From assembly GCF_000470655.1 (NCBI RefSeq), contig NC_021921.1, forward strand, positions 744,001 through 808,000: DNA of 64,000 nucleotides. The letters are read 5' to 3'. The position numbers were made by a program, and so were the translations under genes. Positions 1-64,000 of this stretch are shown here, piece by piece. Source of the DNA: Halorhabdus tiamatea SARL4B (GTDB taxonomy: Archaea > Halobacteriota > Halobacteria > Halobacteriales > Haloarculaceae). The stretch's first letter is position 1. Every line of letters begins with the position of its first letter. Below the pieces are notes generated by a model, which was not told the origin of the DNA, made no database searches, and was given only the letters and a program-made list of their open reading frames with translations.

Positions 1-622
1 CGCCGTCGAGCCGACCGGGAACCTCCCCCGAACGGACGCCGACGCCGTCGTCTTCACGAGCAAGACCGGGGCCGAACTGGTCGCCGGCGAGTGGACCCCC
101 GGCGACGCGACGGTGTGTGCGATCGGTGAGCCGACGGCAGACGCACTTCGAGCGAACGGCACCGAAGTCGACGTCGTCCCCGAGACGTACTCCTCGACGG
201 GACTGGTCGAAACCCTCGGCGAGCGAGTCGACGGGTCGCGAGTCGAGGTCGCACGCAGCGACCACGGCAGCGACGTGTTGCTCGACGGGCTGGAGTCGGC
301 CGGCGCGTACGTCCACGAGACGGTGCTCTATCGACTCGTCCGACCCGAAAGAGCGGGCGAGTCCGTCGAACTCGCTGCCGATGGCGGCCTCGACGCCGCG
401 CTGTTCACATCGTCGTTAACTGTCGAACACTTCCTGGCGATCGCGACGGAACGGGGCCACCGGGAGAGAGTGCTCGACGGACTGGCCGACGCCGTCGTCG
501 GTGCGATCGGCGAACCGACGCGGGAGACCGCCAGCGACCACGGAATAGAGGTCGACGTCGTCCCCGAGACGGCCGACTTCGAGTCACTGGCCGCGGCAGT
601 CGTCGAACGGCTCGATCGGTAG
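1..622 (+). CDS. hemD: Uroporphyrinogen-III synthase, 3' part
   Basis: Cyclizes hydroxymethylbilane to uroporphyrinogen III in tetrapyrrole (haem, sirohaem, cobalamin) synthesis; cytosolic. The frame is open from base 2, so the start lies left of the window. The visible ~206 residues carry the duplicated HemD signature: VVFTSKTGAELV near the edge, then AIGEPTADALRANG with VVPETYSS, later repeated as ALFTSSLTVEHF and AIGEPTRETASDHG with VVPETADF, followed by the short helix that usually ends the protein. Roughly 40 N-terminal residues are missing. No stop or frameshift is seen. The family call is firm; operon partners lie outside the window. Confidence 0.9.
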   Translation, partial: AVEPTGNLPRTDADAVVFTSKTGAELVAGEWTPGDATVCAIGEPTADALRANGTEVDVVPETYSSTGLVETLGERVDGSRVEVARSDHGSDVLLDGLESAGAYVHETVLYRLVRPERAGESVELAADGGLDAALFTSSLTVEHFLAIATERGHRERVLDGLADAVVGAIGEPTRETASDHGIEVDVVPETADFESLAAAVVERLDR

Positions 623-1029
623 GTTCCCGAACTATCGCGAAGCCGTGGGAACAGGGCCGACCCCAACATTCATGTCTCGCGTGGCTACACGACCGGAAGT
701 ATACCAACGTCGTCATCGAGGTCGCAAACGAGTGTGACATCAACTACGACCACGACATCCTCCAGCCAGAGCGCATCACTGAACTGATCGATCGCGTCCG
801 GGAGACCGACCGCGACGGCCACCGCTACCCCGTCGGGACGAGTTTCTCGGGTGGCGTGGTCCCGACGGACGACGTGATCGACGCGTCGGATCTCGTGCTC
901 CTCCACGGCAACAGCGTCGACGATCCCGAGCGAATCCGGGGGATGGTCGCCGAAGTTAGGTCGTCACCGGCCTACGAACCGATGCCGATCGTCTTCAACG
1001 AGGACGATCACTTCCGTTTTGGCTCCGAG

Positions 1030-2091
1030 GAGCGTGTCATAGAAATATTCTCAGGGAAGGCAGCAGGGTGTTGGAACTGTGTCTACGAGCGCCAGCACCC
1101 TGCAAGACGTAACTTCGGTAGACGACTTCTTGAATGCGGCGGCTACCGAGACAGTACCGCTGTTCGAGCATCTTGAGTTCGAGTTTCTGCTGGAGTATGA
1201 CGTGTTCGCCCCCTCGAAGCGGGGGCGAACACGAGTGCATCAGCCACCAGACCTCTTTCGCGGCTTTCTGCACTGCTACTACAAGGATGTCTACGGGACA
1301 CGCCCGGTTGCACGAGAACTTCAGCACGGCCTCGTCTGGTACTATTGCGGACTCGACAAACCGCCATCAAGAGACACGGTTGATCGCTTTCTCACTGATC
1401 TCGAACACGTTATCGACGATGTCTTCGACAGTCTCGTCGAGCAGGCCGCCGCCCGCGGCCTGCTCGACTCCACGTACTCTATCGATTCGACACACGTTGA
1501 AGCGATTCAATACAACGATGCAGCGTCATGGAACTACGATCCAACGGCTGAGGAGTACTACTACGGCTTCGGCTGTACGATCGTCTCGACCGGCGCAAAG
1601 ATCCCGATAGCAGCGGAGTTCACACAGGCCAAACAAGCAAACAAAGAGACGGCGATGCGCGTCACCCGTGACGCGCTCGCCGTCGATACACCGATCTGGA
1701 TGCTTGGAGACAGCGCCTACGACATCCTCGATTGGCACGACCTCCTGCTGGCCGCAGGGGTCGTGCCAATCGCTCCGTACAATCCGCGAAACACCGACGA
1801 CCCGAAAGACATCAAGTACAGAGTCGAAGACCGCATCAAGAAACATAGCGAGGACATCCGGCTGAAACAGTCCATCCTAGATGAGACGTACAACGACCGG
1901 ACAGGAGTCGAACGAACCAACGATGCAGTCAAGGACTGCGGCCTCGGGCACGTCTGCGCCCGAGGCCGCGTCCACGCACGAACAGAAGTATTTCTTGCGC
2001 TGTGTCTCCGGATCGTCGTCGCCATCACCAACTACGAGCGAGGAAACGGACCGGGCTGTGAGAAGTTATGAGATGGATTCTATGACACGCT
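1030..2091 (+). mobile_element. IS5-type insertion sequence, ISH11-like
   Basis: A 1062-bp element bounded by 14-bp perfect inverted repeats (1031-1044, AGCGTGTCATAGAA, against 2078-2091) and flanked by a 7-bp direct repeat CTCCGAG at 1023-1029 and 2092-2098. It contains one full-length transposase. The size, about 330-residue transposase and 7-bp duplication resemble what I recall of haloarchaeal ISH11; that match is from memory. The ends are intact and the duplication perfect, which suggests a recent insertion. Confidence 0.9.
1079..2071 (+). CDS. DDE transposase of the insertion sequence (IS4/IS5 type)
   Basis: 330-residue transposase catalysing cut-and-paste movement of the surrounding element. 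Catalytic DDE candidates are D136 (YSIDSTHVEA), D211 (MLGDSAYD) and E278 (DRTGVERTND), the order expected for a DDE_Tnp_1 fold. An N-terminal region with HCYYKDVYGTRPVAREL and GLDKPPSRDTVDRFL is typical of haloarchaeal members. The start is GTG, 49 bp inside the left end. No frameshift or stop, so it is probably functional. Codon use is less GC-biased than in neighbouring genes. Confidence 0.92.
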   Translation: MSTSASTLQDVTSVDDFLNAAATETVPLFEHLEFEFLLEYDVFAPSKRGRTRVHQPPDLFRGFLHCYYKDVYGTRPVARELQHGLVWYYCGLDKPPSRDTVDRFLTDLEHVIDDVFDSLVEQAAARGLLDSTYSIDSTHVEAIQYNDAASWNYDPTAEEYYYGFGCTIVSTGAKIPIAAEFTQAKQANKETAMRVTRDALAVDTPIWMLGDSAYDILDWHDLLLAAGVVPIAPYNPRNTDDPKDIKYRVEDRIKKHSEDIRLKQSILDETYNDRTGVERTNDAVKDCGLGHVCARGRVHARTEVFLALCLRIVVAITNYERGNGPGCEKL

Positions 2092-2348
2092 CTCCGAGAG
2101 CAACATGGTGGCCGCCCTCGAATCGGGGGCCTCCTGGGGGTACTTCGACCCCGGCGAGAACGACTACTGGCACGGCTACCAGTCACCGCCGGTCCGGTGG
2201 GACCCCAACACCGCCCGCAAGCGCGCCTTCTTCGCGTATCTCGACGGCGTGACCGACCCCGAGGGAGGGTATCCCCACGACTGACGACGCTGCCACGGCC
2301 AGCCACAATCACTATAGCGAAATACAGTTTATTCGTCCGATCCGGACG

Positions 2349-2356
2349 TTTTTATC
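2349..2356 (+). promoter_or_regulatory. Box A (TATA) of the DHH exonuclease gene
   Basis: TTTTTATC is centred about 28 nt before the ATG at 2380, the spacing of leaderless haloarchaeal transcripts. It decides the start codon of that gene. Confidence 0.6.
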
Positions 2357-2379
2357 GCTGTCCGAACCAAGCAATAGCG

Positions 2380-3789
2380 ATGGCACCCGTGCCGAAACTC
2401 GCCGATCGAGCCGCGGAGTGTGCCGAGCGCCTTCGAGCGGCCGAGGAGGTGCTCCTGGCCTCGCACATCGACGCCGACGGGTTGACGAGTGCCGGGATCG
2501 CCGCGACGGCCCTCGAACGCGCGGGGATTCCGACGACGACCGTCTTCAAGAACCAGCTCGACGACGAGGAGATCGCCTCGATCGCGGCGCGAGACGTCCA
2601 GACCGTGTTGTTCACCGACTTCGGCAGTGGCCAACTCGACGCGATCACGAAGCACGAACAGCGGGGTGACTTCGAGCCGATCGTGGTGGATCACCACCAG
2701 CCGGCCGACGCCGAGACGCGCTATCACCTCAATCCGCTACTCGAAGGGATCGACGGCGCGTCCGAGCTCTCGGGGGCTGGGGCTAGTTATCTACTCGCAC
2801 GCGCGTTGGAAGGTGACGAACAGGACAATCGGGACCTCGCGGCGCTCGCCGTGGTCGGTGCCGTCGGGGACATGCAGGCAGTCGGCGGTGAACTCGTCGG
2901 CGCGAACCGGGCGATAGTCGCGGACGGCATGGACGCGGGCGTGCTCGAAGAGGCGACCGACCTTGCCCTGTACGGCAAACAGACCCGGCCGCTGCCGAAA
3001 CTCCTCGAATACGCGGATCAACCCCAGATTCCCGGGGTTTCAGGCGACGAAGCCGGCGCGATCGACTTCCTGGAATCGCTCGGGATCGAACTCGAAACGG
3101 AAGGCGAGTGGCGTCGATGGGTCGATCTCGCCGCCGCAGAGCGCCAGACAGTCGTCAGCGGGCTCGTCCAGCGCGGTGTCGAACGTGGCGTCCCGGCCGA
3201 CCGGATCGAGTCGCTCGTCGGCACGACCTACACACTCTCAGCAGAGACGCAGGGCACGGAACTCCGGGACGCGAGCGAGTTCTCGACGCTGCTCAACGCG
3301 ACAGCGCGGTACGAACGGGCCGACGTGGGTCTCGCCGTCTGTCTCGGCGATCGCGAGGAGGCCTTAGAACGCGCCCGTCGATTGCTCGCGAACCACCGAC
3401 GGAATCTTTCGGAGGGCCTCGAATATGTCCGGGAAAATGGCGTCGAGTCGGGCGAGCACGTCCAGTGGTTCGATGCCGACGACGCCATCCGGGAGACGAT
3501 CGTCGGGATCGTGGCCGGGATGGCGCTCGGCCTCCCCGGGGTTGAGCGCGACCGACCGATCGTCGCCTTCGCCCGGAAGTCCGAGGACGAGCGAAAGGTC
3601 TCAGCTCGTGGGACCGCCACGCTCGTCCGCCAGGGGCTGGATCTCTCGAGTGCGATCCACGCGGCCAGTGTCGCTGTCGGTGGTGACGGCGGCGGCCACG
3701 ATATCGCTGCGGGCGCGACGATCCCGACGGATCGCCGAGAGGAGTTCATCGACCGGCTCGAGAGCGCTATCACCGAGCAACTGACCTGA
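2380..3789 (+). CDS. DHH-family single-strand exonuclease, RecJ-like
   Basis: 469-residue DHH/DHHA1 phosphoesterase of the archaeal RecJ-like group, implicated in DNA repair and replication with GINS/MCM partners. Motif I is SHIDADGLTS (about residue 28), the DHH triplet is in IVVDHHQPAD (about 108), and the C-terminal DHHA1 substrate loop GGDGGGHDIAAGAT is near 440. The ATG at 2380 is preferred over upstream in-frame starts because a box A (TTTTTATC, 2349-2356) lies about 27 nt upstream, giving a leaderless transcript. Haloarchaea carry several RecJ paralogues and I cannot say which one this is. Confidence 0.85.
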   Translation: MAPVPKLADRAAECAERLRAAEEVLLASHIDADGLTSAGIAATALERAGIPTTTVFKNQLDDEEIASIAARDVQTVLFTDFGSGQLDAITKHEQRGDFEPIVVDHHQPADAETRYHLNPLLEGIDGASELSGAGASYLLARALEGDEQDNRDLAALAVVGAVGDMQAVGGELVGANRAIVADGMDAGVLEEATDLALYGKQTRPLPKLLEYADQPQIPGVSGDEAGAIDFLESLGIELETEGEWRRWVDLAAAERQTVVSGLVQRGVERGVPADRIESLVGTTYTLSAETQGTELRDASEFSTLLNATARYERADVGLAVCLGDREEALERARRLLANHRRNLSEGLEYVRENGVESGEHVQWFDADDAIRETIVGIVAGMALGLPGVERDRPIVAFARKSEDERKVSARGTATLVRQGLDLSSAIHAASVAVGGDGGGHDIAAGATIPTDRREEFIDRLESAITEQLT

Positions 3790-3954
3790 GATCCTTGGAC
3801 AGCGATGGATAATCCGCCAGTGAGCTGTCTGTCTGCCACAACATAAATCACATTACGCTATATCAAATACTGTGAGTCCCTGGCGCTGCGAACGGGGTAG
3901 CTGCGGACAAAGCAACGCTGTGAGTGTGGTTCGGCGATTCCGAAAGGAAAGCGG

Positions 3955-3961
3955 CATAAAT
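3955..3961 (+). promoter_or_regulatory. Box A and BRE of the cysK leader transcript
   Basis: CATAAAT with an adenine-rich BRE-like stretch just upstream (3941-3950). The centre is 25 nt before the ATG at 3983 and about 234 nt before cysK, so cysK would have an unusually long 5' region for a haloarchaeon. Confidence 0.5.
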
Positions 3962-3982
3962 GGCTGACTCGTTTCTACCAGT

Positions 3983-4135
3983 ATGGGTCGAACCCATCCG
4001 ATCCCCCACGCGAGACGAGCACAGCGTGGACGGGATCAAACGACGCCACCCCGCCGAAAGCGGCGGGCTCGACAGGCACGGGTTCACGATCGACGCTCCT
4101 TCTCACCGTCTCTCGGCTGTTGTCGCTGTTGGTGA
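3983..4135 (+). CDS. Possible leader peptide ending in CCRCW upstream of cysK
   Basis: A 50-codon ORF in the 402-bp gap before cysK. Its last residues are SLGCCRCW: three Cys codons (4118-4123, 4127-4129) directly before the TGA. Box A CATAAAT (3955-3961), preceded by purine-rich CGAAAGGAAA, lies 25 nt before the ATG, so a leaderless transcript would start on this ORF. An internal hairpin of 7 perfect pairs (4050-4067, loop AAAG) lies upstream of the Cys codons, and CTCACC/GGTGAG (4102-4107, 4131-4136) brackets them. The remainder is Arg-rich and not obviously protein-like. The position suggests cysteine-sensing attenuation of the cysK operon; this is inference. Confidence 0.4.
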   Translation: MGRTHPIPHARRAQRGRDQTTPPRRKRRARQARVHDRRSFSPSLGCCRCW

Positions 4136-4191
4136 GTCCGATCCGCGGCGGTTCGCACCGGTGACGAACGATTCGAACACAGCCCAGAGAC

Positions 4192-5175
4192 ATGACGACA
4201 CATCACGAACCTGCGACGTCCGTACTCGAAACGATCGGCCGAACACCCCTCGTCGAACTCGATCGCGTCGACGGGGTGGAGCGATACGCGAAGTTGGAGA
4301 CGTTCAACCCCGGCGGCAGCGTCAAAGATCGGATCGGCAAGCACATCGTCGAACAGTTGCTGGAACGCGGGTCGGTGCCGCCCGGCGGGACGATCGTCGA
4401 GCCGACGGCCGGCAACACCGGCATCGGCATGGCGATCGCGGCCAGCCAGTACGACCTAGATGCGATCTTCGTCGTTCCGGCGGGATTCAGTCCGGAGAAG
4501 GAACGACTGATGTCGGCCCTCGGCGGCGAGATCGTGCACGTCCCTGGCGAGGACGGGATGGACGGCGCGATCGAGCGCGCACACGAGATCGCAGCAGAAG
4601 ACGAGGACGCCATCGTCCCCCAGCAGTTTGCGACGCCGCTGAACGTCGAAGCACACTATCGAACGACCGGGCCGGAAATCGTCGAGGCCCTCGACGGGGA
4701 GATTGGAGCAATCGTCGTCGGCGTCGGCTCCGGCGGAACGCTGACGGGGATCACCCGGACGGTCCGCGAGGCGGTCCCGGGTGTCCACGTCGTCGCCGTT
4801 GAACCGGAAGGGTCGACGTTCGGGACGCTGCTCGGAAAGTCGCGTGAAGAGGGGCCCTACAAGACGGAAGGGATCGGCACCCACGACCCCGAAGTCACGG
4901 AGTTGCTGGAACCCGCCGAGATCGACGACTTCGTGACGGTCAGCGACCGTGAGACCCACGCCGAAGTACAACGTCTCGCCGCCGAAGAGGGTCATCTCGT
5001 CGGGTCGAGTTCCGGCGCAGCGAGTGTGGCTACCCGACGGGTAGCCGCGGAGATCGCTCGCGACGAACGCGACGCGCCCCACGACACCGTCGTGACGGTG
5101 TTCCCAGACGGGAGCGAACGGTATCTCTCGAAGAACATCTACGGCGCGTTCGACGAGTGGGAGGGAAAGAAATGA
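4192..5175 (+). CDS. cysK: Cysteine synthase / cystathionine beta-synthase-like PLP enzyme
   Basis: 327-residue fold-type II PLP enzyme. K45 in NPGGSVKDRIG is the Schiff-base lysine, TAGNTGIG (72-79) the substrate loop, GSGGTLTG the phosphate-binding loop, and GSSSGAA the C-terminal serine motif. Family members join O-acetylserine (or O-phosphoserine) with sulfide, or serine with homocysteine. Its stop overlaps the start of a cystathionine gamma-lyase-like gene (ATGA at 5172-5175), so the pair may run reverse transsulfuration, with this protein acting as cystathionine beta-synthase. No CBS domains are present. Likely transcribed with the short leader ORF upstream. Confidence 0.88.
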   Translation: MTTHHEPATSVLETIGRTPLVELDRVDGVERYAKLETFNPGGSVKDRIGKHIVEQLLERGSVPPGGTIVEPTAGNTGIGMAIAASQYDLDAIFVVPAGFSPEKERLMSALGGEIVHVPGEDGMDGAIERAHEIAAEDEDAIVPQQFATPLNVEAHYRTTGPEIVEALDGEIGAIVVGVGSGGTLTGITRTVREAVPGVHVVAVEPEGSTFGTLLGKSREEGPYKTEGIGTHDPEVTELLEPAEIDDFVTVSDRETHAEVQRLAAEEGHLVGSSSGAASVATRRVAAEIARDERDAPHDTVVTVFPDGSERYLSKNIYGAFDEWEGKK

Positions 5176-6356
5176 ACGACGAGCGTGACGGCGAAGCCGA
5201 CAGTGGCACCTTCGAGACGCGGGCGATCCACGCCGGCTGGGAGCCAGATGCGGAGACCGGGGCCATCATGCCGCCGATCTACGCCTCCTCGACGTTCGCC
5301 CAGGACGCCCCCGGCGAGCACCGCGGCTACGAGTACTCCCGGACGGGTAATCCGACCCGGACAGCACTCGAGGATAACCTCGCCAACCTCGAAGGTGGGT
5401 CTCACGGGCGGGCCTTCGCTAGCGGGATGGCTGCGATCAACACCGTCCTGAACCTGCTTTCAGCCGGCGATCACGTCGTCGTGGGCCAGGACGTCTACGG
5501 CGGGACCCACCGACTGTTTACCCAGGTCTACGAGGACTACGATCTCCGGTTCTCGTTCGTCGACGCGACCGACCCCGACGAGTTGCAGACGGCGATGACA
5601 CCCCGGACTGCGCTCGTCTGGATCGAGACCCCGACGAACCCCCTCATGCGGGTGCTAGACATCGAGTCTGTCGCGCGCGTCGCTCACGACCACGACGCGC
5701 TGCTTTCCGTCGACAACACGTTCGCGACGCCGTATCTCCAGCGCCCGATCGAGTACGGGGCCGACATCGTGGCCCACTCGCTGACGAAGTATCTCGGCGG
5801 TCACTCCGACGTCGTCGGCGGGGCCCTGGTCACGGACGATCCCGACCTGGACGAGCGACTGGGCTTCTATCAGAACAGCGTCGGGGCGACGCCCGATCCC
5901 TTCGCGTGTTTCCTCGTCCTGCGGGGCATCAAGACACTCCCGGTCAGGATGGACCGTCACTCCGCGACCGCCCGTGAATTGGCGTCCTGGCTTGCCGATC
6001 ATCCGGCCGTCGAGACGGTTCACTATCCCGGTCTGTCGTCACATCCACACCACGACGTGGCGACCCGGCAGATGGACGACTACGGCGGCATGGTGAGTTT
6101 CGAGCTCGACGCCTCGCTGGAAGCGGTCGAGACGTTCGTCTCGAAGACGGATGTATTCACGCTAGCCGAGAGTCTGGGCGGGGTCGAAAGCCTGCTCGAA
6201 CACCCGGCGTCGATGACCCACGCTGCGGTGCCCGCCGACGAACGACGCGAGAACGGCATCACGGACGGCCTCGTTCGACTCAGCGTCGGTCTGGAAGGTG
6301 TCGAGGACCTCCGAAACGATCTGGCGCAGGCACTCTCGGTCGCGATCGATCGATAG
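5172..6356 (+). CDS. Cystathionine gamma-lyase / gamma-synthase family PLP enzyme
   Basis: 394-residue Cys/Met-metabolism PLP enzyme. The Schiff-base lysine is K206 in AHSLTKYLGGHSDVVGG; YEYSRTGNPT (53-62) is the phosphate/PLP-binding motif from the partner subunit, and WIETPTNP and SVDNTFATPYLQ are family signatures. The start at 5172 (MNDERD) is chosen over the in-frame ATG at 5157 because it overlaps the cysK stop as ATGA, suggesting translational coupling. Cleavage of cystathionine to cysteine fits the pairing with the upstream enzyme; synthase or methionine gamma-lyase activity cannot be excluded from sequence. Confidence 0.88.
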   Translation: MNDERDGEADSGTFETRAIHAGWEPDAETGAIMPPIYASSTFAQDAPGEHRGYEYSRTGNPTRTALEDNLANLEGGSHGRAFASGMAAINTVLNLLSAGDHVVVGQDVYGGTHRLFTQVYEDYDLRFSFVDATDPDELQTAMTPRTALVWIETPTNPLMRVLDIESVARVAHDHDALLSVDNTFATPYLQRPIEYGADIVAHSLTKYLGGHSDVVGGALVTDDPDLDERLGFYQNSVGATPDPFACFLVLRGIKTLPVRMDRHSATARELASWLADHPAVETVHYPGLSSHPHHDVATRQMDDYGGMVSFELDASLEAVETFVSKTDVFTLAESLGGVESLLEHPASMTHAAVPADERRENGITDGLVRLSVGLEGVEDLRNDLAQALSVAIDR

Positions 6357-6398
6357 CGCACGCAGGATCAAAGTCCGTGGGCGGACGACCGGCCGTCT

Positions 6399-7445
6399 TC
6401 ACTCGACTACCAGGGAGTACGGTTTCCGGGCGATCGTCGCCCGGAGATCGCCCAGTGCGTCGACGCCAGTATCGCCGGCCGCGGTCATCACCGCAAAGAC
6501 CTCCTCGCGATCCACTTTGACCCCTGATTCAGTGAGCGCGTCTCGGGGTCGATTGTCGAGTTCACGGAGCGTCCCGACGCTCAACAGATACGGCACCGAC
6601 CAGGCCGAAAGCGTATTTCCGTGAGAGAGCGGCATCGTTTCGAGATACGACTGGGCGTCGTCGAGAAACGATCGGGCTCGCGTGGCCGTGCGCTGGACGA
6701 CCCAGGCGACCGATTCGCGGTTGCGCTCGGCCAGGACGTGTTCCTGCTCGACGCCCGCCTCGGCCAGCCAGGTCGCCGGCAGATAGACGTTGTTCTCCTC
6801 GTGGTAGTCGGCGTGGACGTCCTTGGCGATGTTGACGAGCTGTAGAAGTCGGGCAAACGAGCCAGCCGTGTCGTAGAGTTCCTCGGTCCGGTCGGGGGAG
6901 ACCCCATTGGGGGTGAGTAGATTCGTAATCAGCGTTCCGACCGTTCCGGCGGCGTAGTGACAGTACTCCTCGAGTTCCGGGTAGTCCTCGATCCGGAGGC
7001 CACCGGCCTTGGCGTGTCGTGAGAGGAAGTCGGCCATCCCATCGACCATCTCACGGACGGGTGGAACGATCGCCGCCCTGGCGTCCGCCGGTTGTTCGGC
7101 GAACGTGGCCCAGACGGTCGGCGCACGCGCGACAACCGTCCAGTCGTCCGAGCGCGGAGGGGCCGGAAGCCACGGATCGACTGCGGCACGGAAGTCCCGC
7201 ATCGTCGTCGGACTGTCAGGGTCGACCGCGGCGTCGTAGGTGATCAGCAACGAGACCTGCTCGTCCGGTGGAATGTGGCTGGCGTCCTCGACGGTGTCTG
7301 CGATCCGACAGAGAAGATAGCCCAACCCGATCTGGGACGCCATCGGTTCCTCGAGGGCCTCGACGGTCAGGGCGAACGTACGCGATACCCCCTGGACGGC
7401 CTCGTAACACCACTCGGCGTCGGGGGGCGGGCGTCCGGAATCCAT
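6399..7445 (-). CDS. Squalene/phytoene synthase family protein, squalene-synthase type
   Basis: 348-residue head-to-head prenyl synthase. The first Asp-rich motif is YLLCRIADTVED and the second LVNIAKDVHADY, followed by NNVYLP, as in enzymes that condense two farnesyl-PP to squalene; phytoene synthases share the fold. Squalene feeds the neutral lipids and menaquinone-associated isoprenoids of haloarchaeal membranes. The ATG at 7445 is preferred to the in-frame TTG at 7454. It converges with the transsulfuration operon (42-bp gap). No transmembrane tail is seen, unlike eukaryotic squalene synthase. Confidence 0.82.
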   Translation of the reverse strand: MDSGRPPPDAEWCYEAVQGVSRTFALTVEALEEPMASQIGLGYLLCRIADTVEDASHIPPDEQVSLLITYDAAVDPDSPTTMRDFRAAVDPWLPAPPRSDDWTVVARAPTVWATFAEQPADARAAIVPPVREMVDGMADFLSRHAKAGGLRIEDYPELEEYCHYAAGTVGTLITNLLTPNGVSPDRTEELYDTAGSFARLLQLVNIAKDVHADYHEENNVYLPATWLAEAGVEQEHVLAERNRESVAWVVQRTATRARSFLDDAQSYLETMPLSHGNTLSAWSVPYLLSVGTLRELDNRPRDALTESGVKVDREEVFAVMTAAGDTGVDALGDLRATIARKPYSLVVE

Positions 7446-7544
7446 TGAGATCAACGATTTCGCGTAGGTCCCCCGGGGGCAAAAATCCGTGCCCCGCGAG
7501 ACACAATCACTAAGTGTTCGATTGGAGTGGGTAGGACCGACCAG

Positions 7545-8183
7545 ATGCCCCTGCTCATCGACATCAGGAAGTTGCGGGTCATCAACCAGCTCATCAAGGC
7601 CGGCGCGGGCAACGCCGCCACCTCTCTGGGAGAACTCGCCGGCGTCGAATCGACCGTCGAGATCAAGAGCCTGGCGTTCGTCGAACCGCCGGACATCGCC
7701 CGTGAGATCGGCACGGACCCGATCTACAGCGCGAGTATAAGGCTCAACGAGCCCCCCTACGGCGTGTTTTTGCTCACGTTCTACGAGGAGACCGCCCGCG
7801 AGATGGCCGAGTTGCTGACCGGGACGACGGTCGAGTCGGAGTTCAACCAGCTCCAGAAGAGCGCGCTCCAGGAGGTCTGTAACATCCTCACCTCCGGGTT
7901 CATCGACGGGATCGCCAACACGCTCGGAACGACTATCGACATGGGGACGCCGACGCTCCGATTCGCCGACGGCGAGGAGATCGCCGAAGATGCCCTCTCA
8001 CACGTCCGGGTGGACTCGCTGTCGATCGTCCTCGACAGTCTCGTGGACGTGACCGATCGGGACGCGGCGTTCAAGGTCCGACTGTTCTTGATCCCTGACC
8101 CAGGATCGTTCGTCAACCTGCTGGACCAGCTCGACCTCGGCGAGATCGACGAGTCGGATACCGAAGCGGACCCTGTGTTTTGA
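7545..8183 (+). CDS. cheC: CheC-family phosphatase, orphan copy
   Basis: 212-residue single-domain CheC/CheX-type protein. FNQLQKSALQEVCNILTSGFIDGIAN carries the E-x-x-N signature once, so one potential CheY-P phosphatase site is expected; in haloarchaea, CheC proteins work with CheD and CheY to set archaellar switching. The ATG at 7545 is preferred over the GTG at 7527. It stands alone, about 1.7 kb before the cheF gene that opens the motility island, separated from it by a membrane protein gene and rps6e. Confidence 0.82.
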   Translation: MPLLIDIRKLRVINQLIKAGAGNAATSLGELAGVESTVEIKSLAFVEPPDIAREIGTDPIYSASIRLNEPPYGVFLLTFYEETAREMAELLTGTTVESEFNQLQKSALQEVCNILTSGFIDGIANTLGTTIDMGTPTLRFADGEEIAEDALSHVRVDSLSIVLDSLVDVTDRDAAFKVRLFLIPDPGSFVNLLDQLDLGEIDESDTEADPVF

Positions 8184-8246
8184 TCGGAGTCGAGTGCCGC
8201 TACCGCTTCCCGTGTTTTGATGAGGATCGGAACCATTGGCCCGGCT

Positions 8247-8696
8247 ATGACACTCGCAGACGTGGTCGTGGCCGGATTGCACCTGCTGTTCGCCGCCGTG
8301 TGGGGCGGAAGCGTCGTCTTCATGGCGATTGCCGTCCTGCCGGCAGCCAGAGAGGGGCTCCTCGACAGCGAACCGCTCGCCGAGTTGACGAAACAGTTCA
8401 AGCGCATCGCCCGCGCGGGCGCAGTGGTGACCCTGTTGACCGGTGGTCACCAGGCGGCCAACGGCTACATGGACTCCCTGTTCAGTTCCACGCGGGGCCA
8501 CCTCGTCCTGGGGATGGTCGCGCTGTGGCTCGCACTCGCAGCCCTCTCTGAGATCGGTGCGGCACGGCTGACCGACGGGACGAACGAGCGGAAGGTCCGG
8601 ACGCCTGCTGCCGACGCGCGGCCGTTCTTCCTGGCGGCGTCGGTGGTCGCAGTGGCACTGTTCGTCGACGCTGGCGCGCTGGCAGCCCCCTGGTAG
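8247..8696 (+). CDS. Small multi-pass membrane protein (CopD-like)
   Basis: 149 residues with about four membrane segments: residues 1-28 (VVVAGLHLLFAAVWGGSVVF), about 55-70, about 85-105 and about 125-145. The histidine and GG-rich first helix resembles CopD/DUF2269-type membrane proteins of haloarchaea, but there is no clear metal motif and no function can be assigned. An alternative start is the ATG at 8220, 9 codons upstream. A hairpin followed by six T lies about 30 bp after the stop. Confidence 0.6.
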   Translation: MTLADVVVAGLHLLFAAVWGGSVVFMAIAVLPAAREGLLDSEPLAELTKQFKRIARAGAVVTLLTGGHQAANGYMDSLFSSTRGHLVLGMVALWLALAALSEIGAARLTDGTNERKVRTPAADARPFFLAASVVAVALFVDAGALAAPW

Positions 8697-8727
8697 CTGG
8701 CTTCCAGCGAGATCCGACGAGGCGAAC

Positions 8728-8761
8728 GCCCGAAAACCGCGGCGTTCCGACGGGCTTTTTT
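8728..8761 (+). terminator. Hairpin with T-run, merging into the rps6e box A
   Basis: GCCCG (8728-8732) pairs with CGGGC (8751-8755) and is followed by TTTTTT (8756-8761). It ends the membrane-protein transcript; the same T-run plus AG is centred about 26 nt before the rps6e ATG (8785) and can serve as its box A. Confidence 0.5.
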
Positions 8762-8784
8762 AGCACGGCCGGTTTGACTTGAGT

Positions 8785-9177
8785 ATGGTAGACTTCACTG
8801 TCGCTCTAGCCGATCCGGACACAGGCGAAACCCATCAGGTCGATATCGACGGACAGGACGCGAACCGATTCATGGGCCGAGAACTCGGTGACGAGGTCGA
8901 CGGGAGTGCGGTCGGCCTCGACGGGTTCACGCTGGAACTGGCGGGCGGGTCCGACGACGCCGGTCGCCCGCTCCGTGAAGACGTCCGCGGAGCGGCTCTC
9001 AAGTCGATCCTGCTCGAAGGCGGGGTCGGTTTCAAACCCGAGCGCGACGGCGAACGCAAGCGCGTGACTGTCCGGGGTCGGGAGATCAGCGACGCAGTCA
9101 GACAGCTCAACGCGAAGATCGTCGACGCGGGCGACGGTGATGTCGCCGAACTGCTCGGTGAGGAGTCCGAGGACTGA
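8785..9177 (+). CDS. rps6e: Ribosomal protein S6e
   Basis: 130-residue 30S subunit protein of the archaeal/eukaryotic S6e family: [14 protein letters not shown] at the start, [36 protein letters not shown], then [16 protein letters not shown], all in family order. The length matches archaeal S6e, which lacks the phosphorylated tail of eukaryotes. The start at 8785 fits a leaderless transcript from the box A at 8756-8762. Monocistronic here. Confidence 0.95.
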
Positions 9178-9293
9178 CGACAGATCGCTTCCTCGCAGTG
9201 CTGGAGGGCGGGAGACGCGTTCTCTCGATTGATATTCGCGCGTAACGCTCAATAGACGGGCGATCCTATCGCGGCGTAGACAGACGGCCATCC

Positions 9294-10169
9294 ATGTCGG
9301 AATCAGTCATCGCGGATTTCGTCGCGACGTTCAACTCCGAGCGGTCGACCCGGGCCGAGCCGGTCAAAGGCCGAGTACTTCTCAGCCAGAAGCGGCTTGT
9401 ACTCGCAGCCGACAACTCGAAGACGACGATCCCGCTTTCGACGATCTTCGACGTGGCCGTCGGGCACGTCCCGCCTGACCTCGGTGACTTCTTCGACTCG
9501 ACGGTAACGGTGGCCTTCGAGAAGGGCGACGACCGGTTCGTCGCCGTCGTCGAGGCCGGCGACGAGACGATCGAGAAGTTCTCGACGGTGCTGTTCAAGG
9601 CCTTGCTCAACGGCACCGATGCGACAGTCCAGCACCCGGCCGAGATCGGCGGGCGAGTGACCGACGCCGAGTACGTCCCCGCGAAGCTGTTTCTCGAGCC
9701 CCAGGGCGTCAGGTTCAAACGCCAGAGTGGCTCCTTTACCGTGACGCTCGCACAGGTCACGAAGTTCGAGCGCTCGAAACGGGAGATATCCGGGTCCGAG
9801 CGGGCCGTCCTGGCCGTCCGGCACATGCCCGATGGCCAGGCGATCACGACCGTCGCAGCGATCCCCTCGGCCCGGAAGCTCAGCCTCCTGGGTCGGTATC
9901 TCCGGCTGGAGTACTCCGATCTGATGGGCGAACTCAAAGACATCGAGCTCACAGATCCCGAGATCGAACTCCTCGTGGCCGTCTACTCGACCGGCGACAT
10001 GGAGGGGATCCCGCTCGCCAACGTCCTCGACCGGGAGGCAAGCGAGGTCACGATGCTGGTCAACGATCTCGAGGGGAAAGACTTGCTCACGGCCGGCGAG
10101 GAGGGGCCGACACTCACGCCGAAAGGACGTGTCGTCGTCAACCGACACCTCGAGGACGTCAACGAGTAA
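9294..10169 (+). CDS. cheF: Taxis protein CheF (first copy)
   Basis: 291-residue archaeal CheF (formerly DUF439). In Halobacterium salinarum CheF proteins bind CheY and archaellum components and link the Che system to the motor (established for the family). Shared features with the other two copies here: an N-terminal KGRVLLSQKRLVLAA beta-strand region, a central region around residues 100-140, and a C-terminal winged-helix-like segment LTDPEIELLVAVYSTG...LTPKGR. It faces the second cheF, the stops being only 21 bp apart. It diverges more from the other two than they do from each other. Confidence 0.88.
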   Translation: MSESVIADFVATFNSERSTRAEPVKGRVLLSQKRLVLAADNSKTTIPLSTIFDVAVGHVPPDLGDFFDSTVTVAFEKGDDRFVAVVEAGDETIEKFSTVLFKALLNGTDATVQHPAEIGGRVTDAEYVPAKLFLEPQGVRFKRQSGSFTVTLAQVTKFERSKREISGSERAVLAVRHMPDGQAITTVAAIPSARKLSLLGRYLRLEYSDLMGELKDIELTDPEIELLVAVYSTGDMEGIPLANVLDREASEVTMLVNDLEGKDLLTAGEEGPTLTPKGRVVVNRHLEDVNE

Positions 10170-10190
10170 CCGGCCGTTTCTGAACCGGTC

Positions 10191-11054
10191 TCACTGGTCG
10201 GCGATGACCTCGCTAGCGATCGACCGCCCGCGAGGTTTGAGTCCGACTTCCCGTCGGGTGCGCTTTTTGCGTACCACGCCCTGCTCGGCGAGTGCCTCGA
10301 AGATGTCCTCGACGTCCTCGACGTCGAGTCCGACGAAATCCGGAATCTCGAAGGGCGAGACACCAGAGTACAGTGCCATCAAGACTTCGAGTTCGTCGTC
10401 GCTCAACTCGACATCCGATTCGACGTGCTGATCGCCGGAGCGAAGCAGTGACGCGAGGATCGCGCAGTCGCTCGCCGACCCCGAGAGGTAGGTCTTGACG
10501 CTCGTCCCGTCGATGGCGTGTTCGACCTCGAGGACGCTGCGCTCTTTCTCGAAGACGGAACGTTCGGTCTCCGCGATGGTCCCGACGTCGTCGAGGTGGA
10601 TCTCGACGAACTGGCCGCTGGAGATAGCGAGTTCGACGGAGTCCTCGCCGACTTTGATCCGGGCTTTCTCCCAGGCAGCGTCCTGGACGACGCCACCCTT
10701 GACTGCAGGGTGTTTCGCGAGGACGACCTGCTGGTCCAGGCGGGCGCTGTAAATCTCGGCGGCAAATCCCTCGACGTCGGCCGGCGAGAGCAACAGGACG
10801 TCACGGCCAGTCTGGATCGAGACGTATCCCGAGACGTTGGCGATGGCCTCGTTGACGTTCTGTCGGGTCTTGACGCTCCGGACGTCTGCGAGTGAGATCG
10901 TCTTCTTGCCCTCGTTGCTCGCCAGTACCAGCCGTTTGTTCGAGAGCAGAATCCGGCCGGGGATCCACTCGACGTCGTTGAGTTTGCGTCCATTCTCGAC
11001 TACCTGGACGAATTTGCCCCGGCTGTCGGCGAGTTTCCGTTCGCCCTCGCTCAT
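10191..11054 (-). CDS. cheF: Taxis protein CheF (second copy)
   Basis: 287-residue CheF paralogue on the che-gene strand. WIPGRILLSNKRLVLASNEGKKTI, AVKGGVVQDAAWEKAR and LMALYSGVSPFEIPDFVGLDVEDVEDIF align closely with the distant third copy at 58903-59757 (GGVVQDDAAWEKAK; LMALYSGVSPFEMADFVGLSVDEVEEIY). The C-terminal part looks like a winged helix ending in LKPRGRSIASEVI. It lies downstream of the HEAT-repeat gene in the same orientation, the H. salinarum arrangement of HEAT protein plus CheF proteins next to che genes. Confidence 0.9.
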   Translation of the reverse strand: MSEGERKLADSRGKFVQVVENGRKLNDVEWIPGRILLSNKRLVLASNEGKKTISLADVRSVKTRQNVNEAIANVSGYVSIQTGRDVLLLSPADVEGFAAEIYSARLDQQVVLAKHPAVKGGVVQDAAWEKARIKVGEDSVELAISSGQFVEIHLDDVGTIAETERSVFEKERSVLEVEHAIDGTSVKTYLSGSASDCAILASLLRSGDQHVESDVELSDDELEVLMALYSGVSPFEIPDFVGLDVEDVEDIFEALAEQGVVRKKRTRREVGLKPRGRSIASEVIADQ

Positions 11055-11128
11055 CGATGTGCCAGCCCTGTATCGGGTAGTTGGAAGCCACTCGTATTAA
11101 CGTCTCGGCCATCGGACCGCCGTTCGGC

Positions 11129-11250
11129 CACAGTCGCCCAAGTTGCGAGAGAGTCGATCACAGTCGCCCCCCGAGTTGCGAGAGAATCGATCACAGTCGC
11201 CCCCCGAGTTGCGAGAGAATCGATCACAGTCGCCCCCCGAGTTTCGAGAT
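11129..11250. repeat. Four tandem copies of the 3' end of the HEAT-repeat gene
   Basis: Unit CACAGTCGCCCCCCGAGTTG... of 33 bp: 11129-11158 (30 bp, degenerate), 11159-11191 and 11192-11224 (identical), and 11225-11250 (the genuine gene end). Read on the minus strand each copy encodes (S)QLGGRL or QLGRL and its own TGA stop, so the last codons and stop of the HEAT gene are repeated three more times in its 3' flank. Confidence 0.92.
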
Positions 11251-12450
11251 GGCCGAGAACGCGCGTTTGCGAACTTCCTCGTCGTCAGTCTCGTCGAGCA
11301 GGCCGTCGAGCGTCTCGCGCGCCCGCTCGCCGCCGACCTTCCCGAGCGCAAAGATCGCTTGCGTCCGGGCCTGGGTCGGCTGGTCAGTGTCAGTCGCGAC
11401 GTCGAGCAGTCGCTCCTCGAGGCGGTCGGCCTCGAGTTCCGTCAGGCTCGTGGCGGCGAACTGAGAGGTCATCTGGTCGTCGTCGGCGAGCGCCGAGACC
11501 AGCGCGTCGATCACCCGTTCGTCCGGTTCGGTCACGACGCGACCGAGTAGCCACGCCGTGTTCCGGCGCTGGGCGACCTGCGTTCCCTCTTCTAAGATCT
11601 CGACCAGCGGCGCGACGACGCTGTCGTCGTCGGTCTCGCTCAACCGGTCGACGATCGTCTCGCGGATCTCGTGGCTCTTCTGAGTCGGGACGTTCGCGAG
11701 CAACTGGATGATCGAGTAGACGGCCGTCCGCCGGACGGTCGCCGCGTCGTCGCCCAGTGCTGCGACGAGCGCGTCGACGGGTGCGGCGTTGTCGAAGTTC
11801 CCGAAGGCGTTGACCGCGATCCGCCGTACGCGCTCGGACGAGTCGTCGTAGAGATCGAGCAGGGCCTGTAAGGCCTGGCGGTTGCCGATCTGGCCGAGCG
11901 CCTCGGCGGCCTCCCGTCGCACGACGACCGCGTCGTCAGTGAGCAGCGATTCGAGCGGGTCAGTCGCCCGGGGATCGCCGATCGACCCGCAAGCCCGGCC
12001 AGCACGGGCACGCACCCGCGGGTCGGGATCGCTGAACCGCCCGACCAGCGGTTCGATCGCGTCACTGTCGCCGAACTGTCCGAGGCCGTTGGCGGCGGCC
12101 ATCCGCAACTCGGGGATGTCAGCGTCCAGTGCGTTGACGAAAGCCTTCGCACGGACCCAGTCGGCCTCTCCCCCCTCGAAGTCGACGCCGGCCATCGACT
12201 CGATGAGCGATTCGATGGCGTCCTGACCGAGTTCGTCGAGGGAGTCGACAGCCGCTGCCGTGACTGCGCCCGAGTCGTCAGTCTCGGCGGCCTGGACGAG
12301 CGCGCTCACGACGTCACGCCGGTCGGCGTGGTCGTCGAACTCCCCGAGCATCGACGCCGTGCGCGTCCGAACGTCCTCGTTGTCACTCTCCCGGAGGAGC
12401 CGAATGAGTTCCTGAACGTCGCCCTCGCGCTGGAGTTCGAACAGCGACAT
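11224..12450 (-). CDS. HEAT-repeat protein of the chemotaxis cluster
   Basis: 408 residues made almost entirely of HEAT/PBS-lyase-type helical repeats (recurring ...AAEALGQIG, ARAGRACGSIGD, RRIAVNAFGNF units). In H. salinarum an equivalent HEAT protein beside the che genes was reported in the CheF-CheD-CheC interaction network; a scaffold role here is inferred from that. The gene follows cheR with a 1-bp gap (ATG 12448-12450, cheR stop 12452-12454), so they are co-translated. It ends in KLGGRL, a sequence repeated in tandem downstream of its stop. Confidence 0.82.
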   Translation of the reverse strand: MSLFELQREGDVQELIRLLRESDNEDVRTRTASMLGEFDDHADRRDVVSALVQAAETDDSGAVTAAAVDSLDELGQDAIESLIESMAGVDFEGGEADWVRAKAFVNALDADIPELRMAAANGLGQFGDSDAIEPLVGRFSDPDPRVRARAGRACGSIGDPRATDPLESLLTDDAVVVRREAAEALGQIGNRQALQALLDLYDDSSERVRRIAVNAFGNFDNAAPVDALVAALGDDAATVRRTAVYSIIQLLANVPTQKSHEIRETIVDRLSETDDDSVVAPLVEILEEGTQVAQRRNTAWLLGRVVTEPDERVIDALVSALADDDQMTSQFAATSLTELEADRLEERLLDVATDTDQPTQARTQAIFALGKVGGERARETLDGLLDETDDEEVRKRAFSAISKLGGRL

Positions 12451-12451
12451 G

Positions 12452-13267
12452 CTACACCCTGGTGTAGATCCGACGCTGTTTGTCGACCGAGTCGAACGTC
12501 ATTCGGCACTGACTCGGAATCGTCTCGGTCATCCCGATCATGAGGGAGCCGCCGGACCGCAGGGAGTCGCTGATGGTCTCGAAGATCGGTTCCTTGTACG
12601 ACGAGTCGATATAGATGAGGAAGTTCCGACACAACATGAGGTCGAACTCGCCTTTCGGATCCCCGCGAATGAGATCGTGTTGCTCGAAGGTGACCATCTC
12701 CCGGATCGACTCTCTGACGGTGAACGTATCGCCGTCGCGATCGATGTACGGCGAGACAGAATCGAGGGGTTCGAGTTCGGCCTCGATGTCCGTCGTCTGG
12801 GAGGTCTCGTAGACGCCCGCGCGAGCTTCGGCCAGAATGTCGGGGTTGATGTCGGTCGCGAGAATATCGAGCCGTCGCTCGTCGATCTCGGGGTCGTCCC
12901 TCGCCAACATTGCCAGGGAGTACGGTTCCCGACCGTCGGCACACGGCGCGCTCCAGACGCGAACCGTCCGGCGTTGCTCGGTCAGCTCACGAAGGACGGG
13001 GCGGAGTCGCTCCCAGGCCTCCGGATTCCGGAAGAACCCGGTGACGTTGATCGACAGCGAGTCTAGGAGCGCGTCCTGTTCAGTGGCGTCACGTCGCAAC
13101 AGCCGTTCGTAGGCGCGGTAGTCTTCGCTGTCGGTTCGACGGATCCGGGCCGTGATGCGACGGTCGAGATACGCATCGTTGTAGAAGTCCGACTCGAAGT
13201 CGAGTTCCGAGCCGATGTACTCGAGCAGCGAGGTGAACCCACGCTGTGATCCTGATCGGCGACTCAT
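12452..13267 (-). CDS. cheR: Chemoreceptor methyltransferase CheR
   Basis: 271-residue SAM-dependent glutamate methyltransferase acting on transducer proteins. The N-terminal all-alpha domain (about 1-75) is followed by the SAM fold: INVTGFFRNPEAWE, VRVWSAPCADGREPYSLAML, ILATDINPDILAEARAGVYE and FDLMLCRNFLIYI are CheR signatures. Between cheA (37-bp gap) and the HEAT gene in a cheB-cheA-cheR operon. No transducer gene is in the window. Confidence 0.95.
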   Translation of the reverse strand: MSRRSGSQRGFTSLLEYIGSELDFESDFYNDAYLDRRITARIRRTDSEDYRAYERLLRRDATEQDALLDSLSINVTGFFRNPEAWERLRPVLRELTEQRRTVRVWSAPCADGREPYSLAMLARDDPEIDERRLDILATDINPDILAEARAGVYETSQTTDIEAELEPLDSVSPYIDRDGDTFTVRESIREMVTFEQHDLIRGDPKGEFDLMLCRNFLIYIDSSYKEPIFETISDSLRSGGSLMIGMTETIPSQCRMTFDSVDKQRRIYTRV

Positions 13268-13304
13268 ACTCGTCCTAGCAGTAGTTTGGGGTGCATCATT
13301 GTTC

Positions 13305-15308
13305 TCAAAGCGTCACAACATCGAGGATGTGGACGATGTTCCCGTCGCCGATGACGGCCGTTCCCGAGAGGCCGGGCGTCCCCGAGAGCAACCCCTCGAG
13401 CGGTTTGACGACGACTTCCTCCTGGCTGTTGACCTCGTCACAGTGGAGGGCGACCTTGCGTTCGGACTCCCGGACGCGGATCAACATGCCCTCGCCGTTT
13501 TTCGTCTCGCCGGGGACGTCGAAGGCCTCGTCGAGGTGGATGACAGGATAGATCTCGTCGTTGTGCTTGATGACCTCGTCGCCGTTGATCTCGCGGGCCT
13601 CGGTCGCGGCGGTGATCTCGTCGACGTTCTTGATCGGGATGCCGTACTGCTCGTCGCCGACCTGGATGAACAGGACCTTCACGATCGCCATCGTCACCGG
13701 GAGGCGAAGCGAGACCGTCGTCCCCTCGCCCGGCGTCGACTCGACGTTGACCGAGCCGTCGAGCTGGGAGACCGTCTCGTGGACGACGTCCATCCCGACG
13801 CCACGACCGCTCGTGTCCGTGACCTCCTCGGCGGTCGAGAAGCCGGGGTGGAAGGTGAGATCGTAGATCGCCGAGTCGTCCATCCGGTCGAGTTCCTCGG
13901 CCGAGCGGATGTCCTGCTCTAAGGCCTGCTCGCGGATGGCCTCGACGTCTAGCCCCGCGCCGTCGTCTTCGACGGCGATGACGACGTGATCACGCTCGCG
14001 GCGGGCTCGCAACTCGATCGAGCCCTCGCGAGGTTTGCCCTTGCGCTCGCGTTCCTCCGGGGGTTCGATCCCGTGGTCGACCGCGTTGCGAAGGATGTGC
14101 ATCAACGGGTCCGAGATTTCCGTGAGGATCGTCCGGTCGAGTTCGATGTCCTCGCCCTCGATAGTGAAGTCGATCTCCTTGCCAAGATCCCGCGAGAGGT
14201 CACGTACGAGTCGGGGGAACTTCCCGACGACCTTCCGCAGCGGGATCAACCGCATGTCCATGACGGTGTTCTGGAGGCTGGCCGTGATCTTGTCGAGTTC
14301 GTTGAGCGTCTCGCCGGTCGAGTCGACGTTTTCCTGTTCTGCGGCCCGGCGAAGTTTGATCCGGCTGGTGACAAGCTGTTCGACCAGCCCGTGGAGGTCG
14401 TCGAGTTGGTCGACGTCGACCCGGACGGACTTGATCTCGTCGACGGACGTCTCGGCGGCACTCGACGTCGACGAGCCGTTGTCGGCCGACGCGTCCGCTG
14501 TATCCGTCGATTCCGCCGCCGCAACGGCTGCCGTGACGTCCTGGACGGTCGAGGATTCGACAGGCCCGACGTCGTCGAGTGCCGGCGTGACAGTCGATTC
14601 GTCGGCCGCGGCGAACACCGCAAACGTGTCCTCGAACTCGCCGTCCTCTATCTCCGCGGGCGTCGGATCAGTCGCCACGACATCGAGTGTGTCCTCGATG
14701 GCATCGAGGGCGAGCATCGCGTCGACGCCCTGCATGTTGCCGTCGCCGATGTCGATTTCGGACAGCGTGACCGATCCCTCCGCCGGGGATGGCACGTCGA
14801 CGCGGTCGAGGATCGGTTCGACGTCGATCGACCCCGAGTCGGTCGAGTCATCGCCAGGGCCGTCCGAATCGGCGTCAGCGGCCGATCCGGACGACCCGTT
14901 TTCGGCGGCCGATCCACTGGCCCCGTCGGGACCGTCTTCCATGACGGCGCGGATCTCCTCGACCCGCTCGGTCGTGTCAGCGGTCGATTCGCCGTGCGCT
15001 TCGACCTCGGAGACGATCGCTTCGATCTCGTCGACGCCGGCGAAGACGAGGTCCATGATCTCCGGGGTGACCTCCATCTCGCCCTGGCGGATAGCGTCGA
15101 GTAAGTCCTCGATCGCGTGGGCGAGGTCGCTTGCGTCGTCGAAGCCCATCGCGCCGAAGTTGCCCTTCAGCGTGTGAGCGGTCCGGAAGATCGAATCCAT
15201 CGCCCCCTGGTTGCTGGGGTCCGATTCGAGTTCGAGCAACGAGTTGTTCAACTCCGTGATCGCCTCCTCGCTCTCGCGGATGAAGGCGTCGAGATATTGA
15301 TCGTCCAT
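13305..15308 (-). CDS. cheA: Chemotaxis histidine kinase CheA
   Basis: 667-residue kinase that phosphorylates CheY and CheB. The phosphoacceptor is H45 in FRTAHTLKGNFGAMGF (HPt/P1). A long acidic, Ser/Asp-rich linker (about 130-300) holds the P2 region, then the dimerisation helix pair with SVRVDVDQLDDLHGLVEQL. The ATPase has N-box LMHILRNAVDHGIEPPEE (about 400), DDGAGLD, GRGVGMDVV and GEGTTVSLRLP. The CheW-like regulatory domain is about 540-667. The gene is 5 bp after cheB and 37 bp before cheR. Confidence 0.97.
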   Translation of the reverse strand: MDDQYLDAFIRESEEAITELNNSLLELESDPSNQGAMDSIFRTAHTLKGNFGAMGFDDASDLAHAIEDLLDAIRQGEMEVTPEIMDLVFAGVDEIEAIVSEVEAHGESTADTTERVEEIRAVMEDGPDGASGSAAENGSSGSAADADSDGPGDDSTDSGSIDVEPILDRVDVPSPAEGSVTLSEIDIGDGNMQGVDAMLALDAIEDTLDVVATDPTPAEIEDGEFEDTFAVFAAADESTVTPALDDVGPVESSTVQDVTAAVAAAESTDTADASADNGSSTSSAAETSVDEIKSVRVDVDQLDDLHGLVEQLVTSRIKLRRAAEQENVDSTGETLNELDKITASLQNTVMDMRLIPLRKVVGKFPRLVRDLSRDLGKEIDFTIEGEDIELDRTILTEISDPLMHILRNAVDHGIEPPEERERKGKPREGSIELRARRERDHVVIAVEDDGAGLDVEAIREQALEQDIRSAEELDRMDDSAIYDLTFHPGFSTAEEVTDTSGRGVGMDVVHETVSQLDGSVNVESTPGEGTTVSLRLPVTMAIVKVLFIQVGDEQYGIPIKNVDEITAATEAREINGDEVIKHNDEIYPVIHLDEAFDVPGETKNGEGMLIRVRESERKVALHCDEVNSQEEVVVKPLEGLLSGTPGLSGTAVIGDGNIVHILDVVTL

Positions 15309-15313
15309 TTGCG

Positions 15314-16375
15314 TTAGTGCACCTCCGCGTTGATCGCGTCGAGAATCCGGTCTGAAAGCTCATCGAGCGGGCAAACCGTGTCGACTGCACCGGTCTCGAC
15401 AGCCCGCTTTGGCATCCCGTAGACCGCCGAGGACGCCTCGTCCTGTGCAAGTGTCGTCCCACTGGCGGCCTTTATGGCCTGGATACCGCGAGCCCCGTCG
15501 GTCCCCATCCCGGTGAGGATGACACCGACCAGCGGGTCGTCGATGACCTCGGCGGCGCTCTCCATGGTAACGTCGACCGACGGCCGGACGCTATTGACCG
15601 GGTCGTCCTCGGTCAGAGCCACCCGGAGTCGACCGCTGCGGTAGTTCGAGACCTCCATGTGAGACCCGCCGGCGGCGACCAGCGCCTCGCCGCCGCCGAT
15701 TCGGTCGCCGTCGCCGGCTTCCCGGACAGCGTACTCGCTGCGCTTGTTGAGTCGGGTCGCAAACCGGCCGGTGAAATCCGTCGGCATGTGCTGGACGACG
15801 AGGATCCGCAGGTCCGCGCCAACCGGGAGTTCCGAGAGGATCTGTTCGACGACCGTCGGCCCACCCGTCGAGGAGCCGATCACCAGCGTCGCGTTCTTGA
15901 CGACGCTGTCCGGCGTGATCGACGGCTCGGAACGGCCGGGCTGGTGTCCCCCGCCGTCTCCCGTGACGTCGACCTCGGCGACCGACCGAACCATGTCGAC
16001 GAGTTGGTCCTTCAGCCGGGACATCTCCATCGACACCTCGCCGCCGGGCTTCGTAAAGAAGTCGACGGCTCCCTTCTCTAAGGCCTCGAAGGTGACGTCG
16101 GCGTTCTCGTCGGTGTGAGCGCTGAGCATCAACACCGGCGTCGGCCGGGCGGTCATGATCTCCTCGACCGCCTCGATGCCGTTCATCTCGGGCATCTCGA
16201 CGTCCATCGTCACGACATCCGGTTCGGACTCCATGACGGCCTCGACCGCCTCCCGGCCATCTCTCGCCGTGGTGACGACGTCGATTCCGCCGTCCTCGAG
16301 AATATCGGAGATAACGCTCCGCATGAAGTGCGAGTCGTCCGCGACGACGGCCCGAGGCGTTGATCGTGAGGACAT
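15314..16375 (-). CDS. cheB: Receptor methylesterase CheB
   Basis: 353-residue response-regulator methylesterase/deamidase. Receiver: D13, D14 and phospho-acceptor D58 (VTMDVEMPEMNG), with K109 in TKP. Catalytic triad candidates are S169 (IGSSTGGP), H196 (VQHMP) and D293 (GMGTDGARG). The start at 16375 is where receiver homology begins; longer in-frame starts would run into the divergent promoter region. The first gene of cheB-cheA-cheR-HEAT, with TTTAA (16408-16412) about 35 nt upstream as box A. Confidence 0.96.
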   Translation of the reverse strand: MSSRSTPRAVVADDSHFMRSVISDILEDGGIDVVTTARDGREAVEAVMESEPDVVTMDVEMPEMNGIEAVEEIMTARPTPVLMLSAHTDENADVTFEALEKGAVDFFTKPGGEVSMEMSRLKDQLVDMVRSVAEVDVTGDGGGHQPGRSEPSITPDSVVKNATLVIGSSTGGPTVVEQILSELPVGADLRILVVQHMPTDFTGRFATRLNKRSEYAVREAGDGDRIGGGEALVAAGGSHMEVSNYRSGRLRVALTEDDPVNSVRPSVDVTMESAAEVIDDPLVGVILTGMGTDGARGIQAIKAASGTTLAQDEASSAVYGMPKRAVETGAVDTVCPLDELSDRILDAINAEVH

Positions 16376-16632
16376 GTTCGGTGTGGCGACTTTCGTGGCG
16401 GCAGGGTTAAATGTGACCGGACGGCGCGCGATCGTCACCGTGCCGGGGGGTTGTGCTTCCGGTGGAACTTTGCCAAACCGGGCAAATAAAGACACCGCCG
16501 TCGTAATCAACGTTGATAACCCGGTGGACACACTTAAGGGTATTTTGCCGAAAGCTCAGGTAGCAAACGCCGGCGACGCGTCGAGGCCCGGTCACCGGAC
16601 GGCCCCGTCGCCGCCGTGGGAGAGACAGACAG
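16376..16632. promoter_or_regulatory. Divergent cheB/cheW promoter region
   Basis: 257 bp between divergent cheB and cheW. Leftward box A candidate TTTAA at 16408-16412. Rightward, CTTAAGGG at 16533-16540 is the same octamer found before the archaellin gene (19036-19043), followed by TATTTTG. Also contains AT-rich AATCAACGTTGATA (16506-16519), an inverted repeat (ATCAACGTTGAT). No ORF is convincing here. Confidence 0.5.
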
Positions 16633-17058
16633 ATGTCAGATACGCTGGGCCAGGTACTCGAGTTCAAGCTCGGATCGGAAACGTACTGTGTGAGCATCGA
16701 CCACGTCACCGAGATCGTCGACGTCGGCGACGTCACGAGCGTCCCGAACGCGCCGCGACACGTTCAGGGCGTGATGGACCTCCGGGGGCGGACGACCTCG
16801 ATCGTCGATCCGAAAGTGGTGTTCGGGATCGGCGACGAGGGAACCGAGCGGCGGATCATCGTCTTCGATCCCGAGGTTATCGCCGACCAGGAGGCCGCCG
16901 GGTGGTTGGTCGACGAAGTCCATCAGGTCAGACAGATCGAGGCGGGGGACGTCGACGAGTCGCCCGCCGGTTCGGATTCGGCGTCGATCAAGGGCGTCGT
17001 CAAGCGCGAAGACGGATTCGTCATCTGGGTGGATCCGGTAGCCGTTCACGCCGAGTAG
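16633..17058 (+). CDS. cheW: Chemotaxis coupling protein CheW
   Basis: 141-residue CheW couples transducers to CheA. Start LGQVLEFKLGSETYCVSIDHVTEIV, then VPNAPRHVQGVMDLRGRTTSIVDPK and IKGVVKREDGFVIWVDP cover the SH3-like subdomains in order. It is divergent from cheB. The 93 bp between CTTAAGGG and its ATG would make a longer leader than usual. Confidence 0.95.
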   Translation: MSDTLGQVLEFKLGSETYCVSIDHVTEIVDVGDVTSVPNAPRHVQGVMDLRGRTTSIVDPKVVFGIGDEGTERRIIVFDPEVIADQEAAGWLVDEVHQVRQIEAGDVDESPAGSDSASIKGVVKREDGFVIWVDPVAVHAE

Positions 17059-17195
17059 CTGGTGGCTTGCCGAGCCACGGCCGTGAGGACACACCCGGCG
17101 GCGTAAAGTAGTTACTTGAATGAGACGATCTGGAAGCCTTTTTTACGGGCGACAAACAACGTTGCATAGATGAGACCACGTACGGGGTATCCACG

Positions 17196-17921
17196 ATGGT
17201 AGAACTCACCGAGACTGGGATCGACGGGCTCGACTCGATTCTCAACGGCGGAATCGTGCGAAACTCCACGACGCTAGTCGTCGGCACGCCGGGAGCTGGC
17301 AAGAGTATCCTCGGGCTCCAGTTCATCTACAACGGGGTCAAAGAGTTCGACGAGCGCGGGATCTTCCTGTCCTTCGAGGAGAACCGCGAAGATCTGACGG
17401 CCGCCGCCGAGTCGATCGGCTTCGACCAGTGGTCGGAGTTCGAAGACAACGGCGACATCAAGGTCTACGACAAACGCCGCCTGCTCCAGGAGAACAGCTT
17501 CACCGACACGCTCGATGTCCTCTTAGAGGACATCCAGGACGGCGAGTACGACCGACTGGTACTCGACTCCCTGGCGATGTTCGAGTTGTTCTTCGACGAC
17601 GACGCCGAGCGCCGGACGTATCTCCTGAAGTTCACGGACATCCTGAAGCAGAACGGCCTGACCAGCCTGCTGACCAACGAGCAAGCCACCGTGTTTCCCG
17701 ACAACGACATCGGCCTCGAGAACTTCCTGACGGACGGGAATATCTATCTGATCCAGACGCCGACCGAGTCGGGCGTCAATCGCTACGTCTGGGTCGCGAA
17801 GATGCGCAAGCAGGCCATCGAGACGGACATCTTCCCGATGGAGATTACCCACGGCGGCATTCAAGTCCACGACAACGCGAGCGCGTTCTCGATGATGAAC
17901 GACTCCGAGTCGCCGCTGTGA
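17196..17921 (+). CDS. Single-domain KaiC/RecA-like ATPase
   Basis: 241-residue RecA-superfamily ATPase with one KaiC domain. Walker A is GTPGAGKS (30-37), FLSFEENREDL follows, and RLVLDSLAMF is the Walker B strand. It is related to ArlH (28112-28876) and to GvpD/KaiC-like haloarchaeal signalling ATPases. It lies between cheW and the archaellin genes in the same orientation, so a role in motility control or archaellum assembly is plausible, but it lacks proof. TTTTTTAC (17137-17144) upstream is a candidate box A. Confidence 0.75.
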   Translation: MVELTETGIDGLDSILNGGIVRNSTTLVVGTPGAGKSILGLQFIYNGVKEFDERGIFLSFEENREDLTAAAESIGFDQWSEFEDNGDIKVYDKRRLLQENSFTDTLDVLLEDIQDGEYDRLVLDSLAMFELFFDDDAERRTYLLKFTDILKQNGLTSLLTNEQATVFPDNDIGLENFLTDGNIYLIQTPTESGVNRYVWVAKMRKQAIETDIFPMEITHGGIQVHDNASAFSMMNDSESPL

Positions 17922-18126
17922 GAGTGACGAACGACGCCACGTGAAAGCTACCGAGGCGTCGGACCAATTCACTGTCTGATACCCCGTTTTAAGGAGTGAA
18001 AACGAGAGATAGAAGCTCCGAAACACAGAATATCGAGACACGTGCACGAACGGAAGACGGGACGGGTTTCAGCACAGTTTCATCGTCGATACTTTTATTT
18101 TCGGCTGTATTCATTATTTGATAACG

Positions 18127-18462
18127 ATGGCATCGGTCGAGTTACTCCGGACCCTCGGAAACAAGTACAGCGCCGAGATCTTGGACGCGACCGACGAACC
18201 GAAGTCGGCCCAGGACTTGAGTGACGAACTCGACATCCCGATCGCGACCTGTTATCGCCGGATCGACGAACTCACCGACCACGATCTACTCGAGCTACAC
18301 GACAACATTCTCTCGGACGATCGCCGCCGGATCAAAGTATACCGTCGGAACGTCGACGCGATCGAAGTCGGCTTCGACGAATCCCTCGTCGTGGACGTAG
18401 AGGAGCGCTCGGAAGTGACGAACAAACTCGACGAAGCCTGGCGAACACTCTCGGAATCGTAA
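18127..18462 (+). CDS. Small winged-helix regulator (ArsR-like)
   Basis: 111 residues. The N-terminal winged helix runs over SVELLRTLGNKYSAEILDATDEPKSAQDLSDELDIPIATCYRRIDELTDHDLLEL, with the recognition helix around IATCYRRIDELT, and a wing DDRRRIKVYRRN. The C-terminal part is acidic. The ATG at 18127 fits box A CTTTTATT (18092-18099) about 31 nt upstream, better than the TTG at 18118. It is followed by a small membrane-protein gene, a pairing common in haloarchaea. Position between cheW and archaellin makes it a candidate motility regulator (inference). Confidence 0.72.
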   Translation: MASVELLRTLGNKYSAEILDATDEPKSAQDLSDELDIPIATCYRRIDELTDHDLLELHDNILSDDRRRIKVYRRNVDAIEVGFDESLVVDVEERSEVTNKLDEAWRTLSES

Positions 18463-18569
18463 GATATACCGACGGTCCGGAACTCGAAACCACGCCTGTT
18501 GGGCGGTTGTACCGGGCCGCTATCCGCCGATTATCAAAGCAGATATTTTAGAGGAATGATTTAATATGG

Positions 18570-18875
18570 GTGCTCGGAAACTCACTGACAGTGCCAGTAC
18601 TCGAACTCCTCTATGCGATTTTGACCCTCGTCTTCGTGGTCGCGGGACTCACGATGGTCGGGATGGCAGTTCGCGCGTACGCCCAGACGTCGCGCCGGGC
18701 GATGTTGCACCTCTCGCTGGGATTCGCCCTGGCGGTGGCCGGCGCGGCGGCCACGATGATCAGCGCCTTCGTGACCGGCTTCGAGGGCACGCGCGGGCTC
18801 CTGTTGGTCAACAGCGGCCTGACGACCTTCGGCTACCTGTTCGTGATGTACAGTCTCGTGACCTACGAGGCGTGA
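18570..18875 (+). CDS. Small three-helix membrane protein (DUF7521-like)
   Basis: 101 residues with three hydrophobic helices: LELLYAILTLVFVVAGLTMVGMAV, LHLSLGFALAVAGAAATMISAF and GLTTFGYLFVMYSLV. No known function. GTG start at 18570 chosen because box A TATTTTA (18543-18549) lies about 24 nt upstream and no ATG precedes the first helix. Haloarchaea often encode such a protein beside a winged-helix regulator, so a membrane signal sensor for the preceding gene is possible (inference). Confidence 0.6.
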   Translation: MLGNSLTVPVLELLYAILTLVFVVAGLTMVGMAVRAYAQTSRRAMLHLSLGFALAVAGAAATMISAFVTGFEGTRGLLLVNSGLTTFGYLFVMYSLVTYEA

Positions 18876-19035
18876 GTCAGACCAGGGAAGTGCACAGCCC
18901 CACACGAGAGGCCACCTGGGCGACCCCTCCGAGAAATTCGCCGTTTTGATCCTCCTGCCGTAGATTTTCATCAGTTGAACCAGTCGCTTTCGGGTGGCGA
19001 TTCTGGTTTTCACAAGCGATAATTTGGAAGTTATT

Positions 19036-19043
19036 CTTAAGGG
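19036..19043 (+). promoter_or_regulatory. CTTAAGGG promoter element of archaellin
   Basis: CTTAAGGG, 55 nt before the archaellin ATG, within TTATTCTTAAGGGGG. The identical octamer precedes cheW (16533-16540), and CTTAACGG stands before arlCE. Likely box A core; a shared regulator site is possible. Confidence 0.45.
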
Positions 19044-19097
19044 GGTGTACGAAAACGTTTCAGGTAGAGTCTGGGAGCAACCCAGGCGGAGCACACA

Positions 19098-19706
19098 ATG
19101 TTCGAACGCAACAGCGACAAACCGAACGAGCGAGCCCAGGTCGGGATCGGCACACTCATCGTCTTCATCGCGATGGTGCTGGTCGCCGCGATCGCCGCGG
19201 GCGTGCTGATCAACACGGCCGGGTTCCTCCAGAGTAGTGCAGAAGAGAGTGGCGAACAGGCAGCCGAGCAGGTCACCAACCGGCTGGTAGAAGTGAACAC
19301 TGTTGGGAGCGTCGGAAGTAGCCAGATAGAAAACGTCGACATGACGGTCCGGCTTGCCCCCGGGTCGAACGACGTTGACCTCGACGGCGTAACGATGCAG
19401 TGGGTCCAGGCCGGCGGGAGTTACAACCTGGTTTCAGACTCAATCACAAGTTCAGGAAACGAGGATGGGACGTTCAGCTACACTGAGCTCCGAGACGACG
19501 ATAGCTCGGTGAGTTCCGACAGTACGCTGAACAACCGCGTTGACCGGGCGATCCTCAGCGTCGACCTGACGCAAAGTGGTGTCAGCAGCCCCATGGATGC
19601 CGGGGAAAGCGCAACGCTGACCATCAGTACGCAGTCCGGTGGCGAAACCACCATCACGCTGGTCGTGCCGGATTCGCTGACTGAGAAGTCCTCCGTCAAC
19701 CTGTAG
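19098..19706 (+). CDS. arlA: Archaellin (archaellum filament subunit)
   Basis: 202-residue prearchaellin. A 13-residue class III prepeptide (MFERNSDKPNERA) precedes QVGIGTLIVFIAMVLVAAIAAGVLINTAGFLQ, the cleavage and polymerisation helix recognised by the preflagellin peptidase. The C-terminal beta domain is Ser/Thr-rich. Two N-x-S/T-type sites can be looked for but few are obvious, so N-glycosylation looks light. This is the only archaellin in the window; haloarchaea usually have two or more. A pyrimidine-rich T-run follows the stop. Confidence 0.95.
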   Translation: MFERNSDKPNERAQVGIGTLIVFIAMVLVAAIAAGVLINTAGFLQSSAEESGEQAAEQVTNRLVEVNTVGSVGSSQIENVDMTVRLAPGSNDVDLDGVTMQWVQAGGSYNLVSDSITSSGNEDGTFSYTELRDDDSSVSSDSTLNNRVDRAILSVDLTQSGVSSPMDAGESATLTISTQSGGETTITLVVPDSLTEKSSVNL

Positions 19707-19712
19707 ATCCGC

Positions 19713-19731
19713 CTTTCCTCTTTCGTTTTTT
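19713..19731 (+). terminator. Pyrimidine/T-rich terminator after archaellin
   Basis: CTTTCCTCTTTCGTTTTTT, a U-rich archaeal-type terminator without a clear hairpin, 7 bp after the archaellin stop. It would separate the abundant filament message from downstream genes. Confidence 0.5.
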
Positions 19732-19802
19732 GGAACGGCGATGCGAACCCGATAGAGTCATCCGGCGACGGAATTATACCACGGCACAACGAACGATAAC
19801 AC

Positions 19803-20459
19803 ATGCCACCAGGGGACGACAACGACGAAGACGACGGTCGCGTGCTCGCCCCCGAGGAGCTCGACATCTCCGAGGACGAACACGTCGCGGAGATCGAGGA
19901 CGGCCGGTACGTCGTCTCCCCGAACGATCCGATCGGCGACGTCGACGGGATCGAGACGAACGAGACGACCACCGAATCGTCCCCCAGCCAGCCGGCAGGC
20001 GACGTCGACGAGGAACCCGAGCGGCAGTCGCCACCACCGTCGCACGAAGCCAGTGACACCTCGCAATCGGCGGGCGAGCCCTGGCAGGACGACGCCAGCG
20101 AGACGGCCGAACTGACCGAAGCCGACATCGAGGCGTGGCTCCGGGAGTCCTTCGAGACGGCTGATTCCCGATACGGGTTTCACGTGACCGCGACCTTCGA
20201 CGGCCGGGTCAGTCAGCGCCGGATGATGTCCAACGACGTGGTGACGATCTTCGAGAGCCTGATCCTGTGGTACGCCCAACACATCGACAGCGAGACGCCC
20301 GTCGAGGAGATCCTCGGCATCCTCCTGACCGAGTCGAACGTCCCGATCAGCTACCCCACCGAGAGTCTCTCGGCGGCGATCAAATCCCGGGGGCTCGGCC
20401 CGGACGATTCGATCGGGGAGCTCATGGACGCCATCGGCGAGGACGGCTTCGAGCTCTAA
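19803..20459 (+). CDS. Haloarchaeal archaellum-cluster protein (DUF7500-like N-terminus)
   Basis: 218 residues. The conserved start (GRVLAPEELDISEDEHVAEIEDGRYVVS) resembles a haloarchaeal family I know from archaellum clusters (possibly DUF7500); a disordered acidic/Ser-rich linker runs 45-100; the C-terminal domain from AELTEADIEAWLRESFETADSRYGFHV to the end is helical and soluble. Function unknown. Box A TTATA (19774-19778) is 25-29 nt upstream of the ATG. One base separates its stop from the next ATG, so it is co-transcribed with the two membrane-protein genes that follow. Confidence 0.65.
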   Translation: MPPGDDNDEDDGRVLAPEELDISEDEHVAEIEDGRYVVSPNDPIGDVDGIETNETTTESSPSQPAGDVDEEPERQSPPPSHEASDTSQSAGEPWQDDASETAELTEADIEAWLRESFETADSRYGFHVTATFDGRVSQRRMMSNDVVTIFESLILWYAQHIDSETPVEEILGILLTESNVPISYPTESLSAAIKSRGLGPDDSIGELMDAIGEDGFEL

Positions 20460-20460
20460 G

Positions 20461-20973
20461 ATGGGCCGAGCGTACGACCCGTTCGTCGGCGATCCGGTCG
20501 GGCTGAGCCAGCAATTGCTGCTCGGCGTCGTGATCGTGACGCTCCTGTTCTCCGGCCCGCTCGTCCCCGGGCTGTCCTTCGGCGGGGCCGGCCCGCCGGC
20601 GACGCTTGGGGACGGCAACGCGACGGTTGCAACCGTCGACGTCGATACCGACGCCGTTGGGATCACGCCGGGTCGCTTCGGAACCGACGTCTCCTACCTC
20701 CGGATCCCGGACGCAAAGCTGTCCATCGACGGTGTCGAGGGCGAGCCGCGACTCGTCTACCGCCTGGTCGTTCCGGAACTCGACGTCGACCACGCGGAGA
20801 CGCGACTTCTGGCCGGCCCCGGCACGGTCACCGTCCGGCTGAGTGACGTGGCCTTCGTCCCCGGACAACTGTCGGCCCAGCGCTACGACGGGACGTTGCG
20901 CGTGCGCGTCCAGTCGCTATCGACCGATCGAACCGTGTTCAACGAGTCCGTCACGATCGAGGTGAGACAGTGA
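20461..20973 (+). CDS. Membrane-anchored extracytoplasmic protein, unknown function
   Basis: 170 residues. One hydrophobic segment (LSQQLLLGVVIVTLLFSGPLVPGL, about 15-38) near the N terminus anchors an outside domain rich in beta strands (VATVDVDTDAVGITPGRFGTDVSYLRIPDAKLSIDG). No recognised motif. The start follows the previous stop at once and its own TGA overlaps the GTG of the next gene (GTGA, 20970-20973), so the three genes 19803-23084 form an operon. A link to cell-envelope or archaellum glycan work is only guilt by neighbourhood. Confidence 0.6.
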   Translation: MGRAYDPFVGDPVGLSQQLLLGVVIVTLLFSGPLVPGLSFGGAGPPATLGDGNATVATVDVDTDAVGITPGRFGTDVSYLRIPDAKLSIDGVEGEPRLVYRLVVPELDVDHAETRLLAGPGTVTVRLSDVAFVPGQLSAQRYDGTLRVRVQSLSTDRTVFNESVTIEVRQ

Positions 20974-23084
20974 ATCGGAAACCGATAGCCGGACTCCGCG
21001 GGTGGCTATCCGAACGTGGAGCGACGATCCGTCGCCGTGCTGTCCCTGTCCTGTTCGGCGATCGCGTCGGCTTAACACTGTTCCTGGGTGTCCTCGTCGT
21101 GTTGGCGGCCCTCTGGCGGGTCGGGTTTTTCATCACCGATACGTACGCCGTCGCGAACACTGTCATCAACCTCGCCGAGGGACGACTCAACATCGCCCGT
21201 ATCGAGTATTCGCTGACGCTTGGCTCCCAGCCGGGGCTGTACGAACACGGCGGTCAGGTCTTCGGGCGTAACTACGGCCAGGCGGCGCTCGCAGTGCCGC
21301 TCTACTGGGTGCTCGAGGGGGCCGCCGCAGTCGCCGAGTTGCGGCTGGTCCTGGCAGGGGCATGGAGTCTGCTCCTGGCTGGGTTCGCCTCTCAGCTCGG
21401 GCGCGTGCTGGATCGGTCCCGCGTGACGCTCGCGGGAACGGTGCTCGCGGTGGCGCTCTTCGTGGCGAACGTCACGCTGTCGACGCCGCTGGATCCGCGA
21501 TTGAACGGGCTGCTCGCGTTGCAGTTGGTCTCGCTCGTCGCGGCCGGGGTCGTCGCCGTCGCGCTGTACCGGCTCGGGACTGAGTTCCACGAGCAGCGAG
21601 TCGGCCTCGCCGGAGGACTGCTTGGCGCGCTCGCCCTGCCGATCGCGTTCTGGGCGACGATCCCCAAACGCCACGTCATGTCGGCTGCGCTGATCGCGGT
21701 CGTCGTCTTCGCGTTCGCTCGAAGCCGGAACGCCGAGGCGGATCGGCCGATCCGGTCGCGGGCGCTGGCCTACCTCGCGGTGGGCATGCTCGCCTGGTTG
21801 CACGCCGCCGAGGCGCTGGTCGTACTGGTAGTACTGGTCCCGTTCGATCTCGCGACGGCCCGGGACAACGGTCTCAGAGAGCTGGTCGTCATCGGCGTCG
21901 TATTCGTCCTCTCGCTGGTACCCTTTGCGGTGACGAACGTCCTCATCACCGGCTCACCGCTGACCGCGCCCCGGATGCTGTCGAGTCTCGGCGGGTTAGC
22001 GGAACTCGGCCCCGGCGGAGACGTCGTTGTCGACGGCGGTGGCGACCCAACCCCGACGCCGGACGGGCCGACCACGCCGGAACAGCCAACAACGCCGGGA
22101 GAACCGACGACACCAGGCGAACCCACGTCGCCGAGCGGGCCGACCGTTCCGGAAGGCCCGGACGGCTCCAGCGAGCCCGGACCGGGATTGTGGTCCCGGA
22201 TAACGGGCCTTCTCGGCGGCGTCGTGGGACTGATCACCGGCGCGATCGACGGCACGATCGGGTTTCTGGCCGGGCTCGTGACCGCGGTGATCGTCGGCGT
22301 GAAAGTGACGGCGGCGCGACTCGGCGAGTTGTGGAGCTACGTCTCCCGGGGGATCGACATCGTCGTCGGCGACCTCGAGCGGTTCGGGTACGTCCTCGTC
22401 CGGAGTGGCCGCACACCCGGCGTCAACTACGCGATCAACGACCAGGAAGCGGTCGAGTTGGCTGTCCTCGAAGTCGCGCCCGTCCTCGGGACGCTGCTCG
22501 CGATCCCGATCGTCCTGGCGAAACGCGGGGTCAGAAATGGGGCGAGGCGACTCCGTCGGTTGCCGGGTGCGATACGGACGACGCCGCGATACCAGACGGA
22601 CCTCTTCGTGGGAACGCTGGTGATCGCGTTTACGCTGCTGTACCTGCCGAGACTCCCGCTTTACTCCCAGATCACGATGCGGTATCTGGTCCCGAGTATG
22701 CCCGTCGCGGTCTACGGCGTGATGCGACTGCCGGCCGTCCGACGCGGTCTCACGGCTGATTTCCGGCCGTTCCTCGGGGCGTATCTGGGCAGTTCGGTGG
22801 TCGGGATCGTCGGCGTCAGCCTGACGTTCGTCGCGATCGACCCGGCGATCGGCGAGGCGATGCAGTTTCACGCGCTGGTGAACCTGGCGGTCGCGGGGGT
22901 CGCGACGCTCGTGATCGTCGTCGATACCGTCTTGGATCGCGACCTGCCAGTCGCGACGGCGGTCGGGGCCGTCGGCGGGGTCGGGACGACGCTGTACGTC
23001 CTCGCCGGGGTCGAGTACTTCACGTACGGCCAGTTCGTGCTTCCGGTCGCCGAGTGGCTCTCGACCGTACTACCGCTTTTTTAA
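20970..23084 (+). CDS. Large polytopic membrane protein, GT-C/PMT-like
   Basis: 704 residues with about 12-14 membrane helices and a periplasmic-side loop. The first loop (FFITDTYAVANTVINLAEG) and helix pattern resemble GT-C glycosyltransferases of the PMT/ArnT type, but I see no definite catalytic motif. A Pro/Thr-rich stretch (TPTPDGPTTPEQPTTPGEP and similar, about residues 355-405) splits the protein in two halves. The GTG start at 20970 overlaps the preceding stop. Lying between archaellin and cheY, it may modify archaellin or surface glycans; this is inference. Confidence 0.62.
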   Translation: MNRKPIAGLRGWLSERGATIRRRAVPVLFGDRVGLTLFLGVLVVLAALWRVGFFITDTYAVANTVINLAEGRLNIARIEYSLTLGSQPGLYEHGGQVFGRNYGQAALAVPLYWVLEGAAAVAELRLVLAGAWSLLLAGFASQLGRVLDRSRVTLAGTVLAVALFVANVTLSTPLDPRLNGLLALQLVSLVAAGVVAVALYRLGTEFHEQRVGLAGGLLGALALPIAFWATIPKRHVMSAALIAVVVFAFARSRNAEADRPIRSRALAYLAVGMLAWLHAAEALVVLVVLVPFDLATARDNGLRELVVIGVVFVLSLVPFAVTNVLITGSPLTAPRMLSSLGGLAELGPGGDVVVDGGGDPTPTPDGPTTPEQPTTPGEPTTPGEPTSPSGPTVPEGPDGSSEPGPGLWSRITGLLGGVVGLITGAIDGTIGFLAGLVTAVIVGVKVTAARLGELWSYVSRGIDIVVGDLERFGYVLVRSGRTPGVNYAINDQEAVELAVLEVAPVLGTLLAIPIVLAKRGVRNGARRLRRLPGAIRTTPRYQTDLFVGTLVIAFTLLYLPRLPLYSQITMRYLVPSMPVAVYGVMRLPAVRRGLTADFRPFLGAYLGSSVVGIVGVSLTFVAIDPAIGEAMQFHALVNLAVAGVATLVIVVDTVLDRDLPVATAVGAVGGVGTTLYVLAGVEYFTYGQFVLPVAEWLSTVLPLF

Positions 23085-23190
23085 GGGCTCTATCGCCAGA
23101 TAGACCGAACGCTCGCCAGTTTGCTATCAAACGCGATAATGGTACGGAAGCATTTATTGGGGCAATTCGCCAATCTGCGAGGTAGAACCC

Positions 23191-23550
23191 ATGCCAGAAG
23201 TATTGATCGCGGACGACTCGGAGTTCATGCGGAACCTGCTGCGGGAAATTTTAGAGGAAGACCACCAGATCGTCGGCGAGGTCGAGAACGGCGTCGAGGC
23301 CGTCGAGGCTTACAAGGAGAACGAACCCGACCTCGTGATGATGGACATCGTGATGCCGATTCGGGACGGCATCGAGGCGACCGACGAGATCAAGTCCGCG
23401 AACCCCAACGCGAACGTCATCATGTGCACGAGTGTCGGCCAGGAGGAGAAGATGAAAGAGGCCGTCAAGGCGGGGGCCGACGGGTACATCACCAAGCCCT
23501 TCCAGAAGCCAAGTGTGATGGAAGCTATCGAAGACGTCGTCCCCGCATAG
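23191..23550 (+). CDS. cheY: Chemotaxis response regulator CheY
   Basis: 119-residue stand-alone receiver. Acid pocket D8-D9, phospho-acceptor D52 (MMDIVMPIRDG), T80 (MCTSVG) and K102 (TKPFQ) are all present. CheY-P reaches the archaellum through CheF in haloarchaea. Box A ATTTATTG (23151-23158) is about 36 nt upstream. Its stop (23548-23550) abuts the ATG of the two-domain CheC. Confidence 0.97.
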   Translation: MPEVLIADDSEFMRNLLREILEEDHQIVGEVENGVEAVEAYKENEPDLVMMDIVMPIRDGIEATDEIKSANPNANVIMCTSVGQEEKMKEAVKAGADGYITKPFQKPSVMEAIEDVVPA

Positions 23551-24765
23551 ATGCACGTCGACATCCAGTCGCTGGGGACGTTCAATCAACTCGCCCACGA
23601 GGGGGCGACCCAGGCGACGGCGTCGATGTCCCAGATGACGGGGATCGACGCCGACGTCGACGTGACCCAGATCACGCTCATGGACCGGGCCGACGTCGGC
23701 GAGGCGCTGGCCGAGCAGGCCTTCGTCGGCGTCGAGTTCGACTTCGAGGGGGCGCTGTCGGGTCAGACAGCACTGGTGCTCGATCGGGCGTGCAGTGAGA
23801 CGTTGACGGATGCGCTGTTGCCCGGTGACGGCGGCGAGGAGATGGCACAGAGTGGCGTCGAGGAGATCGGCAACATCATGATGAGTGGCTTCATCGACGG
23901 GTGGGCCGACTATCTCGAGACCACGATCGAACACTCTCCGCCGAAATACGTCGAGGGGGTCGGCCGGGAGATCCTCCCGACGTCGGAGGACGCCGCGGCC
24001 GACGATCAAGTGTTCGTCTTCAAAAGCGAGATCGAGTGGGTCGAGGAGTCCGTCGACTTCTACATCTACATGTTGCCCGACCAGGACTCGCTGACGGAAC
24101 TGATGGCGGACCATGCAGACAACGAGGGCGACGCCATCCCGGTCGACAAACTCCACGTGTTCAACCGGATGACCAAGGAGGGCACGAGACAGGCCGCCGA
24201 GAACGTCTCGATGATGACCGGCATCGACGTACAAGCGGAAGTCTCCCAGATCAACTTCGCCCGGGTTGAGGACGTCCCGAAGCAGGTCGGGACCGATCGG
24301 TACGTCGGGACAGCCGTCGAGTTTACCGGTCTCCCGAGTGGCTTTTTGCTCGTCCTCTTCGACGAGACGTCGGCGAAGAACGCGGCCGAGGCGCTGATGC
24401 CGACCGCCGTCGAGGGCGAGGGACTCACCGACCAGCACACGGCGGCCATCGAGGAGCTTGGCAACATCATGACCAGCGGGTTCGTCGACGGCTGGGCGAA
24501 CGTCCTCCAGACGTCCGTCGATCACACGCCACCGCGACTGGTCCAGGACATGGGGCGGGCGATCATCGATCCGCTGGCGGCACAGGTCGGCCAGCACCAG
24601 GATCACGCCTTCGTCATCGACTCCCGGATGCGAACGGAGGACGTCGAGTTCGAGAGCGAGATCTACGCGTTGCCAAACGACGAAGAACTCCGGGAAGCGC
24701 TCGAGACGCTGGCGGTCGAACGGGCCGATGAAACCGACGCGGATCCCGAGGAACTCTTCCAGTGA
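23551..24765 (+). CDS. cheC: Two-domain CheC phosphatase
   Basis: 404 residues formed by two CheC units in tandem. Each has the phosphatase motif: EEIGNIMMSGFIDGWAD in the first half and EELGNIMTSGFVDGWAN in the second, both with E-x2-N plus the following conserved helix. Both halves begin alike (FNQLAHEGATQATASMSQMTGIDADV and FNRMTKEGTRQAAENVSMMTGIDVQA), so an internal duplication is clear. It begins directly after the cheY stop and overlaps cheD (TGATG at 24763-24767), giving a cheY-cheC-cheD translation unit. Confidence 0.93.
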   Translation: MHVDIQSLGTFNQLAHEGATQATASMSQMTGIDADVDVTQITLMDRADVGEALAEQAFVGVEFDFEGALSGQTALVLDRACSETLTDALLPGDGGEEMAQSGVEEIGNIMMSGFIDGWADYLETTIEHSPPKYVEGVGREILPTSEDAAADDQVFVFKSEIEWVEESVDFYIYMLPDQDSLTELMADHADNEGDAIPVDKLHVFNRMTKEGTRQAAENVSMMTGIDVQAEVSQINFARVEDVPKQVGTDRYVGTAVEFTGLPSGFLLVLFDETSAKNAAEALMPTAVEGEGLTDQHTAAIEELGNIMTSGFVDGWANVLQTSVDHTPPRLVQDMGRAIIDPLAAQVGQHQDHAFVIDSRMRTEDVEFESEIYALPNDEELREALETLAVERADETDADPEELFQ

Positions 24766-25277
24766 TGAAGGTCTACGACGGATCGGAGGGCCAGGAGAGT
24801 ACGCCAGAGCGTATCAAGGTCGGGATCGCCGAGTACGACGTCTCGACGAACGGCGCGACACTGTCGACCAGCGGGCTCGGTTCCTGCATCGGGGTTGCGC
24901 TCCACGACGAGGAGTCGAGCGTCTCGGGACTGGTCCACGTGATGCTCCCGGCTGCCGAGGAAGTCGACGGCGGCAACCCCGCGAAGTTCGCCGACACCGG
25001 CGTCGAGACGCTGGTCGAGGAACTCGAGGCCCACGGAGCCGATCGGTCGACCATGGAAGCGAAGATCGCCGGCGGGAGCGACATGCTCGACTTCTCGAAG
25101 AACGGGTCGGGCATCGGCCTCCGGAACGCGAACGTCGTCGAAGAAACCCTCTCTGCCCTCGACATCCCGATCGTCGGCGAGGATGTCGGCGGTGATCACG
25201 GCCGCTCGATCAAACTCGAGGGCGATACCGGCGACCTGATCGTCACGAGTGCAAACCGCGAGTCGAAACGGCTCTGA
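24765..25277 (+). CDS. cheD: Receptor glutamine deamidase CheD
   Basis: 170 residues. CheD deamidates receptor glutamines and binds CheC. Catalytic C41 is in GLGSCIGVALHD and H58 in SGLVHVMLP; KIAGGSDML and IGLRNANVVEETL are family motifs. The ATG at 24765 overlaps the cheC stop and is preferred over the GTG three bases earlier. In Halobacterium, CheD also contacts CheF proteins. Confidence 0.95.
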   Translation: MKVYDGSEGQESTPERIKVGIAEYDVSTNGATLSTSGLGSCIGVALHDEESSVSGLVHVMLPAAEEVDGGNPAKFADTGVETLVEELEAHGADRSTMEAKIAGGSDMLDFSKNGSGIGLRNANVVEETLSALDIPIVGEDVGGDHGRSIKLEGDTGDLIVTSANRESKRL

Positions 25278-25432
25278 GACAGGTCCGAAACTCGTCAGGA
25301 TATCCGGTCGAAGCGTCAACCACGTGTCCGTTCCAAGTTTCGATACCAGGAGATCCCTGGTCGGGTCTGACCGAAATCCACGAGGCGTCAGACGCTATTT
25401 TCCGATGGACTGGCGTGAATGAAACAGTCAAT

Positions 25433-25446
25433 TATCATATATGATA
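25433..25446. promoter_or_regulatory. Perfect 14-bp AT palindrome before arlCE
   Basis: TATCATATATGATA is a perfect palindrome immediately upstream of CTCTTAACGG (25447-25456), the likely box A region, and 46 bp before the arlCE ATG. The 214-bp gap between cheD and arlCE is otherwise without ORFs. A symmetric site placed just upstream of box A fits a dimeric activator. Confidence 0.5.
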
Positions 25447-25491
25447 CTCTTAACGGTACATTGAAGGGCGCGTGCGCGGATATTACTCGTA

Positions 25492-27234
25492 ATGAATGCG
25501 CTCTCGTTGCTCCAGTCGGGGACGGCTCTCGAGGGGGTAAGCCGGACTCTGCTGGACGCTACGGGCGGCGGGGTCGTCGAGTCGGTCGGGTCGCTGCCGG
25601 CCGAGCCGCTCGTCGTCGCCGTCCTGACCACGAGCGTCGTCGGAATGAGTATTCGGTCGGTTTTCGACTCGATCCTCTCGGAAGACGAAGACGAGAGCGG
25701 GGCTATCGACGATGGCGACGACGACGGGCTGATGCCCGAGGAGGGTGGCGACGACCTCGACGACCTGGGCGGGGGCTTCGGCGGTGGCGGCGAGGAGTTC
25801 GGCGACTTCGAGGACGACGAGTTCGGCGATATGGACGCCGGCGCGGACAACGACGAACTCGAACACCGGCTCGACGAACTCGAAACCGAAGTCGGCAGTC
25901 TCTCCTCGACGGTCAACACGGTCCGTAACGAGAACGAGCAGATCTCCGAGACGGTCGACGACGTCGAGGAGAACGTCCGCAAACTGCTCGACATCTACGA
26001 GATGGTGACTCGCGGGGTCAACCCCTTCGCCGACGACATCGACGCCGGCGGCTTCGGTGGGCCTGGCGAGGACTCCTTTGGCCTGTTCGACGACGGCGGC
26101 GACCAGTCCGAAGAGGGCGACCTCGACGAGGACATCGCTAACGCCGACGCAGAGGGCTTCTTCGACGAGGACCTCGTCGAGGACGACGACGATCTCGAAG
26201 CAGACGCCGACGTCGGCGACGTCCTCGGGACGGACGAGGACGACGGCGGCGTCGAAGACGCTTTCGAGGACGATTTCGACGACGACTTCGGCGAGAGCGA
26301 GGATGACTTCGGGATGGACGACGGCGGATTCGACGAGGACTTCGAGACAGACGACGAGACTGCAGGCGAAGACGACGGCGGCGAGGGCGGAAAGTCCTTT
26401 GCGGAACTCAAAGACGAGTACGAGTCGGGCGACGCCGACTGGGCAGAAGGGGAAGACGGCGAGGAGCCGGACGACGCCCTCGACGGCGAGAGCTTCGACG
26501 AGGAGACGGAAGACGACCCGCTTGCGGAAGAAGACGACTTCGAGATGGCCACGGACGATGCTGACGAATCGGGCGACGGACTCGCCGACGACGAACTGTT
26601 CGATACCGTCATCGAGGACGAAGCGAGCGACGGGAGCGTCGACGAGACCGCCGAGGAGACAGACGCGGGTGAGGAGGCGACCACCGACGAAGAGGCGACT
26701 ACCGACGAAGAGGCGACTACCGACGAAGAGGCGACCACGATGGCGGAAGCCACTGTCGAGGAGGAACCGGGCACGGACGATGCCGAGTCCGAACAGGAAG
26801 CCCTCACGGCGACGGCCGATGCAGACGCCACGGCCGAACCGGAAACGACCGAGGCGGCAGAGGCCGAAACAGCAGAGGCGGGAGAGACGGACGACGGAAA
26901 ACCGTACCTCACAGATCTCCCGGACGGGTTCATCGCCGACCTGATCGTCGTCGAGTGGCTCGAGTTCCTGGTTGAGGACGTCGGCGTGCGGGCGACCGCG
27001 GAGGCCATCGACTACTACGAGCGCATCGACTGGATCGACGGGGAAGTCGCCGATCAGTTACAGGCCTACCTCAAGGGCTTCGAGGAGGGTGGCGAGTCCG
27101 CGAGCCTGACGATCGACCACCACACCAGAAGTCTGCGGTACGTGAGCCAGCTCGACGGCGGCGGTGCGGAATCCGTCGCGCTGCAGCAGTTGCCACGCCA
27201 GACCGGAGGTGGTCCGGATGGGATTCAGCGTTAG
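25492..27234 (+). CDS. arlCE: Archaellum accessory fusion protein ArlCE
   Basis: 580 residues. The N-terminal hydrophobic segment (LVVAVLTTSVVGMSIRSVF) is followed by an acidic region, an ArlC-type coiled coil (DELEHRLDELETEVGSLSSTVNTVRN, IYEMVTRGVNPFAD), about 300 residues of Asp/Glu-rich disordered linker including tandem EEATTD units, and a C-terminal ArlE/D domain (YLTDLPDGFIADLIVVEWLEFLVEDVG...). ArlC/D/E form the cytoplasmic ring that receives the CheF signal. First gene of the arl operon. No separate arlD is present here. Confidence 0.93.
   Translation: MNALSLLQSGTALEGVSRTLLDATGGGVVESVGSLPAEPLVVAVLTTSVVGMSIRSVFDSILSEDEDESGAIDDGDDDGLMPEEGGDDLDDLGGGFGGGGEEFGDFEDDEFGDMDAGADNDELEHRLDELETEVGSLSSTVNTVRNENEQISETVDDVEENVRKLLDIYEMVTRGVNPFADDIDAGGFGGPGEDSFGLFDDGGDQSEEGDLDEDIANADAEGFFDEDLVEDDDDLEADADVGDVLGTDEDDGGVEDAFEDDFDDDFGESEDDFGMDDGGFDEDFETDDETAGEDDGGEGGKSFAELKDEYESGDADWAEGEDGEEPDDALDGESFDEETEDDPLAEEDDFEMATDDADESGDGLADDELFDTVIEDEASDGSVDETAEETDAGEEATTDEEATTDEEATTDEEATTMAEATVEEEPGTDDAESEQEALTATADADATAEPETTEAAEAETAEAGETDDGKPYLTDLPDGFIADLIVVEWLEFLVEDVGVRATAEAIDYYERIDWIDGEVADQLQAYLKGFEEGGESASLTIDHHTRSLRYVSQLDGGGAESVALQQLPRQTGGGPDGIQR
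26674..26739 (+). repeat. 18-bp tandem repeat inside arlCE
   Basis: GAGGCGACNACCGACGAA occurs three times (26674-26691, 26692-26709, 26710-26727) plus a partial fourth, encoding EATTDE. In-frame units of 18 bp permit linker-length variation by slippage without frameshift. Confidence 0.9.
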
Positions 27235-27673
27235 CGGCTCGGCCGCGATCCTTCTGGTGGCGTTTTTCGTCGCCTTCGGGACGTTCTACAGTGCCGCATC
27301 GAACTCGATGGAGACGGTCAACGAGGCACGCTCGGCGGCCCAGGACGACCTGCTGACCCAACAGAACACGGCGATCAACCTGACAGACGTGACAGTGGCG
27401 TTTAACGTCTCCGGGAACCAGCGGTACTACGTGAACGCGACCGTCGAGAACACCGGGGCGACGGGGTTAGACGTCGAGGACACCGACTTCCTCCTCGACG
27501 GACGCTTACAGACGTCGTTTCTGGATCGAGCGGTCGACGGCGACAGCTCGACTGACGTCTGGGCGACGGGCCAACGACTGACCGCGAACATGACCACCGA
27601 TACCCAGCCCGACCGACTCAAGGTCGTTAGCGGGCCAGGTGTCGCCGACGCGGAGGTGGGTCTGAGTGGCTAG
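27218..27673 (+). CDS. arlF: Archaellum stator protein ArlF
   Basis: 151 residues. A single N-terminal class III-like helix (VSGSAAILLVAFFVAFGTFYSAASNSMETV) leads into a beta-sandwich with VTVAFNVSGNQRYYVNATVENTGATGLDVEDTDFLLDG. ArlF with ArlG anchors the motor to the S-layer in the family. The ATG at 27218 lies inside the end of arlCE (17-bp overlap) and is chosen because homology starts there; the longer frame adds a non-homologous tail. Confidence 0.92.
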   Translation: MGFSVSGSAAILLVAFFVAFGTFYSAASNSMETVNEARSAAQDDLLTQQNTAINLTDVTVAFNVSGNQRYYVNATVENTGATGLDVEDTDFLLDGRLQTSFLDRAVDGDSSTDVWATGQRLTANMTTDTQPDRLKVVSGPGVADAEVGLSG

Positions 27674-28115
27674 CGTCTCGGCCTCCCATCTGATCATCTT
27701 CATCGCGAGCATCCTCGTCGCGGCCAGCGTCGCGGGGACGATCACGAGCACGGTCGGCCAACTCAGCGGCGCGGTCGACGATCTCGGGGTGGACGCCAGC
27801 CAGGAGGTCCGGACCGAGGTCGAGATCATCAGCGACAGCGGTGCGGGAGTCTACGACGTCGACGGCAACGGCAACATCACGTTGTACGTCAAAAACACCG
27901 GCTCCCAGCGGCTGCCGGCCGACAAGGTGGGAATAGACGTGCTGGTCGACGGTCGCTACTGGACCGACGTGAGCATGACCGTCGTCGACAGTGACAGCTG
28001 GCGGCCAGGGACCGTTGTCCGGATGGAAATCGCGGCCCCGGACCTCGCCAGTGGCGATCACCGCGTCCAGGTGACGATCAACGGCGACAGGGAGGTGTTC
28101 GAGTTCAACACATGA
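27666..28115 (+). CDS. arlG: Archaellum stator protein ArlG
   Basis: 149 residues. N-terminal helix ([23 protein letters not shown]) plus a beta-sandwich with [30 protein letters not shown], the partner of ArlF in the periplasm-like space. GTG start overlapping the end of arlF by 8 bp; the stop overlaps arlH as ATGA. Tight spacing implies a single translation unit arlF-G-H. Confidence 0.92.
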
Positions 28116-28876
28116 GCATCGCAACCACGGACCTGTACTCGCTCGGACTCGACGAACGCGACAGGTTGAACAAGGAACTCGGTGGCGGCATCCCACCCGG
28201 CAGCATCGTCCTCGTCGAAGGGGACTACGGGGCCGGGAAATCAGCCATGAGCCAGCGGTTTAGCTACGGCCTCTGTGAAGAAGGCCAGACGGTCACGATG
28301 CTCTCGACGGAACTGACAGTCGGGAGTTTCCTCGATCAGATGCACAGTTTAGACTACGGGATGGTCGAACACATCCTCGACGAGAACCTGCTGTTCCTCC
28401 ACGCCGACATCGGCGACTCGAACACCTTCCGGGGCGGTGATGACGACGAGAGCGACCGGATGGACCTGCTCAAACGCCTGATGGAGGCCGAAGTGATGTG
28501 GGAGACCGACGTCATCATCATCGACACCTTCGACGCCATCCTCCGGAACGATCCGAAGTTCGAGGCCCTGGTGCGCCAGAACGAGGAACGCCAGGCAGCC
28601 CTGGAGATCATCAGCTTCTTCCGGGACGTCATCGCCGAGGGGAAGGTCATCATGCTCACGGTCGACCCCTCGACGCTGGACGAGGACGCGATCGGCCCGT
28701 TCCGGGCGATCGCCGACGTCTTCCTCGAACTCGAGATGGTCGAGGTCGGCAACGACGTCCGCCGACAGATCTCGGTGAAACGCTTCGCCGGCATGGGCGA
28801 ACAGGTCGGGGACACGATCGGCTACTCCGTCCGTTCGGGGACGGGCATCGTCATCGAATCACGCAGCGTCGCCTAA
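28112..28876 (+). CDS. arlH: Archaellum motor ATP-binding protein ArlH
   Basis: 254-residue KaiC-like RecA fold. Walker A is GDYGAGKS (37-44) and the Walker B strand is [11 protein letters not shown] (about 133). It docks on ArlI and regulates motor assembly. The last gene before a 12-bp gap to arlI. It differs from the stand-alone KaiC-like protein at 17196-17921 in lacking the GTPGAGKS form. Confidence 0.95.
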
Positions 28877-28888
28877 CGAGGACTACAC

Positions 28889-30562
28889 ATGACAGATCAC
28901 GGCAGACCCAAACCGTCGGACGAACTCCGCCAGCACGCCGCCAGACGGCCGCACCTCCGTGATCACCTCCAGAAGTTCAAGCAGATCACCGGCGAGTTCC
29001 CGATGTTCGTCGAGGAGGCCGACGGGGAGTACGAGACCAATCGGCCGAACATACTCTATCCCGTCGGCGGCCCGATCTACACCCACATCTACGGCGACAT
29101 CGGCCAGGATATCAAGTACTACGCGATCGAACCCGAACTCGCCGACGACGAGCGGACGGTCTTCGAGAAGGTCCGCAACCGGCTGCTCGAACGCAGCGTG
29201 ATGAAGCCCGCGCCGAGCGAGGAAGCCGAGTACGACGACCGGATCGAGGAACTCCTCCAGGAGACGACCCGGGTCAAGAACCGCGAGAGCGGCAACGGCG
29301 TCATGAGCCGGCTCGGCGACATCACCAACCTCGGGAAGGTCGACGTCACCGAGGAGACCTACGAGAACATCCGCTACCGGCTGAATCGGGACATCGTCGG
29401 GCTGGGACCCCTGGAGCCGGTGATGCGCGATCCGGCCAACGAGGACATCCACGTCATCGGTCCCCACGAGTGTTACGTCGATCACTCCGTCTACAGCCTC
29501 ATCAAGACGACCGTAGACTTCGGCGAGGACGGCCAGTACGAGCAGTGGCTGCGCAACATGGGCGAGCGGATCGGCGACCCCGTCTCCGACAGCGATCCGA
29601 TCATCGACTCGACGCTGCCAGACGGCTCGCGTATCAACATCATCTACTCCGACGACGTCTCGCTGAAGGGACCCTCCCTGACCATCCGCCAGGGCGACGA
29701 GGTGCCCCTCTCGATCTTCCAGATCACGAAGTGGGGCACACTTTCCCCCGAGCTCGCTGCCTATCTCTGGCTCGCTCTCGAAAACGAGCAGACGGTGTTC
29801 GTCGTCGGGGAGACGGCGTCGGGGAAGACGACGACGTTGAACTCCATCATGTCGTTCATCCCGCGTGACTCTAAAATCTACACCGCCGAGGACACCTCCG
29901 AAGTCCTGCCGCCACACGACACCTGGCAGCAACTCCTGACCCGCGAGGGCGACGACGAAGGGACCGACGTCGACATGTTCGACCTCGTCGCGGCCGCCCT
30001 CCGATCGCGGCCAGACTACATCATCGTGGGCGAGGTTCGTGGCGAGGAGGGCCGGATGGCCTTCCAGGCCGCCCAGACGGGTCACCCGGTCATGCTGACG
30101 TTCCACGCCAGCGACATCGTCTCGATGATCCAGCGCTTCACGGGCGACCCGATCAACGTCCCCGAGACGTTCATGGACAACGCCGACATCGCACTGTTCC
30201 AGAACCGGGTCAAGCAGGGCGACGACGTCCTCCGTCGGGTGACTTCCGTCCAGGAGATCGAGGGCTACTCCAAGGAGATGGACGGCGTCGTCACCCGCCA
30301 GAGCTTCTACTGGGACCCCGTCGAGGACGAGATCGTCTTCCAGGGGATGAACAACTCCTTCGTCCTCGAAGAGCAGATCGCGACGCTGCTTGGCTACGAG
30401 GACACGCGTGACATCTACGACGACCTGCAGTTCCGGGCGAACATCATCAAGCGGGCGATCCAGGAGAACGTCCTGGGCTACCACGAGGTCAACGAGTTGA
30501 TCGAGAACTTCCAACGGGACGGCGTCGAGGGACTGCCCTTCGACATCCACCGCCAAGACTGA
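28889..30562 (+). CDS. arlI: Archaellum motor ATPase ArlI
   Basis: 557-residue secretion-type ATPase powering filament assembly and rotation. The N-terminal domain holds NRDIVGLGPLEPVMRDPANEDIHV; Walker A is GETASGKTTT (about 306-315), the Asp box includes IYTAEDTSE, Walker B is DYIIVGEVRGEEG, and a His box follows (FQAAQTGHPVMLTFHA). Its stop overlaps the arlJ ATG (TGATG at 30560-30564). Confidence 0.96.
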   Translation: MTDHGRPKPSDELRQHAARRPHLRDHLQKFKQITGEFPMFVEEADGEYETNRPNILYPVGGPIYTHIYGDIGQDIKYYAIEPELADDERTVFEKVRNRLLERSVMKPAPSEEAEYDDRIEELLQETTRVKNRESGNGVMSRLGDITNLGKVDVTEETYENIRYRLNRDIVGLGPLEPVMRDPANEDIHVIGPHECYVDHSVYSLIKTTVDFGEDGQYEQWLRNMGERIGDPVSDSDPIIDSTLPDGSRINIIYSDDVSLKGPSLTIRQGDEVPLSIFQITKWGTLSPELAAYLWLALENEQTVFVVGETASGKTTTLNSIMSFIPRDSKIYTAEDTSEVLPPHDTWQQLLTREGDDEGTDVDMFDLVAAALRSRPDYIIVGEVRGEEGRMAFQAAQTGHPVMLTFHASDIVSMIQRFTGDPINVPETFMDNADIALFQNRVKQGDDVLRRVTSVQEIEGYSKEMDGVVTRQSFYWDPVEDEIVFQGMNNSFVLEEQIATLLGYEDTRDIYDDLQFRANIIKRAIQENVLGYHEVNELIENFQRDGVEGLPFDIHRQD

Positions 30563-32307
30563 TGGCCTCCGAAGAAGCCACGCTCGATCTGACGATTTCG
30601 GGCACGATCGCGTCGTTGCTCGAGTCCTACCGCCGGATGGGGATCCCGATCCAGCGATACCTGCTCGGGATCCTCCTGCCGGCGGTGGCCTTCTTCCTGG
30701 CGACGGTCGGGGTGGCACTGCTAGTGAACCTGCCGCTGGCGATCAAAGTGCCCTTCCCGCTGCTCGGGTTGCTCCTGCTCGGGGCTGCGGTCTTCTATCC
30801 CAAGGTGCGACTCTCCCAGCGCAAGCAGGCGCTGAACAACCGGTTTCACCTCATGGTCACCCATATGACGGTGCTGTCGACGACCAAGATCGACCGCATG
30901 GAGGTCTTCCGGGCGCTCGCCGAGGAGGAGGAGTACGGCGAACTCGCCACGGAGATGGGGCGGGTCGTCGAACTGGTCGACACCTGGAACCTGAGCCTCG
31001 ACGACGCGTGTCGGCGGCGGGCGAAGGAAGTCCCCAGCGATGCGCTCTCGGATTTCTTCGATCGGCTCGCCTACACGATGGGGGCGGGCCAGCGCCTCGA
31101 CGACTACCTGCTCTCCGAGCAGGACATGATCATCGAGAACTACAAGACCGTCTACGAGGGGACACTCGGCAACCTCGCGGTGATGAAAGACCTCTACCTG
31201 TCGATGATCCTCTCGATGACGTTCGCGCTGGTGTTCGCCGTCGTCCTCCCGATCCTGACCGGAACGAACCCGATGATGACCGTCAGCGCCGTCATCGTCC
31301 TCTTTATTTTCGTCCAGACTGGCTTCTTCGTCGCGATCCGGTCGCTGGCCCCCTACGACCCGGTCTGGTACCATCCCGAGGAGATTACCTCGCCGATGGA
31401 CCGCCGGATCAACGTCAGCTTTGCCGTCGGCGTCGTCCTCACGCTCGTCTTCGGGTTCATCAGCTTCGGCGGGTTCGCCGGGGTCAGCCCGATCACGCTC
31501 AACATGATATTCTTCTTCTGGGATCCGGTTCCACTGTCGATTTACGCGGTCTTCCCGATCACGCCGCTGCTCATCCCCGGGCTCGTGATCCGCCAGGAGG
31601 AACAGAAGATCAAGGCCCGCGACCAGGAGTTCCCAAGTTTCATCCGTGCGCTGGGCTCGACAGAGGGGGCCAAACAATCGACGACGGGCGCGGTCCTCGA
31701 ATCCCTTCGGGAGAAGGAGTTCGGGCCACTGTCGGAGAACATCGACAACCTCTATAAGCGCCTCAACATGCGGATCGAGCCAGAGAAAGCCTGGCGACAC
31801 TTCACCGCCGAGTCCCGATCGTATTTGATCCAGACGTTCAGCGAGATGTACCTCATCGGCCGGAAGATGGGCGGTAGTCCCAAACAGCTCGGCGAACTCA
31901 TCAGCGAGAACATGAACGAGGTCCTGCAGTTGCGCCAGCAGCGCGACCAGGAGACGACGACTCTAATCGGCGTGCTCTATGGCATCTCCGCGGCCGCGAC
32001 GTTCGCCTTCTTCATCGGCCTGCAGGTCGTCAACATCCTCTCACAGATGAGCCTCGACCTCCAGACGGGCTCGACCAACTTCGAGGTCGGGTCGCTCATC
32101 CACACCTCGGTCTATGAGATCCCGGTCATCGAGTTCCTACTCATCACCGTCGTGATCTTCAACGCCCTGCTGTCCGCCCTGATGATCCGGACGACCGACG
32201 GCGGACACAAGCTCAACAGCTACATGCACTTCGTCGCGCTGTCGTGGATCGGGGCGCTGGTCGCGATATTCACGAAGTTCGTCGTCTCCAGCGTCATCAG
32301 CATTTGA
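30562..32307 (+). CDS. arlJ: Archaellum membrane platform protein ArlJ
   Basis: 581-residue polytopic platform protein of the T2SS/T4P GspF-like family. Membrane helices occur near residues 35-75, 215-260, 290-345, 475-500 and 525-580, with two cytoplasmic T2SSF domains (ALNNRFHLMVTHMTVLSTTKIDRMEVF; QEFPSFIRALGSTEGAKQSTTGAVLESL). Last gene of the arlCE-J operon. Confidence 0.95.
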   Translation: MASEEATLDLTISGTIASLLESYRRMGIPIQRYLLGILLPAVAFFLATVGVALLVNLPLAIKVPFPLLGLLLLGAAVFYPKVRLSQRKQALNNRFHLMVTHMTVLSTTKIDRMEVFRALAEEEEYGELATEMGRVVELVDTWNLSLDDACRRRAKEVPSDALSDFFDRLAYTMGAGQRLDDYLLSEQDMIIENYKTVYEGTLGNLAVMKDLYLSMILSMTFALVFAVVLPILTGTNPMMTVSAVIVLFIFVQTGFFVAIRSLAPYDPVWYHPEEITSPMDRRINVSFAVGVVLTLVFGFISFGGFAGVSPITLNMIFFFWDPVPLSIYAVFPITPLLIPGLVIRQEEQKIKARDQEFPSFIRALGSTEGAKQSTTGAVLESLREKEFGPLSENIDNLYKRLNMRIEPEKAWRHFTAESRSYLIQTFSEMYLIGRKMGGSPKQLGELISENMNEVLQLRQQRDQETTTLIGVLYGISAAATFAFFIGLQVVNILSQMSLDLQTGSTNFEVGSLIHTSVYEIPVIEFLLITVVIFNALLSALMIRTTDGGHKLNSYMHFVALSWIGALVAIFTKFVVSSVISI

Positions 32308-32404
32308 TCGCGCCAGTCGGACACTATCGCGCTGGATTGACCCCGGACTTTCCCGTGAGCGCCCGGATCACGTTCCTTTTGGCCCTCGACGACCTCCATG
32401 AGGT

Positions 32405-32836
32405 ATGACCGATCGTACGGAGTTCCTTGCGGGCGAGCGCCCCGAGGACGTCGCCTTCTTTCTCCACGCGGACAGCGTCTCGAACCCCGACGCACTCGAC
32501 GAGCACGCAGAGACCGTCGACAACGGCGTCGTCCTCGTCCTCCCGGGCGAGAAAGGGAGAAGCGCGTTCCAGTCAGTCGTGGGGATGGACCCGATGGGGC
32601 TGGCCCAGCAGGCGATGGACACGCCGGGCGAGATCGAGGACGACCTGACCGGCGGCGTCTGTCCGGCCGCGGAGGACGATCCCGAAGCCGACCACACCGT
32701 CCAGTTCGTCTTCGCGTTCGCCGAATCACAGAACGAGGACGTCGGTGGGCTCTACGCCGAGGGTGACGTGATCCACGCCTACGCCGTCTGTTCCTGCGGG
32801 GAGACCTACAGCGAGAAGTGGGTCGCTGCGGAGTGA
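32405..32836 (+). CDS. Haloarchaeal conserved protein, DUF5807-like
   Basis: 143 residues, soluble and acidic: TEFLAGERPEDVAFFLHADSVSNPDALDEHA at the start, VLVLPGEKGRSAFQSVVGMDPMGLAQQAM in the middle and a C-terminal CSCGETYSEKW, whose Cys pair may bind metal. I recall this as DUF5807, known only in haloarchaea; no function is assigned. Not overlapping arlJ (97-bp gap), so probably separately transcribed. Confidence 0.65.
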   Translation: MTDRTEFLAGERPEDVAFFLHADSVSNPDALDEHAETVDNGVVLVLPGEKGRSAFQSVVGMDPMGLAQQAMDTPGEIEDDLTGGVCPAAEDDPEADHTVQFVFAFAESQNEDVGGLYAEGDVIHAYAVCSCGETYSEKWVAAE

Positions 32837-32864
32837 CGGCCTGGAGACGCTTCGAGACCAGCGG

Positions 32865-33113
32865 TCACACCGCCGCGAGGTAGGCGAGCCAGTAGAGGAC
32901 GCCGGTCGCGCCGGCCCCGGCGATGACGACCGCCGGGACAGTCCGTCCTTCTTCGGCGTGAAGCTGATAGCCCCAGTAAACTGCGAGCAACCCGACGATC
33001 GGCAGGACAAAGAGCGAGATCGCGGCTGCGACGATTCCGCCCCAGAAGTACAGCCGCCCGTCCTCGTTCGCGTCCCTGAACCACGACCGTCCCGATTCAG
33101 TAGTTTCGTCCAT
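32865..33113 (-). CDS. Small membrane protein
   Basis: 82 residues with two to three hydrophobic stretches (LYFWGGIVAAAISLFVLPIVGLLAVYWGY; VPAVVIAGAGATGVLYWLAYLAAV) after a polar N-terminus. The ATG at 33113 is chosen because an AT-rich box (ATTTATATTTA on the minus strand, about 33144-33154) lies about 36 nt upstream; longer frames start with unlikely residues. No family recognised. Confidence 0.55.
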   Translation of the reverse strand: MDETTESGRSWFRDANEDGRLYFWGGIVAAAISLFVLPIVGLLAVYWGYQLHAEEGRTVPAVVIAGAGATGVLYWLAYLAAV

Positions 33114-33180
33114 CGAACAAGCGCTGGAACAACTAACCGGTGAGTAAATATAAATCTGCTGTGGCCCCGGAAGCACCTTG

Positions 33181-33230
33181 GCGGGGTAGCGGTGGGAGAG
33201 ACCACCTCGCGGGGTAGCGGTGGGAGAGAC
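33181..33230. repeat. Two 22-bp direct repeats after the MATE gene
   Basis: GCGGGGTAGCGGTGGGAGAG plus AC occurs at 33181-33202 and 33209-33230, a 28-bp period, 5 bp past the MATE stop. Unlike the HEAT and dapD cases the unit does not include the end of the coding sequence. Confidence 0.85.
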
Positions 33231-33235
33231 CCGGA

Positions 33236-34720
33236 TCAGTCGTCCGTCGGGGTCGGCTCGGTCGCGATCCCGTCGGTACTGATCGTCGCCTCCGTGAGAG
33301 AGCCGTCACGCCAGGTCCCGCGTCGATACCACAGGTGGGCGATGACCGCGCCGGCGACGTTCGAGACGGCAAAGGAGAGCCAGATCCCGGGTTCGCCGAC
33401 CTCGCTAGCTCCGACCCAGGCGACCGGGAACCGGATCACCCCGAGCGTCACGACGGAGATCGCCGCGGCTGTCAGCGTCTCGCCAGCCCCGCGGAAACTC
33501 CCCGTGTATGCCCGCAAGATACCGATGAACCCGAACGTCAGCGCGACATACCGCAGGAATTCGGTCCCGGTGGCGATCACCGCGTCGGCGTTGTCCTGGC
33601 CGGCCCCGACGAACACGGAGACGATCGGTTCGGGCATGACGAAGACGACGAGTCCGACGACCGAGAGGACGCCGAACAGGACCGTCGCGGCGAGTCTAGT
33701 CGCCCGCTGGGCGCGCGCCGGCTTGTTCGCGCCGATGTTCTGGCCGGTCATCGTCTCGACGCCGCGGGCCACGGCGGTCGCCGGCAGGAACACGACCGAG
33801 AAGACACGCGTCCCGATCCCGTAGGCCGCGACCACCGGGTCCGAGAACGTCGCGACGACGAACAGAAGCAGGTTCATCGACAGCGCACGACCGGTCCCCT
33901 CGATCGACGCGGGCAGTCCGATCCGAACGAGTCGGCGGACGTAGGTGAGGTCAGGTACCATATCCCGGAGGTGGATTTCGAGCCCGCGCGTCCCCCGAAA
34001 CATGATCGCGAGGCCGACGACGAGCGCGAGCGATCGGGAGAACACCGTCGCGACGGCCGCCCCTTGAATGCCGAGTTCCGGGAACGAGACCGTCCCGACG
34101 AGGGGGGCGTTCTCGACGACGGTCCACCCGAAGATCAGGAACGGGTCGATGACGATGTTGACGACGACCGATCCGAACATGACGACCATCGGCGTGATCG
34201 TGTCGCCGTACCCGCGCATGAGGGAGATGAAGACCGTAAAGCCGAACATGAACACCAGCCCCAGCGAGATGACCTCCATGTAGCTGGTCGCCCGCGGCAG
34301 TACGGACGCCGAGGCCCCCATGATCGCGAGGAACTCGTCGACGAAGAGATACCCGGCCCCACCCAGCAGGAGTGAGGCGAGGACGGCGAAGGTGACCGTC
34401 TGGGAGGCCGCGTACTCGGCCTCGCGGGGTTTGCCCGCACCGGTGTACTGGGCGACGAGGATGCTCCCGGCGACAGAGATGCCCATCCCCAGGGAGATGA
34501 CCAGAAAGACCATCGGGAACGCGAAACTGATCGCCGCCAGCGCGTCGGTACTGTACTGGCCCAGCCAGAACGTGTCCGCGAGGTTGTAGGCCGTCTGGAA
34601 GAGGTTCGTGACGACAATCGGCAACGACAGGAGGAACAGCGGCTTGCCGATGGATCCCGCGGTGAGGTCGAACTCCTCGGGGCCTTTGAAGAGCGCGCCC
34701 AACCGGCTGCGAACGCCCAT
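33236..34720 (-). CDS. MATE-family multidrug/cation exporter
   Basis: 494 residues with 12 predicted helices in two homologous halves. MATE signatures: GSIGKPLFLLSLPIVVTNLFQTAYNLADTFWLG at the N-terminus, LVAQYTGAGKPREAEYAASQ, and in the second half TMTGQNIGANKPARAQRATR with FLRYVALTFGFIGILRAYTGSFRGAGET. It exports organic cations using Na+ or H+. The ATG at 34720 overlaps the stop of a possible short upstream ORF (TAATG). The upstream operator and the divergent TetR gene suggest drug-responsive control. Confidence 0.92.
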   Translation of the reverse strand: MGVRSRLGALFKGPEEFDLTAGSIGKPLFLLSLPIVVTNLFQTAYNLADTFWLGQYSTDALAAISFAFPMVFLVISLGMGISVAGSILVAQYTGAGKPREAEYAASQTVTFAVLASLLLGGAGYLFVDEFLAIMGASASVLPRATSYMEVISLGLVFMFGFTVFISLMRGYGDTITPMVVMFGSVVVNIVIDPFLIFGWTVVENAPLVGTVSFPELGIQGAAVATVFSRSLALVVGLAIMFRGTRGLEIHLRDMVPDLTYVRRLVRIGLPASIEGTGRALSMNLLLFVVATFSDPVVAAYGIGTRVFSVVFLPATAVARGVETMTGQNIGANKPARAQRATRLAATVLFGVLSVVGLVVFVMPEPIVSVFVGAGQDNADAVIATGTEFLRYVALTFGFIGILRAYTGSFRGAGETLTAAAISVVTLGVIRFPVAWVGASEVGEPGIWLSFAVSNVAGAVIAHLWYRRGTWRDGSLTEATISTDGIATEPTPTDD

Positions 34721-34953
34721 TATCGTCCCCCAGCGGACAGCCCGGTTCGTCGGTCCCGGCCAGCCCGTCGAGCACTGAACCCGTCAGGAGTTACCTCCGC
34801 CAGCCACCTCAACGAGGTGTCCCGGGAACCCGCCGGGAGAGCTGCGAGGGGGACGGCGTCCGTGGGCGGGCCGGGGAAGCCAACGGAACGAGCGTCGTCG
34901 ACTCGGCGATACGTCGTGTCAAAATGATATTGGATGAAGTCAGCTACGATCAC
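34720..34953 (-). CDS. Possible short ORF between operator and MATE gene
   Basis: 77 codons from GTG (34953) to a TAA overlapping the MATE ATG. It fills the space between the candidate TetR operator (34968-34985) and the exporter, so it would be on the same transcript. The start MIVADFIQYHFDTTYRRVDDARS is protein-like, while the second half is Arg/Gly-rich as in non-coding frames. It could be translated for coupling, or be chance. Confidence 0.25.
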   Translation of the reverse strand: MIVADFIQYHFDTTYRRVDDARSVGFPGPPTDAVPLAALPAGSRDTSLRWLAEVTPDGFSARRAGRDRRTGLSAGGR

Positions 34954-34967
34954 GGTAGATACCGAAC

Positions 34968-34985
34968 TTACTGACTAGTTAGTCA
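34968..34985. promoter_or_regulatory. Candidate TetR operator, MATE/tetR intergenic copy
   Basis: TTACTGACTAGTTAGTCA contains the inverted repeat TGACTA-GT-TAGTCA. It matches 15 of 18 bases of the site at 36153-36170 upstream of the gene on the other side of the TetR gene. It lies in the 403-bp gap between the MATE and tetR starts, which otherwise holds only the short ORF at 34720-34953 and AT-rich promoter sequence (TATTAA, 35092-35097, about 30 nt before tetR). Confidence 0.65.
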
Positions 34986-35123
34986 AAAACCTTTGGAAGT
35001 GAGCGAAAATTTACAGGGCAAAACAGATACCGCGGGAGAGAACTATTCTCGGTGAAATATAGGTGGGCCGGCGCTGATGTTCGAGTCAAAAGTATTAATT
35101 GCGACCCGACGAAGATACGGACG

Positions 35124-35717
35124 ATGGTCGACCCGCTCGAACGGTCGTTCTCGGAGACAGACGAGGAGATCATGCGCGGGACCTATCGGGCGTTGCGCGA
35201 ACACGGGTACGCGGACCTGACGATCGAGCAGATCGCCGACGAGTACGGCAAGTCGACGGCCGCGATTCACTACCACTACGACACGAAAGACGACCTGCTC
35301 GCGGCGTTTTTGGACTACGTGATCGACCAGTTCGTCAGCACGATCCACGAGGTCGAGACGACAGACCCCGCGGAACGACTGGACCTGTTGCTCGACAAAC
35401 TGCTGGTCGACCCGGAAGACCACCAGGACTTCCTGATCGCGCTACTGGAGATGCGAAGCCAGGCCCCCTACAAGGAAGCCTTCGGGGAGCGATTTCGACA
35501 GAACGACGAGTACGTCCGGTACCTCTTAGAGACGGTAATCGACCACGGTGCCAAGAAGGGCGTCTTCGCCGACGTCGACTCCGAACACGTGGCGCGGGCG
35601 ATCATGACGATCGTCGACGGGGCCCGAACCCGAGCCGTCATCCACGACGAGACCGAGGCGCTCGCGACGGCGCGCCGGGCGGTCGAGGAATACGTCGACG
35701 CGGTGCTGTTCGAGTGA
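35124..35717 (+). CDS. TetR/AcrR-family repressor
   Basis: 197 residues. The N-terminal DNA-binding domain EEIMRGTYRALREHGYADLTIEQIADEYGKSTAAIHYHYDTKDDLLAAFLDYVIDQF is a complete TetR helix-turn-helix with the typical Y-H-Y-x-T/S-K-D/E cap. The C-terminal ligand domain is all-helical and unassigned. Start chosen at 35124, where homology begins and 30 nt after box A. Candidate operators flank it: one facing the MATE gene, one before the adjacent membrane zinc-ribbon gene. Confidence 0.9.
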   Translation: MVDPLERSFSETDEEIMRGTYRALREHGYADLTIEQIADEYGKSTAAIHYHYDTKDDLLAAFLDYVIDQFVSTIHEVETTDPAERLDLLLDKLLVDPEDHQDFLIALLEMRSQAPYKEAFGERFRQNDEYVRYLLETVIDHGAKKGVFADVDSEHVARAIMTIVDGARTRAVIHDETEALATARRAVEEYVDAVLFE

Positions 35718-35724
35718 GACCCGA

Positions 35725-36147
35725 TCAGGGCTCTTTCGCCGGTTGGTCGGCCGGAGTAGGGCGATCGAGTTCAGCCGAACACCACGGACAGAACGAGAGT
35801 GTCTCGTCGAGTTCTTTCCCACAACTCGGACAGCGAGTCAGGGGTTCGTCCGGCTCGGCAGCCTGTGCGTCGAGAATGTTCTCCGCCCGCGCCAGGACGT
35901 ACGCGTCGAGGACAGAAAGCAGACTCACGACGAAGACCGGCCAGGCAGCCAGGGGATTCGAAAGTGTACCGGCCGCGAGGGACTCGGCCACAGCCGGATC
36001 CACGAAGAACAGCCCGACGCCGATTGCGACGGCGAGCCAGCCCACCGCCCGACGGAAACGCCGTAAGTAGAGGTGGCCGAGCCCAGTGACGAACGCCGAG
36101 AGGACGGCCGCCAGCCAGGGACGCTTTCGGTCGATCGACTGTCGCAT
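35725..36147 (-). CDS. Membrane protein with C-terminal zinc ribbon (TM2-like)
   Basis: 140 residues: three hydrophobic segments (RPWLAAVLSAFVTGLGHLYLRRF, AVGWLAVAIGVGLFF, AWPVFVVSLLSVLDAYVLA), then a zinc ribbon CPSCGKELDETLSFCPWC. The first helix with G-x-G-H-x-Y resembles TM2/DUF6677-type membrane proteins. Convergent with tetR (7-bp gap). Its promoter has box A GATTTATGG (minus strand, 36172-36180) 29 nt before the ATG, and the 18-bp candidate operator sits between box A and ATG, ideal for repression. Confidence 0.7.
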   Translation of the reverse strand: MRQSIDRKRPWLAAVLSAFVTGLGHLYLRRFRRAVGWLAVAIGVGLFFVDPAVAESLAAGTLSNPLAAWPVFVVSLLSVLDAYVLARAENILDAQAAEPDEPLTRCPSCGKELDETLSFCPWCSAELDRPTPADQPAKEP

Positions 36148-36152
36148 AGTAG

Positions 36153-36170
36153 TTACTGAACGGTTAGTCA
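36153..36170. promoter_or_regulatory. Candidate TetR operator over the zinc-ribbon gene start site
   Basis: TTACTGAACGGTTAGTCA sits between the minus-strand box A and the ATG at 36147, covering the expected transcription start of the leaderless message. 15/18 identity with 34968-34985, differing only in the three central bases. Confidence 0.65.
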
Positions 36171-36180
36171 GCCATAAATC

Positions 36181-36505
36181 TTCTTCTCAGCAGGCCGCAG
36201 CGTTCGGTTCGAAAGCTGACAACACGCCAGAGAGACGGCGACTGCCTGGCTACGCGAGAGGAGTGTTTCGAACCGTGTGAGAGACATACGCGCACGGTCA
36301 GTGTGAGACCATCACGCGCAAGAAGTGGCCATAGCAGGTATCATAAGCCTAAAGAAGACGACTGACCGTTGAATATATACTGTGGAAATGGCGTCCACGC
36401 GCCGACACCGATGCGGCTCACGGGGGACTCAAGTGGGTTCGCTGGCGTGCCGATCGTCGTGGCGAGAAGAGACTCGGTTGGGAATACGGGGGCGACGATA
36501 GACAG
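36181..36505. other. Intergenic region before the sulfatase gene
   Basis: 325 bp. Box A AATATATAC (36373-36381) predicts a start near 36405, leaving an unusual ~100-nt leader before the sulfatase ATG. An ATG at 36411 opens an out-of-frame ORF overlapping the sulfatase start. Nothing else recognised. Confidence 0.4.
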
Positions 36506-37954
36506 ATGGAAGCCGAACGCGCCCCGTCGAACGTCGTGTTGGTCACGATCGACTCGCTGCGGGCGGACGCGATCGGCGCGTACGACGACGACCGGCACAC
36601 GCCAGTGATGGACGGGATCGCCGAGCGTGGAACTGTCTTCGAGCACGCCTTCGCGAACGGGAACTGGACGCCGTTCTCGTTCCCGTCGATGCTCGCCTCC
36701 CGGCCTGTCTTCGCCGATTCGGATCGAGTCGGGATCACCGACTCGCCGTCGCTCGCGTCGGTACTTTCCGAGGCGGGCGTCGCGACGGCCGGGTTCAACG
36801 CCGCGAACGGGTTTCTGACGTCCCAGTGGGGCTACGACGAGGGCTTCGAGGCGTTCGAGCCGTTCGTCGCCAGCGTCGGTTCGAGCATCTACAGCCGGTA
36901 CCTGGCGACCCACCCGACGGTCGAGGCGTGGCTCCAGCTCGCGGCCTCGCCGTTCCGGCGCGTCGGGTCCTGGCTCCGGCGGGAGACCGACGACCGACCG
37001 TTCCTGGACACCTCCCGGATGTTCGACGTCGAACACGCCGCCAAGTCGTTCATCGAGGACACAGAAGAGCCGTTCTTCCTCTGGATCCACTACATGGACG
37101 CCCACACGCCGTACGTCCCGGCACCGCGGTACATCCGTGAGGTATCCAGCGACCTGTTCGGGACCCACCGGATGTTCCAGGCCCACGTCCGGACCGGACT
37201 CGGCTGGGAGGTCGGCGACCGGACCCTGAACGACCTCCGGACGCTGTATCAGGCAGCCGTCCGGCAGATCGACGCCAGCGTGGGTCGGCTCCTGGAGACG
37301 CTATCGGCGACTGGTCTCGACGACGAGACGGCCGTCGTCGTCGCTGGCGATCACGGCGAGGAGTTCCAGGAACACGGTCACCTCGCCCACTACCCGAAGC
37401 TCTACGACGAGTTGATCCACGTCCCGCTGCTCGTCGACGCCCCGGACGCGCCGGCCCACCGTATCGATCGGCAGGTTGGCCTCGACGCGATCCCGCCGAC
37501 GGTGACCGATCTCCTCTCGGTGGACGCTCATCCGGCGTGGGAAGGGCAGTCGCTCGTTCCGACGGTCCTCGACGGCGAGCCGCCAGCAGACGAACCGATC
37601 GTCTCGATCACTGTCCGCGGCGAAGAGGTAACGAGCCAGCCGATCCCGCGATCGCTGTCGGACGGCGACTTACTCGTCAGCGTCCGGGACCGGGAGTGGA
37701 CGTACATCGAGAACGTCGATACGGGGGGGACGGAGCTGTATCACCGCCCGTCAGATCCGGGCCAGCAGGACGATCGATCGGCCGATCTCGGTGAGGAGGG
37801 CAGAGAGGTCGTCGAGCGCTTCGCCGGCATCGTCGACGACCACGCGAGGAGGATTCGCGAGCCCACGGCGGAGACGGGCGAATCGGACGAAAGCGAAGAC
37901 GCGGACGTCGACGAAGACCTACAGACGCGCCTGGAAGCGCTGGGTTATCGGTGA
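36506..37954 (+). CDS. Sulfatase-family hydrolase (alkaline phosphatase superfamily)
   Basis: 482 residues. N-terminal NVVLVTIDSLRADAIGAY provides the metal Asp; NWTPFSFPSMLASRP aligns with the active-site C/S-x-P-x-R region; FLWIHYMDAHTPYVPAP and VVVAGDHGEEFQEHGHLAHYPKLYDELIHVPLLV are family blocks. The canonical Arg two after the Pro is replaced (SFPSM), so formylglycine-type sulfatase activity is doubtful; a phosphatase or phosphotransferase on surface glycans is possible. The C-terminal ~30 residues are acidic. The stop overlaps the GtrA ATG (TGATG). Confidence 0.82.
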   Translation: MEAERAPSNVVLVTIDSLRADAIGAYDDDRHTPVMDGIAERGTVFEHAFANGNWTPFSFPSMLASRPVFADSDRVGITDSPSLASVLSEAGVATAGFNAANGFLTSQWGYDEGFEAFEPFVASVGSSIYSRYLATHPTVEAWLQLAASPFRRVGSWLRRETDDRPFLDTSRMFDVEHAAKSFIEDTEEPFFLWIHYMDAHTPYVPAPRYIREVSSDLFGTHRMFQAHVRTGLGWEVGDRTLNDLRTLYQAAVRQIDASVGRLLETLSATGLDDETAVVVAGDHGEEFQEHGHLAHYPKLYDELIHVPLLVDAPDAPAHRIDRQVGLDAIPPTVTDLLSVDAHPAWEGQSLVPTVLDGEPPADEPIVSITVRGEEVTSQPIPRSLSDGDLLVSVRDREWTYIENVDTGGTELYHRPSDPGQQDDRSADLGEEGREVVERFAGIVDDHARRIREPTAETGESDESEDADVDEDLQTRLEALGYR

Positions 37955-38376
37955 TGCTCCGGTCGACGCTCAGGGCACTCTACAGCGGCCCATACGCGAA
38001 ACTCCTCCGGCGGTTCTTCGTCGTCGGGTCGTTCGCGGCCGGCGTCCAGATGGTGTTGCTCTGGCTGTTCGTCGAAATCGGGAATCTGAACTACCTGCTG
38101 GGAGCCGTGATTGCTATCGAACTCACGATCGTCCTGTCGTACGTCCTCAACAACGCCTGGACGTTTCAGACGATGCAAAACACCGGCGGCGTCGAGTACC
38201 TCCAGGGCCTTCTCAAGACGAACGTCGTCCGCGGGACAGCGATCCCGATCCAGCTCGGCGTGCTCTTCGTCCTGGTGGAGTGGGTCACCGTTCCGTACCT
38301 GCTCGCCAACGCCGTCGCCATCGGGATCAGCGGGCTCTACCGGTTCGCGCTCGACACCCATTGGACGTGGGGCTGA
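37954..38376 (+). CDS. GtrA-family membrane protein
   Basis: 140 residues, four membrane helices: LLRRFFVVGSFAAGVQMVLLWLFVEI, YLLGAVIAIELTIVLSYVLNNAWTF (with the family N-x-x-W-T-F), IPIQLGVLFVLVEWV and LANAVAIGISGLYRFALDTHWTW. GtrA proteins flip or hand over lipid-linked sugars for envelope glycans. Translationally coupled to the sulfatase-like gene, which suggests a joint surface-glycan task (inference). Confidence 0.85.
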   Translation: MLRSTLRALYSGPYAKLLRRFFVVGSFAAGVQMVLLWLFVEIGNLNYLLGAVIAIELTIVLSYVLNNAWTFQTMQNTGGVEYLQGLLKTNVVRGTAIPIQLGVLFVLVEWVTVPYLLANAVAIGISGLYRFALDTHWTWG

Positions 38377-38480
38377 TCAGGACTGTCCGCGCCAACGCGG
38401 ACGAGTAGATGACTCTAGTCGTTGGACGGCTAATGACCCATCCACAACGCTTATTGCAAATTGTCTACAACTAGCAGATA

Positions 38481-38996
38481 ATGGCGACAACGGAGACTGA
38501 CTGGAATAGGCCGCTCGATACTGGCGGAGCGGCGTTCGATCTACTCAGAAACGCCCGGAAAGCGTGGATCTATACATATATTCGCCATCACTCGGAGACG
38601 ACGATCGACGAAATCGTCGACCCGATAGGGGTTCCACAGCGGACAGTCTACGACTACGTCAACGATCTCGAAACTGCGGGATTTATCGACCAATCGAACG
38701 ACGGACGACCGGCGACCTACGTCGCCCGTGAGATTGATATCCAATTAGTGGAAGGCGATGCCGAGCGGGAGATCACCGCCGAGTTGATCGAAGCTATCGC
38801 ACGTCGCGAAAAAGACGAAGACATCGATACGTACATCGAACGCCATGGTCTCGACGGGCTCGCAGTCGCTCTCGAATACGCCCGCGAATACGTCGACGGA
38901 TCACTCACACATCGAATCATGGCCCGAGAACAGGACATCTCGCCGTTAGAGGCCGGAATCATTCTAGATGCCCTTCGAGATATCGTTCAGGACTGA
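38481..38996 (+). CDS. HTH protein, likely antitoxin/regulator of the following PIN gene
   Basis: 171 residues. A winged helix lies at about 20-75 (LLRNARKAWIYTYIRHHSETTIDEIVDPIGVPQRTVYDYVNDLETAGFI, recognition helix VPQRTVYDYVNDLE); the rest is helical and acidic (AEREITAELIEAIARREKDEDIDTYIERHG). Six bases separate its stop from the PIN-domain gene, so they form an HTH-PIN pair of toxin-antitoxin type. GC content is visibly lower than in flanking genes, suggesting transfer. Confidence 0.75.
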   Translation: MATTETDWNRPLDTGGAAFDLLRNARKAWIYTYIRHHSETTIDEIVDPIGVPQRTVYDYVNDLETAGFIDQSNDGRPATYVAREIDIQLVEGDAEREITAELIEAIARREKDEDIDTYIERHGLDGLAVALEYAREYVDGSLTHRIMAREQDISPLEAGIILDALRDIVQD

Positions 38997-39002
38997 TCGG
39001 GG

Positions 39003-39545
39003 ATGGGTGACGAAGAACGGGTATTCGTCGACGCCTCAGTGCTCATCAGTTGTGGTCGACGCGAAAGTAGACGGTTTCAAGCACTTGCTCGTGAGGCACG
39101 TCGGCGCGATGCTGCCTTCGAAATCCCGCCACAAGTGTATGCTGAAGTAACGGGAGATATATCAATGGAAGGATACGATACGAGCGGGCACGCTGTCGAC
39201 GAAGCGCTTCAAGAAGGGTGGATGAGGGTGACGGAAAGCCCATCCTATACGGAATCAGACATTTCGAACGTTATGGATCAGGCACGGCGCTTCATTGCGA
39301 CAACCAGTGACCGATCAGAGGATGTCGTCGAAAAGGCAGATACCGAAATAATCGGTACAGCTCTCGAAACGCTCATCGGAGAGTCAGTAGAGAAAGTGGT
39401 CATCGCCACGAACGATATTCCACTGGGTGAAGCAGCAGAGTCATTGATTCCGCAGTATGGATTTGACGAAAATCAAGTCACCTGGCTAACCGGTGGCGAT
39501 CTCGTTGCTGAACTCGATGAGGATTACGTCCCGGAATTCGAATAG
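39003..39545 (+). CDS. PIN-domain protein, toxin-like
   Basis: 180 residues. PIN acidic residues are recognisable: D9 in VFVDASVLIS, E in YAEVTGD, D/E in VVEKADTEIIGTALE and D in IATNDIPLGEAA. PIN nucleases of TA modules cleave RNA. It follows the HTH gene by 6 bp. Its AT-richer composition (for example 39160-39300) and less GC-biased codons differ from the flanking DHH and sulfatase genes. Confidence 0.78.
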   Translation: MGDEERVFVDASVLISCGRRESRRFQALAREARRRDAAFEIPPQVYAEVTGDISMEGYDTSGHAVDEALQEGWMRVTESPSYTESDISNVMDQARRFIATTSDRSEDVVEKADTEIIGTALETLIGESVEKVVIATNDIPLGEAAESLIPQYGFDENQVTWLTGGDLVAELDEDYVPEFE

Positions 39546-39587
39546 TCAACTCGTCTCGGCCAGTCGCGTCTCGCTTCACTCGCGGTA

Positions 39588-40655
39588 CTACGCCTCAACC
39601 TCTAGCCGCCTGAACGCATCTACAATGGCCTGTTTGGCCACCGCACCCCGCGTCGTCCAGTGATGGGCGTAATCCAGCATGTCGTCGTAGACGTCGGGCT
39701 TGCAGCCCGCGGCCTTCGGGTGGCCGCCGCCATTGACCTGGGCGGCGACCTCGTGAGCGCGTTCGAAGTTCTCGGTCCCCCGGATCGACGCCGAGCCGGC
39801 GGGTTTGACGATCACCGCGGCGTCGGCCCCCTGTTCGCGGAGTGCCTCGGCGACCTCGTTCTGTGAGCACCGGCCGTAGGTCACGCCGACGGTCCAGGGG
39901 CCGATCTCCCGGAGCTGGGCTCGCTCGACGGCTTTCTCGATCAGGGCCTCCTTCTCGATGCGGCGTTCGGCGAGGAGTTCCTCGGCCTCGGTCGGGAGGT
40001 CGGCCCCGTGCTCGCGGACGATCTCGATGTATTCCTCGGGTTCGATCCAGTGGGCGAGGTCGGCCAGGTCGTCGCTGCGGGGATCGTCGCGGATCCAGAG
40101 GTCGTGATCGCGAGTCACGGCCGTCAGGTCGACCAGATACTCGGCGAAGTCGGTCGCGAGTTCAGCCATCGCGACGTCGGCGGTACACTCCTCGTCGGAC
40201 TCGCCGACAGTGAGATCCACGCCGGCGTCTTCGACCGCCGCGGCGAGGGCGTCGTCCCACTGGTGGTGGTCGAACCACCGAACAGACCCGGCGCGGGCGA
40301 CGATGTCGTCGAGGCCGGCGAGGTCCGCGACCTCGTCGGGGCAGAGATCACAGACGAAGACATCCGCGCCGGGTTCGAGGTACTCGCCGGTCCACTCGAA
40401 GGCGCGATCGAGGTTGTGCGGACTCGCTTCGAGGAGGGCGGCCTCGCCGAACACTTCCCGGACCAGTGCGACGCAGGCGAGACCGTCGGCGTCGGGATCG
40501 GCGATCACGACGGTCTCGGCGTCGGTGAGCGTCTCGGCAGCCTCGCGTTCGCGTTCGACTTCCTCGACAGTGTCGGGGTGGAAAAATCCCTCTCCAGGGA
40601 GGATCGACTTGCGTTCGATCGAGAGACGGTCGTCGTCGATAAGCCAGTCGTCCAC
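39588..40655 (-). CDS. DHH/DHHA1 phosphoesterase
   Basis: 355 residues. Motifs: VIADPDADGLACVAL (DxD), VRWFDHHQWDD (DHH) and the DHHA1 loop QVNGGGHPKAAGC. This is a second RecJ-like/nanoRNase-like protein, shorter than the one at 2380 and not closely similar to it. It may act on single-stranded DNA or on oligonucleotides/cyclic dinucleotides. Just upstream of a Usp gene on the same strand (2-bp gap), so co-transcription with that gene is likely. Confidence 0.82.
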   Translation of the reverse strand: MDDWLIDDDRLSIERKSILPGEGFFHPDTVEEVEREREAAETLTDAETVVIADPDADGLACVALVREVFGEAALLEASPHNLDRAFEWTGEYLEPGADVFVCDLCPDEVADLAGLDDIVARAGSVRWFDHHQWDDALAAAVEDAGVDLTVGESDEECTADVAMAELATDFAEYLVDLTAVTRDHDLWIRDDPRSDDLADLAHWIEPEEYIEIVREHGADLPTEAEELLAERRIEKEALIEKAVERAQLREIGPWTVGVTYGRCSQNEVAEALREQGADAAVIVKPAGSASIRGTENFERAHEVAAQVNGGGHPKAAGCKPDVYDDMLDYAHHWTTRGAVAKQAIVDAFRRLEVEA

Positions 40656-40657
40656 GC

Positions 40658-41116
40658 TTAGACCTCCTGTGGCGTCACAGTCGTTGATTCGTCGGCGTCG
40701 AGTTGCCGAACGGTCAGGACGGGCACGGGCGAGCGTCGCACCACGGCCTCGGCGACACTCCCCAGGAGGAAAGCGTGTTCGCCGTGGCGGCCACGCGTTC
40801 CGGTCACGACGACGTCAGCGCCGACGTCCTCGGCGTAGGCACAGATCTCCGCGGCCGGTCGCCCTTCCCGGACGGCGGTGACGACCGATTGGTCAGTCTG
40901 TCCCGACAGTTGTTCGAGGGCGGTCTCGCCGTGTTCTTCGAGGGCGTTCGAGAGATCGTCGCGAACTGCCGCCGGAGAGGCATCGACCTCGCCTGTATCA
41001 GTCACGTACAGCGCGTGGACCGTCGCATCGAACCGACGGGCCAGGTCGAGCCCGACCGTCACCGCGCGGTCGGCACTCGCCGAGCCGTCAGTCGAGAGTA
41101 CTACTGTATCGTACAT
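40658..41116 (-). CDS. Universal stress protein (UspA) family
   Basis: 152 residues, one Usp domain: MYDTVVLSTDGSASADRAVTVGLDLARRF at the start, ADVVVTGTRGRHGEHAFLLGSVAEAVVRRSPVPVLTVR with the ATP-binding G-x2-G-x9-G-S/T pattern near the end. The ATG at 41116 is supported by box A CTTTATA (minus strand, about 41137-41143). Divergent from a second Usp gene and upstream of the DHH gene. Confidence 0.9.
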   Translation of the reverse strand: MYDTVVLSTDGSASADRAVTVGLDLARRFDATVHALYVTDTGEVDASPAAVRDDLSNALEEHGETALEQLSGQTDQSVVTAVREGRPAAEICAYAEDVGADVVVTGTRGRHGEHAFLLGSVAEAVVRRSPVPVLTVRQLDADESTTVTPQEV

Positions 41117-41256
41117 AGACGGACTCTCGGCCGGTTCGTATAAAGGTGCAGCGACCGTTCGGCGCGACTGCTTCGACTCGCTCGAAGCCGACAGAAGCGC
41201 GAGCAGGATGGGATACCCGGTGGGTTTTTTGATGGTTCCTCTCACAGAGTGGGGTA

Positions 41257-41709
41257 ATGGCCGTCGAAATCGACACGGTACTCGTCCCGGTCGACGGGAC
41301 CGACCGATCCGAAGGGGCGATCGCTCACGCGCTGGCGATCGCCGATCGCTACGGGGCCGAGGTACACGTCCTGCACGTGATCGACGAGGCGATCGCCGCA
41401 GGGCTCGAACAGGGGAACATCCGGGCCGACAGCGTCGCCGACGAGCATCGAGCGTTCATGGAGGCCGTCCGAAAGCAGGTCCGGGCAGACGGCCACAACG
41501 TCGCGCTCACCCAGTCGACCGCCTTTGGCTACTCCGCGAGTTCGCTGCGTCGCCATCCCGTCAGCGTCGTCCTGGACGCCGCCGAGGACATCGCGGCGGA
41601 CTTCATCGTCATCCCCCGCCAGTCCGTGATGGACGAGCCCGGCGCGATGCTCGGCAAAGTCGCCGAGTACGTCCTCTCGTATGCCAGCCAGCCCGTCCTG
41701 TCGGTCTAG
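41257..41709 (+). CDS. Universal stress protein family, second copy
   Basis: 150 residues: VEIDTVLVPVDGTDRSEGAIAHALAIADRYGAEVHVLHVID opens a Usp fold. The C-terminal ATP motif is altered (VIPRQSVMDEPGAMLGKVAEYVLSYASQPVLSV lacks the G-x2-G), so nucleotide binding is doubtful. T-rich box (GGTTTTTTG, 41222-41230) about 30 nt upstream. Its 3' end overlaps that of the convergent GNAT gene by 4 bp. Confidence 0.85.
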   Translation: MAVEIDTVLVPVDGTDRSEGAIAHALAIADRYGAEVHVLHVIDEAIAAGLEQGNIRADSVADEHRAFMEAVRKQVRADGHNVALTQSTAFGYSASSLRRHPVSVVLDAAEDIAADFIVIPRQSVMDEPGAMLGKVAEYVLSYASQPVLSV

Positions 41710-42293
41710 TTTTCGTCGGCCGAATCATCCTCAGCCGTGGACACGTCGTCGGCCTCGTCACCGGAGTCGGCGATCCGAATCGCCATCTCGAGTTCGAAGC
41801 TCTCGGTGTTGCGGATCTCGAAGCCGACCTTCTGGTAGAGCCCGATCGCGGGTTCGTTCCAGCGTTCGACCGTCAGCCAGACGCGCTCGATCCCCTCACG
41901 CTTGCCATAGCCCAGCAGCGTCTGGAGCAACTCGGTACCGATGCCGGCCGACTGGTGGCTTCCGAGGACGAATATCGCGAGTTCGTGTGCCCCCTCCTCG
42001 TCCGGGACCAGCATGGCGTGGCCGACCGGATCGTCGTCGTGCCAGGCGATCGTGTTGAGGCAGTCGGATTCGAAGACGCGTTCGAGCCACCGCCGAATCG
42101 AATCCTCACCGACCGGCGGGATTCCCTGGGCCCGGTCTTCCGAATCGAACGCTTCGTACATCTCGACCAGGGCCTCGCGGTCGTCGTCGGCGACGCGGAC
42201 GACGATCTCCCTGCTGTCTTCGTCGTCGAACCGATGGGGCGGCGTCGGGAACGGCCCGGACACCGCCGCCGGGTAGGAGCGATCGCCGTTCAT
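41706..42293 (-). CDS. GNAT-family N-acetyltransferase
   Basis: 195 residues. The acetyl-CoA loop is in LGSHQSAGIGTELLQTLLGYGKREGIERVWLTVERWNEPAIGLYQKVGFEI (Q-x-x-G-I-G), and the Y-x-K-x-G-F end is typical. The substrate is unknown. The N-terminal 30 and C-terminal 20 residues are acidic extensions. Its ATG overlaps the stop of the upstream Usp gene (ATGA), so Usp-GNAT form an operon. Confidence 0.85.
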   Translation of the reverse strand: MNGDRSYPAAVSGPFPTPPHRFDDEDSREIVVRVADDDREALVEMYEAFDSEDRAQGIPPVGEDSIRRWLERVFESDCLNTIAWHDDDPVGHAMLVPDEEGAHELAIFVLGSHQSAGIGTELLQTLLGYGKREGIERVWLTVERWNEPAIGLYQKVGFEIRNTESFELEMAIRIADSGDEADDVSTAEDDSADEN

Positions 42294-42658
42294 CGGACGA
42301 GTGTCACCGGGATTTCCGCGTTGAGTATGACGAACTCGGCGATCCGCCCGAGCTGAATCTTCCCGAGCGGGCTGCGCGTGCCGCCGCCGATGACCAGCCT
42401 GTCGAAGTCCTCCTCCTCGGCAAGCCCGACGAGATCGCCGCCGGGATGGCCAGAGAGACGACGGATCTCCGCCTCGACGCCGGCGTCTTCGAGGACCGCC
42501 TGCACGTCGGCCTCGATCTCGGTCGTCGTCGCGTCGACAGTCTCGGCGTCGAATATCGCGACCGTCAACTCGTCGCCGGTGTCCTGTACCCGCTCGACGG
42601 TGTCCTCGAGCGCTTGTCGGGAGCGTTCACTCCCGCCGACTCCCAACAGGATTTTCAT
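42290..42658 (-). CDS. Small universal stress protein-like
   Basis: 122 residues: MKILLGVGGSERSRQALEDTVERVQ and the end FDRLVIGGGTRSPLGKIQLGRIAEFVILNAEIPVTLVR, a short Usp fold with a G-G-G-x-R-S-P-L-G-K motif. Starts at 42658; upstream in-frame residues come from the divergent promoter. Translationally coupled to the GNAT gene. Confidence 0.82.
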   Translation of the reverse strand: MKILLGVGGSERSRQALEDTVERVQDTGDELTVAIFDAETVDATTTEIEADVQAVLEDAGVEAEIRRLSGHPGGDLVGLAEEEDFDRLVIGGGTRSPLGKIQLGRIAEFVILNAEIPVTLVR

Positions 42659-42769
42659 ACGTTTCCCATTGTGGTGGGGCCTAAAAAGTCTCTGTTCCTC
42701 GCCACGCGTGCGACGGGTAGTGAGGCGCAGCGACGATATGTTTTTGCCGGCGGGTCCGAACGTCACCCT

Positions 42770-43588
42770 ATGGACGACCGCTCATCGCCCGCGGACGGGA
42801 AAGAAAAGCAAGACGTCTCCTCGACAGCAACGGACGGCGACGTCGATTCGGCGGCGAGCGCAGACGAGGCTGGATCCGACCGACACGATTCGGCCGGCAC
42901 CGCGCCCGACCGACACGATTCGGCCGGCACCGCGCCCGACCGACACGATTCGGCCGAGGAGACCGTCGGCAAATCGGACGGAGCCGTCGACGATTCGGCC
43001 GAAGAGACGGATCGAGCCGACAGTTCGGACACCGTCACAGACGACCAAGACGACGTCCCCGCGGACGTCCGCAACTACGAACGCTTCCAGAAGATCGACG
43101 GCGGCACTTACGAGCGGGCCAACGATTTCCTCCGGGAGCGGACCTATATCACCGCCCGCGAGTGGGCCATCGCCCGTCTCTGTGCGGACTTCCGGACCGA
43201 AACCGGCGTCGAGATGACCAAGATCGGCGAGAACCTGCCCGAGCTCGTCCCCTTCATGACCGATACGTACTCGCCCCAGGCCGTCAACCAGGCCCGGGCC
43301 TCATTCGAGGAGAAGGTCCGGATGGCCGGCGCGACCTTCCTCTATGGCGCGATGAGCGACTTCTTCACCGCCGACGAACTCGACGATCTGATGTACGAGG
43401 CCACCGAGGTCGCGAAGTTCCTCCTGGAGGTCGAAGGCGTCGAGTTGAGCGTCGGCGAGGAACTCGAAGCCGAAGACCGTATCTCGGAGGTCATGCGCGA
43501 GGTCCGCGAGCAAAGTGTCGCCCTGCGCCACGACGAGGCCGAGTGTCCCGAGTGTGGACATACCTTCGAAGTCGCTGTCGACGAGTGA
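42770..43588 (+). CDS. Haloarchaeal conserved protein, DUF5806-like
   Basis: 272 residues. The first ~95 are disordered and Asp/Ser-rich, with three tandem units DRHDSAGTAP. The conserved part (RNYERFQKIDGGTYERANDFLRERTYITAREWAIARLCADFRTETGVEMTKIGENLPELVPFMTDTYSPQAVNQAR) looks helical and ends in CPECGHTF, half a zinc motif. I recall the family as DUF5806. Function unknown. ATATGTTTTT (42737-42746) is a candidate box A about 28 nt upstream, which rules out the longer frame from 42446. Confidence 0.7.
   Translation: MDDRSSPADGKEKQDVSSTATDGDVDSAASADEAGSDRHDSAGTAPDRHDSAGTAPDRHDSAEETVGKSDGAVDDSAEETDRADSSDTVTDDQDDVPADVRNYERFQKIDGGTYERANDFLRERTYITAREWAIARLCADFRTETGVEMTKIGENLPELVPFMTDTYSPQAVNQARASFEEKVRMAGATFLYGAMSDFFTADELDDLMYEATEVAKFLLEVEGVELSVGEELEAEDRISEVMREVREQSVALRHDEAECPECGHTFEVAVDE
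42878..42960 (+). repeat. 30-bp tandem repeat in the DUF5806-like gene
   Basis: GACCGACACGATTCGGCCGG... starts at 42878, 42908 and 42938, exact copies of 30 bp with the third partial. In frame, coding DRHDSAGTAP in the disordered N-terminus. Confidence 0.92.
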
Positions 43589-43595
43589 CGCAGGT

Positions 43596-44984
43596 CTATG
43601 CGTCCTCGTCGTTGGACTCCGCGACAGCGTCGTCAGTCCCGGAACCGCCGCTTGGCTGCTCGGGGGAAGCATCCACTTGCGTCTCGTCCGCGGGATCGGC
43701 GACCGGAACGCGAACGTTCCGACCCCGGTGGTCGGCGAACGGTTCGTCCTCAGTCGCCCGATCGTAGACGACAGTCCCCCGGACGATCGTCCGCTCCGGA
43801 AAGACGGCCTGCCACCCCTCGAAGGGCGTCCAGTCGCACTTCGTGTGGAGGTCGGCGGCCCGGATCTCACGCGTGGCCTCGGGATCGACGAGGACGAGGT
43901 CGGCGTCGTAGCCGGGCGCGATCCGGCCTTTCTTCGGCAGGTCGAACAGTGCCGCGGGGTTGGCGGCCGTCAGGTCCCGAACGCGTTCGTACGTGAGATG
44001 ACCGCGACGGGCCTCTTCGAGCAGGAGTGGAAGCACAGTCTCGACGCCGGGGACGCCGCTCGGCGCGTCCCAAATGCCGGCGTCTTTCTCCTCGCTGGTA
44101 TGGGGGGCGTGGTCGGTCGCGACGATGTCGACTTGCCCGTTCCGGACGCGCTCGTAGACGCGCTCGCGACGCTTCTCGCGACGAAGTGGAGGGTTCATCC
44201 GACCGTGGGTCCCCAGATCGTCGAGGTTCGACCGGGAGAGCAAGAGGTGGTGGGGCGTGACCTCGCAACTCACGCCGGCCTCGCCGGCGGCGTCGATCGC
44301 CTCCGGGGTGCTCGCGTGGGCGATGTGAACGTCGACATCGTACTCGCTGGCGAGCGCACAGACCCGCTCGACGGCGTCGATCTCGGCTCGCGCCGGCCGG
44401 TAGGCCGACCACGCGTCGGCGTCGGTCCGGTCGCGCGCTCCAAGGTTGAACCGACTCGCGTCCTCGGCGTGGACCGTGACGGTCACGTCCGCCTCGGCGG
44501 CGGCCGCAAGCGCGTCCCGGAAGCGACGCTCGTCGATCCCCATGTCGCCGGTCGAGTCGGCCAGAAACACCTCGCCGAGGGCGAAGAGTGGCCGGTCGAG
44601 CAGCGAATCGGGATCCCACCTCGGCGAGACGCCGCCGTTGAGGCCGAAGTCGACGATCGAATCGGCCGCGAGGTCCGCCTTCTCGTCGAAAGTCTCGGCG
44701 TCGACCGTCGGCGGGTCGGTGTTGGGCTGGTCGACGACGGTCGTCGCGCCGCCGGCCGCAGCACTCTTCGAGCCGGTCGTCCAGGTCTCCTTGTGCGAAT
44801 AGCCGGGTTGCCGAAAGTGGACGTGAGCGTCGATCATGCCGGGCAACAGGCGCTTGCCCGTCGCGTCGATCTCGCGCTCGTCGTCTGGCCCCGAGAGTTC
44901 CTCCTCGACGGCCGCGATCCGTTCACCCTCGATGCGAACGTCGCGAGAACGGCCGTCGGGGAGCGTCGCGTTCCGAATGAGCAT
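43596..44984 (-). CDS. pyrC: Dihydroorotase
   Basis: 462-residue amidohydrolase, class I dihydroorotase type, closing carbamoyl-aspartate to dihydroorotate in pyrimidine synthesis. Metal motif H54-x-H56 in IDAHVHFRQPG, substrate residues in DQPNTDPP, H in VTVHAED, H in VDVHIAHAST and metal D in DIVATDHAPHT. The C-terminal 35 residues (DPADETQVDASPEQPSGG...) form an acidic low-complexity tail beyond the usual ~430. The stop is 7 bp from the convergent DUF5806-like gene. Confidence 0.93.
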   Translation of the reverse strand: MLIRNATLPDGRSRDVRIEGERIAAVEEELSGPDDEREIDATGKRLLPGMIDAHVHFRQPGYSHKETWTTGSKSAAAGGATTVVDQPNTDPPTVDAETFDEKADLAADSIVDFGLNGGVSPRWDPDSLLDRPLFALGEVFLADSTGDMGIDERRFRDALAAAAEADVTVTVHAEDASRFNLGARDRTDADAWSAYRPARAEIDAVERVCALASEYDVDVHIAHASTPEAIDAAGEAGVSCEVTPHHLLLSRSNLDDLGTHGRMNPPLRREKRRERVYERVRNGQVDIVATDHAPHTSEEKDAGIWDAPSGVPGVETVLPLLLEEARRGHLTYERVRDLTAANPAALFDLPKKGRIAPGYDADLVLVDPEATREIRAADLHTKCDWTPFEGWQAVFPERTIVRGTVVYDRATEDEPFADHRGRNVRVPVADPADETQVDASPEQPSGGSGTDDAVAESNDEDA

Positions 44985-45095
44985 ATCCTCCGATCGATGC
45001 CCCCGACCCTAAGTGTCCCGGAGTGAGACAGCCGGGAACGCAGAGACCCCGGGCACGTTCGCAGGTTCTTAGCCGGTGGCACCCGAGGTCCCGGC

Positions 45096-46166
45096 ATGGA
45101 CGACTGGAACAGGCGACCGCGGATCTCGACGAAGTACGCCTACCGGGGGATCGACGCGTCGGTCCTCGAGAACCGTCACCTGCGCGTGATGGTTTTACAG
45201 GGCAAGGGCGGGGACATCCTGGAGTTCAGGGACAAACGGACCGACGTCGACGTGCTCTGGCACGCCGATCACGAGTGGTCACCGCCCCCGAGCGTCCTCC
45301 AGGGGGCCGAACCGTCGTGGGACGAACACTACCCGGGCGGGTGGCAAGTCAACCTCCCTGTCGCGGCCGGGCCGCTCGAGTTCCCGGGCGGCACCTACGA
45401 GCACCACGGCGAGACCGCACTCGTGCCCTGGGAGGCGTCGATCGCCCGCGACGACGAGACGGCCGTGACCCTCGAACTCACGACAGCTCTCCGGCAGTAT
45501 CCCTTCTCGATCACCCGCGAGTTGACGCTGCCGGCCGACGCCGCCCGTCTCGAAATTCAGGAGTCGGTCACCAACGAGGGCGCGTTCGAACTCGAGTACG
45601 CCTGGCAGCAACACCTCACGCTGGGGCAACCACTGGTCGGCCCACAGGCCCACCTCGACGTCCCGGCCGAAGAGGGGTACGTCGAGGACTACGACCCCGG
45701 CAACGAGTACAACCGACTCGAGAGCGGTGCCGAGTTCACGTGGCCCGAGGCACCGGGTGCTGACGGGGGGACGGTCGACTTAGAGACGTTCCCGTCGACG
45801 GACGCCCGGCACAACGACATGGCGTACCTGCGCGGGTTCGAGGAGGGATGGTACGCCGTCACCAATCCGGAGCTCGATCTGGGCTTTGGCGTCCACTGGC
45901 CGGCCGACGTCTTCGAGTCGCTGTGGTACTGGCAACCCTTCGGCGGCCTGGAGGCCGCGCCCTTCTGGGGGCGCAACTACACGGCCGGTCTCGAACCGAC
46001 GACGTCCCATCCCGGTCACTCCTATCCGGACGCCCAGCGCGAGAACGGCACGATGAAGTCACTCGGGCCGGGCGAGACCGTCGAGGCATCGTTCGTCGCG
46101 ACGACCTTCGGCGGCGAGGACCGCGTCGATCGTGTCGGTCCGGACGGGACGGTCGAGACTCGATAA
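45096..46166 (+). CDS. Galactose-mutarotase-like protein (aldose 1-epimerase fold)
   Basis: 356 residues with beta-supersandwich patterns: VLENRHLRVMVLQGKGGDILEFRDKRTDVDVLWHADHEW, GGWQVNLPVAAGPLEFPGGTYEHHGETALVPWE, then EYAWQQHLTLGQPLVGPQAHLDVPA with a candidate catalytic His, and FWGRNYTAGLEPTTSHPGHSYPDAQREN. DUF4432/aldose epimerase-like enzymes interconvert sugar anomers; given the xylanases further along, a sugar substrate is likely but unknown. Monocistronic. Confidence 0.75.
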   Translation: MDDWNRRPRISTKYAYRGIDASVLENRHLRVMVLQGKGGDILEFRDKRTDVDVLWHADHEWSPPPSVLQGAEPSWDEHYPGGWQVNLPVAAGPLEFPGGTYEHHGETALVPWEASIARDDETAVTLELTTALRQYPFSITRELTLPADAARLEIQESVTNEGAFELEYAWQQHLTLGQPLVGPQAHLDVPAEEGYVEDYDPGNEYNRLESGAEFTWPEAPGADGGTVDLETFPSTDARHNDMAYLRGFEEGWYAVTNPELDLGFGVHWPADVFESLWYWQPFGGLEAAPFWGRNYTAGLEPTTSHPGHSYPDAQRENGTMKSLGPGETVEASFVATTFGGEDRVDRVGPDGTVETR

Positions 46167-46217
46167 TCGCGCGGTTCTCGTCTGCTCGGCCTGCTCGCGC
46201 ATCCCGACCGTCACCGT

Positions 46218-46700
46218 TCAGACAGCGTCCAGCGACTTCTCGAAGGCGATGAGTTCGTAGCTCCCAACCTGGCGGGTGTCCCGTCGCTCGTACCCGCGAT
46301 CGGCGTAGAACTGCTTCGCCGCGGCCTGTCGGTCGGCGGTCGTCAGGACGACCCGATCACAGCCACGCTCGGCAGCGGTCGCCTCCAGTCCGTCGAGGAT
46401 CGCCGTCCCGTACCCCGATCGCTGGTGGGCGGGATCGACGGCGATCCGCACGAGTTCGGCCGTCTCGCCCGCGATGAGGAGGCCGCCGCAGGCGACGATC
46501 CGGCCGTCGCGCTCGGCGACCAGGAATTCCCCGTCCCCTCGGAGATACGTCTCTTCGATCCACCGGAGGTCGGCGTTACCCGGCACGTCGTCGGGATCGG
46601 TCCCCGCCGCCCGGAGCGCCACCCGGTGGACGCGCCGGACATCGGGGCTATCGTCGAGCTGAAACCGCCGGACAGTCGAATCGCTGGAACGGCCGGTCAT
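46218..46700 (-). CDS. GNAT-family N-acetyltransferase
   Basis: 160 residues. VRIAVDPAHQRSGYGTAILDGLEATAAERGCDRVVLTTADRQAAAKQFYADRGY holds the acetyl-CoA motif Q-R-x-G-Y-G and the Y-x-x-x-G-Y end. Substrate unknown. The ATG at 46700 overlaps the stop of the isochorismatase-like gene (TGATG), which argues for this start over the longer frame and for a two-gene operon. Confidence 0.86.
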   Translation of the reverse strand: MTGRSSDSTVRRFQLDDSPDVRRVHRVALRAAGTDPDDVPGNADLRWIEETYLRGDGEFLVAERDGRIVACGGLLIAGETAELVRIAVDPAHQRSGYGTAILDGLEATAAERGCDRVVLTTADRQAAAKQFYADRGYERRDTRQVGSYELIAFEKSLDAV

Positions 46701-47272
46701 CACGCGAACGCGATCGACTCGCGATCCATTACCTCGCCGAACAGCCAGTCGGCGTGCTCTAGGGCGTACTCTCGATGGTCTTCCTCGAGATAGCCCACGG
46801 CGTCCTCGACGAGGAGCGGGCGGTAGTCCCGGAGGCCGGCGCTGCCGGCAGTATGGAGGACACAGACGTTCGCGAGCGTCCCACAGATGAGCAGGTCGTC
46901 GATCCCGTGGGCCGTGAGCCACCCGTCGAGTTGGGTCTCGTGGAAGGCGTCGTAGGTGTGTTTCTCGACGATCAGATCGGCGTCGCGGGACTTGAGCTTC
47001 GCGACGAGTTCGGCGTCCCAGGTGCCTTCAAGGACGTGTTCGCCCCAGCGGTCGAACTCGTCGTAGTAGTGGGCGTCTTCGAACTGTTCGTCGGTGTGGA
47101 CGTCGCGGGTGTAGACGACTGACGCGCCCATCTCACCGGCGCGGTCGATCAGTTCGACGCAGGGGTCGATCGCGTCCTCGCTGGCCGGGGCGTAGAGGCT
47201 CCCCTCCTGGTGACAGAAGCCGTTTTGCATGTCCACGACGACGACGGCAGTCGTGTCTGGATCGAACTCCAT
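46700..47272 (-). CDS. Isochorismatase-family hydrolase (nicotinamidase-like)
   Basis: 190 residues. Catalytic triad candidates: D14 (VVVVDMQNGF), K in LIVEKHTYDAF and C in LLICGTLANVCVLHTAGSAG. DRWGEHVLEGTWDAELV provides a possible metal region. Nicotinamidase activity would feed the nicotinate phosphoribosyltransferase at 49947, but the substrate cannot be read from sequence. Start at 47272 is where homology begins. Confidence 0.85.
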   Translation of the reverse strand: MEFDPDTTAVVVVDMQNGFCHQEGSLYAPASEDAIDPCVELIDRAGEMGASVVYTRDVHTDEQFEDAHYYDEFDRWGEHVLEGTWDAELVAKLKSRDADLIVEKHTYDAFHETQLDGWLTAHGIDDLLICGTLANVCVLHTAGSAGLRDYRPLLVEDAVGYLEEDHREYALEHADWLFGEVMDRESIAFA

Positions 47273-47376
47273 GGTAGCCACCGGTACGAGCGGCTGGGAA
47301 ATAGTGGTTCGGGAGCCTGGCGGAGGGGCTGACCGATACCGGGGGTTTTGTATTCCAGCCCACACATAGAGCGTGT

Positions 47377-49116
47377 ATGACCGCCCGCAATCGCGGCCTC
47401 GTCGTGGTCCTCGCCGTCGCACTGGCACTCCAGCCGGCGTTCGCAATCACGACAGTCGCTGCCCCTGCCCAAGCAGTCGAATCGCCCGTCGCCGACCAGC
47501 ATCCGCCGGATCCCGACGCGGACGTCCTCGGGTGGGAGAACGACTACTGGTACAACGAGTCGGTCGCCGTCACGCCCGACGACGGCCTGAACGACTCCGA
47601 ACTCGAAGCGGTCGTCGCCCGCGGGATGGCCCGCGTCGAGGAGATCCGTCGCCTGGAGTTCGAGGAGACACCGCCCGTGGAAGTCATCAGCCGGGAGAAC
47701 TACACCGAACGCGTCGAAAACCGGACGGCGAACGTGACCACCGCCCAGCGCCGCCACCAGAACGTCAAGTACGAGGCACTGTTGATGGTCAACGAGTCGT
47801 CCGACGCGATCACGACCCAGGAGCGCAACCAGGCCGGTGGTGTGGGCGGGTTCTACGAACCCTCGACCGGCGAGATCAAGATCGTCTCGGAGAACACCTC
47901 GACGCCGAGGATGAACGAGATTACCCTCTCACAGGAACTGTTCCACGCCCTCCAGGACCAGCGGTTCAACATCTCGTCGTACAACCAGTCGACCCAGGAG
48001 CTGCACAACGCCAAAGACGGCATCATCGAGGGCGACGGCAACTACGTCGATCACCTCTACCAGGAGCGCTGTGAGGGCGAATGGGAGGGAGAGTGCATCA
48101 TGCCAGAGGAGTCACAGACCCCGACCGACTTCAGTCCGCACATCGGGCTCTACCAGATCACGCTCCAGCCCTACAGCGACGGGCCGGCGTTCGTTCGAGA
48201 TATCCACGAATCGGAGGGGTGGGACGCCGTGAACGCAATCTACGAGAACCCGCCGAACTCGACCGAGCAGACGATCCACACGGAGAAGTACGGTGAAGAC
48301 GAGCCGACGCCGGTCTCGATCGAGGACAGTAGCGACGACCGCTGGCGACCGCTCGAGATGAACGGGAGCATCGACCACGCGTCCTTCGGCGAGGCAGGCC
48401 TGTTCGTATCCCTGTGGTATCCGGGCTACGAGAGCCAGCTCTCGACACAGATCATCCCCTACCGAGAACACTTGAATCTCGTGGGGGGCAACATTGCCGA
48501 GTTCGACCCCTACAACTACAATCACACCGACACCAACGGCTGGGACGGCGACAAACTCCTGCCGTACGTGACCGACGAGTCGAGTGCGACCAACGAGACG
48601 GGCTACGTCTACCGGACGGTCTGGGACTCGCCAACTGACGCCAAAGAGTTCAAGAATGGCTACGAACAACTCCTTGCCTTCCACGGCGCTGAATCCGTCG
48701 ACAGTCACGAGAACGTCTACCGGATTCCCGGCAGCCAGGAGTTCAACGACGCCTTCTATCTGAATCAGGACGGCGAGACGTTCACGATCGTCAACGCCCC
48801 GAGCGTAGCGGAACTGTCGGGCGTCGACGACTCGGCCCCGGCGATCGAGGAGTCCACAGAGACGACACCCGACGACGGAACGACGACGACGGAGGCGGAC
48901 GGCGAAACGACGACCGAGGACGACAGCGAGACCGAGACCACGGAATCTGACGGCGGCGCGACCACAGAGGAGACCGACGACAGCGAGACCACGGCCAACC
49001 CGGCCGAGACCGACGACCCCGCCGAGACGACCACGACGAGCGGCCCCGGATTCGTGGCGACGGGCGCACTGATCGGCCTGCTTGCCGTCGCACTCATCGC
49101 GCTCCGACGGCACTAG
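47377..49116 (+). CDS. Hvo_1808-like surface protein with PGF-CTERM anchor
   Basis: 579 residues. Sec signal (LVVVLAVALALQPAFAITTVAAPAQA, about 8-34), a large extracellular domain with FNISSYNQSTQELHNAKDGIIEGDGNYVDHLYQERCEGEWEGEC (two Cys) and QELFHALQDQRF (an H-x-x-x-D/Q helix), more than ten N-x-S/T sites, a Thr/Glu/Asp-rich stalk (about 500-550) and the C-terminal tripartite PGF-CTERM signal GPGFVATGALIGLLAVALIALRRH processed by archaeosortase. I recall the family as Hvo_1808; function unknown. Confidence 0.82.
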   Translation: MTARNRGLVVVLAVALALQPAFAITTVAAPAQAVESPVADQHPPDPDADVLGWENDYWYNESVAVTPDDGLNDSELEAVVARGMARVEEIRRLEFEETPPVEVISRENYTERVENRTANVTTAQRRHQNVKYEALLMVNESSDAITTQERNQAGGVGGFYEPSTGEIKIVSENTSTPRMNEITLSQELFHALQDQRFNISSYNQSTQELHNAKDGIIEGDGNYVDHLYQERCEGEWEGECIMPEESQTPTDFSPHIGLYQITLQPYSDGPAFVRDIHESEGWDAVNAIYENPPNSTEQTIHTEKYGEDEPTPVSIEDSSDDRWRPLEMNGSIDHASFGEAGLFVSLWYPGYESQLSTQIIPYREHLNLVGGNIAEFDPYNYNHTDTNGWDGDKLLPYVTDESSATNETGYVYRTVWDSPTDAKEFKNGYEQLLAFHGAESVDSHENVYRIPGSQEFNDAFYLNQDGETFTIVNAPSVAELSGVDDSAPAIEESTETTPDDGTTTTEADGETTTEDDSETETTESDGGATTEETDDSETTANPAETDDPAETTTTSGPGFVATGALIGLLAVALIALRRH

Positions 49117-49157
49117 TCGATCGCGACCTCGTCCCCGTCATTTGACCGGGCGAGCCG

Positions 49158-49559
49158 TCACTCCCAGACAGTATCGTCGGCGGCGAACGCTTTGTCGTTG
49201 GTGAGAATCGCCTGGGTGCCCCGAACCCGATGGTTCGCGATCACCAGCGCGTCGTGGAGGGTATGGTGATCGATCAAACTCCCATAGACAGCAAGGTCCT
49301 GCTCGTCGGCAGGCGCTACCTGTACCGGGCCGTCGTTTACGAGCCCGCGTAATACCGCGTTCGGTGTCGTCTCGACGTCGACACCGGCGATCGTTCCCTT
49401 CTTGGCCGCCGTCCAGATCGCCTCACTGACGGCCACCGTCGGCGCTTCGATCACGTCGATACCTTGCTCGGCCCGCTCGAAGACGTCGTCCGCGGCCGGC
49501 GGCAGGCGATCCACGAGGTACCGAGCCATCGCGACGCCGTCGACGGTGTAGCGGGTCAC
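49158..49559 (-). CDS. PIN-domain toxin (VapC-like)
   Basis: 133 residues: RYTVDGVAMARYLVD (first Asp), APTVAVSEAIWTAAKK (Glu), HTLHDALVIANH (Asp) and AILTNDKAFAAD (Asp), in PIN order. The GTG at 49559 overlaps the antitoxin stop (GTGA) and is preferred over the GTG at 49568. Predicted ribonuclease toxin; partner is the AbrB gene just upstream. Confidence 0.85.
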   Translation of the reverse strand: MTRYTVDGVAMARYLVDRLPPAADDVFERAEQGIDVIEAPTVAVSEAIWTAAKKGTIAGVDVETTPNAVLRGLVNDGPVQVAPADEQDLAVYGSLIDHHTLHDALVIANHRVRGTQAILTNDKAFAADDTVWE

Positions 49560-49834
49560 GGCTGCCACTCCGAACGGCGCTTTTCGCGTATCTCAGCCGC
49601 CATCGCTTCGGCCATCGCTTCTCGCTTTGCTTCGGAGATGTCCTCGTCGACGAGCATCCCGCGACCCGCCGACTGCGTCGCCTTGCGCACTCTGATGCCG
49701 TCCTCGGCCTTCTCCCAGCGAACCTCGTCGCCCTCCTCGAGGCCGAACTCATCGCGGAACTCCTTCGGGATCGTGACCTGTCCCTTCCGAGTGATCCGCG
49801 TGGTCTCGCTCTCGGTGTCGTTGTCAGTGCTCAT
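49556..49834 (-). CDS. AbrB/SpoVT-type antitoxin
   Basis: 92 residues. The swapped-hairpin DNA-binding domain is TTRITRKGQVTIPKEFRDEFGLEEGDEVRWEKAEDGIRVRK; the C-terminal tail (SEAKREAMAEAMAAEIREKRRSEWQP) is a helix that should wrap the PIN toxin. A perfect 9-bp-arm inverted repeat lies 4-26 bp upstream of its ATG, the place for autorepression. Confidence 0.88.
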   Translation of the reverse strand: MSTDNDTESETTRITRKGQVTIPKEFRDEFGLEEGDEVRWEKAEDGIRVRKATQSAGRGMLVDEDISEAKREAMAEAMAAEIREKRRSEWQP

Positions 49835-49837
49835 ATG

Positions 49838-49860
49838 AGGTACTACCACCTGTAGTACCT
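49838..49860. promoter_or_regulatory. Perfect inverted repeat at the AbrB-PIN promoter
   Basis: AGGTACTAC (49838-49846), 5-bp spacer, GTAGTACCT (49852-49860). Perfect 9-bp arms, 3 bp upstream of the antitoxin ATG, so it covers the transcription start of a leaderless message. Predicted operator for the AbrB-PIN complex. Confidence 0.75.
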
Positions 49861-49946
49861 AAGGATTTGGTATCACCGCGGTGTCAGTTCTTGACCAACA
49901 CGGCGACCGGGGGGTTTTTTGTACGGGATGAGAACCAACGGGCAAG

Positions 49947-51107
49947 ATGACTGAGGAAACGCCCTTCGATATCGTCGGTCCCGACGCGATCAGCGCGGGA
50001 CGGGCGACCGACGCGTACTTCGACCGGACGATGGAAGCGCTCGAACACGCCGGCAAGAACCCGAACGTGGTCGCGGAGGTGTCGGCCGACCAGTTCCCGA
50101 CCGGCGAGTTCGCCGTCCTCGCCGGGCTGAAAGACGCCGCCCACTTGCTGGAGGGTCACCCCGTCGACGTCGACGCCCTCCCCGAGGGCCAGCTGTTCGA
50201 TCACGGGCCAGTAATGCGGATCGAGGGGCGCTATCGCGAGTTCGCGCGGCTCGAGACCGCCGTACTTGGCTTTCTCTCACATCCGACCGGGATCGCGACG
50301 AACGCGCTCAGAGCCCGCCGGGCCGCCCCTGATTCGACGGTGCTGAGCTTCGGCTCGCGGCACGTCCACCCGTCGCTGGGGGCAGTGGTCGAACGGAGCG
50401 CACTGATCGGTGGGCTCGACGGCATCTCGAACGTGGCCGCCGGCGAGGTGATCGGCCGGGAGGCCGGCGGAACGATGCCCCACGCGCTCGTGATCTGCTT
50501 CGGGCGGGGCAACCAGGAAGACGCATGGCAAGCCTTCGACGAGGCCGTCGGCCCGGACGTCCCGCGGGTCGCGCTGTGTGACACCTACAGCGACGAGGTC
50601 GAGGAGGCGATCCGGGCCGTCGAGGCCGTTCCCGACCTCGACAGCATCCGGCTGGACACCACGAGTTCACGCCGCGGGGACTTCCGGCGGATCGTCCAGG
50701 AAGTCCGGTGGGAACTCGACGCCCGCGGCTACGACGACGTCGGTATCTTCCTCAGCGGGGGACTCGATCCCACGACCCTCCGAGAACTCCGGGACGTCGC
50801 CGACGGGTTCGGCGTGGGTGGGTACGTCTCCAACGCCGACCCGAAGGACTTCGCCGTCGACATCGTCGAAATCGACGGCGAACCGGTCGCCAAGCGCGGG
50901 AAACTCTCGGGTAAAAAGGCCGTCTACCGGACCGCGGCGGGCGGCCACGAGGTCGGACTCGCCGATCGACCGGGACCGACCGACGCCGAATCGCTGTTCG
51001 AACCCCTGCTTCGCGACGGCGAGATCGTCCGGGAGTTCGATCTCGACGACGCGACGCGACGGGCACGCGAGGACGCCGACGCGGTGGGTTTCGGGGAGGA
51101 CGACTGA
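49947..51107 (+). CDS. Nicotinate phosphoribosyltransferase
   Basis: 386 residues. Makes nicotinate mononucleotide from nicotinate and PRPP in NAD salvage. Family blocks: YFDRTMEALEHAGKNPNVVAEVSADQFPTGEFAVLAGLKDAAHLLEG, FSHPTGIATNALRARR region, SFGSRHVHPSLGAVVERSALIGGLDGISNVAAGEVIGREAGGTMPHAL (catalytic His) and LSGGLDPTTLRELRDVADGFGVGGYVSNADPKDFAVDIVEI. T-rich box GGTTTTTTGTAC (49913-49924) is about 28 nt upstream. Confidence 0.92.
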   Translation: MTEETPFDIVGPDAISAGRATDAYFDRTMEALEHAGKNPNVVAEVSADQFPTGEFAVLAGLKDAAHLLEGHPVDVDALPEGQLFDHGPVMRIEGRYREFARLETAVLGFLSHPTGIATNALRARRAAPDSTVLSFGSRHVHPSLGAVVERSALIGGLDGISNVAAGEVIGREAGGTMPHALVICFGRGNQEDAWQAFDEAVGPDVPRVALCDTYSDEVEEAIRAVEAVPDLDSIRLDTTSSRRGDFRRIVQEVRWELDARGYDDVGIFLSGGLDPTTLRELRDVADGFGVGGYVSNADPKDFAVDIVEIDGEPVAKRGKLSGKKAVYRTAAGGHEVGLADRPGPTDAESLFEPLLRDGEIVREFDLDDATRRAREDADAVGFGEDD

Positions 51108-51413
51108 CGCGGCTCCCGGGCGGTAACTCGCGTCCGGCACCGATGGCGAACGGACCGGTCGGAGATCAGTCACGAGCGGAACCACTAAGTCATCAGCTGC
51201 CGACAGTGCGCGTATGACGGGTCACGTCCGAACGCACGCTGTCCGCCGACAGCCGCGTCGCGAGGTGACTCTTGCTCGGTCTCCTGCAGTCGGTCCCCGG
51301 CTTCCGGTTCCCAAACTGAAGCGCGCCTGAGTGACTCGTGGCGGACGTAGCGAATCCGTTTCGGGTCGGTTTTTTGGTGTCGCCCGTCAATCACCAACCA
51401 GTCAACCAGATCC
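51108..51413. other. Intergenic region before dapA
   Basis: 306 bp. T-rich box GGTTTTTTGG (51368-51377) is about 40 nt before the dapA ATG and is its likely promoter. A 38-codon ORF (51214-51330) ending PKLKRA has an Arg-rich, non-coding-like make-up; I do not call it a gene. No riboswitch fold was recognised. Confidence 0.4.
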
Positions 51414-52337
51414 ATGCCACCACAACCACTGTTCGAGGGCGTCTATCCCGCGATGACGACGCCCTTCGAAGAAGACGAACGCATCGATTTCGACCAACTC
51501 CGGGCGAACGCCCGACGACTCGAAGCCGCCGGCGTCGACGGGGTCGTCCCCGTCGGCTCGACCGGCGAGAGTGCGACGCTCTCACACGACGAGCACGTCG
51601 AGGTGATCGAAGCGGTCGCCGACGCGGTCGTGGACGTCCCCGTTATCGCGGGCAGCGGAAGCAACAACACCCGCGAGGCGCTCTCGCTGTCCCGCCGCGC
51701 CAGTGACGCCGGAGCCGACGCCCTGTTGCTCATCTCGCCGTACTACAACAAGCCCGAACAGCGCGGCCTCCGCGAGCATTACCTCACCATCGCCGACGAG
51801 ATCGACCTGCCACAGATCGTCTACAACGTTCCCTCCCGAACCGGTCGGAACATCGATCCCGACACGGCCGTCGAACTGGCCGACCACGAGAACATCCGGG
51901 CCTTTAAGGCTGCCTCGGGCGACCTCGGCCAGATTTCGGAGATCGTCGAGCGGACGCGCGAGTACGACTTCACTGTCCTCTCGGGCGACGACGCGCTGAC
52001 GCTGCCGATGTTGTCGATCGGCGCAAGCGGAGCGATCAGCGTCGTCGCCAACGTCGAACCGGTCCGCACCTGCGCGATGGTCGGGGCGGCACTCGCGGGT
52101 GACTTCGAGCGCGCTCGCGAGTTGCACCACGAACTCGGCCCGCTGGCCCGGGCGCTGTTCGTCGAGACGAACCCAATCCCGGTCAAGGAGGCGATGGCGA
52201 TTCGCGGGCACGGCTCGCCGGAACTCCGCTCGCCGCTGACGCGACTCTCCGAAGAGCACCGAACACACCTCCGGGACGTGCTGGACGACCTCGATCCGAT
52301 CGACGTCGAGACGCCCGTCGAGACGACGGATCGATAA
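51414..52337 (+). CDS. dapA: 4-hydroxy-tetrahydrodipicolinate synthase
   Basis: 307 residues. Condenses pyruvate with aspartate semialdehyde, first step of the diaminopimelate lysine route. Schiff-base K165 in IRAFKAASGD, Y137 in IVYNVPSRTG, and PVGSTGESATL near 46-56. First gene of dapA-dapB-dapD. Members of this family also act on other keto acids, but the dap neighbours settle the role. Confidence 0.95.
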   Translation: MPPQPLFEGVYPAMTTPFEEDERIDFDQLRANARRLEAAGVDGVVPVGSTGESATLSHDEHVEVIEAVADAVVDVPVIAGSGSNNTREALSLSRRASDAGADALLLISPYYNKPEQRGLREHYLTIADEIDLPQIVYNVPSRTGRNIDPDTAVELADHENIRAFKAASGDLGQISEIVERTREYDFTVLSGDDALTLPMLSIGASGAISVVANVEPVRTCAMVGAALAGDFERARELHHELGPLARALFVETNPIPVKEAMAIRGHGSPELRSPLTRLSEEHRTHLRDVLDDLDPIDVETPVETTDR

Positions 52338-52368
52338 CCATTCCGGGGCCGAGGTTTGAGCGAGTAGT

Positions 52369-53133
52369 ATGAGACGAATTGGCGTCACCGGGGCTGCGGG
52401 CCGCATGGGACGGACAGTCATCGAGACGGCGGGCGATCGCGAGGACGTGGCAGTCGTCTTCGCCGTCGACGCCACGGACGAAGAGAAAGTCGCCGACAAG
52501 CCGATCCACGAGCCGGACGACGTCGCCGCGTTGCTGGCGACCCACGAGCCGGACGCGATCGTCGACTTCTCGGTCCCCGAGGCGACCGTCGCGTTCGCCG
52601 ACGCCTGCGCGGAGGCAGGCGTTGCCCTCGTGACCGGCACGACTGGATTCGAGGACGATCAACTCGACAGCCTGAAGAGCGCGAGCGAGGACGTGGCCGT
52701 CCTGAAGGCCGCGAACTTCGCCCGCGGGATCCAGGCACTGTTGGCGACCGTCCGGGCGGCCGCCGGGGCGCTGCCGGGCTACGACGTCGAACTCACCGAG
52801 ACCCATCACAACAAGAAACAGGACGCCCCGAGCGGCACGGCGAAGACGCTGCTCGAAGCACTTGCCGAGGAACGCGAGGAGGACTTCGAGGAGGTCTACG
52901 GCCGCGAAGGCATCGACCCGCGCGAAGCGGGAGAAATCGGCGTCCACGTCCGGCGGGCCGGGGATGTCCGTGGTGAGCACGAACTCATGTTCGCCGGCAA
53001 CGACGAGGTCCTGACGCTTTCCCATCGCGCCGAGGATCGCGGAGTCTTCGCGGCTGGCGCACTCGACGCCGCCGTCTGGCTCGCTGACCGGGATCCGGGA
53101 CTGTATACCTTCGGGGACGTAATCGAGGGCTAA
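52369..53133 (+). CDS. dapB: 4-hydroxy-tetrahydrodipicolinate reductase
   Basis: 254 residues. NAD(P)H-binding G-A-A-G-R-M-G-R (8-15), TGTTGF (substrate/cofactor), and the signature ETHHNKKQDAPSGTAKTL with catalytic His/Lys. Second step of the DAP route; 31 bp after dapA and 1 bp before dapD. Confidence 0.95.
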   Translation: MRRIGVTGAAGRMGRTVIETAGDREDVAVVFAVDATDEEKVADKPIHEPDDVAALLATHEPDAIVDFSVPEATVAFADACAEAGVALVTGTTGFEDDQLDSLKSASEDVAVLKAANFARGIQALLATVRAAAGALPGYDVELTETHHNKKQDAPSGTAKTLLEALAEEREEDFEEVYGREGIDPREAGEIGVHVRRAGDVRGEHELMFAGNDEVLTLSHRAEDRGVFAAGALDAAVWLADRDPGLYTFGDVIEG

Positions 53134-53134
53134 C

Positions 53135-53962
53135 ATGAGTCTGGAACGCGACATCGAGACGCTCTGGGAGCGATCAGACGACCTGACACCCGACGACCTC
53201 TCCGAGGACCAGCAGGCCACCCTGGATCGGTTCCTCGAAGCACTGGAAGCCGGCGAGGTACGGGCCGCCGAGAAGCGAGACGGTGCCTGGGAAGCCAACG
53301 CCTGGGTCAAGCAGGGCATCCTGCTGAACTTCACCCTGCGGGAGACCCAGGCTCGCGAGCACGGCGACGTCACGTATCACGACGTGCTCCCCCTCCGGGA
53401 GACGGCCGATCTGAACGACCGCGGCACGCGGAACACGCCCGACGGGACGGTCATCCGTCGCGGCGCGTACGTGGGCAGCGACGCGATCCTGATGAGTCCC
53501 TCCTTCGTGAACATCGGGGCGCACGTCGGCGACGGCACGCTCGTGGACTCGAACGACGTCGTCGGGTCGTGTGCCCAGATTGGTGACGACGTGAAACTCG
53601 GCGCGAACACCGTCATCGGCGGCGTGCTCGAACCCGTCGAGGACGCGCCGGTGATCGTCGAGGACGGCGTGGCGCTGGGAGCCGGCAGTCGCGTCACCTC
53701 CGGGTTCGTCGTCGGCGAGAACTCGGTGGTCGGTGAGGACACGCTACTCTCTCCCCGAATTCCGGTCTACGACCTCGTCGAGGAGGAGATTCTCTACGGC
53801 GAGTTGCCGCCCGAGCGACGTGCGTTCCAGCGGTTCGTCGAGTCTTCCGTCGGCGAGCACGACCTCTTCGACGGCGGGGCGTTCAAGCCGGCGGTGGTTG
53901 CGACCCACGTCGAGGCGGAGACATTAGAAGGGGCAGAGCGAGAGGACGCGTTGCGGGAGTAA
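53135..53962 (+). CDS. dapD: Tetrahydrodipicolinate N-succinyltransferase
   Basis: 275 residues. Left-handed beta-helix of hexapeptide repeats (VIRRGAYVGSDAILMSPSFVNIGAHVGDGTLVDSNDVVGSCAQIGDDVKLGANTVIGGVLEP...) after a helical N-terminus (WVKQGILLNFTLRE). Commits the pathway to the succinylated branch, so dapC/E/F and lysA must lie elsewhere. Its last 42 bp (TLEGAEREDALRE end) are duplicated 182 bp downstream. Confidence 0.93.
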   Translation: MSLERDIETLWERSDDLTPDDLSEDQQATLDRFLEALEAGEVRAAEKRDGAWEANAWVKQGILLNFTLRETQAREHGDVTYHDVLPLRETADLNDRGTRNTPDGTVIRRGAYVGSDAILMSPSFVNIGAHVGDGTLVDSNDVVGSCAQIGDDVKLGANTVIGGVLEPVEDAPVIVEDGVALGAGSRVTSGFVVGENSVVGEDTLLSPRIPVYDLVEEEILYGELPPERRAFQRFVESSVGEHDLFDGGAFKPAVVATHVEAETLEGAEREDALRE

Positions 53963-54287
53963 AGAAGTCCGCGGGCCGTCGGCACGCGGTTCACGCGAGC
54001 GACCGAAGGGAGTGAGCGCCTTTTTGGTCCACCGGGAGAGCAAGCTCTCCCGAGCCTTGACTCGCTTCGCTCGTCAAGACAGGTTTTTCGAGAAGAGGTT
54101 GCGAGTGAAACGAGCAACCCGACGATGAAAAAGGTGGGAGCGAGACGTTGGAAGGAGCAGAGCGAGAGGACGCGTTGCGGGAGGAGGAGAGAAGACCCGC
54201 TGCGGGAATAGGAGCGAGAAGAGGCTCTTCGAGAGTAAAAGAGAAGACGCGTTGCGGGAAGAGCATCCGCGTGCCGCAGGCACGCAA
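53963..54287. repeat. Hairpin- and repeat-rich region between dapD and the PIN gene
   Basis: 325 bp without a convincing gene. 54142-54183 repeats the dapD 3' end (53918-53959) with 39 of 42 bases equal. A 21-bp unit AGAGAAGACSCGYTGCGGGAA occurs near 54188 and 54240. Inverted repeats: 53969-53989, 54033-54052 (9 perfect pairs, loop AA), 54056-54078, 54097-54119, 54196-54206, 54218-54230 and 54269-54285 (7 perfect pairs, loop GCA, just after the PIN stop). The first and last hairpins are related in sequence. Confidence 0.8.
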
Positions 54288-54665
54288 TTACTGGGATTTC
54301 GCTTCGATCGGAATACGGTCGTTGGTGAGGTCGTCAAACGCTTTGTCCGAGGAGACGATGGGATCGGCGTCAGCATAGGCGACGTGGTAGGCGTCGAATG
54401 CCGTAAGGTCGTACTGCTCCATGTAATCCGCCGCCTGAAAGAGGACGGATTCGTTCTCGGGAACGTCTGCGATTTCGAGAACGTAGCTGAGAGCCTCGAA
54501 GCGATCGAACTCGAATCGGTCGGAGATCAGCAGTAACTCGAGCAGCGTTGCCCGCGACGTGTAGATCTGTCCATCGTTTTCCCGGGCGATCGAACTAGCA
54601 CGCTCCTGGAGCCAGTCGTCGTCTTTGACCAGCGCGATGAAAAAGTCGGTATCGGCGTAGATCAT
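54288..54665 (-). CDS. PIN-domain toxin (VapC-like), second module
   Basis: 125 residues: MIYADTDFFIALVKDDDW (first Asp), ATLLELLLIS (Glu), LTAFDAYHVAYA (Asp) and IVSSDKAFDDL (Asp). Overlaps the AbrB stop by 4 bp (ATGA). Predicted ribonuclease. Not close in sequence to the PIN protein at 49158, so the two modules were acquired independently. Confidence 0.86.
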   Translation of the reverse strand: MIYADTDFFIALVKDDDWLQERASSIARENDGQIYTSRATLLELLLISDRFEFDRFEALSYVLEIADVPENESVLFQAADYMEQYDLTAFDAYHVAYADADPIVSSDKAFDDLTNDRIPIEAKSQ

Positions 54666-54922
54666 GGCGACGAGTCCGAACGATCCTCGACCGCTGCTTC
54701 CCTGGCGGCCGTCCGTGCCTGCTGTTTGATCTCTGCGATCGATTTGCCGTCGAACGCATCGCCCACGGCATCTCGAAGCCCTTCGATCGGTTCAGAGTTG
54801 ATCGGAATGAGTTCTACGCGATCATCGAGTTCGACGACCCGATACCGATCGCCGTGCTTCTCTCGGATTTCATGCGGAATGACGATCCGCCCTCGATCGT
54901 CGGCCTCGGCGGTTTTGCTCAT
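54662..54922 (-). CDS. AbrB-type antitoxin, second module
   Basis: 86 residues: swapped-hairpin domain MSKTAEADDRGRIVIPHEIREKHGDRYRVVELDDRVELIPI, then a helical tail KSIAEIKQQARTAAREAAVEDRSD for toxin binding. The promoter region carries ATTTTTACT (minus strand, about 30 nt upstream); no long palindrome like the one at 49838 is seen. Confidence 0.85.
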   Translation of the reverse strand: MSKTAEADDRGRIVIPHEIREKHGDRYRVVELDDRVELIPINSEPIEGLRDAVGDAFDGKSIAEIKQQARTAAREAAVEDRSDSSP

Positions 54923-55073
54923 GTGAGTATGACTAGTTGGGGAGTGAGTAAAAATCTTCCCACGAGATCATGGCGGTTCCCAAGTCAGAATCTATTCTAA
55001 ACAGGGATATCGGCGCAAAAGTCTACGACTGTCGCCGTGGGAGAAGGTATCCGGGGATTCATATCATATCATA

Positions 55074-55844
55074 TCAATCAAAATCATCGAGGGCGGCTTG
55101 CCCGGCCGCGTTGCGAACGTCGCGGCTCGTCTGCCAGGATTCCCGGGCGCACGCCGGGAGTTCGCCGTGTTCCTCGATGTAGCGCTCCAGAAACGCACGG
55201 GTCGTCGAATCGCCCGGGTAGCCACTGCCGAGGTCGCCGTACTCGGCAGCGAGGGCCGCGACGTGGGCGTCGCGTTCGACCTTGGCGACGATGCTCGCCG
55301 CCCCGACGATCGGATAGGCGGCGTCAGCGCCGTGTTCGGCCCGGAGATCGAGGTCGGCCTCGACTCGGTCGGCGACGCGGCGCTCGAAGCGGACGGCGTT
55401 CGTGTCGCCGGCGTCGAGGTAGGTCGCGAGTCCGTCGCTGGCGACTGGTTCGAGCGCCTCGGCGTGGGCCGCGACAGTGAGCGTGTTCATATCGGTCTCG
55501 GGGTCGTCGATCCGCGCGACCGGAATTTCGCTGACGGCGACGGCGTCCGCCCGATCGCGGATGACGACGGCGAGTTCCTCGCGACGCTCGGGGGCGAGGT
55601 CCTTCGAGTCGTCGACGTCGTCGGGCAGATCGGCGGGGTCGGCGACGATGCAGGCAGCGAACATCGATCCCAGGACCGGGCCTTTCCCGGCCTCGTCGAC
55701 GCCAGCCCGGAGACCGCCCCCGTCGTCGGTCCAGTCGTCGAGACGCGTCCGCTCGCCGGGCGGTCGTTCGTCGCCGGCGACCGCTTGCTGGTCTCCGCCG
55801 GCTGCATCGTCCCCGCCCGCGTCGCCGTCGCCACTCCCCGTCAT
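55074..55844 (-). CDS. rnhB: Ribonuclease HII
   Basis: 256 residues; removes RNA from RNA-DNA hybrids. Catalytic D50-E51 in AGVDEAGKGPVLGS, then DDSKDLAPERREEL and ADAAYPIVGAASIVAKVERD, with a C-terminal GSGYPGDSTTRAFL. The 46-residue Gly/Asp-rich N-terminal extension is unusual but is supported by the ATG overlapping the pus10 stop (ATGA at 55841-55844). Followed downstream by a TCATA-rich stretch (55064-55080). Confidence 0.93.
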   Translation of the reverse strand: MTGSGDGDAGGDDAAGGDQQAVAGDERPPGERTRLDDWTDDGGGLRAGVDEAGKGPVLGSMFAACIVADPADLPDDVDDSKDLAPERREELAVVIRDRADAVAVSEIPVARIDDPETDMNTLTVAAHAEALEPVASDGLATYLDAGDTNAVRFERRVADRVEADLDLRAEHGADAAYPIVGAASIVAKVERDAHVAALAAEYGDLGSGYPGDSTTRAFLERYIEEHGELPACARESWQTSRDVRNAAGQAALDDFD

Positions 55845-57184
55845 TCCTCGCGGAAGAACTCTTCATGAGCGAACGGTTCGTCCTCGCCCTCGACGCGGAG
55901 GACGTCGAGCGCCGTCACCTCGGCAGGAACGTCGAGCAGGCCGGCGAGGCTCGGCTCCGTCCGACCCTCGTCGCCGGAGACGAGTTCCTTCACGTAGAGC
56001 CCGCCCTCGCCGTGGACCTCGATCGTGGCGTGGCGGGCCGTGGCTGGGCCGGCGTTGTCGTCGGCCCTCTCTCCGACAGGCACGTCCATCCCGTCGCCGT
56101 CCGGGTCGAGCGCGCCGTCGATGTCGTAGACTGTGCGCGTCCGGACGATGTCGCCGCGGCGATGGGCGACGCGGTTGGGCGTCCGTTGCTCGATCGTCTC
56201 CCCTTCGAGGGACTCGAGGGCCGCGTGGAAGTCCGCCGCGTCGACAGGCTCATCGAACGCGACGGTCATCCGGTAGGTCTTGCTCGCGTCGTGTTCCTTG
56301 ACGCGCTCGACCATATCGTGAGTCGCGAGCGCGAGCTCCTCGACCTCGACCTTCCCGTCGGCGAAGTCGTTGATGTCGTCCTGAAGATCCTCGACATCTA
56401 CGTCGCGGGTTCGGGGTTCCTTGACCTCGATCACGAACGGGCGACCGGTGCCGAGCATCCGCGCGTCGACGTCCTCGCGGCCCGCCCCGTGGAAGACAGC
56501 CCTGGAGCCGTCCATCGCCTCGCGGACGACCGGCGCGGTGAGTTCCTCGACGCTCTCGTCGTAGCGATAGCCCGTCCCGTCACAGCCGTCACAGGGGTCG
56601 CCGTCGACGGTACCGGTGGCGTTGCAGTCGTTGCAGGGCCACTCCGTCTGTGGGATGTCGCGTTTGATCTTTCGGTAGCGACCGTAGACGAACGCGGAGT
56701 TGACCTGCACCTCGACGGTGTCGGCTTCGAGGTCGAGCAGGAGTTGGACGTCCGGCCGCTCGAAGTCGACCTCGGCGTCGATCTGCCCGCCCAGACGCTT
56801 GCCGACCTCGCGGTTGAACTCCCCCTTGAGCGGTTCGCCCGCGTCGGCGTCGAGGCCGGCGTCCTCCCGGAGCAGGCGTTCGTTCTCCTCGACCAGCGCG
56901 GGGACGCGCGTCCCGACCTGGTAGGTGTCGAAGTCGTACTCCGAGACGGCGTCGGCGGCGCGGTCGGCCCATTCGTCGAAGCGCTCGCAGGCACCCTCAC
57001 ACACCCAGCACTCGTCGGGAGAGTCAATCGGTTCGTCGTCGTCCAGGGCGAGCGTCGTCCGCAGCGCGCGGCCGCGCTCGGCGTTCGTGAGGCCGAAGCT
57101 CCGGTCGGCGACCGGCCGGCCGAGACACGGGTCACAGACCGGACCGGTCGCGCGGGCCGCGCGGGCGAATTCGAGGAGATCCAT
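55841..57184 (-). CDS. pus10: tRNA pseudouridine synthase Pus10
   Basis: 447 residues. Forms pseudouridine 54/55 in the T-loop of archaeal tRNAs. N-terminal zinc/THUMP part: C17/C20 (VCDPCLG), C59/C62 (CWVCEGAC); a second cysteine pair set 184-187 and 198-201 (CNDC, CDGC). Catalytic D240 in EDVDARMLGTGRPF. The inserted CxxC-CxxC pair resembles a zinc knuckle and is normal for haloarchaeal members as far as I recall. Coupled to rnhB. Confidence 0.93.
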   Translation of the reverse strand: MDLLEFARAARATGPVCDPCLGRPVADRSFGLTNAERGRALRTTLALDDDEPIDSPDECWVCEGACERFDEWADRAADAVSEYDFDTYQVGTRVPALVEENERLLREDAGLDADAGEPLKGEFNREVGKRLGGQIDAEVDFERPDVQLLLDLEADTVEVQVNSAFVYGRYRKIKRDIPQTEWPCNDCNATGTVDGDPCDGCDGTGYRYDESVEELTAPVVREAMDGSRAVFHGAGREDVDARMLGTGRPFVIEVKEPRTRDVDVEDLQDDINDFADGKVEVEELALATHDMVERVKEHDASKTYRMTVAFDEPVDAADFHAALESLEGETIEQRTPNRVAHRRGDIVRTRTVYDIDGALDPDGDGMDVPVGERADDNAGPATARHATIEVHGEGGLYVKELVSGDEGRTEPSLAGLLDVPAEVTALDVLRVEGEDEPFAHEEFFREE

Positions 57185-57317
57185 ACGGGGAGTGTATCGG
57201 CAGGGGCGTAATTCGCTTTCGAGTCACGCTCGGGCCCGGCCGTGGCCGCTCGACAATCCCGAACCGTCCACGCCACGAACCGAACGGACTTTGTGTCGGC
57301 TGTCCGGCGAAACAGAC

Positions 57318-58130
57318 ATGGACGAAACGCTACTCGCGGCACTGCTGGGTGCGCTCCAGGGAGCCCTGGAGTGGCTCCCGGTGTCGAGCGAGGGCGCGCT
57401 GGCGCTGGCCCGGACGGCGGTCGGCGACACCGCCCTGGAGGCGACGCAGTTCGCACTGTTCTTGCACGTCGGGACGGCCATGGCGGCGACAGTCTACTAC
57501 CGGGCGGACATCCGGGCGCTCCTCGGCGACGTCCGCGAATGGCGACCCGAGGCGGCCTTCGCGCCGGCCGGTGCCGACCTCTCCTTCGTCGTGCTCGCGA
57601 TGGCGACCTCGTTCGCGGCAGGCGGGATCGCCTATCTCAGTCTGGAAGAGCTCGTCTCGGCACTGTCGGGCGGCGCGTTCGTCGCGCTCATCGGTGCGTT
57701 GCTGGTCGTGACGGGACTGATCCAGTACGTCGCCGAGGGATCGGGCGGCCGTCGCGATGACCCCGACGCCGTCGACGCCGTCCTCGTCGGCGCGCTCCAG
57801 GGCCTCGCCATTCTGCCGGGAGTCTCCCGGTCCGGGACGACCGTGAGCGCGCTGTTGCTCCGGGGCCACGACGGCGAGGGATCGCTCCGGCTGTCCTTTC
57901 TGCTGTCGATCCCCGCCGCCCTGGCGGCCGGCGTGCTGGTGCTCGTCGAGACCGGGCTGCCCGGGATCGAACCAGTCGCGGCGGTCGTCGCACTCGCGGT
58001 CAGCGCGATCGTGGGATACCTGACCGTCGGGACGCTGGTCGCGCTGGTTCGCCGGCTCGCGTTCTGGGCCGTCTGTACGGCGTTCGGGCTGCTGGCGGTC
58101 GCCAGCGGACTCGCGATCGGGTTGCTGTAG
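57318..58130 (+). CDS. uppP: Undecaprenyl-diphosphatase-like phosphatase
   Basis: 270 residues, seven to eight helices. BacA/UppP motifs: LQGALEWLPVSSEGAL (17-31, Glu) and LAILPGVSRSGTTVSAL (Ser/Arg). In archaea it recycles dolichyl/polyprenyl diphosphate for N-glycosylation. ATG at 57318. Divergent from pus10; 68 bp before a remnant flippase gene, which suggests a shared envelope role. Confidence 0.88.
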   Translation: MDETLLAALLGALQGALEWLPVSSEGALALARTAVGDTALEATQFALFLHVGTAMAATVYYRADIRALLGDVREWRPEAAFAPAGADLSFVVLAMATSFAAGGIAYLSLEELVSALSGGAFVALIGALLVVTGLIQYVAEGSGGRRDDPDAVDAVLVGALQGLAILPGVSRSGTTVSALLLRGHDGEGSLRLSFLLSIPAALAAGVLVLVETGLPGIEPVAAVVALAVSAIVGYLTVGTLVALVRRLAFWAVCTAFGLLAVASGLAIGLL

Positions 58131-58198
58131 CCGCGAGGTGAGACGCGTTTCGAATCGTTTACTTGCGGGAGTGGATTCCCCAGAATTGGAATCGAGTT

Positions 58199-58819
58199 GT
58201 GAGTGAATCTGACCCCGAGATCCCCGACGACGAGCGTGAGGCGCTGGTGACGATCGTCCACGGGGCGGTCGTCACGTCGGGCGGCGTCTCGATCCAGCGG
58301 GCGCTCTCGACGGGCACGGAGTTCGTTCTCGCGCGCGGACTCGACCCTGTCGTCTACGGCGTCTACGCGCTGGCGTGGCGGATCGCGGGGTTGCTCGTGC
58401 GGCTGGTCACTTTCGGGAGTGTGCCCACGCTACAGCGGTACCTCCCGTCCTCGGCTGACCAGCCGGCCACCCAGTCGCGAGTGACGGGCCTGGCCTACGC
58501 CACGACGGCGGGCTTCGGGCTGGCGATCGCCGTCCAGAACGGGCTCCAGGTCCTGTTGCTCAGGCGCTTCGAAGGGTTGTGGCCCTTCGACGCCACGTTT
58601 CTTCCCCCGCTCGTGGCTGGCGGTGTGTCGCTGACGGTCATGGTCGGCGTCCGAACGCTCGGCGACGGACTGGCCGTGGCAGCGCTCGGTAGCCTCCTCG
58701 GGATCGGTGCCTACGTCGGAGCGCTGGCCGGTCTGGGGGTCGACCCACGAGACCGACTCGTCGCGTCCGAACTCGCCGGCCGATACCGCGAAGCCCTCGG
58801 AGAGCGACTTTCGCGGTGA
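58199..58819 (+). pseudogene. Internally deleted polysaccharide flippase
   Basis: 206 residues from GTG 58199. The N-terminal ~85 look like the start of a Wzx/MOP flippase (GTEFVLARGLDPVVYGVYALAWRIAGLLVRLVTFGSVPTLQRYLPSS), the C-terminal ~110 like its end (LRRFEGLWPFDATFLPPLVAGGVSLTVMVGVRTLGDGLAVAALGSLLGIGAYVGALAGLGVDPRD). About 280 residues of middle helices are absent, but the frame is intact. It may be an in-frame deletion derivative, or a functional mini-protein. Confidence 0.55.
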
Positions 58820-58902
58820 CGCCACCGACGACGGACGACATCGGCGGCGGTGAGAACTTATATGCCCCTGAGTAGCTAACTCACGGGTACGCACGCGGGC
58901 CC

Positions 58903-59757
58903 ATGAGCGAAGAGGAACAAAAACTGCTGGACGTCGCCGGGGATTACCGGACGGTCCGCCAGGACGGCGACCCGGTCGCCGATCCCGCGTGGAGTTCCTC
59001 CCGGATCGTCCTGACGGACAAACGGCTCGTCCTGGCCGGCAACGGGTCGAACCGGACGATTCCACACGGGCGCGTGACGATCCCAGACGACGTCGACGGG
59101 GTCGAAATCGCCACCGACGCGCTCGCGCTGGCAGTCGGCTCAACCGTGATCGAGGTATCGACGGGGACGGCGGACTTTCCGGACACGTACTGTCGGGCCA
59201 ACCTCGCCGGCGAGGTCGTCCTGGTCACCCATCCGGCGGTCGTCGGGGGGGTCGTCCAGGACGACGCAGCCTGGGAGAAAGCGAAGTTCTCGGCGACCGA
59301 AGACGGGTTTTCGCTGGTGTTTCCCGGCGGCGACCGCGTCAGCAGTGACTTCGCCGACGTCGGGACCGTCGAGACGGCGACGCGGTCGGTCATGGGCGAG
59401 ACTCGTGACGTCGTCGAGATCGAACACACCGACGACGAGGGCCGCAGCGTCGAGACCCACCTCTCGGGGACACAGCGACACACGTCGGTCCTCCGGGCCC
59501 TTTTCGAGGAGCGTGTCGCCGAGCGCGAGGAGGACTACGAACTCACCGAGACCGAGAGCCAGGTACTGATGGCGCTTTATTCAGGCGTCTCACCCTTCGA
59601 GATGGCTGACTTCGTCGGCCTCAGCGTCGACGAAGTCGAGGAGATCTATCAGAAACTCCTCGAGGTCGGTGCGGTCGACGAGGTTCGAACCCGCACGGAA
59701 GTCTCGCTCAACGCGCAGGGCCGGAACATGGCCAGCGAGGCGATGAGCGAGCAGTGA
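58903..59757 (+). CDS. cheF: Taxis protein CheF (third copy, distant from che genes)
   Basis: 284 residues. Close to the second CheF (10191): WSSSRIVLTDKRLVLAGNGSNRTI, VVGGVVQDDAAWEKAK and LMALYSGVSPFEMADFVGLSVDEVEEIYQKLLEVGAVDEVRTRTEVSLNAQGR. It lies about 48 kb from that gene and 26.6 kb past arlJ. Box A ACTTATAT (58856-58863) is about 40 nt upstream of the ATG. Confidence 0.9.
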   Translation: MSEEEQKLLDVAGDYRTVRQDGDPVADPAWSSSRIVLTDKRLVLAGNGSNRTIPHGRVTIPDDVDGVEIATDALALAVGSTVIEVSTGTADFPDTYCRANLAGEVVLVTHPAVVGGVVQDDAAWEKAKFSATEDGFSLVFPGGDRVSSDFADVGTVETATRSVMGETRDVVEIEHTDDEGRSVETHLSGTQRHTSVLRALFEERVAEREEDYELTETESQVLMALYSGVSPFEMADFVGLSVDEVEEIYQKLLEVGAVDEVRTRTEVSLNAQGRNMASEAMSEQ

Positions 59758-59920
59758 CCAGGCGAGGCGAGAGGCGAGCAGTATCTCGGCAGGGCAGATG
59801 TCTTCTGTGGCGACAGTAGCCTCGATCCGCCCAGTCGTTGGGGCGGTCGTGTCAGCGAAGAGAGTCAGTGAGCATTGTTGATAACGTTTAACTATCGGTG
59901 AGTGAAACCGAGGCACGGAG
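59758..59920. other. Intergenic region before the first GH10 gene
   Basis: 163 bp with no ORF. TAACGTTTAACT (59882-59893) is a candidate box A about 30 nt before the GH10 ATG at 59921. No operator recognised. Confidence 0.45.
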
Positions 59921-62194
59921 ATGACAGACGACTCACGGCTCAGTGGCAATCGACGCACGTTTCTGAAATGGCTCGGCGCGACGGGGGTTGCGGCGGGGAG
60001 TGGGACGGCGGCGCTCGGTCCGGCCGCCGCCGACGACCACGTCGGCGAGTACCGACAGACGTTGCTCGCCGACCTCGAGTCGGCTCGGGGCCTCCCTGCC
60101 GGTTCGTTCGTCTACGGGACGAGCGAGCAGGCAGCCCTCGACGCGTTCACCTTCGAGGACGCGGGGGCAGGCACGTCTTCGACCTTCGAGGTGGACGCCG
60201 ACGTGCCGATCACGCAGGGCGTCACGCTCACGGTGAACGAGGAGCCCTCGAACGCCTACGACTACACGTATCAAGGATTCATTTCGGACACGTCGTTTAG
60301 CGCGGGCGATCCGCTGCTCGCGGTCGCGTACGTCCGCAGCGACACCGAGGAGGCCCAGATCCAGGCTGGGTTCAAATACCAATATACGGACCCCAACGGA
60401 GAGACGAGTTACAGTTCCAACACGGTTCAGGAGTCGGCCTCGGTCACACCTAGTGCGGAGTGGACCCGGTATTACTTCCCGATCGAAGTCGCCGAGAAAC
60501 CCGACGGCTCGGAGCACACGCCGTATCTAGAGTTCTGGACGGGCTACGCCGAGCAGACCGTCGAGATGGGCGGCGTCGCGCTACTCGATTACGGCGACGC
60601 CGACGTCGCCGTCGGTGACCTCCCGGCCGGCCCGGCAGGAGCTCAAGAAGGGGACAGCCCCACGAATCCACTCGTCAATTACGAGGGGCGAGAGGAGGGT
60701 GCACAGTGGCGTGAAGACGCCCGCGATCGGATCGAGGAGGTCCGCAAGACGGACTTCGAGGTCGAAGTCCTCGACGAGGCCGGCAACGCCGTCGAGGGTG
60801 CCGACGTCGAGGTCGCGATGCAGGATCACGCCTTCGACTTCGGGAGTGCCGTGTCGGTCACGCACATCACGGGTGACAGCGAGGACGACCAGCGGTACCG
60901 CGAGGTGTTCCTCGAGCACTTCAACAAGGCGGTCATCGAGAACGGACTGAAGTATCCGTCTTTCACTGGTGCCTGGGGCGACAGCAAGGCGGGGGCGATA
61001 GACACACTGGAGTGGCTCGACGACAAGAACATCCCCGCACGCGGGCACTACCTCCTCTGGGAGGAATATAATACGGACGGCGGCGGCGGGATGGGCATCG
61101 ACAACCCGGACGCGCTGTCGGCCAGCGAGACCGTCGAGCGTGTCGACCAGCGGATCGAGAACCAGGCCACCGACGTCGGTGACCTCGTCACCGAGTGGGA
61201 CATGCACAACCACCCGATCTGGCAGCCGAACTTCCGGAGCGACGACGCCATCGGCTTCGAGGCTGTCGAGCAGTGGTGGGGGACCGCCGACGCGGCGACC
61301 GACGCCGAACTCTACACCAACGAGATGGGCAACGTCGCCGGCGGGTTCTTCCGCGATCAACACGACGAGTTCGTCGGTCAGTTGATCGAGAACGACCTGC
61401 CGATCGACGGGGTCGGGTTCATGGGCCACGTCCAGTTGCCCGAAGGCAACGTGACGCCACCGGCAGAGATCCTCGAAACCTACGACCAGTTCGCCGAACA
61501 CGACCTCCCGATCCTCATCACCGAGTTCGACATCCAGATCAACGACCGGGGCAACGACGAGGAGGTCGCCTTCCAGGAGGATCTCACGCGCGACTTCCTG
61601 ATTGCGTCCTTCAGCCACGAGGCCGTCGAGGGCGTGATGTCCTGGGGCTTCTGGGCCGGCGATCACTGGCGACCCACCGGTGCCTACTACGACGAGGACT
61701 GGACGTTGCGTCCCAACGGCCAGCAGTTCATGGACCTGGTCTTCGACGAATGGTGGACCGAAGAATCCAGCAGTACGGACGCCGACGGCGTCTACGCCAC
61801 GACCGGCTTCAAGGGTACCTACCAGATCACCGCAAGCGACGGCGAAGCGAGCACCGAGCGGCAGGTCCAGATCAGCGACGACACCGACGCCGTAACCGTT
61901 ACGCTCAGCGAGAGTGACGCTGGAGAAGGCGAAGACGATGGAGCGGACGGCGGCGAGGAGACGCCGGAAGGGACGTTACCCGGCGGTCAGGGACCGCCCC
62001 AGGACCTCGACGGCGACGGCCACTTCGAGGACGTCAACGGCGACGGCAAGCGGAACATCGCGGACGTCCGGTCGCTGTTGAACAACCGCAACGGTGACAC
62101 GGTCCAGGCCAACGCCGGTGCGTACGACTTCGACGGCGACGGCAGCGTCGACGCCGGCGACGTGCTCGCGCTGTTCCGGAAACTCTACAGATAA
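59921..62194 (+). CDS. Tat-exported GH10-type xylanase with dockerin-like tail
   Basis: 757 residues. Tat signal NRRTFLKWLG (10-19) with cleavage near AAAD (about 37). An N-terminal beta domain (about 60-235, carbohydrate-binding-like) precedes the GH10 barrel (about 265-610): RGHYLLWEE, EWDMHNHPIW and ILITEFDIQIND. The nucleophile Glu is E535. The acid/base position reads His431 (codon 61211-61213) instead of Glu. The tail holds two dockerin-like calcium repeats, DVNGDGKRNIADVRSLL and DFDGDGSVDAGDVLALF (about 695-757). Start at 59921 is fixed by the Tat motif and box A. Secreted polysaccharide hydrolase or binding protein. Confidence 0.88.
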   Translation: MTDDSRLSGNRRTFLKWLGATGVAAGSGTAALGPAAADDHVGEYRQTLLADLESARGLPAGSFVYGTSEQAALDAFTFEDAGAGTSSTFEVDADVPITQGVTLTVNEEPSNAYDYTYQGFISDTSFSAGDPLLAVAYVRSDTEEAQIQAGFKYQYTDPNGETSYSSNTVQESASVTPSAEWTRYYFPIEVAEKPDGSEHTPYLEFWTGYAEQTVEMGGVALLDYGDADVAVGDLPAGPAGAQEGDSPTNPLVNYEGREEGAQWREDARDRIEEVRKTDFEVEVLDEAGNAVEGADVEVAMQDHAFDFGSAVSVTHITGDSEDDQRYREVFLEHFNKAVIENGLKYPSFTGAWGDSKAGAIDTLEWLDDKNIPARGHYLLWEEYNTDGGGGMGIDNPDALSASETVERVDQRIENQATDVGDLVTEWDMHNHPIWQPNFRSDDAIGFEAVEQWWGTADAATDAELYTNEMGNVAGGFFRDQHDEFVGQLIENDLPIDGVGFMGHVQLPEGNVTPPAEILETYDQFAEHDLPILITEFDIQINDRGNDEEVAFQEDLTRDFLIASFSHEAVEGVMSWGFWAGDHWRPTGAYYDEDWTLRPNGQQFMDLVFDEWWTEESSSTDADGVYATTGFKGTYQITASDGEASTERQVQISDDTDAVTVTLSESDAGEGEDDGADGGEETPEGTLPGGQGPPQDLDGDGHFEDVNGDGKRNIADVRSLLNNRNGDTVQANAGAYDFDGDGSVDAGDVLALFRKLYR

Positions 62195-62205
62195 GCAAGG
62201 CGAGT

Positions 62206-62336
62206 GCCTCGGGGTCGTACGGAAATCCGATTTCCGGATGCGCGTGGGACGAAGTCCCACGAACCTGCGAACGGCGCAAGCGCCGTGAGCAGATGACGAG
62301 ACGCTTCCGGCGTCTCGAACCACGTGACCCCGAGGC
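62206..62336 (+). ncRNA. Structured element: 11-bp helix enclosing four perfect hairpins
   Basis: GCCTCGGGGTC (62206-62216) pairs perfectly with GACCCCGAGGC (62326-62336). Inside are four consecutive hairpins: 62220-62236 (CGGAAATC/GATTTCCG), 62243-62261 (CGTGGGAC, GAA loop), 62271-62286 (ACGGCGC, AA), and 62297-62317 (CGAGACGC, TTCCG loop). It starts 12 nt after the GH10 stop, so it may be a 3' UTR fold, an independent small RNA, or a transposon-end remnant. The bases after the helix read GGTTCAC. Confidence 0.7.
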
Positions 62337-62343
62337 GGTTCAC

Positions 62344-62580
62344 CAGTAGCGCCGCAGCTCTCACGCAGTTCGGGGATCTGAATTCTCGACCTCACGAAGA
62401 TCTGGAAGGTGCGAAAACCCAGCAGCGAGGCGAATGTCATTTCCCCATATAATATTTTTATTTGACGTAATGCGTGCGGTGCCCAGTTGCAGGACAGCAG
62501 TCCCACGGCCTGTGACCGGTTGAACGTTCACCCAAAACACTAAGGTAAATCATGTCGAACTGTTCACGTGCTACGCACAG
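62344..62580. promoter_or_regulatory. Gap and promoter region before the second GH10 gene
   Basis: Between the structured element and the ATG at 62581. An AT-rich stretch (CATATAATATTTTTATTTG, about 62446-62464) and AAGGTAAAT (62542-62550, about 31 nt before the ATG) are box A candidates; the second fits a leaderless start. No ORF. Confidence 0.45.
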
Positions 62581-64000
62581 ATGACAGACGATAGATTACA
62601 CATTCACGGCGACAGGCGGACCTTCCTGAAGTCCGTCGGGGCACTGGGGGCGGCAACTGCAGTCGGGTCGGGGACGATTGGGTCGGTGGCAGCCGACAAC
62701 CACCTCGACGAGTATCACCAGACACTGCAAAGTGAACTCCAGGAGCAGTATAACTTGCCGGCTGGCTCGTTCCTCTTCGGGGCGACCGAGCAAGCAACGG
62801 TCGACAGTTTCGAATTCCAGTCGGGGGACAGCGGGAATCTCTCGGAGATCTCGATCGACAACGACAGCGTCCCGATCACACAGGGCGTCCAAATCGAGGT
62901 AAACGAAGAAGGAGCAGATTCCTGGACGTACTCATACCAGCGGTTCCTCGAAGAGCAGTCCTTCGAGGAGGGAGACGTCCTCCTCGGGGTCGCGTACCTC
63001 CGCAGTGAGACCGACGGCGCACAGACGGAGGCGTACTTCAAATACCGGTACAAGGACGCCGAGGGCGACGACTGGAGCTATCAGAACGCGAACTACATCA
63101 CGGACAACGCGGCCGTCCAACCGGGCGAGGAATGGACCAGATATTACTTCCCGATCGAAGTCGGATCCCGTCCGGGTTCGATCCGGGACGCGTACGTCGA
63201 GTTCTGGCTCGGGATGGCCCAGCAGACCATGGAATTCGGCGGGATGGCGCTAATCGATTACAGTGACGCCGATGTCGGGATCGGCAACCTCCCGAGCGGG
63301 GAGGCAGTGCCGCCCGAGGAGAGCAGTGGCTATCAGATATGGACGGACACCGACGGTCCGTATTACTCGGGACTCGTCAGTGACCTCAAAGGGTTCAACC
63401 TGGGTGGCGCGGGCAAGTTCGCGTACGGGACGACTGAAGCCGCGACGTTCGACACCTACGAGGTCGCCGGTGGCAGCTCCGACCTTGCCAATCGGGAATC
63501 ACTCGACGTCGGCGACGACGTCCCGTTCTCGGAGGCGGCCCGGATCGAAGTGACCGAACAGGCCGAGGAGGACTGGCAGGTCAACTTCAAAGCGTACGGC
63601 GATCGGGCACTCGAAAGCGGCGACGTGTTGCTCGGCGTCGCGTACATGCGCGCTCCCGAAGGCGAAACGTCGATCACCTACAAGATGACCTCCTCGGGCG
63701 ACGAGTCGGCCAACTACGTCACCAAACCGCGCCCGCCGCTTACCAGCGAGTGGAAGCGGTTCTACTTCCCGATCGAAGCCGGAAGCGCCGCCGCATCCGG
63801 CGAGTGGTGGACCGAGATCTGGCTCGGCGCACAGGCCCAGACCGTCGACATCGGCGGTCTGGCGGTGATCGACTTCGCCAAGGGCGTCTCGGTCGGTGAC
63901 CTGCCTGCCTGGGAACAAGAGATCAACGAGGAATGGGAAGACGAAGCGGATGCCCGGATCGAAGAGCACCGCAAGACCGACTTCGCGGTCGAAGTCGTCG
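62581..64000 (+). CDS. Second Tat-exported GH10-type protein, two N-terminal modules, cut by window end
   Basis: Open from ATG 62581 to the window edge, 473 complete codons with no stop. Tat signal DRRTFLKSVG (11-20). Two carbohydrate-binding-like modules follow: about 45-235 and 258-455; both contain an FxYGT/FGAT-E-A-T start, (V)LLGVAYxR and RYYFPIEV-type ends. The last visible residues (DARIEEHRKTDFAVEVV) equal the start of the GH10 barrel in the upstream gene. The catalytic centre lies outside the window, so activity cannot be judged. Paralogue of the preceding gene with one extra module. Confidence 0.88.
   Translation, partial: MTDDRLHIHGDRRTFLKSVGALGAATAVGSGTIGSVAADNHLDEYHQTLQSELQEQYNLPAGSFLFGATEQATVDSFEFQSGDSGNLSEISIDNDSVPITQGVQIEVNEEGADSWTYSYQRFLEEQSFEEGDVLLGVAYLRSETDGAQTEAYFKYRYKDAEGDDWSYQNANYITDNAAVQPGEEWTRYYFPIEVGSRPGSIRDAYVEFWLGMAQQTMEFGGMALIDYSDADVGIGNLPSGEAVPPEESSGYQIWTDTDGPYYSGLVSDLKGFNLGGAGKFAYGTTEAATFDTYEVAGGSSDLANRESLDVGDDVPFSEAARIEVTEQAEEDWQVNFKAYGDRALESGDVLLGVAYMRAPEGETSITYKMTSSGDESANYVTKPRPPLTSEWKRFYFPIEAGSAAASGEWWTEIWLGAQAQTVDIGGLAVIDFAKGVSVGDLPAWEQEINEEWEDEADARIEEHRKTDFAVEVV

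Follow-up and report, generated by a model that had tools for sequence, protein, structure and literature searches.

The window, a 64,000-nucleotide stretch of the Halorhabdus tiamatea SARL4B genome, contains near its right end two tandem genes for related GH10-type secreted proteins (59921-62194, and 62581 to past the window end). In DNA, the 3' ends that encode their dockerins share 92% identity, and dockerin-type 3' ends akin to those of this pair recur many times in the same genome. The end of the first gene and the adjacent intergenic DNA hold a compact array of hairpins, which is divided here into the following features.

59921-62194 (+): host gene, GH10 with a C-terminal dockerin (Pfam GH10, E 8.3e-26; Dockerin_1, E 1.3e-7)
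62184-62188 (+): target pentanucleotide TCTAC, abutting the PATE on its left, within the last GH10/dockerin codons
62189-62343 (+): whole PATE as delimited by comparison with solo copies, tnpA/tnpB elements and the empty site; 155 bp with inserts, 47 bp without
62189-62206 (+): PATE left end AGATAAGCAAGGCGAGTG, also present in tnpA/tnpB elements and, as AGATGAGCAAGGCGAGTG, in the bare copy L208
62207-62214 (+): left arm (CCTCGGGG) of the terminal palindrome of the transposon, a palindrome that occurs bare in relatives
62215-62240 (+): left half of unit AD with hairpin A (62220-62236), aligned to AD copies and matched by model R2
62241-62293 (+): unit BC with hairpins B (62243-62261) and C (62266-62291), matched by model R3 (C2:806241-806293); a lone unit elsewhere
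62294-62322 (+): right half of unit AD with hairpin D (62297-62317), aligned to AD copies
62323-62335 (+): right arm (CCCCGAGG) of the palindrome, preceded by what is left of its loop, CGTGA here and CTTGA in the family, from comparison with bare palindromes
62336-62343 (+): PATE right-end tail CGGTTCAC, also present after the tnpB elements L010/L098 and L097 and, as CAGTTCAC, in L055
62344-62363 (+): right flank (CAGTAGCGCC...), with the gene's original Gln and stop codons; the joined flanks align to homologues

The first-pass annotation had described positions 62206-62336 as four perfect hairpins enclosed by a perfect 11-bp helix, a compound fold held to be very unlikely by chance. The helix is found exactly as described, with GCCTCGGGGTC at 62206-62216 pairing throughout with GACCCCGAGGC at 62326-62336. 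All four hairpins are also present, although hairpin C contains an internal loop, and the minimum free energy pairing of hairpin A differs from the family consensus because a few bases have been lost in the window copy. The predicted minimum free energy of the 151 nt at 62196-62346 is -85.1 kcal/mol, compared to a mean of -56.2 for shuffled sequences (z -6.99), and none of 200 shuffles was as low; the fold is real. The complement of this segment folds equally stably (z -6.97), and this likeness of the two strands hints at DNA palindromes rather than at an RNA that prefers one strand. There was no match to Rfam over the element at gathering or relaxed thresholds, nor at E up to 10 across 62150-62400, but this is a weak test, which also missed the tnpB-linked right ends of L010, L054 and L055. 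No match to the window element was identified in the phage collection.

Fused transposon ends in the GH10 gene

The annotation had proposed a search for copies in other haloarchaea. Near-full-length copies with 82-91% identity were identified in the same genus and family, while partial copies (query positions 1-45 and 97-148) are very widespread. Matches were also found in 44 plasmid records, mostly partial, and the named plasmids are haloarchaeal. The solo copies have a common left border, TCTAC followed by AGGCGGAGCAGGCCGAGTG, which in the window is TCTAC followed by AGATAAGCAAGGCGAGTG (62184-62206), and a common right border, GAGGCGGTTCAC, which in the window ends at 62343. The pentanucleotide TCTAC directly precedes 25 of the 34 left-end matches collected, and several of the others are these sites again, offset in register. 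The extent first assigned, 62206-62336, is thus correct for the helix but too narrow for the element, the borders of which lie at 62189 and 62343. The termini of the element, AGATAAGC... on the left and ...GGTTCAC on the right, do not form an inverted repeat. The list of open reading frames contains no transposase within the 155 bp, which is too short to encode one.

The same borders and palindrome also flank tnpA/tnpB genes in L097 and L055. In the element of G040, the order is the left end, tnpA on the opposite strand and broken by an AD unit, tnpB, and the same right end; the TnpB assignment was confirmed by Pfam (TNB domain, E 3.6e-16). A related element with matching ends in the genome of H. 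tiamatea itself contains a full-length open reading frame for a Y1 TnpA (C2:2183243-2183602; E 6.5e-40). The bare palindrome CTCGGGGCTTGACCCCGAG (CTCGGGG-CTTGA-CCCCGAG, with at most one mismatch) is present in 56 of 97 relatives, while a reversed control pattern had no match in these 97. Excision of 62215-62322 from the window element leaves 47 bp, or 52 bp including the target, and L208 represents a PATE of this type without inserts, CTACAGATGAGCAAGGCGAGTG-CCTCGGGG-CTTGACCCCGAGG-CGGTTCAC. Since left-end sequence (62189-62206) precedes the helix and a right end of the tnpB type closes it, both ends are fused at a shared palindrome. Judged by these comparisons, the window element is a terminal-only PATE, composed of the fused ends of a haloarchaeal IS200/IS605 tnpA/tnpB transposon. 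The earlier suggestion of an IS200/IS605 end that has lost its genes was therefore essentially right, and the end GCCTCGGGG...CCCCGAGGCGGTTCAC does follow tnpB in relatives; it was incomplete in that both ends are present in fused form and the four hairpins are two inserted units, one within the other.

Terminal-only PATEs in Haloquadratum walsbyi are 52 bp with the target counted in, and have been described as a left and a right end fused at the palindrome (PMC3119063). The window element resembles them in the lack of a transposase gene and of terminal inverted repeats, in the near-terminal palindrome of the IS605 type, in the conserved targeting oligonucleotide without target duplication, and in its length, which without the inserts is 52 bp including the target. 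It differs in that it is found in Halorhabdus and contains 108 bp of nested hairpin units in the palindrome. With the haloarchaeal IS200/IS605 elements (IS1341-type) it shares its two ends, its target and the terminal palindrome, but unlike those with tnpA/tnpB it is free of genes and has both ends in a single palindrome. The fusion could have arisen by recombination, as proposed for Haloquadratum, or through transposition of an already fused form.

The insertion can be placed to the base within the GH10 gene. When the flanks are joined at 62188/62344 (AAACTCTAC/CAGTAGCGCC), their alignment with GH10/dockerin-type genes in relatives continues across the junction. Uninterrupted sites read CTCTAC/CAGTAACG (L093), CTCTAC/CGGTAG (L092) and CTCTAC/CGGTAA (L094), and the tandem downstream gene is also uninterrupted, with TTCTAC/CGGTAA (L091); the empty sites are thus homologous genes of relatives and a tandem paralogue, with identities of 74-92%. 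In the homologues without the element, CTAC is followed at once by CAGTA or CGGTA, with no target duplication. These genes indicate that the PATE inserted after the TAC codon and before CAG, with no duplication, and the allele before insertion would read ...AAACTCTACCAGTAGCGCC.... The PATE now houses the last codon of the gene and its stop codon (TAA at 62192-62194), and AGA TAA replaces CAG TAG (Gln-stop to Arg-stop), so that only the last residue of the protein is altered.

The uninterrupted homologues also bear on whether the fold could serve the GH10 gene as a conserved device of the 3' UTR, be it a stabiliser, a terminator or a regulatory RNA. The helix starts 12 nt past the stop codon and the fold is very stable, as would be expected of such a device, but GH10/dockerin homologues lack the element at this site, other copies are found in unrelated contexts, and the opposite strand is equally stable. 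Such a role is extremely improbable, and the stabiliser suggested at first can be set aside, while an incidental effect of the element on the GH10 mRNA is possible. Nor does the placement of the copies, as read from the genomes compared, lend support to the small RNA that had also been suggested.

Another candidate is a functional solo TnpB guide RNA, in which a read-through transcript of the GH10 gene would direct a TnpB produced from another locus to the allele without the insertion (TCTAC followed by CAGTAGCGCC...). The right end is that of tnpB elements, the flank at 62344-62363 would take the guide position if a TnpB RNA were made, many TnpB genes are present in the same genome, and in L098 the four-hairpin end does follow tnpB. 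The succession of a right-end hairpin and a guide position is shared with the TnpB omega-RNAs and the haloarchaeal sotRNAs, which are represented in Rfam by RF02656/RF02657 (PMC12558985). However, omega-RNAs of haloarchaea overlap with the 3' portion of tnpB (PMC12558985). In the window element this tnpB-derived 5' segment of the RNA is absent, its place being taken by left-end sequence and the GH10 gene. The missing tnpB-derived part rules out the solo guide RNA as the main reading, and the lack of an Rfam match, for what that weak test is worth, points the same way. We consider a guide function very unlikely.

Two hairpin units within the terminal palindrome

The four hairpins can be sorted into two units, each of which is found in other places. 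Unit AD is a two-hairpin unit of about 54 bp (copies 53-64 bp), and its ends, TCGTTCGA...TCGAACGA, are inverted repeats in the least diverged copies. In the filled palindromes, TCGT...AACCA is placed between GGGG and CTTGA. AD splits tnpA in L097, where L055 has an intact tnpA, and it splits tnpB in L055 and L098, where L097 and L021 have an intact tnpB; none of the insertions in tnpA, tnpB or the right ends is accompanied by a target duplication. AD is also found at many unrelated genomic places. Among 92 sites with distinct flanks, a G precedes the unit in 89 and a C follows it in 89 (G^C). A covariance model identified AD in 50 of 53 sampled genomes of the Halobacteriales, and only four weak matches outside that order. 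The genome of H. tiamatea contains 11 AD places at E < 1e-8, besides the split copy in the window.

Unit BC is a two-hairpin unit (AGCG...GAGCAGA) of about 53 bp (copies 52-61 bp), with borders that are certain to 1-2 nt and ends that are not inverted repeats. It occurs alone in other genomes, and in L148 it lies within tnpB (GTGCGCTTGAA/TAGCG...GCAGA/TCGCGGG), the homologue of which is intact in L034; this insertion is exact to 1 nt and has no target duplication. In the composite of about 108 bp, BC is placed at the centre of AD (CCGTGA^TGACGAG). Three related tnpB elements show the successive states at their right ends, which are empty in L097, contain AD in L055, and contain AD and BC in L098. 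The solo PATE copies collected comprise 11 with AD and BC, 7 with AD and 1 empty, a sample that the query biases towards the composite. Among the 97 relatives, inserts of 95-125 bp in the palindrome were the AD and BC composite only, apart from two neighbouring ends in G056.

Base-exact interruptions of tnpA and tnpB, together with intact homologues, indicate that AD and BC are independent inserts. The reverse history, in which the hairpins were original to the transposon ends and palindromes became bare when slippage between their arms removed the loop, has to be weighed here. Palindromes are prone to deletion, and filled and empty ends do coexist. Yet AD and BC interrupt the coding sequence of tnpA and tnpB, where the intact form must be ancestral, they are also found far from any transposon end, and deletion would have to be base-exact every time, all of which makes this history highly unlikely.

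Covariation of the stems, which had been proposed as a check, was detected in the arms of both units, with scores that no shuffle reached. For AD, all 336 of 336 pair cells are standard, with double changes at 10 of 16 pairs (61 cells) and a single G-U cell, and for BC 99.3% of the cells pair, with double changes in 24. The signal comes mostly from hairpins A and B, whereas the bases near the junction in C and D are largely invariant. The near-absence of G-U intermediates seems easier to reconcile with palindromes maintained as DNA than with selection acting on an RNA.

The sequence comparisons thus support, with a probability of about 0.88, a three-level nest in which a PATE lies in the GH10/dockerin gene, AD in the loop of its palindrome, and BC in the centre of AD. 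The five-way junction is, in this reconstruction, a Russian-doll insertion rather than one conserved RNA of the GH10 gene. A transposase-free derivative of an IS200/IS605 element, with its ends fused through the near-identical terminal palindrome, would have entered after TCTAC; AD would have been placed in the loop of the terminal palindrome, and BC in the centre of AD. A TnpA of the Y1/HUH type, acting in trans, is predicted to move the PATE as single-stranded DNA by means of the end hairpin. As solo copies of the four-hairpin composite are found in several relatives, the whole probably moves as a single PATE, and the solo copies with AD and BC or with AD suggest that extra hairpins in the loop are tolerated.

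Relation to known repeats

PATEs are already known, while the nesting of hairpin units within one another is new. In the literature on short hairpin repeats in haloarchaea, the one directly relevant study identified (PMC3119063) described the small mobile repeats SMR-A (HqIRS42, HqIRS43 and HqIRS55), of about 110 bp, called their movement enigmatic in 2011, and suggested that they put IS605 elements out of action. The finding of AD within tnpA and tnpB is compatible with that idea, without being proof of it. AD and BC resemble the Haloquadratum repeats, to which they are likened by description: they are short and transposase-free, cause no target duplication and sit within the near-terminal palindromes of PATEs and IS605-type elements, and the ends of AD are inverted in its least diverged copies. 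They differ in their length of 52-64 bp, only the composite of about 108 bp being comparable to SMR-A, in that they are also found outside such palindromes, and in that one unit lies inside the other.

A bacterial analogy is provided by the REP/BIME repeats with RAYT, which are short hairpin units. AD is similar to these in its arrangement of two mutually inverted hairpins with a short centre, but AD and BC enter genes and other palindromes. That AD and BC represent a large and so far undescribed class of two-hairpin units in the Halobacteriales, ultrashort at about 54 bp, is a tentative proposal that we regard as somewhat doubtful. Such units would insert base-exactly and without target duplication, with the centres of one another and the palindromes of transposon ends among their sites, through a mechanism tied to no known transposase. 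If it is true, repeated nesting would generate long multi-hairpin structures that mimic structured RNAs.

With the nest resolved, what looked like one structured RNA becomes three distinct insertions of DNA for which empty sites are known. Two hairpin units now have consensus sequences and covariance models, and one of them, AD, is present in nearly all Halobacteriales sampled. The G^C rule, the exact pairs of filled and empty sites and the nesting make the movement of small mobile repeats directly testable. The case also calls for caution, as very stable, covarying folds in intergenic DNA of haloarchaea can be palindromic mobile DNA and not functional RNA.

A few further observations concern the distribution of the units. 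A general preference of AD for palindrome loops is not claimed: flanking stems of at least 6 bp were seen in 17% of cases compared to 6% with flanks shuffled, in a set of 42 collapsed sites that excludes the main transposon-end class but still includes some transposon-end copies. AD was found in transposon-end palindromes at 28 of the 92 sites, a proportion biased upwards as the sampling began from transposon-end copies. In the L055 element of H. tiamatea (C2:2179602-2186180), the AD-type unit at about 2192-2245 lies near the 3' end of tnpB and removes the C-terminal tail past the TNB domain; a unit is similarly placed in L098, the relative of this tnpB in G001. A second recurrent context of AD, ...GCTCGCTG/AD/CGCTCCTC..., was seen in several genomes of one family (L268, L271, L274, L276, L278, L280, L282, L286-L288, L302, L303 and L320) and may be another repeat family. 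In L153, L161, L162 and L164, at least five hairpins follow one another in long arrays of AD-like and BC-like units and further hairpins, which suggests repeated nesting or concatenation. Finally, the genome of H. tiamatea contains more BC-type units at C2:645602, 714793, 717598, 717670, 1531023, 2764146 and 2764299, among which 717598 and 717670 are adjacent and 2764146 and 2764299 form another close pair.
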